Shown: positions 1 through 64,000 of the stretch, piece by piece
How positions within the stretch are numbered: the stretch's first letter is position 1
How the letters are laid out: the number at the start of each line of letters is the position of its first letter
Source: Clavelina lepadiformis
Lineage: Eukaryota > Chordata > Ascidiacea > Aplousobranchia > Clavelinidae
Direction of reading: 5' to 3'
Assembly: GCF_947623445.1 (NCBI RefSeq)
Contig: NC_135247.1
Span: 17,796,501-17,860,500 of the forward strand
Length of the DNA stretch: 64,000 nt
The notes under the pieces: model-generated
The model's database searches: none
Seen by the model: the letters and a program-made list of their open reading frames with translations, nothing else
What the model was told of the DNA's origin: nothing
Program-made: the position numbers and the translations under genes

Positions 1-505
1 CTTTCTTAGACTTGAAGTCGTTTCGTTATCTGTTTTGCTGGTTTAAATAGCCATAACGGTTTATATAATTTAAGTATTAATTTAAATTCTATTAATCATG
101 TTCAAAATTTTTGATTTCAAACATATTGTGTTGCTGTAACTTTTTCTCCCATTTCTTTCTCCCAATTCCCATAATAACACTTTTAATTCTTAGTGTTAAG
201 GAAACTTTATCGGTAAACGTTTTCACCAACAAGTCATAGGATCAATTGTAGTTTCAAAATGTTTTTCTACGAATACGTTTTCTTATAAGTTATTACTTTT
301 GAATTTTTTGTTTTCTATTAGCGGAATTTACGTGAAAGATGATTTGATTTCTTTTTAAAGAATGGCAGTTTATGTTTACAAAGCTTTTACGTTTTAAATT
401 TTCTGTTTACGTTTTGTTACTACTGTGCAACTTGCAACGTCTCGTTTCGACTTTCAGCATTTTGAAGTTGAAACTCTTAACCACTAGTTTAAATTCTATC
501 TTCAG
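1..505. other. AT-rich non-coding, probably intron of the protease gene
   Basis: No open frame or recognisable module is visible. The stretch ends in a splice acceptor (pyrimidine-rich, ttcag at 501-505) in front of the first protease exon. That exon begins in phase 1, so at least one upstream exon must exist and this is probably an intron. Confidence 0.5.
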
Positions 506-3350
506 ATGACGCCATTTGTGGTCAACAAAGCGAACTCCCGCAAGGTGGACGAATTATTGGGGGGAAAGCTGCAAAATCCAAGTCCTGGCCTTGGCAGGCG
601 ACCTTGTCATACTTTGACCCAACTGTTTTGGCGGTCAGTACACTTTTCTGTAGCAGCAAAATGACTTTACCTTGGTTATTTAGCAATGAAACTAACACAG
701 GAGATATACATTGGTATATGACACGGAAAGCTACACACATGCTGCTTTGAAAATGGTTCCAACGTTTACATGTTTACTTCCTAGACGTATCGGCGCACAT
801 TCGCCGGAGGAAGCTTGATAAATACAAACTGGATCTTGACTGCAGCCCACGTCTTCCAAAACTTTATAAAGGACAAGAATTGGGAAAAAAACGTCATCAT
901 CACCCTGGGTAAAGAAGATAGAGACTTGGTGTTTAGGCAATACCATTTTTCACACATGGTTCTTGAAATTGTCATGTTAACTTTATAAAACAGAAAACTG
1001 CAATGTGCAAATCAGCATTGTTATGTGCTCAGAGCATATGACCGAGAAGTAATGTGTGATAGTTTCCAGTTAGTTAACTGTTTTGTGCACTTATTACATT
1101 GCATAATACGACTTTTATGTGGGACACTGATATTTTTAGTTTATAATTTAAAGGTAAAATTTGTTAAAAACAAGACTTAATGATACATGTCTTAAAGTCC
1201 GGCATCGATCAAACGACTTTCTGATATTTGTATAATACAGCATCTAACACGCATTTTTGCAAATAATGTGCAGTCATTATAGAATAAAAATTCTATTTTT
1301 ACTACTTTAACATGCCACATTTTCTAGTGATGGAAAACGGTTTTAAAACTAAAACGTATCTACATTTATTTCAACTTTTTATTTTTTGTCTTTTTATAAC
1401 TTATTTAACAGATGCTTGATAAATTTTAATTAACTCTCTGGAAAACTATTTAGGAATTATCGAAATACCAACAACAAGGAGGCCTGGGCTTCCATCTAGT
1501 GTTCAGGTCTTTGACGCTGACATCGTTGTCCAACATCCAAGCTTCACCATAGAAACGTTTGACTACGACGTAGCTTTGGTTGGTATATTTTTGTGATATT
1601 TACGGTAATTCATGGATTAAGATTACTGTATTATTACATGTTTGTTAAAATTGCATTGACTATCCCATAATGAAGCCCACTACAGGCTTGCTTTATCTTA
1701 TCATGTAATCTTACCCTGTCTGTTATTATCTGCAGAGTGTACACCAAATATAATGCACATGACTCCCTTAATATATAATATTAACATGTAATACCCTTAA
1801 TAATAATATATAATACATTCACTCCCTTAATATAAGAAACTATATTCCCTTTTATCTATCTTTACAAACAAACAAGTCCCTATACAAACGCTAGAAATAT
1901 ACTCGTTTCAATATTTTAACCACGTTATTTGCCGTTAAAAATAGTAGGATGGTTTAGTTTACAGTAGTGTGGATGTTTTATTGTCAGATTAAAGTAGGCA
2001 GAAAATTCCGCGAGTTCGGCGGGAGGTGGGTCGTAGAGGAGGGCAGTCATGCCGTAGAATATACCTCGTACATCAAACCAGTTTGCTTGCCTTGCCTGGA
2101 AGGAAGTTGCTTTCGGAGACAATTTCAACAAAATGAGCTTAGTGCCACGTGGGAAGACTTAAGTTTTGAACAGCAATGTATTTTGGAAGGTGTTTCTTTT
2201 CTTTCCTTAGATTTGGAAGCTCTACTTTACACTTGGATTTTCTTGATTATGTTTGTTAAAGCTTGCTTGTATCATGATACGCAGTATTGCATGTTTTCTT
2301 TTTGTTGCATGTTTGTTTTAGTATCTTCAGAAACGGTTTATGTTGTGTTCATTTACAGAACGCTGGGTCACACAGAATGAACAACTTGTTGGAGAAGTTG
2401 ACCAACACGATGTCATTGCCAAAGTAACCGGCTTTGGGGCAACGGAGCCCACGGATTCCCCGCGAAGAAGGTCCGGTCCTTCGCTACGTTTGAACGAGGG
2501 AGAAGTTAAGTTATTCAACAATATTCGGTGCGATTATGAAGTATTTGCATTTTGTCTCTTTTTATTCTCACAAAGATACCTTCTTCTTGTATAGTCTGAA
2601 ATTGCTGAAGCCTATAAAAGTTTGCGAGTTTGCGTTAGCGTTCCAGATTTATTGTTAGTTATTGTCAGAAAATTAATTTGTTGTTAACCAAACACAGGTT
2701 TTCTTTAAATTTGGCAGAAAATAGACTAAACTATCTAAGTCTTTGATTAAAAGACCAGTTGTAAATTTCAAAAATTTCATATTTTTACAAAAAAACACCA
2801 TTTTACTTTGATTGACAAATATCAAGATGCGCTGCAGCCAGAAAACAAATGGCAGACGACGATTTGGTGGAGAATATACATTTTACGAAGCGGATGTTGT
2901 GCGCCATCGGTGGAAACGATTCTGATGTCATTGACGCCTGCTCGGGCGACAGCGGAGGACCTCTTGTGACACAAGTTAGTAATTGAAATAAAGCAAATTT
3001 AATAATAGAAATCTTAAAACGAGTATGAGTGAATTGTTTGGCACCAGTTTTATTCACGGTTTCTATCTGTTGTGAACGTATAGTTTATCTTACTCTGCAG
3101 CCTTACCACTGTGGTGTATAGTTCATTGTGATGTTAAAAGAGGCCAATATGAAGTATATGTAATGGCAATTTATATAACAGATAAATGATACTCAGACCG
3201 CCGAAAGTTGTTGGGTTCAAATTGGAATTGTCAGTTGGGGTTTGGGCTGTGGAGAATCATTTGAAATTAACGGCACACGCAAATTTTATCCCGGTTATTA
3301 TGCGAACGTCGCTTCCTTGATGAAATGGATTAAGCCAATAGCTGCTAATG
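506..3350 (+). other. Chymotrypsin-fold protease domain (seven exons)
   Basis: The first exon reads C-G-Q-Q then GGR-IIGGKAAKSKSWPWQ, a zymogen activation site (cleavage after Arg before IIGG) with the propeptide Cys that normally stays disulfide-linked to the catalytic chain. The catalytic His lies in WILTAAHVF (exon 785-908), the Asp in YDVALV (1454-1582) and the Ser in DACSGDSGGPLV (2827-2974). Asp at the position six before the catalytic Ser (chymotrypsin Asp189) predicts trypsin-like cutting after Lys or Arg. The last exon has SWGLGCG and PGYYANV, the usual S1-pocket and C-terminal helix region. All three triad residues are present, so an active enzyme is expected. Confidence 0.88.
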
Positions 3351-6300
3351 GTAAGTCGTCATCAAAGTTGCAAACTATGTTGCCGACATAAACATGAAAC
3401 TATGCGGTATATATATATTCTTTACTTATGACCATAAATTTCCATCTAGTCTCAGCGGCTAGTCGAGCAAAAGTAAACGAACTGGTCTGTCCTCGAAATC
3501 TCAGCCTGATCGAAGAAGGAAGAATATGCAGAAAGCCTTGCACAAAAGACTCAGATTGCAGAGGACGCCAAAAAAGATGCAGATGTGATGACGTTTGCGG
3601 GTTGTCTTGCTTCAATCCTGGTGAGACACGATATTATCCAAATTTTATTATGTTCCACCCTTTTAAATTAATTGTAAACAATTAATTGTAAACATCGTGG
3701 TAATTTCTCGTTTTCATCTTTTTGTTTAAACCAGCACATAGTCACCATGCGAGGAATTGATGATATGAATAACAAGAACAGAACTATAATTCATCCGAGA
3801 GCAATTATAGTTTATGATGCAGTTTCATGTTCTTTGCAGTGGCTGAATGTGCTCCTCCTGGTTTGTTTAGGAACGGTGAAATTGAAGGGACTCTGGCCTA
3901 CGGAAGGTCGCTCACTTATAGCTGTGATCCCGGATTTGAACTCACCGGTAGCAGGATAAGGATTTGCAGATCCGATAGGAAATGGAGCGGCTTGGAGCCT
4001 CAGTGTCGCGGTACAAATTAACTTTTGGTTATTTTGGTGAAACATGCCAGTTAAAGTGCTTTAGACCAATAGCACTTGTACAGTTATCAGTTTAGATGCA
4101 GATGGGTTGAAAAATGTATTCGGACATCAACATTTTTTTACATAAGCAGCTCTAAGTCTATCTATTTCCTAATATATAACAGAAGCTTGATAAATTTTTC
4201 TTTAAAATGAAGAAGGGCAACAATAGTATGAATAGGTATGTGATGTCGATGTTACCTATATTCATTCCAGAAAAAGTCTGTCTGCACCACGAGGTTTCCT
4301 TCGCAACTCACACTCCGGCAAAAAGAATTTGGCGACCCGGTGACTCGATAACTTATGAATGCAACGATGACTACATATTGATTGGTAATTCAACTTTAAA
4401 TTGTCAGGATACCACAGAATGGTCAAGTGACGCACCGACCTGTCAAGGTAAGGTTTATTCCTAAGTTGTAAAAATGCAAAGTTATAGAGAAAATTATGAG
4501 ACCGCTTTAATTTACTCTATTTTATGAGGTTGTGAAAGTTTTATGACGTTTCATAAAATTGCAATCAACTTATATAATTTTATTGTGTTCACAAAATGTG
4601 AATACGCTTTAAAACCGTGAGATGTGTGTAAAAATGATCAGCAGAAGCATATCGAGTAGGTACAATAGATTTTGAATAAAAACTTGGATTTTAAATTTTC
4701 AAGAATTCTGCTTAAAAAAGTTTTTTTCATCTGACAAGTATTTTCCGAACTTTAAATATTGACAGCATTTGAATTAAATTTTTGTCTTTTTTTTATAAAA
4801 TAACGCTACACAGCATCAACTTTTATGAAATTTGATTTTGTTTTATCTTTTTTCTCAGCAAACTTCTGCTTGCAACACGACGTACAGTTCGCGACTTACA
4901 GTCCTAAAACGAACACCAAGTGGCGGTCTGGCGATTCAATAAGCTACCAATGCAATGACGGTTACAGATTGATAGGAAGCTCCAGATTAGATTGCCTTGA
5001 CAACAACACATGGTCCAGTGACCCACCAATCTGCGAAGGTGAAGGTTTCACTGCAGAGTAATTGGCCGGGTATGGATAGCAAGTAATACTTACAAGTGGT
5101 ACTTTTCATCTCACAGAGAATTTGTGTCCACATCTGCAAGTTGAATTTGCAACTCACACACCCAACCGAGTAACCTGGTCTCCCAGTAACTCTGTAAGAT
5201 ATCAGTGCAATGATGGTTACAGAATGGTTGGCAATGCAATTTTGGTTTGTTTGCAAAGCAGAAAATGGTCTGCTAAGCCACCAGTTTGTAAAGGTAACCG
5301 ATGCCTACCGTCATAAACAACCTGGGTGTAAAATTTGACTTCAAAGATATGACTTACAGTATGGTTTAGTATAAGTTAACGTCACACTTGTGTTTAAGGC
5401 ATATAATTGCATTTCAAAATTATTTAAAATTTTGTAGAGATCTTGTGTCAAGTGCCTTTACCACCTCCTTTTGCCTCCATTTCAACTAAAGGTCGAAGGG
5501 TGTCTCGTGGATCTCGAGTAACTTTTACTTGCAACGACGGATACACCATAAATGGTGCAGAAGATGATAGTTTGACCATGACATGTTTACAAGATGGTTC
5601 CTGGTCAAGAAATGTACCAGAATGCACAAGTATTGCTTTATTTTTTGTTTCTTACAAAGTTGGTCTCCAACGGAATTTACAGCAAATTAAAAAAACAACA
5701 ACCTTAACGTCATCTACGATAAAATCCAACACTTGTTTTCGTTGCCTGCCTTTTTTCAAATATTATGAATAATAAGACATCACCTTATTCTTATTTTAGG
5801 CAAACCTTGCCCAAACCGACCTTCTCCGAATTTCTCTCGAGCAGACAAAGTTCAAAGCGAATGGAAAGTTGGCGAAAGTGTGACGTATTCGTGTCAACTT
5901 GGTTATCGTCTGAACGGACCTCGCGAGATTACCTGTCTTGAAGGTGGAATATGGTCGAGTGATTCACCAACTTGCACAAGTGAGTGAAATGCATGATCGT
6001 GGAGAAAAAAAATCGATAACAAGTAATGGTGTAGGCTTCAACAAAATATTACTTTTATATATTACAAAATCATTATTACTCTTGTTTATTCCAACTCTAT
6101 TTCATTAATTAATTAATTAATTAATTAATGTAACCTGAATAACTTGTATTAATATCTCGAACAAACAGAAATAACTTGCCCCTACCCAGCGACCCCAGTT
6201 TCCGGATCAATCGCAAATCCACGACGAACCTGGAATGCATTCGACACAGTGAGATTTGCTTGTAACCGTGGTTACGAGTTGATTGGAAATTCAGCCGCAT

Positions 6301-8167
6301 TTTGCTCGATAAGTGGAAGTTGGTCACGTGACCCACCACGATGTTCAGGTAATGAGATTTCGACAAAAGTTTTTAAAAACAAAGTTCATCATGGCCCGTA
6401 TATCGGTAGCGAAACAGTTTAATTTCTATGGAAAATAAATGCTTTTGCAGCATTCATTTTAAATTCATATCGTGTTTGTCTGTTTACATATAGACATGTG
6501 CATATGTATAAGATGTGCACATAGGAGGCATATGTGGCCAACGGACCGATTAAGCCGTTCCTGGATTTATCTTTTTTTGCATAGCTCTAGCTATATATGT
6601 ATACATGAATATATAAATCAAAGTTAATTCAAACAAGAATAATCGCATTAATTAATTAAATATTATGCGATTGCAACTTGCCAACACTTTTATCTAATTA
6701 CGTTGGTATAACTTGTATGACCTTTGACCTTTGACCATACATAAATACACTTTGTATCAGCTTTTCACATAATTGCATCAAATTTTCTTCGAAACATGCG
6801 CTTTTTGGCCAGGCGTAGCGATTAAAAGTTGCTGTATTTATTTTATTTTACAATGGAAACTCTGAAGAACTCCTTTGCTCTGTTCCTGCGGCTCCACTTT
6901 TCGGAAGAGTTTCGGCGACAAAGCCCAAATTAGCCGCTGACAAAACCATAACCTTCATATGTCATTTTGGATATCACATATCGGGCAGGTCCACCACGAG
7001 ACTGGTTTCCACCTGTTTAGAAGATAGGACGTGGTCCCATCCGCCTCCGGTCTGCCAAGGTTCATAACCGGTCTTTTACATGTTTAGTTATGATTAAGCG
7101 CATGCTAATATTTGTTAAAACATGCTAACTGACTAACATGTAAACATGCTAACCGTAGGCCCTTTTTATTTTGCTAACTTTTTTCTTAAATCCACAAAGT
7201 TATAAATGCCAAGGTAAGCCAAATGTTAATAGGCGAGCCAATTGTTGATATGTTTACTATTTTGTTCTGTTTTTCACGTTTAGCTAATCGACGAGACGGA
7301 CATCCTTGTGTCCGCGAACCAAGCAGGATAAAGGAAGGACGGAGGTGTAAGAAGCCTTGCACAAAAGATTCGGACTGCAAAGGGTTCTTAAAGTCGTGTC
7401 AATGTGATGACGTTTGCGGAATGTCTTGTTTTAATCTTGGTACAAAACTTTTTCACTTGTTGTTTGAAAATTGCAGCTTCTGTATCATTGGATAGCTATA
7501 AAGTACATGGAAACCAAAATCTAACCTTTTCCTACAGATGCAATTTGTGACGAAATCGATCCTTTCCCGAATGGCGTGATACGCATAAACCAACGATCTT
7601 ATGGAAATGCTGTCTGGTACTTCTGTAACGACGGGTTCGTGTTAAGGGGAATACCCTATCGGGTTTGCAGGTCGGACAAGACCTGGTCTGGATCAACGCC
7701 TGAGTGCAGGGGTATGGTCGTGATTCATTGTTAAATTCCAAATTCGCTATATGTACATTCGCTGTATATTTTCTCATGCTCTAATTGCAACATAGGTAGT
7801 GTTTACTTAACGTGTAGTGTTTAATACTGTCTTATTAGATATTGCTGGTATTCGTTACAACAGTAAATAGTTTGCCTTTAATTGTGCGGTTCCTATACAG
7901 GTTGCTATACCAATGTAACAATTATTTTGCAGCTCGTCTTTAAATCATGCTGATGAACGGCTGATGAACCAACGACGAAGTTTTCTTTCCGTAAAGTTCA
8001 GTTTTTATTGTTCAGCATTTAACTCATTAATCAAACCTGTTGCGTATGATGTAAATATTTCTTGCTATCTTGTTATCTATCTTAAAACAACATTGTTTTC
8101 GTGTTCAGATGGAAACTTTCTAACTTGTTTATTCATTGTATTAGTACATACTTTGCAATCGACCTGA
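506..8167 (+). CDS. Secreted trypsin-like serine protease with WAP and CCP (sushi) modules, 5' partial
   Basis: I read this as one multi-exon gene. Exons: 506-633, 785-908, 1454-1582, 1988-2189, 2359-about 2500, about 2827-2974, 3182-3350 (protease); 3450-3620 (WAP); 3840-4010, 4271-4447, 4859-5038, 5117-5293, 5438-5629, 5800-5979, 6169-6348, 6868-7059 (eight CCPs); 7284-7439 (second WAP); 7538-7711 (ninth CCP); 8109-8167 (last exon, stop TGA 8165-8167). Every module exon after the protease starts and ends in phase 1, the classic shuffling phase, so they join in frame. The product should be an extracellular, disulfide-rich protease in the style of complement or coagulation enzymes, but with the protease at the N-terminal side. 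The exon 5/6 junction and the true start are uncertain. Whether the last CCPs belong to the same transcript rests only on phase and spacing. Confidence 0.82.
3450..3620 (+). other. WAP four-disulfide-core module 1
   Basis: The exon encodes eight cysteines in WAP order: CP near the start, then C-x3-C, C-x5-C, a C-x-C pair (RCRC) where classical WAP domains have CC, then C-x3-C-x3-C ending in LSCFNP. WAP modules are often protease inhibitors; here one follows a protease domain in the same chain. Exon phase is 1-1. Confidence 0.72.
3840..7059 (+). other. Eight tandem CCP/sushi modules, one per exon
   Basis: Each exon encodes about 57-64 residues with four cysteines, an aromatic-Cys-aromatic/Gly stretch such as YSCDPGF, YQCNDGY or FTCNDGY, a conserved Trp in KWS or TWS, and a closing PxC. 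These are the marks of the complement control protein fold. Modules 2 to 4 (4271-5293) are especially alike, opening with CLHHEV, CLQHDV or CPHLQV and sharing ATHTP or ATYSP, so they look like recent exon duplications. The module at 6868-7059 has a weaker donor (gttcat) but is open and keeps all cysteines. Confidence 0.85.
6104..6129. repeat. (ATTA)n tetranucleotide repeat
   Basis: About 26 bases of perfect ATTA repeat in the intron just before the CCP exon at 6169. Confidence 0.9.
7284..7711 (+). other. Second WAP module plus ninth CCP
   Basis: Exon 7284-7439 repeats the WAP pattern of 3450-3620 closely (EGRRCKKPCTKDSDC against EGRICRKPCTKDSDC, then CDDVCGMSC against CDDVCGLSC). Exon 7538-7711 is a CCP whose end (RVCRSDKTWSGSTPECRG) resembles the CCP after the first WAP (RICRSDRKWSGLEPQCRG) more than the other CCPs. 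The WAP-CCP pair therefore seems to have been duplicated as a unit. Confidence 0.75.
8109..8167 (+). other. Short hydrophobic last exon
   Basis: After acceptor ttcag (8104-8108) the phase-1 frame reads DGNFLTCLFIVLVHTLQST and stops. A run of about eleven hydrophobic residues at the very C-terminus could be a GPI-anchor signal or simply the end of the protein. The distance from the previous exon (about 400 bases) is normal for this gene. Confidence 0.5.
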
Positions 8168-8828
8168 ATGAGCCCAATCACCTATCTACGCTCTGCGTAA
8201 CCTTAACTGATTGTTATAATGAAATAACCAGTTTCTTAACTTTTTCTCAGAAAGATTTCAACAAAATAACTCGCCTTTTAATGGTGAATAAAACGGCCCA
8301 CAAAACAAAATCACTCGGTTTAAGATCTTCAGTTTGCTTGGATTGTTTTTGTGATTTGAAAAATTGTTTATTTAATGGTTTATTTCTGATAACTACTTTA
8401 TGTTTATTCACCGTTGTTAATATCAGCAACTTGTAAGTAAATCGAAGTGACTAGATTGTTGTATTTTCTGAAAGTCAACGCTCTTTCTAGTTCTAGCTGA
8501 AATGCTTTTAACAGGTTCATTTGCGTAAAAAGATAGCAAAGCTTTTTGAAGTGTCACTCTATATCGCCATTTTGGCATGAACACAAAATATGATTACAAA
8601 TGATGATAATACACCAACACCTTAACGTCTAATGTAGTGAACAACGTTCAGATTTTAATGCGTCGGTCGTGCAAAAGTCAGATTTTTTAATTGCTATTTT
8701 GGGATTTCTGAAAGTTAAATAGTCTACACGATGCTTTTGCAATTAGCCAGTCCAAAAAAAACCAGAATCAAAAACAGTAAGGTCTTATGTTGTACTTATG
8801 TATTTCATTTCTGAAGTTGTAGCAAACG
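8168..8828. other. Intergenic, convergent 3' ends
   Basis: This lies between the stop of the protease gene (+) and the stop of argininosuccinate synthase copy A (-). It is AT-rich and I see no gene. It must hold both 3' UTRs. Confidence 0.6.
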
Positions 8829-9874
8829 TCATTGGAAAGCTTTCTTCAGTCGCTTGTGTTCCTTGAGTCTGACCGCGTTGATTTTGATGAAACCTTCAGC
8901 GTCGTGTGGCTCATAATTGCCAGCCACGTCCATGCTGACCAGCTCTTCGTTGTAGAGCGAGTAGTCGGACTCGCGACCAGTGATGTAGACGTTGCCCTTG
9001 TATAACTTGACATTGACCTTGCCCTGGACATTCTCTTGACTTTTATCGATGCAATGACGAACGTACTCGCATTCCGGACTGTACCACATGCCTGGGATCA
9101 ATATAATTAACAAAAAACACTTATATCTGCTTTGTCAACGGTTGCTTACCCTAAAATGTCATTTGGAGCAATAAACTTTCAATCAGTCATCATAACTATC
9201 CAGGTCGACTGATCGGAAATAAATTTACACAGAAAATTGTAAAATTGTTTTGTTAGTTGCTCGCAAAGCTTTTCTCAATGCATCTCACCATTGTAGACTT
9301 GGGTGCAGAATTGTACGGAAAGTGCTTGCTTGACTTTGCGGACCTCCCTGTCCATTGTGAGGAGCTCCAGGTCCTCATGCGCCGCCAGTAGGACGGTTCC
9401 TGCCGGAGTTTCGTAAACTCCCCGGGATTTCATCCCGATAAATCGATTTTCGACGATGTCAATTCGCCCCACACCGTGAGCACCTCTGCACAATGTAAAT
9501 ATATTTCAGCTACGTCACACTCTCATATTATGAGGTAATAATTAAAGTTTATGTCTAAGTAACTTACGCTACTTTATTGAGATAAGTGAACAAGGCCAGT
9601 GGCGAGTCTTCGACGTGACCATCATCCACATTGGTGACCTTTACCGGTACCCCCCGCTTAAACTCGATCGTCAGATAGACTGGGGTATCAGGGGCTTTTT
9701 CAGGGTCACAGGTCATCCGGTACATATCTTGCAAGGGCTTGGTGGCGGGGTTTTCAAGCATTCCTGCCTCGTAGCTGAAGTGAAAGCAAAAATGATTTTG
9801 TTGGTTTTAGTTTTCTGGAGATTAGAAATTCAAGCAAAAGACCGAAGCACACGTTCAATTTGCTGAGTTGAGAG

Positions 9875-9906
<32 letters not shown>

Positions 9907-11188
9907 TTTCAATGGTTGAGAGAGCTGTGGTGTTAAAAGATCAACTAGTAGCCTACAAGGCTACACGACCAACTGCCACTTGCGATGACGGACAAATGCC
10001 CTCTTAAAGTGTATCAGTAAAATTCTTACACGACAAAAAATTACGGTCTGCGCTGTTGTGTAAATGGTTATGTTGGACCTTCTGTTGGACTTTATACCTT
10101 ATGTGCATCAAGTTATCATCCATACTCCAAGGTTGGTCTTTGGAGGCAGACACTGGAATGTTACGAGCTGCAGCGTAATCAAGTAACTCGCCTCTGCCTG
10201 GGAAGTTTTTTACAAATTCAGAGTCTCTCCATGGCGCCACCACCCGGACCTCAGGATTTAGTGCAAAGCAGGACAATTCAAAACGAATCTGGTCATTTCC
10301 CTAAAAACAATAGAAGTGAGAATCATTTCAACTTTGTTACGTTAAAATTCCACATCTTACAGCGTTATGAGGGAATGTTAATTCATACTCGAGTGGACAA
10401 CACCTTGATTTGTGACGTCATTAGAATTAAACGAAAGTACAAATTTGTTTAAAATATTTACTTTTCCTGTGGCTCCGTGAGAAATCGTGGTGCAGGATTC
10501 CTTGCGTGCCGCTTCCACCATATTTCGGGCGATGCAAGGTCTTGCAAGTGCTGTACCTAGCGGGTACCTGTCCTCGTACCTTGCGTTTGCTTGTACGGCT
10601 GGCCAAATGAAATTCTCAACAAATTCTGTCTTGCAATCGACAATGTACATCTAACCAGGACGAGAAAAGCGAATAAAATTGTATTAAATTTTTCGTTATA
10701 TCTAACTGATGCTGATGTATAACTTAGTGTGTAACGTATTAAAAATACGGACTAAATTATAGTTTTTAATTTAAGGCAAGTTTTTCATTTAATTATGTAG
10801 GTGTTGTGCTGCTTGGGCAATAATCATACATTCAAAATCAATTAAAAGCCAAACCTTTTTAGCTCCGAGCTTTAAAGCTTTTTCCCTCGCAGCTTCGAAA
10901 TCTTCTTCTTGTCCAACGTCGGCCTGATGACGTAAAATTAAAAGATAAAATCGTTCTTGATAATAAAACAGATATCAATAATCCATACTCAAAATACAAT
11001 TATTTAGTTGCATATAGTATTATTTGTTTGTTTTATGTCAATGAACATTAGTCAGAGTAGCTCAGTGATCTACATACCAGGAAGGCTATAACTTCATAAC
11101 CTTGTTCTAAAAGCCAAACTAGGATGCAGGAAGTGTCGAGGCCACCGCTATAGGCCAACACTACCGTTCCTTTGGAAGGTTTGCTCAT
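8829..11188 (-). CDS. ASS1: Argininosuccinate synthase, intact copy A (412 aa, 7 exons)
   Basis: This enzyme joins citrulline and aspartate using ATP to give argininosuccinate, the rate-limiting step of arginine synthesis and of citrulline recycling for nitric oxide; it is cytosolic. Minus-strand exons: 11078-11188, 10855-10923, 10462-10650, 10098-10300, 9568-9774, 9289-9485, 8829-9091. Their lengths sum to 1239 bases, giving exactly 412 residues, the length of vertebrate ASS1. Exon 1 has the ATP-pyrophosphatase loop [10 protein letters not shown]. Later conserved blocks are [55 protein letters not shown] and [11 protein letters not shown]. All splice sites are GT-AG and phases agree. Copies B and C lie upstream on the same strand. 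Confidence 0.96.
9881..9906. repeat. (GA)13 microsatellite
   Basis: A perfect GA dinucleotide run of 26 bases in intron 4 of argininosuccinate synthase copy A, preceded by an imperfect GA-rich stretch from about 9868. Confidence 0.95.
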
Positions 11189-12599
11189 TTTTCTATTGAG
11201 TCGGATTTTTATGAAATCAATTTTCTGTCCGTTTAGACTTAAATTAAAATACGTTCCCTTTCAGCAGATCTCACAAGAACTAGCTAGAACTAACAATGCA
11301 AGGAATGAGAAACTAACAAACCACGACAGGCAGGTGACGTCAAGATGTTGAAACTGTATCTACCGTATCTGGCTTTAGCTGGATATAGACCTGAACCGTA
11401 ACCACGACCCGTTACGATCTCTGCTGTTGTGTTCTCTTTCCGCACACTCACTGCGCTTCACTTGAGGGCAGTGAAGTGATACACAAAGCTCACGCTACAC
11501 AATCACCAGCCAGCCAGCAAGAGCATGACGAGATCTGTATTTGCTTGAAGCACACTATAGCGTAATTTCTGCCAGCGGCAAAATCAACACAACGTATCCT
11601 TGACAGGATATACGTAAACTGGTGTTACAACCACAGTGGCGTGACTGGTAGCAAACACGTCTGTGATAGGTTGTAGATGAACACTGGATACTCATTCGTA
11701 AAAACGTCTATATAATTATTGTCGCCTACTATTAATTTATTCAGTTTGTCAAGTGACGGTTAACGACTGTTAATTCTTTCGTTCTTGCTACTGTATCTAA
11801 TTCTGTAATTCTTTAAACAAAGGATGTGTATTGTTAACTTTTCCGACAAACTGAAACTAAAAACTGATTTGTTGGTTGCTGATAAACTGATTCCAGATAG
11901 CAGAAAACTGACGCTACATTTTTCGTCCACTTTACTTGGTTTTAGTTAATTTAAAATCCAGTTGATGAGTCCATACTCCATAAAGACATAAAATGACTGA
12001 TACATAGTATAATAACGGTTGCAATGACTCAAATTTAGAGACAATAACTTCAAAAAAGACACAAAATATCTAGTATGAAATGCCTCAGTAAACCAATGGA
12101 ATCTTGTAATAAATCTTATTACGAAAACCAAACGCAAACTAGCACGTCGTTTATTTTGAGGACTTTGCATGGTTGAGCAGCCAGTTGAAATTTCTTCTCA
12201 CATATCAACCAACCAACCCCAGAACGTTCATTGTTAGCAAATTGCTGAGTTTTCGATCACGGGTGGCTTGTAAGGTCGATGATGTTTTTCAACAAGCGTT
12301 TCAGTTCTGTCGAAAAACAACTGGTGAATCTCGGTAACGACAAATGCGACCGTATTTTGGGCATTTAGGTGCATGTGTGAGATAGTTTTAGTAGAACAAT
12401 TCTCTATCAATCACTTTTTTTGTTATTTGCGCGATGAAAACAAAAAATCGCTAACTTACTAACTGAAACATTCGCTAATGCACGGAGAAAGAAGTGATAA
12501 AGTCTAAAAATGTTGAAACATCCATGAAAATACTGATGGTGTTAACTTGCCGATCACAGCTAGCACCAACAAACCCAAAAAACTGGTGTGGTTAAGTAA
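11189..12599. other. 5' flank of ASS1 copy A, no gene seen
   Basis: This should hold the promoter of copy A. The part around 11500-11720 aligns loosely with 14920-15080 upstream of pseudogene B; for example both have a block close to aactggtgttac followed by ccaca. The duplication therefore included upstream DNA. Nothing else is recognisable. Confidence 0.5.
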
Positions 12600-14665
12600 A
12601 GGGCTCCATGCCTTCATCTGCCGCCAGTGAGATGGACCCTGCTGGGTTTTTCACCGCTGTTCGCCGGACGCTATTGGCTCTCCTGCACAATATAAGTATA
12701 TTTCAGTTACGTCACACTCTCATATTATAAGGTAATAAATGAAGTTTATGTCTAAGTAAACTTACGCGACTTTATTGAGATAAGTGAACAAGGCCAGTGG
12801 CGAGTCTTCGACGTGACCATCATCCACGTTGGTGACCTTAACCGGTACCCCCCGCTTAAACTCGATCGTCAGATAGACTGGGGTATCAGGGGCTTTTTCG
12901 GGGTCACAGATCATGACCAATGTTCGCCGGACACTGCGGGCTTCCCTGTACAAAGGTTTAATACATGGGTCACTGCCATGACGTTATGAAGCATAATAAA
13001 TGAAAATTGTTTTCAAAATCCCTCAGTTATCCCGATTCCGCTATCCTCATTGATAACCTTAACCGGCGTCTCTCCCTTAAAATTCAACCACCAGGTGGAC
13101 AGGGACTTTCCCGGGATCACAGGTCATCCACAACTGCGTCTGAGATGAGAGCTTGTTGAACGGTTTCTCCAACGTTTTTCGAGTCATCAGACGAGCAGTG
13201 TCAAGAATTTCAACTGCTGGTGTCAGACCGGTGAATACCGTACATCGGCATAAAATGCTACACGCAATTTCTTGAAACGTAGCGACACTTTTCATTGTTC
13301 TTATCGATCCATATAGTCTTTTATATGGAACATAAAATGAAGTTATGAAAAATCATTTTGTAGTTTCTGTAATTGTACGACTGCGCATTACCAATAATAC
13401 AGCTGCTGTGTAAAAAGTGCAGTCATACGCTTATTTCATGCTGCAAGGTCTGTACTTGGTGCAGCAGACATAGAAATATAACAAACTGCAGTATATTCAT
13501 GTTGGTTTCTTTTGTTTGTAAAGTTGTGCGGTCGACAACGTTTAAACACATTATTCCAGTTTACGAGTTGTTGACAACCTCGCAAGTCAAAAATATTTGT
13601 TTTGTACGATCAGATTCGAATGACAATAATCAGCAAACAGAATGAGTAATCAGAAATCAGCCTATTAGCGAACAACACAAGCAAAGTAGTCTCGAATCAA
13701 CACTTCAGCGAGCAACAAAATTTACGACTTCGCTCAAACAAGCATAATCACCTCGTGTGACCAGAGCTTAAATTATTTGGGGTGTTAGGGAAAACCCCTG
13801 GTATAGGACTTTTCCATTGCGTCAAAACCCGGATCCCAAAATTCTTAGCATAGCAGGACAACTTGAACAAATCTGGTTGTATCTTAAAGAGAAACGCTGC
13901 AAATATCAACTCAATTTTTTCATTTTATATGTTTGTTTCTTGACGACATCATCGTTAAACCAAGCACTTAAACGGTATTGCCATACGTATCTTCCCTGTG
14001 GGGCCGTGAACAGAATAGCGTAAATGCTATTGCCATTCGTTTTAAGCATTGCAAGGTATTGCGAATGACGTATACCTAGCGTGTACCTGTCTTTGCACCT
14101 TGCGTTTGCTCGCACGGCCGGCAAAATGAAGTCCCCTCTTGAAACGAGACTCATCTTGCAGTCAATAATGATTCCCTAATCAAAGTTAAATGAACGGTAA
14201 ACGCATAATAGTTTGCATTGGACGAAAGACAGTGGCCTCATTAAGGGGACTAATACGCTTTCGATTCAATTCTGTCATATCATAAGCTGAAACTATCAGG
14301 TAATAAATAAAAATTGAAAATCAATAAACAAAATTCTTTTATCTCCAAGGAAGCTTTTTCCATGGTAACCTCGACGCTGTCATCTTGTCCAATGTCAGTT
14401 TAATGAATAAAAAAACAAAAGATAATGTCGTGCCTGGGAACTTAAGCAAATGAAGTAGATCGCGCACGGAACTTTACAACTATCTGGATGAAATATTTGT
14501 TGTGCTGCGTGTCCACAAACCACGTGGTCAGAGTGGTTTGTCATATCTACTTATCATGAACGTAACGACTTCATAACCTTGCTCTAAAAGCCACACCAAA
14601 ACGCAGACTGTGTCGAGGCCACCACTATAGGCCAAAATCACTGTTCTTTTGAAAGGTTTGCTCAT
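12600..14665 (-). pseudogene. Decayed argininosuccinate synthase copy B
   Basis: Remnants occur in the order of the intact gene: exon 1 (14555-14665, SGGLDTVCVLVW in place of [12 protein letters not shown], donor GT lost), exon 2 (about 14343-14397), exon 3 (about 13988-14175), the start of exon 4 (about 13823-13885), exon 5 twice (about 13020-13220, strongly diverged, and 12769-12912, almost identical to the other copies) and part of exon 6 (about 12600-12690, with a second scrap near 12918-12960). I see no exon 7. Many frame breaks and lost splice sites make it a clear pseudogene. The young exon-5 patch inside old sequence points to later gene conversion or partial duplication. Confidence 0.88.
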
Positions 14666-16044
14666 TTTACTTTTTAAAATGTTTACACTGTAGTTGACAG
14701 ATGTTTCTTTCAACAGGCACACCGTACACGTAGATAAAATGTACTAAACAACTACAAAAGCAAGAAACAACAACAGTCTAGCAAAGACAAGCAAGTATGA
14801 ATCAAGAAAAAAAGTTATTCAGAAAACGCTTTCCTTGACTGCTAAAAAGCTTAACATTCTTTGTTTGATTCGCGTTTCGAGCGGCACGAAGCGATACATT
14901 GCCATTATAAATCATTCTGCAAGAGCAAAGTGCGAACTTGGGCCACTTGAAGCATGTCCGCCAAGATTCCTTCGACGGCAACACCAACAAAGCTTGCCGT
15001 CGACAGGAAATTTCCAAAGTAAAATATCTTTGCGGTGAACTGGTGTTACGGCCACACCGGCATGTTAGCAAAACAATGAATGTTTTGTTTTACAAACATT
15101 GTAGAAACGTATTTGGATCAAGTACAATGACTGGCAGTGTGTTAGGCGGGGTAACGATTTTCAGTTTTGCAATTCTTTTAACGATCGTGTCGTTTGCAAA
15201 CGTTTTCAACAGTGAGGAACTAGCAGCTGGTTTGGTTGGTTATAGTCAAGCTGATATACCAAAGATTACAAAACTGACACCACAGATTGTAATTTTCAGG
15301 TTTATTGATTTTTGCCGATTTACAAACCTTGCGATTGATCCTCAGAAACAATCAGTGATTGAAAAGCAGTAGAAGAAGCAGAAATGGTTAAAAATAACAC
15401 GAGATAAAAAGACACACCAGGTAAAACAATTCGGTAAATAAAGATTTCTTTACAATAATTTTGCTACGAAAAACCAAATGCCTACTTGCAATACACGTCT
15501 TAATAGCGGAATGTTCCTAAACTTGTTAGCGATCAAGGAAGTTGCCTGGTTGGGGAACCAAGATTTCTTTTTATAAATCGACCGACTGCATGACACCAAA
15601 TACGCGTAGTCAGCAACTTTTTTTGAGTTCGCCGCGCCCACATGGAAGGAACGCCGCAGAATGTTTCCGAGTTTTCTCGTTGTTTTATTTAATCGAAGGC
15701 GTTAGGATACGGCATTTAGAGTATTTGTATATATGTATGCTTATCACTGTTTTAGTAGACCAATTTCTTTTTTACCCGGAAAACCATTCACCTGTCAAAG
15801 CCGGAGATGTTCTGTTAAAGGTGGATGTATTTTTAGCAACGGGCGATTCAGCATTTACTTCGGCGCTAAGGCTGCGACCTTGGATCAAAATAACCGTCAC
15901 AATGACCGAACTAGATTTGGGCAACTTTGGGTGTTCAATTATTAATTACTTGTGTGTTCGTTGTATATAGTTACGGTGTTATAATATTATAACCTTATGT
16001 CCAAGTAGATCTTTATTCAAGGGGAAATAACTCGACCATAGCAA
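14666..16044. other. 5' flank of pseudogene B; no supported gene
   Basis: 14920-15080 is a diverged duplicate of the 5' flank of ASS1 copy A. Two open frames on the plus strand (about 14938-15372 and 15542-15970) look like chance: the first runs through this duplicated non-coding DNA and neither resembles a known family. Confidence 0.5.
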
Positions 16045-16296
16045 TTAAGTCTCAGCTTTTTCCTCAAGGAAAACGTTGTTCTCCACATTCAGCTTTTGAC
16101 GCCATTTTAACTTGCATTGTGGCATCACAAAGGAACCAGAAATATAAAAAAGTAACAAAAATAAAATGACGCCGAATGCGATGACGCAACCTCTGATTGC
16201 GTAGTAAAGGCTTCCAAGATTCGCGTTGTTCGATTCGCCAAAACTACCATTGTTGGGTATTGTTACGTTGTACGATGACGTAGTGTTGGTCGTCAT
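16045..16296 (-). CDS. Small single-pass membrane protein, N-glycosylated ectodomain (83 aa or longer)
   Basis: I do not recognise the family. The frame starts MTTNTTSSYNVTIPNNGS, with three N-glycosylation sequons (NTT, NVT, NGS). It then has one strong membrane segment (about residues 35-56, VIAFGVILFLLLFYI) and a short basic then acidic tail (KLKWRQKL, then EEKAET), consistent with N-out, C-in topology. Just upstream (16313 on) is a T-rich acceptor ending in AG, and the frame stays open through IILIV to it. The visible exon may therefore be the last exon of a slightly longer protein whose start lies upstream. It sits between the second and third argininosuccinate synthase copies on the same strand. 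Confidence 0.6.
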   Translation of the reverse strand: MTTNTTSSYNVTIPNNGSFGESNNANLGSLYYAIRGCVIAFGVILFLLLFYISGSFVMPQCKLKWRQKLNVENNVFLEEKAET

Positions 16297-16312
16297 GACA
16301 ATCAGTATGATC

Positions 16313-17263
16313 TAAAAAAAAGAAAATAACTGCAAAATGAACCAACTACTGTCTACTGCAATATAAAGGACCTGTGGTTGTAAAAAGCCAAACCACTGAT
16401 ATATTTTACTGCAAACTTTACCAGTTATATTTGTTCCTTATCTATCCAGGTTAGTGCTGTACTTTTCTGCTGCACACAGTCAATGGAGAAAAAGGAATAA
16501 CACGATACGATCTTTGGTGTAGCCTACTTCTAAAAATTTTTATTGATTTTTTCGGTAAAGCTTCTAAATGGTAAATAAACTTACCCGTTAGATGACGTTT
16601 TTCTTTAAGGTAGACCTAATTGTTGGTTTTTCTTTTTAATTGACTTTTTTCACAGATAAAACTCAAAATCTACTTCGATGCTTCTTCGTAACCAAGGATA
16701 TAAAATCTTAGGCTAAACAGTTTTCTAAGATCGTTCCATGACTGGCAGTTTATTCATATCTGCAGAATTGCACTACTGCACTACTTGGCCAGCCATCACC
16801 TTATAATTACCCCCTTGTGTTCTAGCGGCATCGCTACTTACGATAAATGCAATCAATTATTATTGATGCCCCCGGTAATTTAGGATTCAACTTAGTTTCT
16901 GTCAAACGATCGCACGAGCTTTAAGTGGTAAAAGCAAAATCTGCAGCCCGCAATTAATTGCATGGATTGACGGTCGAACAAAAATGTTTGATTAAAGACC
17001 ATATGGGACCATTTAATCATTAAGAGTTATGAGTAAAGTCGGTAAGTCCCTAATACAGCTCAAGGAAGTACTTGTAATTTATATTGTTTGTTTGAAAAGG
17101 CTTTAAAGATTTTGTTGAAAAATCTCAACGTGCAAACGAATGTGACTTGAGAAGAATAATATCTTCAAGAATTTCACGTATATTGGTGCCCTTCTACATT
17201 TGACCCGAGAAAGCAAGAAGCAGCGATTTCACCGTGTAAAATTTCACAAGTTTTATGCCATAG
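16313..17263. other. Intergenic between membrane protein and ASS1 copy C
   Basis: No recognisable gene. It may hold an upstream exon of the small membrane protein and the 3' end of copy C. Confidence 0.45.
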
Positions 17264-19306
17264 TCATTGGAAAGCTTTCTTCAGTCGCTTGTGTTCCTTG
17301 AGTCTGACCGCGTTGATTTTGATGAAACCTTCAGCGTCGTGTGGCTCATAATTGCCAGCCACGTCCATGCTGACCAGCTCTTCGTTGTAGAGCGAGTAGT
17401 CGGACTCGCGACCAGTGATGTAGACGTTGCCCTTGTATAACTTGACATTGACCTTGCCCTGAACATTCTCTTGACTTTTATCGATGCAATGACGAACATA
17501 CTCGCATTCCGGGCTGTACCATAGCCCTAGGAACGTAAGTTACTTAATAATACCCTATAGCTTTCGGTACTATATTTTTTCATTATATTTCACATATTAA
17601 ACCTATTCTGTCGTAAGTTTAGCAACCGATCTAGCATTAGCATTCTAGGTAAATGTTTCACTTGGTGACGCCATAAATTGAAGTTATTTGACTATCACAA
17701 GCATCTCACCATTGTAGACTTGGGTGCTGAATTGTACGGAAAGTGCTTGCTTGACTTTGCGGACCTCCCTGTCCATTGTGAGGAGCTCCAGGTCCTCGTG
17801 CGCCGCCAGTAGGACGGTTCCTGCCGGAGTTTCGTAAACTCCCCGGGATTTCATCCCGATAAATCGATTTTCGACGATGTCAATTCGCCCCACACCGTGA
17901 GCACCTCTGCACAATGTAAATACATTTCAGCTACGTCACACTCTCATATTATGAGGTAATAATTAAAGTTTATGTCTAAGTAACTTACGCTACTTTATTG
18001 AGATAAGTGAACAAGGCCAGTGGCGAGTCTTCGACGTGACCATCATCCACGTTGGTGACCTTAACCGGTACCCCCCGCTTAAACTTGATCGTCAGATAGA
18101 CTGGGGTATCAGGGGCTTTTTCGGGGTCACAGGTCGTCCTGTACATCTCAGGTAAGGGTTTGTTGGCCGGGTTCTCCAACATTCCACCTTCGTAACTACA
18201 GACGAAGGAATAAAAGTTAACCAATCTGTTCAAACTGCTGCATCGCACCTACAGCCTCACGTCCTTTTAGCTTAAGTACCTTATGTGCATCAAGTTATAG
18301 TCCATGCTCCATGGATTCTTTTTGGAGGCAGACACTGGAATGTTACGAGCTGCAGCGTAATCAAGTAACTCGCCTCTGCCTGGGAAGTTTTTTACAAATT
18401 CTGGGTCTCTCCATGGCGCCACCACCCGGATCTCAGGATTTAGTGCAAAGCAGGACAATTCAAAACGAACCTGGTCATTTCCCTAAAGACAAAAGAAAAC
18501 GCACAATCAATTTCAGTTTCATCGTGTTAAGTTTATTCTATTTTATTCAATTGTAAACGTTTGATTTTACTGAAAGTTATTTTACCAATTAATTGATTAA
18601 TATTTACTTTTCCTGTGGCTCCGTGAGCAATCGTGGTGCAGGATTCCTTGCGTGCCGCTTCCACCATATTTCGGGCGATGCAAGGTCTTGCAAGTGCTGT
18701 ACCTAGCGGGTACCTGTCCTCGTACCTTGCGTTTGCTTGTACGGCCGGCCAAATGAAATTCTCAACAAATTATGTCTTGCAATCGACAATGTACATCTAA
18801 CCGAAGATGGAAAAGCGAATATATTGGTGTCATACTATTTGAGGTTAACGTAAAATGCATTTTGTGACTGTATTAGGTTGTAATCAAAAATATTTCAGTT
18901 TGAATCGACTCTTTACCTAATGTGGTTGGGCAATGATTATACATTCAAAATGAACAACAAGCCAAACCTTTTTAGCTCCGAGCTTTAAAGCTTTTTCCCT
19001 CGCAGCTTCGAAATCTTCTTCTTGTCCAACGTTGGCCTGATGACGTCAAATAGAACAAAACACCAATGTTACCTGACAACCAAGCCTATATAAGCAATGG
19101 AAACTATTACAACAATACTGCTTAATTGCGCTGTATTTGTGTCGACCTAATCACATCGAGTAAGTTATAACTTAGCTCATCACATCTACACATACCATGA
19201 AGGTTATAACTTCATAACCTTGTTCTTGAAGCCAAACCAAGATGCAGGAAGTGTCGAGGCCACCGCTATAGGCCAACACTGCTGTTCCTTTGGACGGTTT
19301 GCTCAT
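17264..19306 (-). pseudogene. Argininosuccinate synthase copy C, near-intact but with one in-frame stop
   Basis: Minus-strand exons: 19196-19306, 18968-19036, 18608-18796, 18280-18482, 17989-18195, 17710-17906, 17264-17526. All seven have exactly the same lengths and phases as copy A, and all splice sites are GT-AG. The coding sequence is nearly identical to copy A. However, codon 69, Glu (GAA) in copy A, reads TAA here (TTA at 18770-18772 on the plus strand), leaving only 68 residues. Every other exon is open, so this is a very young pseudogene, a null allele or a base-call error. A substitution unlike copy A (ANVGQ for ADVGQ, matching vertebrate ANIGQ) shows it is not just an assembly duplicate. 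Confidence 0.85.
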
Positions 19307-21204
19307 TTTTCTATTGAGTCGACCTTCAGTTAATAATATAATCTCTTTTGCGTAGATCTGGTGCTGAATTCAGCAAGAAACAGAAAATTGTAAAGACACC
19401 AAGTTGAGCAATTTCTCATGCAACTACTATGCTCATGCAACTGTTTGGAAACGTATTCTATCTTGCGTGAACGTTGAATGAACCTAAAACGTGTAAATAG
19501 AATTATTATTTTCTGTGATAATCTCCTCCACCTGCCAAGTATAAAATCGTCGGTAAAAAGATCGAGAGATCCATGCCCTCAGTCAACCTATAACCGCGTT
19601 ATACTGTAGCTCATGCTGTGACAGGAAAACCAGCAAAACGCGTTAAAACGGGAAATGTAAAACGGAAATATAGACTGACATCTGTGTGAAGAGCTGTTAC
19701 CGCCAGAAAAACGTTTACAGCAACAAACGTGCTCAAGTATGTTGGCCTTGGTTGCTTTGAAATTGTGAGAGAATTTGTGAAGATACGCAGTGATGTTTCA
19801 TTTAATGTTTCAGCAAACTTATTTTTCAATTGTACACTATTACTATACAATGTGCATCAACTTCAACGTTCAAACCGAACCCATGTTTTTGCTATATAAT
19901 TTGCTTCATACTTGCACATAACTCACACTTACCAACCAACAAAAAGGATTGCAAGATTTAGCAAGGGTTGCGTTTACGCAACAAACATCGGGCTACAGTT
20001 CTCCCCATAGTAGAAAAAGCAGCAGAAGGCGTCGAAAATGGGAAATGTGAAAAGGAAATGCGGTCTCTTGGTGCTGGTGGCAATGTACTGGGACAACGTG
20101 GTAATGTTTGGTTTTTGTTAATAAAGACGCTTGTAAGCAAGATGTGAGATGCAAAATGCTTTAAGTGTAGTAGCTTATGTTTTGTTGTCTATGCTATTGC
20201 AAACGTGGGCGCTACGTGGTACAGAAAGTGTCAGATTGATTTTAGTCGTTGGCAAACTGCTCCAACATTGAGCAATTACAACAGTTGATTTAGTTGGGCG
20301 CAATACAACATTTTACAAAATTGTTACTACAGGTTATGCTCAGTTTTGTTGATTCTTGCTAAGCTATGAACACGACGACTGTTTGAAGGATATTCAACCA
20401 CTGAAGTATAGGAGCCGGGACTATGTAGAAGAGGTTGACAGAAACTTTGTCGATTTTTTTTTTGTTTCTTGAGCACGTCTGAAGTGTGTAACTGCGTACT
20501 GGAAACGTTAAAACAAAACGACTGTAGGGCACCAGCGTCGACCAATCGATTAAAAAGCACTACAAGCCTAACTTTGTTCTATCTTTGAAAGAAATGAAAA
20601 CGGTACTTTCCCTCACTCGAGATAGTATTTGGCTTTCTTTGAATGAGACCAAGTGGCCACTTGAAGCGCAGTTTGCTAAATCAAATTGCCTTCTAAATTG
20701 TCTGGCACATTTCTCAGGCGGGTTAAGCCCTTTATCGACCATAGGAGGTCACTACACCTGCTTCTTAAGATTCCTTGGCTAGAAATTGAAACCAGTTTAA
20801 AGAAAACTTCCAGCACGCACGCGTTGGTTACATGACGCTGCGCACTTGCTGTTGGAGATGCTTTGATTGAAGTATAATGTAATTTTTCTAATGAAACCGA
20901 CTAAATGTTTTGTTAAAACCGGTTCAAGGATCTGCTGTAGCGCGTGTCCACATTCCCAGAATAGAAGATAGATAGCGCATAAAACAATAATAAGACAGAT
21001 AAGACAAGTCATTAGAATTTCAGGACGATGTTACGGTGCTGTATTGAAACTGATTATTCTTCTTATTGGGAAGCCATTATATTTATAGGATGCAACAAAC
21101 AATGCTGTAAACTAACGTCAAAATAACACTTTGTTTAAAACTATTTGTCGTTTAATCGCAGTTTTCTCTTTCATTTCAATATTTAGCAGTGAGAAGTACC
21201 CAGG
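19307..21204. other. Intergenic; no supported gene
   Basis: This is the upstream side of ASS1 copy C and the 5' flank of the coiled-coil gene. There is a weak internal repeat: about 40 bases near 19630-19670 and 20025-20065 match at roughly 80 percent (core gggaaatgt). No splice-consistent coding frame was found. Confidence 0.5.
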
Positions 21205-24200
21205 ATGGGAAATGTCAACGGTACAGCAACAGTAGGCAAGATAGTGACGCTCGGTGGCAAACGGCACAGCCACAAAGAGAGCACAAAGCCGCATAAAATA
21301 AAGCCACGCCGTTCCAAATCTAAAACACTTGCAGCAAGTGAAGATACGAAGTCCGCACTACAACAGGGAGCAAATATTAACGACCGAGACGACAAATCAA
21401 GCAAACAACGTACAGAATCCAATACAGAGGACATCAAGGATATATCCAAATCTACACTTACTCCTTCACTAAATACCAACAATCAAAATGACACAAATGT
21501 AATAGCAAAACCAAACATGCAATCTCTGTACTGTGCAAACAAACCGAAACAAACTGACATGAAGACCATGGAAACAGTTGAAAAAAGAGATAAGCAGCCA
21601 TCCTTGAAGACATCGGATGAGATGAAGAAGCCAAAGATGAATAAAAAGATGCCGAGAATCCTCAATTGCCAAAGCTCCTCCACTGATTTCGCGTCCAGTT
21701 TCTCCAACTTGAGTTTGAAGAGGTTGCTCCGACCGAAACAAAAGGACCGCAAGGTGGAACGCGATTGGGAGCGAGAAGAAATGCGGTGAGAGGACAAACT
21801 GAGGGTTTTGTGATTAAAAACATCGATTATGTTTTCACATATTTACATCTTTGCTAATGATAAAAAGCTTATTTTAGGGCCGTTATAAACATTTAATATT
21901 GTCAAAAAGTCTGATTTTTAACGACTTTGCATATTAGATTCCTTGTAATTATATCTACGTTGCCGTCATATTCACCTTTGATAATCACACTCAGTATTAG
22001 GATGGAATATGAAAAAGCTGAGACTCAGATAAGAAACTCGGTAATGGACGAGCAACGAGCAAAGGCGCAGGCCCAATCCTGGAGATCTCGCCTTGAAAAG
22101 TTGACAACAGAACATCGGGACCGACTCTTTAAACAGGCCGACTCTCTGCACTCCAGACTCCGTCAGGCGGAGAAACTTCTCACGTATCACGAGGCTCGAG
22201 CAAAGCGACTTCATGACAAAAACAGTCAAATGAAAGGTTTTCAAATTTCATCATACAACGCTGTTACTGTCAGCTTTTCTACGTTAAAATATTTCTTAAA
22301 TGTTTTGCAAGATTCATGATGTAATATGTAGGCTACATGAATGGTTAACCTGTTTTCTAGATTAAAATTGCCATTGCTTTCTGATTTAGTAGTTACGTTT
22401 TATTCTATAGACTTGATCAACAGCGTGAAAGAAGAAGCCCGTTCACTTCGGGTTGAAGGTGAAAAGAAGCGTGTGGCGAGTCAGCGAAAGTTCGAAGAGA
22501 AATTCTCGGCGATGGAGCAGCAGCTGGTCAAGTTAAGAGAAAAAATAAAAGAGGCTAATTTAAAGGAATTAAGTAAAGGTTCAATGTTCTCGCATAAATC
22601 AAAGAGACAACTCCCGACTGAAAAGTCAAACCAGGTTGCATTTGTCGCCTCTCTGCGCCCCGATCATTTTCAACAAAATCAACCGGGCAGAAAAATCAAC
22701 TGTGCTACCTCCCCGCGATGTGGATCTTATTCCCGGTACTCTAACTTGCCCCCTTCAACGTATTACCCCAAGACGATTGCACCAGCTAGAAGCTTATTAC
22801 CTGCCCAAGCCTATACCCCTAGCTTCTATCCTCCACACCATGAAACAACTAGGACCATAAACCGGTATACTGCCTATTCGGACAAGAACTGTCGCTCATT
22901 TGAAACAGACTGTTTTCCCGCTGCGGTACCTGCCGTACGGCAACCGGTACAAGTAGCAGAACACGTCACGTCGACTTCGCCACAGCGTTCAAGTTATCTG
23001 CCGACTTACACTTCACAAGAATATGTCGTCTTGTCGAATCCGAGAAAGCGGTTTACGCCAGTGGTGGTGAAGTCTCCTGTACCGGTAAAACCGGTACAGA
23101 TTCACGAAAGTGTGCCGGTGCTGGAAGACGAATTTATAAAGACATCACTTCCCCTACCATCCACCGGTGTACCTTTGAAACGGTTCGCTCATCATTCCTC
23201 CAGTACCGGCTCAAAAAGATGTGATTTTTCTCCGCCTTCCAGATACACCAACTTTTCAAATACCTCGAGAAGAAGTCACGCTCACGCCGAATTATTTAAC
23301 AGAAATTCTGGCTGCTTTCATTGTAGTTGTTCCGGCCACGAATCTGCGGCAAGCGAACCGCTCCGACCGGTCACAATGGTTTTTCACAACCAAGCTTACA
23401 GTAAGCAGAGGAAATGTAACTCTAGCTCAATACCTAATTGCAAAACAAGTACACGACAAAGCCGCCCAACTTCAATTCTAAAACCAAGTGCTCCCATATA
23501 TGAAGCTGACCATGGGATTCCCACCGACTGTGCCAAGCGGTTAAAAACCCGAACCACGAGACGGCGCCCTGGGTGCACACAATCAACTCTGCTTTCGTCG
23601 CCAGGTGACGCAAACACGTTAACATCTGACGACGATCTCCTGAAAGACGTCGGGAGCTCTTACAGCGCTCTTACCAGTTCCGTCGGTTCAGGAACGACGC
23701 GACAGAGCACCCGCGGGATCGAGAGCTCTCTTGTTTCGCCCAACTCCGTGAAGTTAGTCAACGATTGCGAAGACGTGACGTCATTGTATAATGACGTCAT
23801 AAAAAGAGATCTCGAGACGCTTTCTTCAAACGAATCAAAGAAAAAGATGGTGAACGCAGGGGAAGGCGCTTTTGTTACACCTGGGTAAGATTAGGCTCAG
23901 GGGAATCCCGGTCCCTGAAATTATTTTTGCTCTGTGTAATTTTAGGAATAGTCTATCTTTTCAGAACAAGTGCTAATAAGTCAAAATTCAAAAGTTAAGC
24001 TTTTGTGAAAATCATTTTATTATCATTTTTTCAAATACCACTTGTGCTCAATGCCTTAATCTAATCGCGTGTTCAGTGAGGATGCTGCAAGCAACCAAGA
24101 TATACTGTCATGCACCATTGCGTCCGATATTGTAAAAACATCTTCAGAAACATAATGACGACTTCCATTAAGCCTCGTTGTCGTTGTGAATATAATGGGA

Positions 24201-24356
24201 GAATTCTCTTTCAGATCATCGAGGAATTCAGACCAGAATGGATTAAGACAAGTAAAAATTAGAAGCGAACCAACTTCTCCTTATGACATCATAAGCAAAA
24301 AGAAGAAGCCATCTTTACGTTCCAGGAACCAGGGCTACAGAATCTCTACAAAATGA
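21205..24356 (+). CDS. 810-residue coiled-coil protein, probably N-myristoylated
   Basis: I do not recognise the family. Four exons (21205-21785, 22001-22236, 22411-23884, 24215-24356) sum to 2433 bases with consistent phases and GT-AG sites, giving 810 residues. The start MGNVNGT fits the N-myristoylation rule (Gly2, small residue at position 6). Residues 1-190 are basic, Lys/Ser/Thr-rich and likely disordered. About 190-320 is a charged heptad-like region (EREEMRMEYEKAETQIRN, then LEKLTTEHRDRLFKQ and EEKFSAMEQQLVKLREKI), a predicted coiled coil. The remainder is Ser/Pro/Thr-rich and disordered, ending in a basic tail. A membrane-tethered scaffold is a reasonable guess only. Poly(A) signals follow at 24430-24441. 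Confidence 0.85.
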
Positions 24357-24429
24357 TGATGTGTTCGTTTCGCTGCAATCGCCTTTTTCGTTGTTCTTTT
24401 TTCTTGAACATTTATTTCTTCTTTGTAAA

Positions 24430-24441
24430 AATAAAAATAAA
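24430..24441 (+). promoter_or_regulatory. Tandem AATAAA polyadenylation signals
   Basis: Two adjacent AATAAA hexamers (24430-24435 and 24436-24441) lie about 75 bases after the stop of the coiled-coil gene. Confidence 0.7.
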
Positions 24442-24951
24442 TCTGATTCACTCTGTTATCTTTCAAGTCACGTGACAGTGAAGGTCTGATGAGCGCAAAT
24501 GACGACGTGATGCTGCAGATTCTGTGGTTTTCAGGTTTCCAAAAACAACCCGTGTTGTTCTCCTGTCCCGTTCACATCATGTCTAAAATATACCGATCTT
24601 ATCCAATAACAACAAACACGGCTCTTTGCTAGTACTTAGCTGGTACTTACCAGGGAAAACACGCAAACCAACTTCAGAACATCTGCTTTAGCTCTACGTA
24701 AATGTACGATCATCATCATTATGTATTGGGCGTGTGAATTTTGCAACGGAACAACCACATTTCACGGAATCAGTTTAATCAACAAGGTGTTTTTGATGAG
24801 TTCAGAAGAATATTTTAAAATGAAGGTTTCGTGTCTTTGTCGTGGCTAAGTAGCAATGTAATGTGCAAAACAAGTTATATGATGTAGTGCAAAGTTATAA
24901 AAAAAACACAAAATGTCATCCGAATGATTCCATAAATATCAGTTTATTCAT
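24442..24951. other. Intergenic, convergent 3' ends
   Basis: Nothing recognisable between the coiled-coil gene (+) and the 7TM gene (-). Confidence 0.5.
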
Positions 24952-26536
24952 TTATTCTGGCAGAGCTGTGGATTGGTGTTCGTTTAAGGCAAAGTTATTA
25001 CTGCCTTCTCTACTTAAGTTATCGTCCTTTCGTCTAGCGGACACTTTGTCTTGTTTGCGCAATCCGCAAGGTAGCAGCCGAGCACGCCAATTCTTGAAAG
25101 AACAAACAATGGCGTACGTGCTTAGCGTCATGTTAAAGTTATAGCAGAGCCAGGTAACAATAATACGGTCGTGAAGCAAAGCGTCAACAGTCGCGACTCC
25201 TAAACCAATTGTAAGATCGGAAATGACGCAAACTGCAGCGCTTAAAGAGAGCCGCTTCGCCACGATCTACAAGAATAAAGAAAAATAGTTAAGGAAAGAA
25301 GCAAACCTGTTTTCATCCCAAAGTGGGCAAAAAAACAAATTCAGTCATTGCGTTTGCGAGAAACTGTTTGAAAATCAGACGCCGGTAAACAGCCGGAACA
25401 CATTTGTCAAAAGCATGTAACTGTAATTCGCCAAAAAAGAAATCATATTTCACTCCTCAGCAAACGTTGGCGCATTTTTTCTGTCAATAAAATGTGACGA
25501 TGTTTATGACGTATTTTCCACCACGAGTGAGAGTCAATTGATAAGAACATTGAACAAAAACATCACTTATTGAGATTAGATATTAAGCTGTGACCTAGAT
25601 TTACTGGAAAACATCCCCACAAACAATGTTGACAAATTAGTCAAACCCACGTCATAATGGATCGGAAATGTTACGTGTCTAGTTTTTTCGACGAAGTCTT
25701 TTCAAACAGTTTTTGCACAAAGAGATTCAATTTGTTTATTACGAAAATTCATCGAACAAAATCATTCACCTTTATCCTTCCAGATTCCTGACGTTGTTCG
25801 TCATTGATGACGTCATTTGAATGATTACAACACAAACCGTATTGCCGCTTGAGAGGGTAAAGGATCAGTCCTAGCAGCGAAATCTGAATGAAAACGGTTC
25901 CAAAAAACGACGCCCCAATTATGGCAAATTGAAGGGACCCCATTGCCGGCTCCCTGACGTAGACACAACCCATCGGAGAGTCTTTTAACACCAACCCCGA
26001 GTATACCAGCCCCGTAATTGCTGCCATGGATACGAACAAGCCTACCAAAACTGAGATGTTGAAGATTTTGAGCGGGGGGTTGTGAAAATGTGTTTGAAAG
26101 CGACGTTTTTGTACAACAACCATTGCCTCGCCCAAAGCATAAGATAGACGGCCAAGATATTACAGTTGTTAAGCCCTGTATAGAGGTATTGATACGCTGA
26201 GCACACAGCCGGTGATCCTTTGCCGAAGCTGAGCTCAATTTGCAGGGCAGCGCATCTTAGAAAAGAGAAGCCCGCCGCCAAAATACACATCGGGTTTCCT
26301 CCAAAAAAATAAGCGACCTTCCCGAACTTTCGACGCCTCTTAACCTTGTTTGGTGGTGTGCGGTTGTCAGTCGTTTTCCTGCCTTCTCTTAGCTCGTAGC
26401 TGAATAGAACAAGCACTAAGTAAACATTTGCTGTCAATATTAGAGCCCATATCACTTGCTCTGCTACGTATTGCACCTTCAAACTTGTGGGGTCTAATAC
26501 AGCAGCTTCAGTGTAATTACGTCTTGAGGTATTCAT
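24952..26536 (-). CDS. Seven-transmembrane (GPCR-like) protein with one frame break
   Basis: Two minus-strand exons: 25770-26536 and 24952-25266, joined in phase 0 (K|IVAKRLSLS) with GT-AG sites. Seven hydrophobic segments can be read in order: ALILTANVYLVLVLF; ILAAGFSFLRCAAL; NILAVYLMLWARQWLLY; ISVLVGLFVSMAAITGLVY; AIIGASFFGTVFIQISLLGL; AAVCVISDLTIGLGVATV; TWLCYNFNMTLSTYAIV. The N-terminus has sequons NTS and NYT. After TM3 the frame changes at an A-run (TACAAAAACGT on the coding strand, about 26107-26117): two bases too many, or one too few, for continuity. That is either a homopolymer error or a real lesion. Without the break the protein would be about 360 residues. AATAAA overlaps the stop. 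The receptor family is not recognised. Confidence 0.72.
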
Positions 26537-29500
26537 TGTTACGCAACAATCACAAGTGTTGAAAGGGATAGTTTACACGCTCCATATTGTTTCATTCGGC
26601 TTAGTCATTGCAAAAATACGTTATTATGACGTCATTAATGATTTGTTATAATATGATTTCAATGCAAATGTTGGATGCTTTTAAACCACAAATCATGCAA
26701 TTTAGCTAGGCTGCTGTCGATTACATATTTAAGCAAATGTTATTATAAATGGCATCGATTAATTAATTATCATATCAGGTTTTTATCAGGTGCGTAATGA
26801 GGTTTTGCTACTTTCAGGCAAGTTTCCATTTGCATCACCTAACACTCTTAGGCCTAATGCCAGATTGTTTCCTTTAAACCAAGTTAATATGCAATGGTTG
26901 AAATTCCACATTTTCAGGTTTCTGTTGCCCAAGAAATAAAAACCTATTTAGTCACGTAACTACGACGATGCAATTTTGATGAAAAGTGACCATTTCACTG
27001 CAAACACAGTACGTCACAGAGCACATTGTTAACCATAGACGGTTAGGCTAGCTCAGATGAAAGAATGCGTAAAAATTGGCTTTAGTTTTTTAAGTTTATT
27101 TAACGTCAGATTTAAATTATAAGACAGATCTAAGTTAGGTTAAGGTTACTACGTTTTATCTTTCTAGTCAATTCAACAAGGGGCCACGAAAATATGCTTC
27201 AAACACGCAATTTTTTCCGGTGAAATAGTGACTCATACTGCAATTATGACTTATTGTAAGCAAACAATGGTGTTTGTATGACACAACAAACGGATATGTA
27301 ATTAAAAGCTTCTCCAGTCATTACGAATATGACGCAGTTATAGACAAAAATCCAATCATGTATGACTAAAGTTACCAGCATTCATACGACATAGAGACAT
27401 CTTGTCTCATATTCTGTTATAACTTCAGGCTTTTTACGAAATATGTCAAGGAGATGGCGCCGTCAAAATATGGTAAAAAGCTGACTACGCCACCTAGGGA
27501 TTGAGTGTTTGAGTGATAAGAGTTGAAACGTGTGACGTCATCCTATATGCTGGCATTGCAAAACCTTCTGTTTCATTTTTGACTTAATTTTGCCAAAGTA
27601 AAAAGATTTTGCAGTTTTTTTACGATGCTAGAATTGTCGCTTTGAGCACAATTATTTAAAAAGAAATGTCCGAAAGAGTTTAAACTGGATGGCGGGTGCA
27701 GTTGGCTTTTTTAAAATGGATACAACTTTCTCACAACTCTGCAGTAACTCAGATACACATCGGGAGAAAGTAAATCACGCAAATACACTTGGGATTATGT
27801 AAATAACATGTAAACTAATTACAAGCTCGCCAAGTGTCTCGCAAACCATACATGACAAGAATGTGTAGGTCGTTGACTTCTACTGTGTGGTTGCTGTCGC
27901 TGTTTATGGGAAATTAGCTCTTTGCAAAATTCTCCTGTATTTTTGTCCGGGCTGCGGGAAACAAAACCGAACCGACGAAAACAATATGTTCGTTGCTGTA
28001 CAGCACGTTTCGCTGCATAGGTATTTCGTCATAATTAATATCGCGCCACTTTGTTTTGATCGTATATGCCGTCGTGTTCATATGACGTGAATCACGCATA
28101 CCATGGAAAGCGTTGCCATGGAAACTTTACGTTTCCGCGCTCGAGGGCATTTGACCACGAGGTGTCACAAACGAAAACACTTCTTCGGGTAAATTTGCCT
28201 CCAAATTACGAACCCTGTTCTGTCGCCCTCACTTGGCGGCATCGGCATAAAACAACGAAACTAAACACAGACATTTCGTGGAAAAGACGAAAAAGCTGAT
28301 TGCGCCGATTTTTCATGCACCTGTGAGTTTGGAAGCCGCCGTCCACTTTCGGAACCGGCAGTGGGAAAAATGAAATCATCATTTTTCAGCGAAATTTAGC
28401 ACAACATGTCACGTATGGAAAGCACTCAGTTTATGCTGATTGCGCCATAGCGGTTCTTGTGTGGCTGCTTTGATCACTTGTACACTTACAGCAAAAACGG
28501 CTTTAGGTTTGTGTGTTTTGTACCGCACTCTTGCTGTAACAACAAGCTCAATATCATGTTATAGCGCCTGCAGCGAACTGCGTTAAACTCAGAACGATAA
28601 CCCGTTAACAAGCCCTTGTTTGTTCAAGCGTGAAAACGGGTCTAGTCTTTGGTTAGACTTGCAAATACCGGTACACCAGTATTTTACAGCCCTTTGTACA
28701 TTGGAGACAAAATCGCGTGCCGTCTGCATTGTTTTGCCTTGCTACAGAGTTTGCCAGAAGAAAACAAACCTGACAACTTCAACAATTGCAAATAAATGTT
28801 GCACAAGTTCTATCGATTGAAAAAGCGATAACCAGCCTTGTACAAACGCGCCATCATATTTAGTTTGCTTTATTTAGGCGCTTTTAGGTGCGTGTGCCAA
28901 AAATATCTTTTTAAGTGTTAGGCAAACACTGGTTCACTAAGTCAGCAATCTATTCGATAAATGTTTAATTATAATGCAGCCGGCGTTTTAGTTTGCGCAT
29001 CAAGCAAATATCAATTTCAAATATACTTTATCAGATACGCCTATAGGTAACTTTAGGTCATTAATCCCACATCTAGTACCCAAAGCTTTAACTTTTCACT
29101 AGAGATCAACAACTACTGGTTGCCAGTTTTATTCTGAAGTGTGATTTTAATAACAATTGATCTCTCTGAAATGATATTTACTATGCATTCAATATTCATT
29201 GAGGAATACGTCATAGAATTCAAGCAAAACAAGAAAGTAGTGAAAACTTTTTTGCTGAGCGAAAGCGTTTAAAATCTTGTCTGCAAACGCAAACATGTCT
29301 GCGCCAAGTTGCCGCTCGTAAAAGCAGATACCGGCCAATAAACCGTTACCAGAAGTGGTAAAATTGTAGGTAAAATTGTAACGTGAACTCAACTGCCTCG
29401 GTTCCCTCTTTTCCCGTGTTTGTCGCGTCATGGTGAGAAACTTAAACTTTATGTCGATAACGCGATTGAATTACCTCTCCCCCATATTTGAACATGTGTA

Positions 29501-32500
29501 TTTGCAGCCTTTCTGCTCAATGCAACCAACTTAGCTCGTCTGTGGCTTCCATTGAGAGGGAAAATCCTTTCAACATTGGCAGTGAGCCACCACAAAAACA
29601 CGGAACGAATTGCAATTATTTTCTTAACTTTACCCCAACAAAAATGTCTTAGACATTGCAATTTTGCGGCTTAATGCTATACTGCGCAGAGCTTTGCGCA
29701 GAGCTTTGCGCAAGATGCTCGTGAGATCTTGCACCTTGCGACAAACACCCGGCCTTGTGGAAATACAGTACACGGAGGCGTAATCGTGATTAAAGAACGT
29801 GGGTTTGCAAAATTCTTTGTGTACTTTGCCCTCAACACTCAAACAAAGGGTATCTTGCAAAGGACAACTTCCGATATTCATTCTAGTGACCTCTGAAATG
29901 GTTCTGACTTGTAAGTGGACAAATTGTGAAGTTTTGCTGAAGACATGTCATGTATGTCGGCGGATTGTCTGACTGTGTTTAGTGAAACGTGTCCAATCAG
30001 CGAAATTAGTGCATTTTTACATGATGAAAAACACAATTGGAATAGCGTATCGTATTAATTGTTATTAGGCTTAAATAGTGGTTACAAGCACGGCATAGCC
30101 TATATCTCTTGTAATAGCACTTCTAGAATCATGTCACACATGACGTGATATCATTCCTAACGACATTCTCATCGAAATGGCCTCAGAGTTCCCAAAACTT
30201 TCGGAGTTGTATAATTATGACACAGATTTATCGTTATATGATCACCGCCTTGCTCAGAACGGAAAACATTCAGCAACGTGACGTTAGTCTCAACGCAGCC
30301 TGCACGGAGCTGGTCGCGACCTAAATTAGAAGCTGCAAATTATCTCTTGGAATAAACGCTTTGAATTAATGTAAGCCTTGACTTTTTCCGTATTTAGAAT
30401 CGTCAAGTACACTAATGAATGGTATGTTATGTCTTTGTGGGTGTGTATGAGTGTGTGGTTCGCTTTTACAGGACAGTACGCTCATAATATGCGCTGTTTA
30501 CAGGATAAACGTGGCGTCGAAATCGTTGTTTTCTGCAAAAAAAGCTGGGTCAGGGCGAAATCCTGCTGGATCATGGCAGAGAAAAATAGGTTCCGGTCGT
30601 TTACCTTTTGACTGGCTGTAAACGTGCTCTTTTTGTTTGGGACCACTTGTGACGGAACAATTCTCATTACTTATGGTAACATTACTGTTTGTTTTCATTG
30701 CATTTTCTGCATTGCTGGTAAATATTGTTTGCAATAAAATGGCATTATCAGCGATGGGTATTTTAATGTTTTAGTGGTTTTCACAGGAAAATTTAAGTTG
30801 TTTACGTCCTGTTACATTTTGTAAAGTTTATATCTAAATGCAATAAAATTCAACGTACTGTGATTACTTTCAATAACGCATGTTAAGTTGCCAACTTGGC
30901 GGGGTAGAATTCTTAACTCACAGATTTAAAACCGTTTATCTCCAACACAAATAAAAGAAACTTAACGCCAACGCCGGTTGTCGTTTTGATGTGTGACGTC
31001 ATAAAAGTATTTATATACGTATCGCAAGCCTATCTATAATTAGTAATTAAGTTCATGACGGCCGACGTGTGTCAGATTGGGGATTGCCGTGAAAATGTTT
31101 TGATGGGTCGGTAATAATCCGACATTCTACGTGAGACTTGATTGTACACAAGCCAGAAAACAATGGAAGTTTACAAATACAGAGCAATAATAGGCTATCT
31201 GCGTTCGATTGATCGCTCAACAATAACGCCTTGCAAAAACTTTAGTGGCCATTCAACCGTGTTATCTGGTGATGTATGAAAGCAAGCAACCATACAGGAA
31301 GATATTGACCTTCATTTTAAGCGCTTTGAAATACGAACTTAGGGCTTAGCATACTGTATAAAACGCATTACAGTATTATAAAAAAGTGGCTACGGTTTCA
31401 TTTTATGACTTTGTTTCATTTTATGAAACCACGCATCACGAAACAAGAAATATTGACTACCCTTTTCACTGGGAAGTAAACTTGACAATTCACCTATGAC
31501 GTCACAACTTCACAAAGACCGATGTTGTTTTGCTGCGAGCCGAATGAACTTACTGCAGCGATAGTTGACCTTTCTTAGAGCAATTCAACCTATCCACTCT
31601 CCAATTTAGGTTACAATAACGCCAGTGCGAGTAGATGTTCAAAAACCAGCTGATTCAGGCATTTTGCAATCATCAAATGACGTTGTATGGTGTCCCGGCT
31701 AAATCACGCCAGTCTGAGCAAACAGTATTCGTGTCCTAAACTGGGTGTTTTATGTCAACTCGTTTTGAACTTTTTGGTTCGTTTACTTTGCCTTTTCAGC
31801 GTCGCTACCTAAGTTACTGGCAGATTTTTGACATAATGCTGACGACACAGAAAGTAAAGCAGTAGCTAACAATAAATCACATTTAGTGTTAAACACCGGA
31901 TAGTGTATTTTTTGCAGCAATATGTTGGAATAAAAACAATTTCGTATAGAACACAGTAGAACCAGTGAACTAAGAAATGGGTGAATGTACAAACAGCACA
32001 AATATAACAAACAACGACACCTTTGTTCGGTAAGAAAACCGAAAATTCAGAGAAAGCAAATTTTTAACATGCACCATCTCTCTGGTCCTAGTGCTCCCGA
32101 AATTATTAAACAACAAAAAAATGATAATAACACAAGAAAATGGTGTTGATTACTGCTGGAAAATTACACCATAATCAGAAAATGAATGTGAACATCTTGA
32201 TGTCAGCTGCTGTTCTTTGAAGAACATCAGCAAAGACATAGGTAAATGAAACCAAACGGAATAGGCATTCATCGGTGGAACCTATCTATGGTACACTCTC
32301 TAAGAAATGTATCGACACCTTAACCACGGGTACTGGCTAGCAAAAGACAAAAACGGTGCAGGATGATTAAGTCGAAAAATACGGCAACACTGGAAAAAGC
32401 GGTACACTGTACCAACACCTTGCTTGTGGAGTGGTTATATCAATAAAGAAAAGGGCAAAAACGAAATTGATTGCAAAAACAAGATTATTTTGGGACAAGC

Positions 32501-32667
32501 GCTGTACTTCTGGCAACGGGGCCCAAATAACGGGCAAAGCAAAGTTCTTGATGCGGGCACAATCACTGGTTAATTTACAGCAACAGCTTGCCTGAGTCTT
32601 CCATATAAAACTTCCACTGCCTAGCATATGACACGGTCTTGCATGTTGGAAGGTCTTTTAAGTCGAT
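26537..32667. other. Long intergenic region, no gene recognised
   Basis: About 6.1 kb, AT-rich, with only short open frames that lack splice-consistent partners. A short tandem repeat of the type gcagagctttgc occurs at about 29690-29712. No tRNA-like box B or transposon ends were recognised. The 3' part must hold the 3' UTR of HDHD5. Confidence 0.5.
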
Positions 32668-35846
<3,179 letters not shown>

Positions 35847-38800
35847 GCTTGCCACTGTTTTTTCTAATAACACTAGCGATGGCTCTGTAAAACGGGCGTG
35901 AAAAAAACTTGAAGTCTTCTTGGCAATCGTACGCAAATCAACACAATTACAGCTTGTACTTTGGCTATTACAAACGCTCGCTGCATAACAAAATCAATTG
36001 GATTAACGATACCAAATCGATGACTTTCCTACTACACAGTTAGGTTAAGCCTAAAAATTCAAAGGCACACCGCTCCAGCCAACGCTGCAAGCAACTGACG
36101 AGTCTGTCTTGTTGCGGCGTTGCCGTAGCCTATCGTAGCTTTCAAGTCGTGCAGGTAATTCGCCTTAGCTTGAGTTGTTCTTAGCTTGTGCTAAGCCTCT
36201 ACTGACTGACCGTTGATAACAGCAAGGCGTTTTATAAGCCACAAGCTGTCAGCCATAATTGACTGCATCGGTTAAAGCAAGCGCTAAACGTTTGTAAACA
36301 GTTAGATGAACTGACCCCAACGCAAATTAAAAATTATAAGACTAACTCAGCGTTGAATAAGTAGAGCACGGTAAGCAAGGCGAGAGTTTACGCTTCACTG
36401 ATTACGGCCATTCTGGGAAAAAAGAAACCTGCGGTGATTCTCTGGATATGACTAAATACGAACGTGGAAATGTAGGTTTATTATATAACATACTGTACCA
36501 AAAATAATGACGCTAAACCCTGGGGTCCAGCTTAGGGATAAAATCTTAGAAACCCTATGACAAAATGGAAAATATTTTTTACGCAAATGTGTTGATATCT
36601 GCAACAAACAACTGCTTGATACTGCGTGATATGAAAACACGATAATCACGTGATAAGCGAACTTATCCGAGTGCAACGGCCTTCCAAAGCTAAAAAGAGC
36701 TGAGGTCAACAACAGAATTGGGTCAAATCCCGATTGTTTACCTCTGGCTATGCGGAAAAATAAACGGTCTTGACAGGCCAAATGTCACGTTTACTTACGA
36801 TGTCTTGCTTGCCATGGCATAAACTTGCAAAAATACCTAAATAGCGGGGATTGAGGCGATATTATGTCCCAGAAAAACACGTCCAAGCTAACGTTATATC
36901 AATAATTCACAACAAACGCTTTCTTCCATCTCACACGTTAAAGGTTGCATCAAGTGTTAAAGTTTGCATTTAACCTGAGGCCGTTAAACAACAAGTGCAT
37001 TACAGCGCTTAACAAAACGGTTGCAAGAAGCTATAACCAACCAGAAACCGGTTAAGTTTTTCCTAGGAATGGGTCAACATTTCCCGTGCGTCCTTCAACC
37101 GTTATTTCGATAAATGACGGCCCTCTCCCTCTCCATAGCTCTACTCCTGTTATTCTTTGTCCCCTATAATGCACGTGTATAAGGTGGAGGAACTGATCAC
37201 GCGGCGAGCACGCGTTGATCACGCAGCGACCATGTAGTGCTTTTGCAATTTTAAAATCGCCTACGCTGTTTAAGGTAAAGGGTTATTCTGTTGCGAAATG
37301 CCGCAACCCTTCAGCTTTTATTTTTTTATTAATATTTGAAAGTGACCAAACTTCAACCATAATTATCAGCTGAAACGTTTGCTCATATTTTTCAAGTTGA
37401 ATCCGAAGGAGCTTAACCTTAAATTTGTGGCAAAATGTCATAAAACTCAAACAATTTCATAGCGCCATGACATAACACGCAAAAATATTGACGATAAATT
37501 GATGTGTTTGATTGATGTGATGCAAATGACAAAGTGCATATACAATACTTCATGAAATAAACTGAATTTGTTGCACCGATATAAAAGCATAAAACAGGTA
37601 CAATAGTTATAATATTTCACAAAGAATAAAAAAATTATAATTATTTATTATAGAAACCATACCATAGCAATATCGATGTACGTGCCTGTATCAGTAGATT
37701 TTCTATTTAAATGTGATGATTTAACGACGATTGTTATACTGAGCTAAGCGATTGTTTGCAGATGGTAAACTTGTAAAAGTCCCTGTAAAGTGGATTTTTT
37801 AAGCCTGGTTGACTAAACTTTGGTTTTGGAATTGTGCTTGATCAAATATTTCCGTCAAAGAAGATTTATATCGGTCTCTGAGCACGCAGCAATCACGCCT
37901 CTGTCATGCTCGTGTCGTAATCACATCAATTATTGTGTCACACAGAGTCAACAATTGCAAATGTTTGTATTAAAATTAGGTAAGCGCTTCGTCAAACTTG
38001 TATTAAGAAAAATAGTTATCATTATAACTAAGCATAAATATTACACATAGTTTGTGCATTGCGTCTGTTTGCTGAGAAAGTGTTTTGGTTGTGATGCATT
38101 GCACAACAGCACTTCCAACATGCGTTGTACATGCTCTAACCGCGTGACATACAAAATTGATAACCCATAAGGCAACTAACCACAGTACAGTATATACAAT
38201 TATACACTGGCTAAGTTACTGTGATAGTGCGATTATGATGACTGATATAGATTTTCTAAGAAAAGCGTTAAAATAAAAGACCACTTGGATATACACTGTA
38301 GAATTGTTTTTACGCTAAAAATTTTACAGTAAACAAGATCAAATTTCTAAGAGTCCTATACGAAATATAGTTCTACGCCTATGATACGTTTTGCATTAAC
38401 TTTCACGGATTAGTAAAGTTACGCATGAAACCTATTTACTGGCATTCGAGTAGGCTCAAAAGTATTGAAACCATGAAAATATTAATTACGTTAAACTACC
38501 CCGGCTTGCTAGTTAATGTCATTACTTCAATCCCCCTCGTGGAAGGGATATTTGCCGTTATAAACCCCAAACCAGCCATTTTGAGAAATATTCATTTATA
38601 CGGTCCTGCACTTTGACTGGTTTTATTCAACGTGAACCTATCCACTTCTATTTTATGTTAAGAAGATTGTGTTACAACATCACCTAGAACACGTGATTAT
38701 GGTTCAGATTTATAAAACTAGTTTGCCGTTGAATAAGACTGAAACGAGGAATGGCGACATCTACCGTTCTACCTGCAACTGGTAGCTTAACTTCTGTAGT

Positions 38801-39915
38801 GAATTAGATGAAAGGGAAAAACAAGATGGGTTAAACTGTTTATACTCAGGGTAGGTTAAGCGGTCAATTGGGTACAAAGATCATCGAGAGTTTGTTTCTG
38901 GTCAAAATAGGACGCGGTTGGCAATTTTTGTATTTTTCTACATTTTGAAGACTGTTCCATCTTTAAATTCTTACGCCTTCTAACCGGTTACTTGTGGTCG
39001 TTTAGGTTACATTGGTACGTCGTTTGCTTTGTTTTGTGACGTACATTCTTGACAATTTTGACACAATAATTCAAAAGGTACCCAATCACGTGTCGGTTGA
39101 ACAGAGGGCATTTGGTTTAAAGCGAAGCTGCAAGTAATCTGTAACCGTTACTTGTCTCTATAGCTTGATTTATTACAATGAATTCGTATCTTCTTACCAA
39201 ATCGTATAAGTTTGACAAATGTCAAAATCTTTGTTTTGTGTGAAGTCATGTTATCGATACATGGCGGAAATCGTTACAGCGAAACGGCGGATCACAATTG
39301 AGAAAAGTAAGATGTTATTTTAACTTCACCTGTAGCCATGCCCTGCTTCTCTTTTGTTTACAATATCTCATCTTCCTAAATTGCTGCAACTACAGAGCGG
39401 AAACGACAGCAGCGTGTTATCAAATTTTCGCGTTTCTGGGTCACCGTGCTGTTTGTTACGTTAAGACACGTGCTTCCCTTAGCCGCTTAGGACATGTTGC
39501 ATGCGTGATAAGCGCATGGTAGCCGATCTAAAGGAAGATGCCGCACGACTGCTGTGTTGTGTGTACCGGTATAGATAAAACAGCATTTAAAAATTTGCAA
39601 AAGTTTTGACCGGCGCATCCTGTTTCTGTCCTTCTCAAAAAATGATCGAAAATTCCACGTATTGCGCCACACTGTGACGCTTTAATCCAACCATTAAAAT
39701 ATTTTTCTTCTTTTACAAAGAATAAATAAATTAACTAAGTCAAGCACAGACTATAAGATTGCGCATTCTCACAAAAGCCTGAATGAAAATAAGTTATGAC
39801 GTAATACTTTAAATACTTGATTTTGATTTCGAAGTAAAGTTGAAACTGAATCTATTTTTAAGCTATTAGCGGCCGTTTGTAGCCAAATTTGTTTTTGGAG
39901 ACTTTGAAGATAATG
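35847..39915. other. Intergenic; HDHD5 promoter side, otherwise empty
   Basis: The first few hundred bases are the 5' flank of HDHD5. The rest is AT-rich with scattered open frames of 60-110 codons that show no domain, splice partner or codon pattern. Nothing is supported. Confidence 0.5.
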
Positions 39916-39923
39916 TTCTATAA

Positions 39924-40168
39924 CAGGGATGGGCAAACTTGTTCAATGAAAGAGCCACTTGCGGAAAACTACAAACACCAGCAAGCCGCAAAATCAGTAG
40001 TGTGCCAAATTATACCCTGTTTTATATTTTACTATTTTAAAACCTGGTTAACACGGTTTAGACAACATCAATATAATATTATATAATTATTAGTCAATTT
40101 GGGATGTTAGTATTCAGTTAGAAGAGCCACAAAAAACATGTCGGCGAGTCGCAGTTTGCCCACCTTTG
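39924..40168. mobile_element. hAT-type MITE (245 bp) with perfect 8-bp target duplication
   Basis: The left end reads CAGGGATGGGCAAACT and the right end AGTTTGCCCACCTTTG, imperfect inverted repeats of about 16 bases. Direct copies of TTCTATAA flank it at 39916-39923 and 40169-40176, the 8-bp duplication typical of hAT transposases. Subterminal GAGCCAC motifs occur near both ends. No coding capacity, so it depends on a transposase elsewhere. Confidence 0.9.
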
Positions 40169-40176
40169 TTCTATAA

Positions 40177-41406
40177 TTAATTTATTGTATACTATTCTAT
40201 TAACTATTATTATTGTTATCCATCTATTAACGTATGATTTGACACAACGATAATGTAGCCGAAATTATTTAATAAATAAGAAGACAAAATCACATGCAAT
40301 AGCTTGCTAAAGTTTTTTAACTTGTGTTTGGATTTGCAAATTCCCTTTTGGTGAATTTGACAATTGAGGAGTTGAAAATTTCGCAAACGTGGCATTCTTG
40401 GTCTGAAAGTCTTACAACATCGTTAGACTAACATCGTAATCATCAACAACACTGTCGATATCATTTTATGAAAGGGAAGGAACCAATTGGCATCATTCTG
40501 GTGCAAGCTACGACAGAGACAATGGCGTTTACAGTTACCCTCGGCGCCAAGATTTCTAAAAATAAATTTTACTGTCCAGCAATTCACTGAACACGTTCTA
40601 TTCATGCGTTGTCCACGCAATGATTAACGTCATATCAGCTGATTTTCCTTCTGTCCAGTTGAATTTCGCCACGTCAACTCTACTGTACTTTGATGAAATA
40701 CACTACGTCTGTTCAATATTCCAAAGCTGGCAAAAATCTGCTCCAGTACCAAAGAAATAAAACATCGTTGAAATAATTTTTGTCTCTTGTTATGGCTGAT
40801 AAAAAAATTCCAAAATTGAAAAGATCCGATGCTTCCGTTAATTCAAAACAATAAGGTACCAAAATTGCAATTTTACGCTACTAACGTGAAATCTAGTAGC
40901 CTACTGGCTTACTAGTAGTAGGCCTGAAACAGACTATTTATCGCAAAAATTTGGCACTCATCGTCCTCTTGGACGTTTTTATTTGAACAGTAAGTTTATT
41001 AATTTGACTAAAAATGTGTAAGCTTACATCTTGTTTAAGAATTTAGCTTGCTTTCAGCCAATATATTAACGAAATGGTGTAAGTAGATATCAATGTTGAA
41101 CGATTTTTTCACCTCTAGCGCCGTTTAACGGCTTTCCTCTTCCCTATTTAAATGAAAAGATTTTTTAATCGGCGAATGGTAATTGATGCTTCTGGGCATC
41201 TGTCTTTCTTTGTGACGTTGTTTGAACATTTCTAAGTTTTGAAGTTGCAGAATACCCAACTAACAGTATAATCGAAGAAGAAATGTTATAGGAACCAATA
41301 ACCTAGCAATTATTTTATTTGCAAACGTTTCAAGAGATGCATAACTTAATTTCAATTCAATATAAGGAATCATCACCGAGTTTAAGTCGTGCAAAAAATT
41401 CCCTCC
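40177..41406. other. Intergenic, no gene seen
   Basis: AT-rich host DNA between the hAT MITE and the P-element array. No feature recognised. Confidence 0.5.
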
Positions 41407-41413
41407 GTCTGAC
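41407..41413. repeat. GTCTGAC target-site copy 1 (left host boundary)
   Basis: First of four identical 7-mers that bound and separate the three P-type elements. It resembles the known P-element target preference (GTCTGGCC / GGCCAGAC). Confidence 0.85.
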
Positions 41414-41866
41414 CAAAGAGATTTAAACACATGAGTAGAAACTTCTCTTTTGCGCATGACGTCATGTTTGTTTCTTTTATTCTCTTGGAGCATATTCTAC
41501 TTTCTCCACGGTCACGGTTCACTACATAACAATAAACATGCAGACGACGACAATGATTTTCAGATCTGTTTGCTGCTGGAACAGATTAGTCTTATTATTA
41601 CGATGCAGTTATTGGGATCCATTGGGTGTTAAATTTAATTGAAATTAATTAATGAAATCAGGTGATAGTTTTAGGTTCAGCAATTAACTTAGTTTCAGTT
41701 CCTTGAACTGATAATGCTGCTGTTTTGTATCAAGGCATGGCTTAGCCTACTTGAGTTGGGCGGGAAGATTTTTTCGTTCACCACATTTAAGGTAAAAATA
41801 AAATGAATGGATGAAAAATTTAGATAGACCGAGTCATATTGTATTGTTTCATCTGCGCATAAAATT
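41414..41866. repeat. Left terminal inverted repeat of element A
   Basis: About 453 bp, inverse of 47150-47601, nearly identical. The match stops after the shared block ending tgcgcataaaat. Confidence 0.88.
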
Positions 41867-41972
41867 ACGCTCCACGCGCAGAAAAAAAAAAACTTTACAG
41901 ATTAAGACTCAATAGTACAGGTCTTATGTTGCAGGCTTTGAGTTATTGAAATAAGCTAAATAGTCTGAAATA

Positions 41973-44900
41973 ATGGCAAACTTGTGCTGTTTACCAATGT
42001 GCAACAACAGGTCACCTGCCGTGACTCTGTTTAAGATACCTTCGAGAAAATTTGTAAAAAAGGAGAAGGAAAGCTGGGCAGAAAGGTTAGAGTGTATCGT
42101 GCTGGCTTGCAGAAGCGACGAGCACATAAAAAATCTATTTGCTCGAGATGCTGTGAAAATGTGTGAAATGCATTTTGAAAGATCTGACATTGTTTTAAGT
42201 AAAATTTGTTTTACATACACTTAAATGTAGTGTAACTAGTGTATTGAGGAAAGATATTTAATGTAATGGCATATCTAGCGTTTGATGCAGTGTTTGTTTT
42301 CCATGAGATGGTTTGATGCAGAACTTCATTAAATTTACTAGCGAGTGAGCACAGCATAACACTGCATCTGTAACAAGCTATTAGTGCAAACCTTCACTGT
42401 GGTTTCAGATTAATATATGTACCATTACAAGTATCAAAGTACTTTGGCGCAGGTACATTCAAGAAAGCCGCCGAAGAAGCGTATCTTTGAAACAAAAGTA
42501 CATTTCAAATCTGTTGCGTCCTTGAAATCTGCTCGCTTGGCGGAAGGTTGGCAGAGATCATTTGAAAACAAAAATCTTGTTTTTTCTTTTTATGATGGCT
42601 GTGATCAACCTAAATACTCGATTGGAGTATTATATGACATGTCATTAAGGATATGCTATTATGGCTGGAAAGCACCTCGCTCAAGTTGTATTTACTCCCT
42701 GGACATAACTACTCAAACACTACACGGCACCATAAAAGATATTGAATCGTTTTCAATATGTTCTGGATTGTACAATTCTGGAAGTGGCCTGCCACACATG
42801 ACCACCAAATCTATGACACCATTCAGTTCTGAAAATGCACCAACAGTTAGGAAACTTGCATACAGGTGAAACTAGTTTTTCAATTGTGCCTATTGCATTT
42901 GTTACATAAATGAAATTCATCATTATTTAACATTGAATGAATCATATAGAGTGGTGGGATTCAGCCGGTTCGTGCGAACCGGTTCTTGGAATTTTAATGA
43001 CATCTGCGAACTGGTTGTTAACAAGCATATGTATAAGCCTATGTGTATGTCGGTAACGGGTCAATATGGCATACTGCTAGTGAGAGAAGGAAATTTTAAC
43101 ATATTTCAATCCCACCGCTGACCATATACTTACTTATTTTTGGTAACACTGATAATGCATTGCACTTAAAGTGTACACCGTATCTTAGGCATATTTTGTG
43201 ACTTTTCTTGTTAAATGAACCAAATTTCTTGTTGTTAGAAATGCAAGTTGTGAACTTTTTCTCAAGGAAAGTGGTCAGTGCAGGAGTTGTTGTAATGTAA
43301 ATGAAAAGGAGGGACGGCTCAACCAGAAAAGGCTAAATTATTACCATATGGTTAAAGATCAACCTTTAAAACGATCAGCGCAGCCAACATTTAACCTACC
43401 ATCTCGAATTACCTCCACCTTTACTGCTAATGAAATTTGGTGATATTGCACTTCGTAATCCTATTAGTAATAGTCTCATTCGCAAGGTTGTCAGTGTCAG
43501 TAGCTGTGCTTTTTACACTTAACTATATGTAGGTTGAGCAATGCCAGAAGATAGAAATAAAACAGTATTATTTAAGACAGTCTTGTTGTTATGAAGTAAA
43601 TCTTTATTAGCATTAGAGAATTGGAAGCTAAGGTTTCGACTCTGTTAGCTGATGATACGGTGCAAGTGGAGGTAGATAAAATTATGTCAGATGACATGAC
43701 AGCCATTGTTAAAGCAGGTATCATACCGATTACAAAGCTGGTAATCCAGAATATGTTACTTATAACTATTCTAATGAAGCTACAAATGTAATGTGATGCA
43801 CCTACACAATGCATATAACTCAGTCTTTTTTGTGTCGTGTGTTTTTGTGAAGTTTACGTAAATATCATACATTTTATTTAGCTCAAGATGAGGATAAAAT
43901 TGATAACTTCTACTCAATCTTTTGGAAAGAGCAGCAAAAGCTAAATAGTATGAAAAGAAATGGGGAAAGATATCACCCTGAGTTAATAAAGTAGGTTTAG
44001 GTCTCCTTGAGTAATAAACTACTGAAGTAATTGGTGTAAAGATATCAACATGTTTTAAGTTCAGTTGACCTCAATTTTTTGTTTATTTCGTAAAAGCGTG
44101 CTAAAATCAACCCTTGCAATTTTCTTTATAGATTCTGTTTGAGTCTAGCTGCTAAAAGTAAAAGCGCCTATGAAGAATTACGACAAAGTGGCATTTTACG
44201 ACTACCAAGCTCACGCACCCTAAATGACTATCGGTAGCGTATGGGTTCTGTTCTCTGCAATTTGGCTACTACTAGCTACCTACGAGCAATTGTTTCACTT
44301 GCTCACTTTTGTACTGTTTTCAGAAACGTTTACTGCACTGCACCTGGCATTCAAGATAATGTTTTAGAAGAACTGAAATCCAAAAGTCTCAGTCTAGCAT
44401 CACATGAACGATTTCTCGTTATATCAATCGATGAAATGAAAGGTGAAACTTTTCTTGGTATTTTTAACACTATTAATCACACTGTGTAAGATTCTTATTC
44501 ATGCTTTATGACAAAACAATGACACAAGTTATTAACTGTATATGCACGAGATATAGCCTGTTGCTTATTTTGTTTACAGTGAAAGAAAATATTGTGTATA
44601 ATGCAGCAACAGACCGAATAATAGGATTTGTTGATCTGGGTGTCGACAGACAATACAATAATGAAGCTCCTGCCACACATGCCCTACAATTTTATGGTAG
44701 GAGTATCCTCAGCAATTTTTCCCGGCCTATTGTCTTTTATGCCACCAAGAATACAAAGGCATTTCACTTGGTTAGCATGTTCTGGGAAGTGGTTGAATCC
44801 TTGGCCGGATGTGGTTTTACAGTCTTAGCACTTGTTGCTGATGGTGCATCCTGCAATCGAAAATTGTTCCAATTGCTCAATAATTCCAATTTGACCGTCC

Positions 44901-45754
44901 CCTACAAGTGCATTAATATTTATCAGCCAGAAATGCCTATTTATTTGATTAGTGACCCTCCACACTTGCTGAAGACAGCCTGTAACTGTGTGAGATCCAG
45001 CCGTCCAGGTGGAGCTAGAATGATGAAGTACAATCAACATTTCATTTTGTGGGAGCATTTTTGCCATGTTCCTTACCTATTTGAAAGTTCAGAGTTGAGA
45101 AGTTGCAAGTTGACTGATGGCCATTTTTCCCATAAGAGTTACGCAAAAATGCGGGTTTGCTATGCCGCACAATTGCTCTCTGGAACTGTCTCCAGTTTAA
45201 TGAAGAGTCGTGGTGGAGAAGAAATGAAGATGAGTGCGTGGTTTGCTGGTTTGATGAATAAGTGGTTTGACCTCATGAACACCAGATTAAATTATTCATA
45301 CAACCCAGACTTGAAACCATATACAACGATTGATGATCCTCGTCTGAAATGGCTTAATACATTCCTTTCAGAGTTAAAACAATGGAAAAGCAGTTTAACT
45401 GGGTCCGTTTCCGAACAGTCAAAGCAGTTTCTGAGCCATCAAACCTACGACGGTTTAGTTTCCACATCCATGGCCATTGCTGAATTGGTGAAATTCTTGT
45501 TGGAGAACAGCCCAGAAGGTTCATACGTCTTAACTAAGCGCTTAAACCAAGACCCATTGGAGGCCTATTTCGGTCATATGAGACAAACTGGCCGTCGAAA
45601 TGAAGTGCCTGATATTCACCAATATGCACAATTTGAAAATGTGATAATGTGCAAAAAGAATATCAAGTCACTTAAGGGGTCAAATGTAAATCACGTTATT
45701 GACTGGAAACATGGTGATGTTTGCGATGATCCAATGCCGAAGCGAAAAAAATAA
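41973..45754 (+). CDS. THAP/P-element transposase of element A
   Basis: Exons as I read them: 41973-42198 (THAP), 42409-42865, 43239-43439, 43611-43717, 43882-43990, 44132-44233, 44324-44442, 44580-45754. The THAP domain has MANLCCLPMC, ESWAERL and KMCEMHF (the C2CH zinc site). 43611-43717 is a short coiled-coil segment. The RNase H-like core has ISIDEMK, LALVADGASCNRKLF, DPPHLLKT and DPLEAYFGHMR, the P/THAP9 signature with its acidic residues. The end PKRKK is basic. From exon 2 on all phases agree. The THAP exon joins exon 2 in the right phase but meets TAA at 42411-42413 before ATG 42417. THAP and core may therefore be made separately, or the stop is a lesion; element B shares it. Confidence 0.85.
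42949..43120. mobile_element. hAT-type MITE (172 bp) nested in element A
   Basis: Starts GAGTGGTGGGATT and ends AATCCCACCGCTG (inverted). Near-matching 8-mers ATCATATA (42941-42948) and ACCATATA (43121-43128) flank it. It sits in a transposase intron. Inner CCGGTTCGTGCGAACCGG is a short palindrome. Confidence 0.8.
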
Positions 45755-45980
45755 CTTGATTTCGAGTGTTTTGACAGTCTGCTTGTGCAATACAGTAACA
45801 CTTAATCCTTCTTGAGCTAAAACTGACAAAGTACATGTAAGAAGACAACTATGTAATGTACATTCATTTTAATGATTTTCTCAGACTTACATTTTGATCA
45901 GAGGTTACATGCAGTACTGAATTTAAATGATTGGCTTTTTGATAGCATCTAATGATTAGATTCTAATCTTCACGTAAAAT

Positions 45981-47092
45981 TTACATATTTTCATGCAATT
46001 TTTGCAAACATTCATCAAAAACAAGATTTTCAAATATATCTTTTATGTTACAAACACTCAAAGAAGACATGCAACTTTCCATGATGTGCTCCTTTATGTC
46101 TTGTTTCCTAAAGACACTTTCTGCATACATCAACAATTTCACTAGTGATTTCGCTGGAACTGTAAGATGTCCATAATTGTTATTATTTAAAGCGGAAATC
46201 AAGGAACTATTAGTGGTTTCATTACTATAATCAGTTAAACAAGACAATAGATCTATTTCTCTCGGATTTATACAACGCTTAGTGAGTTTCTGCAAAATAT
46301 AACCACCTATGTACTGAATTATGAATTCTTCGTCTCGGGTTAACTTGTGTAATGTCAAGTGTTTCCCCTTTTTGTTGTGTGCAACAGTGGTAACGTGTGA
46401 TAAAAATACATCAAACAATTTTCGTGTTAAACATAGTGACAATTTTCTTGGCAAGAAAAATAGTGATGGGATGCACGTAATTCCATCACAGGAGAATTTA
46501 TGAAACAGTTCATCCGGTGAACTGTACGAAGAAAATAGCTTCATAAAATAGTTAACCGCATCTGCAGTTAGATCTGTTTTAACGCCACCCACTGTTTCCC
46601 ACCGTTCCATCAGCTTTTCTCTTGTAACATTATTGCAAGAAGATTCTGCAAGACAAGTGTAAAATTAAGTTTGTTTGATTTTTTTAATCAGAATCTGCCA
46701 ATGATAGAGCTCCAAATGAAATAAGTTTCAAACAAAAAACAAATATACCGTGAGCAGTTTTTTGATGAGCCAGCAAAGTTTCATTACTTGTGCAATTATG
46801 CAAACATTGTCCACATCTGCAAATAAATATTTTCATTATCAGATTAAATGACATCAATATATCAGTACAGCATTTCTTCAAATATTCGTTACGACTTACA
46901 TTAATTTGTTGTTTTGCTTGGCTGTTTATTATAAATTGGCGAGAACGTACGCTCTGGGTGACCGCCATACAGGACAAGCTCAACAGCAGTTGGCTAATTG
47001 ATTAATAGGCATATCGTATCTTACATGAAGTTTGCTGCATCTTCTTCTGGGTCACAATCTATTTCAATAATTAACTTCAAATTGACATCCAT
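45981..47092 (-). CDS. Accessory C2H2 zinc-finger gene of element A (3' end damaged)
   Basis: Minus-strand exons: 47025-47092 (MDVNLKLIIEIDCDPEEDA), 46749-46816 (zinc finger CGQCLHNC then LLAHQKTAH) and 45981-46645. The last exon encodes TADAVNYFMKLF, RKLFDVFLSHV, YIGGYILQKL and DECLQKL. Phases agree. Compared with element B, two bases are missing near the end, so the frame stops at 45981 instead of running on to the conserved C-terminus LRKSLK. The protein is homologous to the intact gene at 53586-54949. Its role is unknown; a DNA-binding regulator or partner of the transposase is a guess. It converges on the transposase gene, with about 230 bases between the two stops. Confidence 0.78.
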
Positions 47093-47149
47093 TAGATCTC
47101 AACAACTGCACCACAATAACAAGATCTGAAATCAGATTTCCAGTAGCCT

Positions 47150-48060
47150 ATTTTATGCGCAGATGAAACAATACAATATGACTCGGTCTATCTAAATTTT
47201 TCATCCATTCATTTTATTTTTACCTTAAATGTGGTGAACGAAAAAATCTTCCCGCGCAACTCAAGTAGGCTAAGCCATGCCTTGATACAAAACAGCAGCA
47301 TTATCAGTTCAAGGAACTGAAACTAAGTTAATTGCTGAACCTAAAACTATCACCTGATTTCATTAATTAATTTCAATTAAATTTAACACCCAATGGATCC
47401 CAATAACTGCATCGTAATAATAAGACTAATCTGTTCCAGCAGCAAACAGATCTGAAAATCATTGTCGTCGTCTGCATGTTTATTGTTATGTAGTGAACCG
47501 TGACCGTGGAGAAAGTAGAATATGCTCCAAGAGAATAAAAGAAACAAACATGACGTCATGCGCAAAAGAGAAGTTTCTACTCATGTGTTTAAATCTCTTT
47601 GGTCTGACCAAAGAGATTTAAACACATGAGTAGAAACTTCTCTTTTGCGCATGACGTCATGTTTCTTTCTTTTATTCTCTTGGAGCATATTCTACTTTCT
47701 CCACGGTCACGGTTCACTACATAACAATAAACATGCAGACGACGACAATGATTTTCAGATCTGTTTGCTGCTGGAACAGATTAGTCTTATTATTACGATG
47801 CAGTTATTGGGATCCATTGGGTGTTAAATTTAATTGAAATTAATAAATGAAATCAGGTGATAGTTTTAGGTTCAGCAATTAACTTAGTTTCAGTTCCTTG
47901 AACTGATAATGCTGCTGTTTTGTATCAAGGCATGGCTTAGCCTACTTGAGTTGCGCGGGAAGATTTTTTTGTTCACCACATTTAAGGTAAAAATAAAATG
48001 AATGGATGAAAAATTTAGATAGACCGAGTCATATTGTATTGTTTCATCTGCGCATAAAAT
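47150..48060. repeat. 911-bp near-perfect palindrome at the A/B junction
   Basis: The right inverted repeat of element A (47150-47601), the 7-bp GTCTGAC and the left inverted repeat of element B (47609-48060) stand back to back. Each arm is about 452 bp and almost identical, so the strand can fold into a long hairpin with a 7-base spacer. Confidence 0.88.
47602..47608. repeat. GTCTGAC target-site copy 2 (A/B junction)
   Basis: A single 7-mer separates the mirror-image ends CTCTTTG and CAAAGAG of elements A and B. Confidence 0.88.
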
Positions 48061-48164
48061 TACGCTCCACGCGCAGAATAAAAACTTTACAGATTAAGAC
48101 TCAATAGTACAGGTCTTATGTTGCAGGCTTTGAGTTATTGAAATAAGCTAAATAGTCTGAAATA

Positions 48165-51100
48165 ATGGCAAACTTGTGCTGTTTACCAATGTGCAACAAC
48201 AGGTCACTTGCCGTGACTCTGTTTAAGATACCTTCGAGAAAATTTGTAAAAAAGGAGAAGGAAAGCTGGGCAGAAAGGTTAGAGTGTATCGTGCTGGCTT
48301 GCAGAAGCGACGAGCACATAAAAAATCTATTTGCTCGAGATGCTGTGAAAATGTGTGAAGTGCATTTTGAAAGATCTGACATTGTTTTAAGTAAAATTTG
48401 TTTTACATACACTTACATGTAGTGTAACTAGTGTATTGAGGAAAGATATTTAATGTAATGGCATATCTAGCGTTTGATGCAGTGTTTGTTTTCCATGAGA
48501 TGGTTTGATGCAGAACTTCATTAAATTTACTAGCGAGTGAGCACAGCATAACACTGCATCTGTAACAAGCTATTAGTGCAAACCTTCACTGTGGTTTCAG
48601 ATTAATATATGTACCATTACAAGTATCAAAGTACTTTGGCGCAGGTACATTCAAGAAAGCCGCCGAAGAAGCGTATCTTTGAAACAAAAGTACATTTCAA
48701 ATCTGTTGCGTCCTTGAAATCTGCTCGCTTGGCGGAAGGTTGGCAGAGATCATTTGAAAACAAAAATCTTGTTTTTTCTTTTTATGATGGCTGTGATCAA
48801 CCTAAATACTCGATTGGAGTATTATATGACATGTCATTAAGGATATGCTATTATGGCTGGAAAGCACCTCGCTCAAGTTGTATTTACTCCCTGGACATAA
48901 CTACTCAAACACTACACGGCACCATAAAAGATATTGAATCGTTTTCAATATGTTCTGGATTGTACAATTCTGGAAGTGGCCTGCCACACATGACCACCAA
49001 ATCTATGACACCATTCAGTTCTGAAAATGCACCAACAGTTAGGAAACTTGCATACAGGTGAAACTAGTTTTTCAATTGTGCCTATTGCATTTGTTACATA
49101 AATGAAATTCATCATTATTTAACATTGAATGAATCATATAGAGTGGTGGGATTCAGCCGGTTCGTGCGAACCGGTTCTTGGAATTTTAATGACATCTGCG
49201 AACTGGTTGTTAACAAGCATATGTATAAGCCTATGTGTATGTCGGTAACGGGTCAATATGGCATGCTGCTAGTGAGAGAAGGAAATTTTAACATATTTCA
49301 ATCCCACCGCTGACCATATACTTACTTATTTTTGGTAACACTGATAATGCATTGCACTTAAAGTGTACACCGTATCTTAGGCATATTTTGTGACTTTTCT
49401 TGTTAAATGAACCAAATTTCTTGTTGTTAGAAATGCAAGTTGTGAACTTTTTCTCAAGGAAAGTGGTCAGTGCAGGAGTTGTTGTAATATAAATGAAAAG
49501 GAGGGACGGCTCAACCAGAAAAGGCTAAATTATTACCATATGGTTAAAGATCAACCTTTAAAACGATCAGCGCAGCCAACATTTAACCTACCATCTCGAA
49601 TTACCTCCACCTTTACTGCTAATGAAATTTGGTGATATTGCACTTCGTAATCCTATTAGTAATAGTCTCATTCGCAAGGTTGTCAGTGTCAGTAGCTGTG
49701 CTTTTTACACTTAACTATATGTAGGTTGAGCAATGCCAGAAGATAGAAATAAAACAGTATTATTTAAGACAGTCTTGTTGTTATAAAGTAAATCTTTATT
49801 AGCATTAGAGAATTGGAAGCTAAGGTTTCGACTCTGTTAGCTGATGATACGGTGCAAGTGGAGGTAGATAAAATTATGTCAGATGACATGACAGCCATTG
49901 TTAAAGCAGGTATCATACCGATTACAAAGCTGGTAATCCAGAATATGTTACTTATAACTATTCTAATGAAGCTACAAATGTAATGTGATGCACCTACACA
50001 ATGCATATAACTCAGTCTTTTTTGTGTCGTGTGTTTTTGTGAAGTTTACGTAAATATCATACATTTTATTTAGCTCAAGATGAGGATAAAATTGATAACT
50101 TCTACTCAATCTTTTGGAAAGAGCAGCAAAAGCTAAATAGTATGAAAAGAAATGGGGAAAGATATCACCCTGAGTTAATAAAGTAGGTTTAGGTCTCCTT
50201 GAGTAATAAACTACTGAAGTAATTGGTGTAAAGATATCAACATGTTTTAAGTTCAGTTGACCTCAATTTTTTGTTTATTTCGTAAAAGCGTGCTAAAATC
50301 AACCCTTGCAATTTTCTTTATAGATTCTGTTTGAGTCTAGCTGCTAAAAGTAAAAGCGCCTATGAAGAATTACGACAAAGTGGCATTTTACGACTACCAA
50401 GCTCACGCACCCTAAATGACTATCGGTAGCGTATGGGTTCTGTTCTCTGCAATTTGGCTACTACTAGCTACCTACGAGCAATTGTTTCACTTGCTCACTT
50501 TTGTACTGTTTTCAGAAACGTTTACTGCACTGCACCTGGCATTCAAGATAATGTTTTAGAAGAACTGAAATCCAAAAGTCTCAGTCTAGCATCACATGAA
50601 CGATTTCTCGTTATATCAATCGATGAAATGAAAGGTGAAACTTTTCTTGATATTTTTAACACTATTAATCACACTGTGTAAGATTCTTATTCATGCTTTA
50701 TGACAAAACAATGACACAAGTTATTAACTGTATATGCACGAGATATAGCCTGTTGCTTATTTTGTTTACAGTGAAAGAAAATATTGTGTATAATGCAGCA
50801 ACAGACCGAATAATAGGATTTGTTGATCTGGGTGTCAACAGACAATACAATAATGAAGCTCCTGCCACACATGCCCTACAATTTTATGGTAGGAGTATCC
50901 TCAGCAATTTTTCCCGGCCTATTGTCTTTTATGCCACCAAGAATACAAAGGCATTTCACTTGGTTAGCATGTTCTGGGAAGTAGTTGAATCCTTGGCCGG
51001 ATGTGGTTTTACAGTCTTAGCACTTGTTGCTGATGGTGCATCCTGCAATCGAAAATTGTTCCAATTGCTCAATAATTCCAATTTGACCGTCCCCTACAAG

Positions 51101-51507
51101 TGCATTAATATTTATCAGCCAGAAATGCCTATTTATTTGATTAGTGACCCTCCACACTTGCTGAAGACAGCCTGTAACTGTGTGAGATCCAGCCGTCTAG
51201 GTGGAGCTAGAATGATGAAGTACAATCAACATTTCATTTTGTGGGAGCATTTTTGCCATGTTCCCTACCTATTTGAAAGTTCAGAGTTGAGAAGTTGCAA
51301 GTTGACTGAGACCCATTGGAGGCCTATTTCGGTCATATGAGACAAACTGGCCGTCGAAATGAAGTGCCTGATATTCACCAATATGTACAATTTGAAAATG
51401 TGATAATGTGCAAAAAGAATATCAAGTCACTTAAGGGGTCAAATGTAAATCATGTTATTGACTGGAAACATGGTGATGTTTGCGATGATCCAATGCGAAA
51501 AAAATAA
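48165..51507 (+). pseudogene. Deleted P-element transposase of element B
   Basis: Exons match element A, offset by about 6192 bases, up to SELRSCKLT. There bases corresponding to 45118-45550 of element A are missing (433 bp, not a multiple of three). The frame then goes out of register and stops at about 51340. The downstream DPLE block survives only out of frame. The loss removes the last catalytic acidic region, so no active transposase is expected. A truncated product could still bind DNA through its THAP domain. Confidence 0.9.
49141..49312. mobile_element. hAT-type MITE nested in element B
   Basis: Same insertion as 42949-43120, same flanking 8-mers (49133-49140 and 49313-49320). It therefore predates the split of elements A and B. 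Confidence 0.8.
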
Positions 51508-51616
51508 CTTGATTTCGAGTGTTTTGACAGTCTGCTTGTGCAATACAGTAGTACTTAATCCTTCTTGAGCTAAAACTGACGAAGTACATGTAAGAAGACA
51601 ACTATGTAATGTACAT

Positions 51617-52831
51617 TCATTTTAATGATTTTCTCAGACTTACATTTTGATCAGAGGTATGCAGTACTGAATTTAAATGATTGGCTTTTTGATAGCATCT
51701 AATCTTCACGTAAAATTTACATATTTTCATGCACAATTTTTGCAAACATTCATCAAAAACAAGATTTTCAAATATATCTTTTATGTTACAAACACTCAAA
51801 GAAGACATGCAACTTTCCATGATGTGCTCCTTTATGTCTTGTTTCCTAAAGACACTTTGTACATACATCAACAGTTTCACTAGTGATTTCGCTGGAACTG
51901 TAAGATGTCCATAATTGTTATTATTTAAAGTGGAAATCAAGGAACTATTAGTGGTTTCATTACTATAATCAGTTAAACAAGACAATAGATCTATTTCACT
52001 CGGATTTATACAGCGCTTAGTGAGTTTCTGCAAAATATAACCACCTATGTACTGAATTATGAATTCTTCGTCTCGGGTTAACTTGTGTAATGTCAAGTGT
52101 TTCCCCTTTTTGTTGTGTGCAACAGTGGTAACGTGTGATAAAAATACATCAAACAATTTTCGTGACATAGTGACAATTTTCTTGGCAAGAAAAATAGTGA
52201 TGGGATGCACGTAATTCCATCACAGGAGAATTTATGAAACAGTTCATCCGGTGAACTGTACGAAGAAAATAGCTTCATAAAATAGTTAACCGCATCTGCA
52301 GTTAGATCCGTTTTAACGCCACCCACTGTTTCCCACCATTCCATCAGCTTTTCTCTTGTAACATTATTGCAAGAAGATTCTGCAAGACAAGTGTAAAATT
52401 AAGTTTGTTTGATTTTTTTAATCGGAATCTGCCAATGATAGAGCTCCAAATGAAATAAGTTTCAAACAAAAAACAAATATACCGTGAGCAGTTTTTTGAT
52501 GAGCCAGCAAAGTTTCATTACTTGTGCAGTTATGCAAACATTGTCCACATCTGCAAATAAATATTTTCATTATCAGATTAAATGACATCAATATATCAGT
52601 ACTGTACAGCATTTCTTCAAATATTCGTTACGACTTACATTAATTTGTTGTTTTGCTTGGCTGTTTATTATAAATTGGCGAGAACGTACACTCTGGGTGA
52701 CCGCTATACAGGACAAGCTCAACAGCAGTTGGCTAATTGATTAATAGGCATATCGTATCTTACATGAAGTTTGCTGCATCGCCTTCTGGGTCACAATCTA
52801 TTTCAATAATTAACTTCAAATTGACATCCAT
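51617..52831 (-). pseudogene. Accessory C2H2 zinc-finger gene of element B (mid-gene frame break)
   Basis: The start is the ATG at 52829-52831. The zinc-finger exon lies at about 52490-52558 and the large last exon runs to the stop at 51617-51619. It keeps the conserved end VKIRCYQKANHL then LRKSLK that element A has lost. However, five bases present in element A (near 52165) are missing, so the first half of the last exon is out of frame with the second half. Each copy is thus broken in a different place. Confidence 0.8.
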
Positions 52832-53336
52832 TAGATCCCAACAACTGCACCACAATAACAAGATCTGAAATCAAACTTTCAGTAGCCTATTTTAATGACA
52901 CAACACCTGCAACATAAGGCCTATGCTAATGAGTTTAGTTGCTAATTGCTTGGTCGAAGAGAAATGTGGGGAACGAAAAAATCTTCGCGCGCAACTCAAG
53001 TAGGCTAAGCCATGCCTTGATACAAAACAGCAGCATTATCAGTTCAAGGAACTGAAACTAAGTTAATTGCTGAACCTAAAACTCTCACCTGATTTCATTA
53101 ATTAATTTCAATTAAATTTAACACCCAATGGATCCCAACAACTGCACCCTAATAATAAGACTAATCTGTTCCAGCAGCAAACAGATCTGAAAATCATTGT
53201 CGTCGTCTGCATGTTTATTGTTATGTAGTGAACCGTGACCGTGGAGAAAGTAGAATATGCTCCAAGAGAATAAAAGAAAGAAACATGACGTCATGCGCAA
53301 AAGAGAAGTTTCTACTCATGTGTTTAAATCTCTTTG

Positions 53337-53343
53337 GTCTGAC
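53337..53343. repeat. GTCTGAC target-site copy 3 (junction with older element)
   Basis: A single 7-mer between the right end of element B (CTCTTTG) and the left end of the older element (CAACGATATAAAG). Confidence 0.87.
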
Positions 53344-53585
53344 CAACGATATAAAGAACATGATGGGAAACTACCTCCTCCTCGTTTGTTTCTTTTTTAT
53401 GAGAAGAGAAGGTTTTGTTTCGCCCGCGTCACGCATGGTTGCGGACACTTACTCACTCACACTTCGCCAGTCGTGGCGAAAAGTTATACGCATTTGCATG
53501 GTTCGTTTATCGATTACTGAGAAGTGAGGTTGCTGTTTACGTTGTTTTTGACGATTCAAACGTGTGTAACCTATCAGTTGCCAAC

Positions 53586-54949
53586 ATGTCGTCTGCACCA
53601 GCACTTACTGCAGAATATTTAATTGAAATCGTTGTCGACGATGAAGAGTGTAGAATCAAGCCTGTATCATCTTCTGCTTTGCAAGCTAATGATCTCTTTC
53701 AGTAAGTTAAATTACGATAGGCTGAGGCTACAAGCAGAGACCTTTTAAGTATATGGTGCTTATGGCTTTATATGATTTAGAAACTCTCTCTCACACCAGG
53801 AAAATAGAAGGTTGGATGCATTTAATGAGTTTACTTTTGCATGTTACTGGTTAGGTGTAAATACTGTGATGAAAAATTTAAAAGTCAGCGAGGTTTTGAA
53901 GTTCATCAAAAGGTCAAGCATCGTGGTTATTTAGGTAAGTCCTGCTGCCTTAAGGTTTTGTATATTTCTGTAAGTTTACATGTTTAGCAGGATAAATTTG
54001 CGTGTATGCCAAATACAGGATTTTTCACAAGCTAACATTTTTTAAGGCATTTCCTCTGAGAAGTGTTCTTGCAAAGCAATTAAAAGTATGTGGGTTGAGG
54101 TATGTGAATCACCAGATGATTTGACGACAGAAGCCATTGATTACTTTATGAACATTTTCGCCACCAAACCAAATGGATCTGAGTTGTTGACAACGTTTAG
54201 TATAGATGGCATATCTAGAATTCTTCATATTTTTGGCCCGAATGCAGATCGATGCAAATCACTTGAAGCCACAAGGAAAATGTTTGATCTTTTTCTCAGG
54301 TATATATTTTTATGATTCAGCTTAACATTTAATGTGATAACTGATAAGATATCAATGTTGTATTATACTGATATTGAATGGTGTGGTAATATGTTCCAAC
54401 TTTCTGAAATCAATTGCAATAAGTTGGATTTTTTACTCTAGGAAAATACACGCAGAAAAAAAAACAGAATTGCCATCAAGTAACCTCACTCCTGATGAAA
54501 TTAGTATTCTCGAGTATGTTGGAGGATATATTCTGCGTAAACTGAAACGCAATGGAGATGAAGAGGAACTTGCCATTTTAGCACAGCTGGAAGACAGCAT
54601 AAACTGTTTTGTTCCTTCTGATAATTCATTAATTTCTATCTTACAGTGCAATGAGTATGGGACACTGCTTAAACCTAATCAAACATTGCTTGATGTACTA
54701 AAGTTTTTAGAAATTAACTTTCGAAATCACGCAACTTTAAAAGATACCATATCTAATGCAATTAGTTCTCTTGATTTGTCAGAGTTGCATGACATCACTA
54801 ATAATTATGACTTAGATGCTTATGTGTTGCAACGTGTTGGTCACCTTTTTTTCAAAATTCGATCGTTTCAAAAGGCGAAGGTACTAAAGTCAAAATTAGT
54901 TCAAAGCCGTAATTCTAAGAACATCAGTCTACGTAAATCACTGAAGTAA
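53586..54949 (+). CDS. Intact C2H2 zinc-finger protein of the P-element accessory family (318 aa)
   Basis: Four exons (53586-53701, 53855-53934, 54047-54299, 54442-54949) sum to 957 bases, all phases agree, all sites GT-AG. Residues about 39-62 are one C2H2 finger (CKYCDEKF, then HQKVKH). Then follow DDLTTEAIDYFMNIF, TRKMFDLFLR, LEYVGGYILRKLKR and a helical C-terminal part with SLISILQCNEYG, ending in LRKSLK. Matching blocks in the accessory genes of elements A and B are TADAVNYFMKLF, TRKLFDVFLSH, YIGGYILQKL and SLISALNNNNYG. The family is not one I can name; the GGYI block recalls C-terminal parts of some transposases. Being open while its element is dead makes host use possible. Confidence 0.82.
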
Positions 54950-55213
54950 TATCTGATGCGTTTACAAATAATCTATGTTCTTTATTATCGATGACTGTAG
55001 TTTGGGCAACAAATACACTACTTACTGAAAAAGTAAGCAATCAAAAAAATGTGTGTTAATCACCACAGTGAGAACATTTCAAAATGAATTAATCAACAAT
55101 TTCAACATTGCTCCCCTTTACTTGTTTGTATTGTTTCATGCAAGATATTATGTTTTGGTACTGCCCATATGAATTTACATCAGGAGCCTCATTGCTTCCT
55201 CTTTAATAATTCT

Positions 55214-55728
55214 TTAATAATTCTTTACTTGTTGTCTAATATCCATTAAGCCTGTGGAATAAACTTTGGAGGGCAATATTCTTTCTTTAGGTTGTCTTCT
55301 TTCTGGAATTTTTTTCACTTCCACAGATTTTTGTGGTAGCTTCAGGGTTGGAATGGCCCCTATGCGTAGCTCCTTGCGAGTTCCTTCTAAAATTTAAACA
55401 CATCTGATACTGTAGTACCAATATGGTAGCCTAAGCTACAAATTTCATTTTTAGAAGCATGGATTAGATACTCAAAAGTAATTTAAAAAAAACTGCTTAC
55501 TCATGATAATATCTTCTTCAATAAAATGCTCCTCACAGATTTTCACTTGATCTTTGCTGTACAACTCTTGTATAAACTTGTCCTCTCGGTACGACAAAAT
55601 TTTTCTTTCTAATACTTCTGCCCATGCTTCTTTTTTTTTGATACAAAATTTTTTGTTTGGTGCACGAAATAAATTGTGCTGAGGTTGACAGTTGTTGACA
55701 GTTCAGGCATGCAACATATACGTGGCAT
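55214..55728 (-). pseudogene. THAP-domain stub of the older P-type element
   Basis: Minus strand. A start reading MPRICCMP (ATG at 55726-55728) fits the THAP N-terminus. It is followed by an approximately 10-base tandem duplication (tgtcaacaac type, 55684-55704) that throws the frame. The main THAP body then reads HNLFRAPNKKF, KKEAWAEVL and KICEEHFIEEDI (55501-55678), spliced in phase to KELRIGAIPTLKLP (55214-55386), the usual THAP end. A basic tail and stop follow, with no transposase core. It is homologous to the THAP exon of elements A and B. It could be a decayed THAP-only gene, or the frame break may be avoided by an intron I cannot see. Confidence 0.7.
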
Positions 55729-56052
55729 TTTTATATTGCAGTCTCAATCTGCAAGCATACCTGTAGATATTTAGGCCTAGTTTCACCGAGTTTTATAAAT
55801 TTCGCACCATAGTAAACTTCAAAGTTAACCAAATTCAGCTAGGCTTATAGGCTATACTGATATATACGCTTACAAACGTCACCTTCCCCTAATCATAGTT
55901 ATTTCTTCGTGAGGCCAGTTAGGCTACACTAAGTCCAAGGTTCAACCAAAGTCAAACGTGACAAACGGATGTGACCGCACTGAAGCGTAACGAGGGCGAA
56001 ATAAAAACGGTACTTCCCCTAGCAGTTTCCTATCATGTTCTTTATATCGTTG

Positions 56053-56059
56053 GTCTGAC
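56053..56059. repeat. GTCTGAC target-site copy 4 (right host boundary)
   Basis: Last 7-mer of the series. The inferred empty host site would be ccctcc-GTCTGAC-gattatcac. Confidence 0.85.
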
Positions 56060-56585
56060 GATTATCACAGCAAAACATAACGCAAGACACAACGTCAAAT
56101 TAGGCCTAACATATGGGGATAGTTTGATATATTATACTTGGCTCTATGCGTTTTAAAATTAAAAAACCATTTAGTATTTTTCCTTACACCTAAACACTGA
56201 TGACAGTTTCCTGTAACTTTTTTTAATGAAAGTTGAGTGTACTGGTGCTTGTAAACACTAAATTTTTTGCACAAAATCACTTCTATGATTTCGATGTCTT
56301 TCCAATCACTTGGTTGGTAATCATGGCGGCGAATACAAATTTATTTTGATTAATCATCATTTGTGGAGAAATTGTGTTTTGGCGTATCTTTGAATCTTCG
56401 GTTTGTGCGAAAAGTGTTCCAAATTTGAAGATTGGTGCAAAAAAATTTAGGCTATAATTTACCAACTTGTAGCTTAACTCATCACGCAGCTGCCAGTAGT
56501 TTACTATAAAACAATGAAACTGGGTGGATGACAAATTTTATTTTATCAGAACTCGAGTATAAATAAAGTAGGTCTAGGCTAAAAT
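56060..56585. other. 5' flank of the next gene
   Basis: Host DNA between the transposon array and the ATG at 56586. No feature recognised. Confidence 0.5.
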
Positions 56586-58482
56586 ATGGCTTTGTGGACT
56601 AACCAGCCAGGTTATAAGGAATTTTGTGATGAAAATGCTAGCCGTGCATACTCAACTTTTTCTGAAAAATGTCGGGAGAATGAAAGCAATAATTTCACAA
56701 TGGTTTTGAGGCCCAGAGTTCCCTTCAAAAATTTAAACATTACAAATACTCTCGCAAAACCATATATAAGCCTACATATGAAAAACGGAAACAGTGTTTC
56801 AAAACCTCATCCAAGACCTCAACTACCAAAAGGAGGAAAAGGGAAAATGAGCCAGAGAATTAATAAAGGATTTGGTGTTGCCATTGATGCTGTTTCACAG
56901 GTAAAACACAATGTGTAAAATCAAATGTTCATGTGTCTTAGTGTAAACTACTGGAAAATGTGGCACCTATATTGCATGAGATTCATAAACTTCCCCGCCA
57001 AACATTTACTCATCCTGCCGATTTATAGCCTAATAAATAAACAAAGAAAAACTGGTTGCTTTAATGCCAATTTATAATAAGTAAACAAAGAATTGAGGCA
57101 TGTGACGGTATTGTGCATGTATGCCAAAATTTGCATGCACGATTTCCTGTCAAAAACTGCTGTACTTTTGAGTGGTGCTTATGTTTGTTGTACTAGAAGT
57201 TAGGGTTTGTTGTACTTCTGGCTTTAAAGTTTGAATGGAAAAGAGTTATGATGTAATAAAAAAAATTATGACATATATAATTATTCCTAATTATACGCTC
57301 CATGGTTATATGGGAGTGCAAAAGTAGAGGAAGCCCAGAATTTGTATGTGTTAATCCTAACCAGATCTGAGCATAGTATTTAGTTCATAGTTTTATTAAG
57401 ATGAAGTCAGCAGTAATTTGGGTGTATTGGTATTGTCATTGATATTTCACTGGATATGTCGGGCATTCTAAAGTTTGTTCGCCTTTTCATTTTTTGCAAT
57501 ACTGGTGTACTGATTTTCAGAAATTCAGTAGAAAAAGCAATGCAAGAGGCAGAAATACTATAAAAAATATCACATCACCAAGATCGCGTTATCGGGATCG
57601 TGTCATGAACTCACCATTAACTCCAAACAATCCATTTAATAAAACTCCAACTTCCAGATTACGAAGATCAAAACGATTGTCATCACTTGGGTATGTGATA
57701 ACTTAAATACTGTATTCATACTGAAATTTGCATATTTTTACTTGTATATGTACATGGAACCATGTATGATGCGCACGGCACAATTAAAGTTTTTCATTTC
57801 AGTTGTACTCCTGCTTCAACTTTGGCATGTAAAACTCCGATAAAAAGAAAAATAAGGTACAATGTATTGCTTTTGTAAAGTATTTATTGTAATTGTCTTA
57901 CCAATCTTTTGCGTACTTACAAAATGTTGTTCGTGCCAATTTAGGGATGTTAATGCTGATGCATTCATTGCACACTTGGAAACAGTGCAATCTGGTATTA
58001 AAAAACTCAAAGCAAACGGTGGAAAACTTAACACAGCTCTTCACCATTTTGAAAATCAACAACGAAATAAAAAGTTTGTTTTACTTGGAGTTGGATAATC
58101 TTTTATGCTTTTCATGCATTCACATACACAAATGCAATATCAACATTTACTTTTGTGTAAAAAAACATCGTTTTTACTGATCATCAAACCTCATGATGCT
58201 TACATGTCGCTCTTTTATCATTTGAATAGATCAAGTCTTCGAGAAAGGGTCGCCAAAGATGTCATGTTAATAAAGTCAGCTGCAAATCAAAATACTTACG
58301 AGTCACTGGATGCTGATTCATCTTCACAGATTTTGGGATTCAGTCGTCAGGGCTTACGCAGAAGCATGTCGAAAATCTCCATCAAAAGTCGTAAGCTAAC
58401 AAGTAGATTTGCAACCTCAACAAGCACGCTTACTTCAAGAATTCAAGGAAAGCCTGTCTATCAGGAAGTTGAGCTAGCATAA
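56586..58482 (+). CDS. Basic nuclear-type protein, 306 aa, possibly PIMREG (FAM64A)-like
   Basis: Five exons (56586-56900, 57521-57690, 57803-57856, 57945-58073, 58230-58482) sum to 921 bases with agreeing phases and GT-AG sites. The protein is rich in Arg, Lys and Ser. Blocks include PRVPFKNLNITN, NKGFGVAIDAVSQKF, PNNPFNKTPTSRLRRSKRL (SP/TP sites beside basic runs), KTPIKRKIR, and a helical part FIAHLETVQSGIKKLK. The pairing of a VNLNL-like stretch, an AVSQ block and a LRRSKR block recalls vertebrate PIMREG, a cell-cycle-regulated chromatin and CALM-binding protein of about 248 residues. That resemblance is from memory and weak. Otherwise the family is unrecognised. Confidence 0.8.
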
Positions 58483-60549
58483 CACCACAAGAACACTAGT
58501 TTGCCAAACCTATGTTGCTTTGCATGCATTTGCACCTTACAAATTTACATCGGAACAAAATTGTTATCTGTGAAGCTGGCAAAACCTAGCTTGCCATAAG
58601 AACTTTCAAAACTGAGCTTTCTTGAATGATGATGTACTATAGGCAATCAATAAATGTGTTACATCATATTTCTATGAACATTTAACATTGGTGGCCATGT
58701 ATTTTGGAAAAGTAGTTGCTTGCAAGTGACCTTAGCATACAGTCACCTCCAGTTTCACACTTCTCATGTTTGCCTGTTTATTTTTTGTGAACTTGTATCA
58801 AATGATTTCTCTGCAACTCATGAAGGTGCCGCTTTGCTTTTTAAAATAATGTACTGTAGTTGACCACTTTTCATATGTTGCTTGTACTTTGTATTTTAAA
58901 CATCTATTGCTGCGTTTTCTGTAAAAATTTTAAAAAGTCAGTGTTTAATTTTGTACATGTGGTATATTCGGCAATCTTTATTTTTTACTTCTTAATAAGG
59001 TACATATCAGCCGATACCTTGAGTTGCCATTTTATCAAACTTACCTTAGCAATTTCAACCTGCCTTTTTCACAGCTTTAACATCATGTAATTTTTTATTA
59101 AAACAAATGTAAAACCTTTTGTCGTTGTGTAAAGAGTACTACTGTAGCAGTTTACGTGTTAAATTCTGAGAAATAAATCAGGCAGGAAGTCAGGTATGAA
59201 CACTTTAAATTATTTTGCCTTTAGGACCTACTCTGTTAAAAATATAAGGTATTTAGTAGCAACCATTTCTTACTTATATATTTGGCAAGGTCTAAATTTG
59301 TGAACATAATTTACACTACAGTTTACTTTTAAATGAAACCTAAGCTAGAGCAATGCCTGCAAAATATACTGCATAATTTGAGTGATTATGTTTGTTACGA
59401 GAGCTGTAGATTTCACTAGTTGGGAGCAGAATATCCCGACAGTTTTTGCAAGTAAATCAGTAGAATTCTGTACCTTGAAATGCAAGATGACTTTTGGCAA
59501 TTGGTCGCTGGCAAAGACCTATTATTGTCAGGGGGGATGGAGGAAAAATGTCCCCATCAAGTTCTGGATAGACAAAGTTTTCTAGCAAACTAGTTAATCA
59601 GGTCTTTAGTATGTAGAGGTTGGGGTCGTTTTAGGATGTAGAGGTTGATGCCGACAGATGCAGATACAGATGCAGAGTTTATCGGTCTTAGCTTACGTTA
59701 CGTTATTGACTTAGTTAACCTACTACATTAGTATCTGACTCTATTGTTGCGTGCGGTTAGAATTCTCTAACCTTTCTGATAGCCGAACGTTCGTATTATA
59801 TTATAACAAATACCGTTTGCCAGAAAAGGCTTTTATTGTAGGTGCTGTACACTTTCTCAATATTACAAATAACCGAGAACACAAGTCATGTGACTGTTTA
59901 CACGATGTCTACTGATTCAATCACCACAACTACAGTAGTACGGTATTACATATGTCTATAACTTCGCGTCTGTGACTGAGGTTCTGAGGCTCTGAGGGAG
60001 TCTCACACAAAAGTTCAAGCTTATAAAACGTGCTGCGATGTGGCGGAAATATATGACAAAAAAGGCATGAACATTTCAAAGCGTGTGAACGTGAAAATCG
60101 GTGTGTTTGCAATGCAAATTAAATTTGGTTAAGTTGGAAACAGTTACTTGGAAGCGACCTGGTAACGTACTAAATAAGGAGCTTTCACACGAAGTTATTC
60201 GTAGCAAGTTTTCAAATATACCAACGGTAGTTTGCAGTGTTCTGAAAAGGCAAGTTTTAAACTCCATTTACTAGCTGGAAAACTCTTTCATAAGAATGAT
60301 GTGGCGGGACTGAAAGTTTAAAAACTCCAATTGTTCTGGAAAACACATTTCTACGAAAGACGTAAGGATTTTACAAAAGCGAGCCAAGCCGCCACATTCC
60401 TCCCCCGCTACGGAAGGAAAAAGATGACAATTAACATGTAACGTACTGAAGGTGGCAATGGCGAGCAAGCACAAACAAAAAACTGAAGTTATATACAAAT
60501 GAATGAACTGTAACATATGCTTAAAATAACTGATGGTAATATAGCTACA
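58483..60549. other. Intergenic, no gene recognised
   Basis: AT-rich DNA with the 3' UTR of the 306-aa gene at its start (AATAAA-like motifs near 58648). Short repeats of the gtagaggttg and gatgcagata type occur at about 59615-59680. No coding region is supported. Confidence 0.5.
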
Positions 60550-60890
60550 TGTTGGAGGGTATCTCCAAGATTAACCGGGCATGCAAAAATTGTTTGAACT
60601 GTTCGTATTCCAGGGTTTTGTCCGTAACCCCGTTGGATATATACTTCATCAAGGGGGCCATGTGGAAAGCAGGTGTGGCTGCTACCATGGTAAGTGTTAA
60701 TATCGCTACTCTCGTGATATTATGTGTTGAACTAAGTCGATAAGACGTTCGGCAGAATCTCTTGTATTTAGACAGTCTTGAACATGAACGTATTACTCCA
60801 CATACGAATCACAAATGCACAACCAAGAGAGCACATGGCTGTAGCATGGCCAACATAGAAATCTTATTAATTAGTTCATACCTATCAACA
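60550..60890 (-). repeat. 3' LTR of the Gypsy-type element (about 341 bp)
   Basis: On the minus strand it begins TGTTGATAGG just after the purine-rich tract and ends CTCCAACA, giving the TGTTG...CAACA terminal inverted repeat typical of LTRs. Confidence 0.75.
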
Positions 60891-61123
60891 TCCTCCTTTC
60901 TTTAAGTAAAGACTAACAGTGAGAAGGCTTTATGAGCACGCAGAAAATACTGAAATACCATCACACAGAAAATACTGAAATAACATACTACTCGCAATAT
61001 ATGTGAGGCACACTTGAAGTTTAAAGCTACATGCATAATGAGTGGCAAGAAATAAAACAGTGAAGGTAAGGTGACACAAACACAGTATTTACAGTACAGA
61101 ACAAGGTGACACAAACACAGTAT

Positions 61124-63820
61124 TTACAGTACATAATCATTATATCTTACTGGCATTCTATGTGTACGATTAGGTCGTGTGTTAGCAACAGTGTAGTTGT
61201 TAGCTGTGGGTTGACTGTTTTGGTTTGGTGTCGAAAATGTAAAGTTAAAATCAGTATCTTCATACACATTGTTAGACTTGCTATGGTCAATACGAATATG
61301 TACTCGATTACGACAATAACGAAAACCATCCAATGATTCTACCAAATATGAACGAGGCCCAAGTATGCGTACAATTTTACCCTTTTGCCATCCCTTCTTT
61401 TCCGCACTTTGGAAATAAACTCGTTGGTTGATATACAATTTTGACATTGGTTGACTTTTGCTATCGTAGGTTTGTTTGACTGAGGTGCGGCGTTGATGAC
61501 GACGATCGATGTCAAGATGTTTGCTTTTTGGAATGTGAATCGGTATCACTGATCGAGTTGGTCTACCAAACAATATCTTTGTAGGACTGCAGTTGACGTC
61601 TTGTCGTGGCGTATTGCGCAATTCCAGAAGTGCCAGCCACTGATCTTTCCCATCTTGTGCAGTACGTCTCAGCATGTTCTTTAGTGTTTTCACAGCAGCT
61701 TCCGCTTTTCCATTGCATTGTTGGTGTCCTGGTGATGATTTGTAGTGTTGTATCGCCCATTTTTGACAGAATCTTTGAAATTCTGTAGAGATGAACTGGG
61801 GTCCAGAGTCAGATACAATGCATTTAGGAATTCCATATCGGGCAAAATGACGCTTCAACGAAATGATTACGTGCTTTGCAGTTGTTGAGGTCATGACATC
61901 AATTTCAGCAAAATTTGAAAAATAGTCAACCGTGACTAAATAAGACTTTTGGTTCAACTCAAATAAATCAACACCAACTTTTTCAAATGGTGATAAACCT
62001 TCGGGATGTAGCAGTAATGGTTCTCGTTGGTTGTTTGGCTTTGCTTGTTGGCATATTGTGCAATCATGAGCCAGTTGTTTTAATTCGTTTGGCATTCCTA
62101 GCCAGAAAACGGTTTCGCGAGCTCTTCGTAACATGCTATCAGCACCAAGGTGAGCTGAATGGAGTTGAGATTTGATTTCTGATCGAAGAGGTTGAGGGAT
62201 GAAGGTTCTCTCGCCTTTTAGAATGATGCCATTTTCTTGACTCAGTGTGTCACGAATGGAGAAGTAAGGTTTGATGATGGGAGGCAAATGTTCTTTGTTG
62301 TCTGGCCACCCATTCTTGATGACTTCGAGCAGGAGTTGAGATTCCTCATTCGTCTGTATTGCATTCTTTATTTCTTTTAATCGTTCATCAGGAATTTCAT
62401 CTAGAATTGGTTCTGTAACCACTTGCGCGATTCGGTTTGGTTGATCGAGAAGTTCCGGGTAGGCACGACTTAATGTGTCAGCAATTACTAATGCAGTGCC
62501 TGGGACATATTCAAAAACAATATCGTAACGATTCAGGCGCATAATGAGAGCTTGGAGACGCTTTGGCGCTTGACTCAGAGGTTTTTTTAAAATAGACTGT
62601 AAGGGTCGATGATCATTGTCTTGACTCAGAGGTTTTTTTAAAATAGACTGTAAGGGTCGATGATCATTGTGAACTATTATCTTTCGTCCATACGTATACT
62701 GATCAAAACGTTCCAGACCAAACACAACAGAAAGAAGCTCTTTTTCAATCTGAGCCCAATTTTGCTCTGTCTTTGTCAGGGCTCTAGAAGCATATTCAAT
62801 GGGTTGATCATTCTGAAGCAACACTGCTCCCAAACCACTTTTGCTACTGTCTACTTGAAGAATTAGATCTTTTCTTTGATCAAAAAATGTCAGAATAGGA
62901 GTTTCGCAGAGCTTTTCTTTAACTTTATTCATTGCTTTCTCGCACTCTTCGCTCCACTTCCATTTCTCATTCTTCCTCGTCAGTTTCCGTAAGGGTTCCA
63001 GGTCATTGGCTAGGTTTGGCAGGAAACGAGCCAAATATTGTACCATGCCACAAAATCGTTTCACACCGGAAACATCTTCAGGAGAAGGCATACGTTGAAT
63101 TGCTTCGATTTTCGCAGGATCAGGTGCTATTCCGTTGTTGGACATCAAGTGACCCATAAATGTGATCTGCGAAGCTTTGGTTACAGTTTTTTCTTCATTT
63201 AGTAAAATGTTACATTCATGACATCTCTCACGTAGTTTTGTTAGATTTTGGTCATGGTGTGTTTCAGCCTCGATTGTGGTCTTTCCACAACCAATAACAA
63301 TTACATCATCTGCCACTGCAAATACACCTTGCAGTCCAGACAGGGCTGAGTGTAGTCTTTTTTGGAAGATCTCACTGCTCACTTTCAGACCAAACGGAAG
63401 TCTGTTCCATCGGAATCGACCGTGAGGGGTAATCATAGTAGTCAGTCGGCTGGAGTCATCATCCAACTTAACGTGCCAGAAGGCATGCTTAACATCAAGT
63501 TTGCTGAACACTTTTGCACCCTTCAGAGCAGGCAATATATCATCCAAGGTAGGCAGTTTGTAATGTTCACGCTGTAAGGCGACATTGAGAGGCTGTGGAT
63601 CAATGCAGATTCTTATCTTTCCATTAGGCTTGGATACAATAGCCATTTGGCTGACCCATTCAGTCGGTTCATCGATGACTGAAATGACATTACTAGCAAC
63701 CAATTTGTCAAGCTCTTGCTTAACTTTTTCTTGCAAGGCTACAGGTATGCGGCGACAAGGTAAAATTCTCGGTTTGACACTACTATCAACAGTTAAAGAT
63801 ACAGTACCTAAATCACCCAA
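61124..63820 (-). CDS. Gypsy-type pol (reverse transcriptase, RNase H, integrase)
   Basis: Long open region of about 900 codons. Reverse-transcriptase blocks such as KVFSKLDVKHAFWHV and FRWNRLPFGL come first, then the RNase H segment, then the integrase zinc-binding region and core (VTVDYFSNFAEI, then GPQFIS). It belongs to the element at 60550-64000 and is treated as a transposon fossil, not a host gene. Confidence 0.93.
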   Translation of the reverse strand: MGDLGTVSLTVDSSVKPRILPCRRIPVALQEKVKQELDKLVASNVISVIDEPTEWVSQMAIVSKPNGKIRICIDPQPLNVALQREHYKLPTLDDILPALKGAKVFSKLDVKHAFWHVKLDDDSSRLTTMITPHGRFRWNRLPFGLKVSSEIFQKRLHSALSGLQGVFAVADDVIVIGCGKTTIEAETHHDQNLTKLRERCHECNILLNEEKTVTKASQITFMGHLMSNNGIAPDPAKIEAIQRMPSPEDVSGVKRFCGMVQYLARFLPNLANDLEPLRKLTRKNEKWKWSEECEKAMNKVKEKLCETPILTFFDQRKDLILQVDSSKSGLGAVLLQNDQPIEYASRALTKTEQNWAQIEKELLSVVFGLERFDQYTYGRKIIVHNDHRPLQSILKKPLSQDNDHRPLQSILKKPLSQAPKRLQALIMRLNRYDIVFEYVPGTALVIADTLSRAYPELLDQPNRIAQVVTEPILDEIPDERLKEIKNAIQTNEESQLLLEVIKNGWPDNKEHLPPIIKPYFSIRDTLSQENGIILKGERTFIPQPLRSEIKSQLHSAHLGADSMLRRARETVFWLGMPNELKQLAHDCTICQQAKPNNQREPLLLHPEGLSPFEKVGVDLFELNQKSYLVTVDYFSNFAEIDVMTSTTAKHVIISLKRHFARYGIPKCIVSDSGPQFISTEFQRFCQKWAIQHYKSSPGHQQCNGKAEAAVKTLKNMLRRTAQDGKDQWLALLELRNTPRQDVNCSPTKILFGRPTRSVIPIHIPKSKHLDIDRRHQRRTSVKQTYDSKSQPMSKLYINQRVYFQSAEKKGWQKGKIVRILGPRSYLVESLDGFRYCRNRVHIRIDHSKSNNVYEDTDFNFTFSTPNQNSQPTANNYTVANTRPNRTHRMPVRYNDYVL

Positions 63821-64000
63821 AATAACATCATCTGTACAACATTTGCAATAAACGAATCAGCATTAACAGTTATCAAATTCATTTCTGTTACTGTGCTATA
63901 ACTTAGCAAGCAATTCAAATTATTATCAACAACATGAAATAATACAGGATATACCTCGTTTGTTTTTGTGTTGGTGACATTTAACGTTGCAAGACCAGCT

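Follow-up and report, generated by a model that had tools for sequence, protein, structure and literature searches.

A tandem array of three P-superfamily transposons around one 7-bp target in the ascidian Clavelina lepadiformis

The stretch of the Clavelina lepadiformis genome analyzed here (64,000 nucleotides, the window) contains three transposons, A, B and C, that adjoin end to end with a single GTCTGAC between neighbours. The locus raises the question of how three elements, belonging to two families, came to share one 7-bp target.

Layout and identity of the elements

The array comprises the following features, in window positions:

41407 to 41413, unstranded: GTCTGAC, left host border, exact 7-mer
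41414 to 47601, plus strand: element A, A-type, P superfamily, 6188 bp, inverted repeats of 452 bp with 1 mismatch
47602 to 47608, unstranded: GTCTGAC, A/B junction, exact 7-mer
47609 to 53336, plus strand: element B, A-type, 5728 bp, inverted repeats of 375 bp with 8 mismatches
53337 to 53343, unstranded: GTCTGAC, B/C junction, exact 7-mer
53344 to 56052, minus strand: element C, C-type, P superfamily, 2709 bp, inverted repeats of 29 bp with 1 mismatch
56053 to 56059, unstranded: GTCTGAC, right host border, exact 7-mer

The sequence-only reading of this locus had placed GTCTGAC at both host borders and both junctions and had described every element as starting with CAA and ending with TTG; both descriptions are exact for A, B and C. 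The 7-mer itself is not rare in the window (8 copies, 5.0 expected, 4 of them away from the array borders); its presence at all four borders is not due to chance. For random 7-mers, the probability that two more elements match the 7-mer of the first is approximately (1/4^7)^2 = 4e-9. Element ends were confirmed by genome copies (57 + 52 A-type and 28 + 28 C-type ends with at most 1 mismatch, those of the window included) in a search of 209,060,895 bases in 95 contigs, cited below by contig labels such as C1 to C9.

Long, near-identical inverted repeats are difficult to assemble, and a collapse or a false join at such repeats could give an array of this kind as an artefact. Such an origin is highly improbable: all four 7-mers are exact, A and B are not identical, each carrying private changes, and the published assembly (210.1 Mb, 102 scaffolds, nine chromosomes) is described in the accessible part of its report as 117-fold HiFi, sheared to 12-20 kb, with a QV of 67.4 (PMC10884593).

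Coding features were located in the elements as follows:

41964 to 42224, plus strand: A, open frame, THAP domain exon of the transposase (PF05485, 24.2 bits, cut-off 23.9)
44477 to 45754, plus strand: A, transposase frame with RNase H and GTP-binding insertion domains (PF21787, 67.9 bits; PF21788, 34.1 bits)
45981 to 46664, minus strand: A, last exon of a second gene, with a broken frame and, close by, indels of 14 bp and 2 bp against B
46684 to 47001, minus strand: A, frame with a C2H2-like finger (sub-threshold Pfam matches of C2H2 type only), probable upstream exon of the second gene
51617 to 52219, minus strand: B, last exon of the second gene, open frame
54046 to 54315 and 54341 to 54949, plus strand: C, two exon frames of the second gene, the last exon 38% identical to that of B
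55472 to 55702, minus strand: C, relic of the transposase THAP exon (PF05485, 19.7 bits against a cut-off of 23.9)

The elements had been read as P-type transposons, and the THAP, RNase H and GTP-binding insertion domains found in A bear this out. The A transposase matched the solved P transposase 6p5a with an E value of 1.3e-17, aligning two acidic residues that we take to be catalytic; the RNase H C-terminal model PF21789 gave 15.7 bits only (cut-off 24). Three defining features of the P superfamily are present: an N-terminal THAP domain in A (sub-threshold in the relic of C), an RNase H domain with a GTP-binding insertion related to P transposase in A, and, in the copies surveyed below, target duplications of 7 or 8 bp. 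Element B lacks 433 bp inside the transposase gene relative to A, and C is without RNase H and GTP-binding insertion domains. A and B are copies of one P-superfamily family and C is a member of a second. The orientation of C, judged from its THAP relic, is opposite to that of A and B. Element C is internally deleted: a 5065-bp relative (L069) matches C positions 1-1858 and 1867-2709, and a longer relative of 5238 bp (L077) matches positions 1-1373 and 1867-2709.

The second gene is convergent to the transposase in both families. Between the last exons of B and C, codon positions 1, 2 and 3 differ at 84, 56 and 106 of 162 codons, respectively, a pattern that looks like protein constraint. Among second-gene matches, 19 of 72 lie in a stop-free open frame of 262 aa, in A-type copies. 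The gene contains a C2H2-like finger, and a YIGGYILQKL-like stretch in it is conserved. A Pfam search of it returned no family above cut-off, and a search for solved relatives gave no convincing match (best E 0.17, an ion channel). As a guess, its product could be accessory or could supply what the short transposase C-terminus lacks. No convergent second gene of P elements is named in the titles and abstract openings of the nearest literature.

Outside the array, the window contains an 840-aa retrotransposon polyprotein frame with reverse transcriptase, RNase H and integrase core (61124-63646, minus strand), and two plus-strand frames of 194 and 515 aa (21205-21789 and 22341-23888) with no Pfam match at E 0.01.

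Target duplications and the origin of the array

The length of the target duplication was surveyed in 57 paired copies of both families, which exclude one-ended copies; beside A and B, 38 further paired A-type copies were included. Three of 43 A-type rows were left out, two as alternative pairings in nested copies and one (C6:4972935) with a right end that is not an element end. The duplication was exactly 7 bp in 50/57 copies (A-type 35/40, C-type 15/17) and 8 bp in 3/57, with no exact match in 4/57. A length of 7 bp is thus the rule for both families, and the difference from the 8 bp of Drosophila P, pointed out in the sequence-only reading, does not set this locus apart. Nor is this length new for the superfamily: 7-bp, occasionally 8-bp, duplications are published for Galileo, a P-superfamily element of Drosophila, in the accessible text of PMC4168063.

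A and B share their orientation and differ at only 16 positions in 3700 bp of the left part, as would be expected had one element been duplicated in tandem, through unequal exchange or template switching at the 7-bp repeats, with later divergence or gene conversion. Comparison with the copy L004 argues against this origin, which is unlikely. Pairwise differences in the left part of A, B and L004 are about equal (10/1957, 9/1952 and 9/1952), and over 1952 bp A and B have no derived state in common to the exclusion of L004: in each column where L004 is the odd one out, A and B have the state seen in other copies. The stop pattern and frame length of the second gene are common to A and L004 (1 TAG, 1 TAA, length 266); the pattern is missing from B, which has no stop there. 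With a 94-bp tract set aside, the right parts of A and B differ at 29/1931 positions, approximately three times the left rate, and C, as another family, requires an insertion in any case. By these comparisons B is probably not an in-place tandem copy of A. The absence of derived columns shared by A and B, together with the broken second gene that L004 shares with A, argues that the array grew by successive insertions, so that serial insertion into the duplicated site, as proposed in the sequence-only reading, is upheld against tandem duplication of A and B.

The 94-bp tract (window 47150-47243) is an exact copy of A's left repeat that extends its right repeat; it is not in B, and it may have arisen by repeat extension or conversion. 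The 95% identity of the right halves of A and B was dropped as a lone proof of separate origin, the gap being largely this one tract.

The outer ends of the array are CAA and TTG with the same 7-mer, so that the array, or part of it, could have formed elsewhere and moved in as a composite with an A end on one side and a C end on the other. Neither array junction was found elsewhere in the assembly, however. Genome-wide, the zero-mismatch element-element junctions are the two in the array and one at C3:1105586, which has another 7-mer; a composite from another site would also not explain inner 7-mers identical to the outer ones. This origin is very unlikely. Each element has ends typical of its family and a 7-bp duplication. 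The array was with good confidence produced by three separate cut-and-paste insertions of P-superfamily elements at one 7-bp target.

Traces of the empty site were sought with the joined host flanks (607 nt), which matched 38 further genome places, all parts of a short repeat (40 of 61 candidates scored). The host target lies within this short dispersed repeat, of which the window holds the pieces 41362-41413 and 56060-56062. The match crosses the whole 7-mer into the right flank in 20/38 places and stops earlier in the other 18; of the 20, 17 continue for 2-3 bases into the right flank, two for 5-6 and a single one for 22. These through-reading matches hint weakly at an empty site, of which a full copy was not found among the extracted genome loci.

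Site preference and order of insertion

Target preference was derived from 46 of the 57 copies (33 A-type and 13 C-type sites), after removal of one duplicated C-type site, the three sites in the window and all copies lacking an exact 7-bp match; the weight model additionally omits C3:1103805. A-type sites follow TWR-N7-YWA, with T at -3 in 29/33 and A at +3 in 32/33, and both in 27/32 against a background of 9.3%. At 7/32 A-type sites the right side already read CAA or the left side TTG (background 5.1%). C-type sites are GTNNNAC-like (of 13, G1 in 10, T2 in 13, A6 in 12 and C7 in 10), and the full GTNNNAC was found in 7/13 C-type sites against a background of 0.3% and in only 1/32 A-type sites. 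The GTCTGGCC-like target that had been suggested from P elements was not recovered in either family. An 8-bp or GTCTGGCC-like target was rejected by this motif survey of genome copies.

The earlier proposal of an older element joined by relatives holds as to serial growth; a simple order of A, B, C is less probable, as the site weights favour C first. The relative weight of the host site is 17 in the A model and 198 in the C model. With C resident, the A model gives 440 for its left border and 47 for its right, so that A-type copies are predicted on the left of C, as seen; for an element-element junction the A-model weight is 1215. In the opposite order, an A-type copy would have landed first, at the host weight of 17, with C arriving later. 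The C model does give a high weight (390) to the right-hand border of an element already in place, where C lies in the array, yet by these weights this order is less favoured than C first.

The sequence preferences thus make it reasonably probable that C arrived first and the A-type copies followed on its left. In the proposed course, C would have landed at TCC-GTCTGAC-GAT, which suits C-type insertion well. The CAA at its end would then have made the left border TCC-GTCTGAC-CAA, which fits TWR-N7-YWA and so supplies the half-site wanted by A-type insertions. A-type copies would have inserted there twice, each again leaving a 7-bp site beside CAA or TTG. The argument is purely statistical, with motifs from 33 + 13 sites. 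Private substitutions, obtained under slightly different counting rules (C 8/1949, A 5/1950, B 4/1947), run in the direction expected if C were oldest; the difference is too small and shows nothing.

Most likely, the three copies came to share one target because the border left by each landing resembles a good site for the next. A wider reading, that P-type ends act as self-made targets, with CAA and TTG mimicking A-type flanks and borders being better than the original site, even across families, is put forward tentatively, as somewhat doubtful.

For 166 ends and between 60 and 110 insertions, the weight model predicts that an existing duplication is hit 0.005-0.01 times in the genome, against the two junctions in the array and the one at C3:1105586; counting scars as well, which add at most 170 ends, would by estimate bring the figure to about twice this. 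Since the modelled sequence preference is too low for the observed rate, an added short-range effect would have to be assumed, such as local hopping, open chromatin or transposase pre-bound to resident ends. Local hopping is reported for Drosophila P in the accessible text of PMC7776569, and would fit the array and the close pairs of insertions. The 86 insertions considered (the C58 copy left out) include 13 pairs no more than 100 kb apart, where 3.5 were expected; three of these pairs are inside the array and two are identical-flank pairs resembling later duplications, so that 8 remain, a mild excess only. Surveyed ends adjoin another end in 5/114 cases, four of them in this array, and a tendency to insert beside ends therefore rests on few events.

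One-ended A-type copies at C1:1066296, C1:1136269 and C1:2551178 have a common 63-base flank and the 7-mer TGAAGAG, and look like later duplications of one insertion; a C-type pair at C1:10125814 and C1:10185776 is similar. The junction pattern occurred at 5 places with 1 mismatch and at more with 2; at up to 3 mismatches the reversed control exceeded the pattern (926 against 387), a level that is uninformative. Further candidate junctions picked by eye, and uncounted, are C7:13492280 (1 mismatch) and C1:21687226 and C3:14656059 (2 mismatches).

Scars, known systems and significance

The scar pattern, CAA to TTG with at most 29 bases between, gave 85 matches in the genome against 1 in the reversed control; at least one place was matched twice, and the sequence was inspected at 8 places. 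Scar-like hairpins of two joined element ends, for example at C1:6923838-6923873 and C6:1152725-1152761 (L072), are probably excision scars. The two A-type scars among those inspected retain 17 + 17 nt of the element ends, and the C-type scar at C6:1152725 has GTCAAAC on either side. From such remains both families look recently mobile. At C9:4328911-4329025 (L078), two scar-like pieces of C-type are surrounded by three copies of ATTCAAC, which may mark another array on one target, since excised, or a duplication made during repair. At C3:1105597-1105635 (L024), an A-type element adjoins a 32-bp C-type scar across a common CTCTCAC (C3:1105597-1105603). This is a second case in which an A-type element meets a C-type end over one 7-mer, though an uncertain one, as the far side of the scar is ATCAAAG, not CTCTCAC.

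Published systems are compared here from the accessible parts of their reports. Drosophila P resembles these elements in a transposase of THAP, RNase H and GTP-binding domains, and its transposase cuts 17 nt inside the ends, with staggered excision (PMC7776569), a length also kept from each end in the two probable A-type scars. It differs in its 8-bp duplications and 31-bp inverted repeats (PMC7776569); here 7-bp duplications are the rule and three elements of two families stand together. Galileo shares long inverted repeats, 7-bp (sometimes 8-bp) duplications, a palindromic target motif and a THAP-type transposase (PMC4168063, PMC3688188, PMC2775673). It differs in its consensus GTANTAC (PMC4168063), from which both families depart by the GTNNNAC counts above, and in its repeats of 0.5-1.2 kb (452 bp in A, 29 bp in C), and it is unlike both families here in the second convergent gene. 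Zebrafish Pdre2 is likewise a P-like element, with a THAP9 transposase of a chordate, but has 8-bp duplications and 13-bp repeats (PMC10983969).

In flies, stacking of P elements is a known phenomenon, but a triple stack that mixes families and has a reason in the sequence is unusual. The two P elements of singed-weak share one target duplication. They are placed at the singed promoter in PMC7176646, and P element clusters are said in PMC10299278 to have been reported earlier. No description of a triple P-element array was found in the accessible literature on stacked P elements, which includes few subscription papers.

The array brings two P-type families together on one common target, and both carry a second, convergent gene that is conserved between them. 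From the old observation that P elements insert within or next to others of their kind, it derives a sequence rule open to testing, in a chordate genome. If P-type ends are indeed self-made targets, resident elements, and even excision scars, would nucleate arrays.
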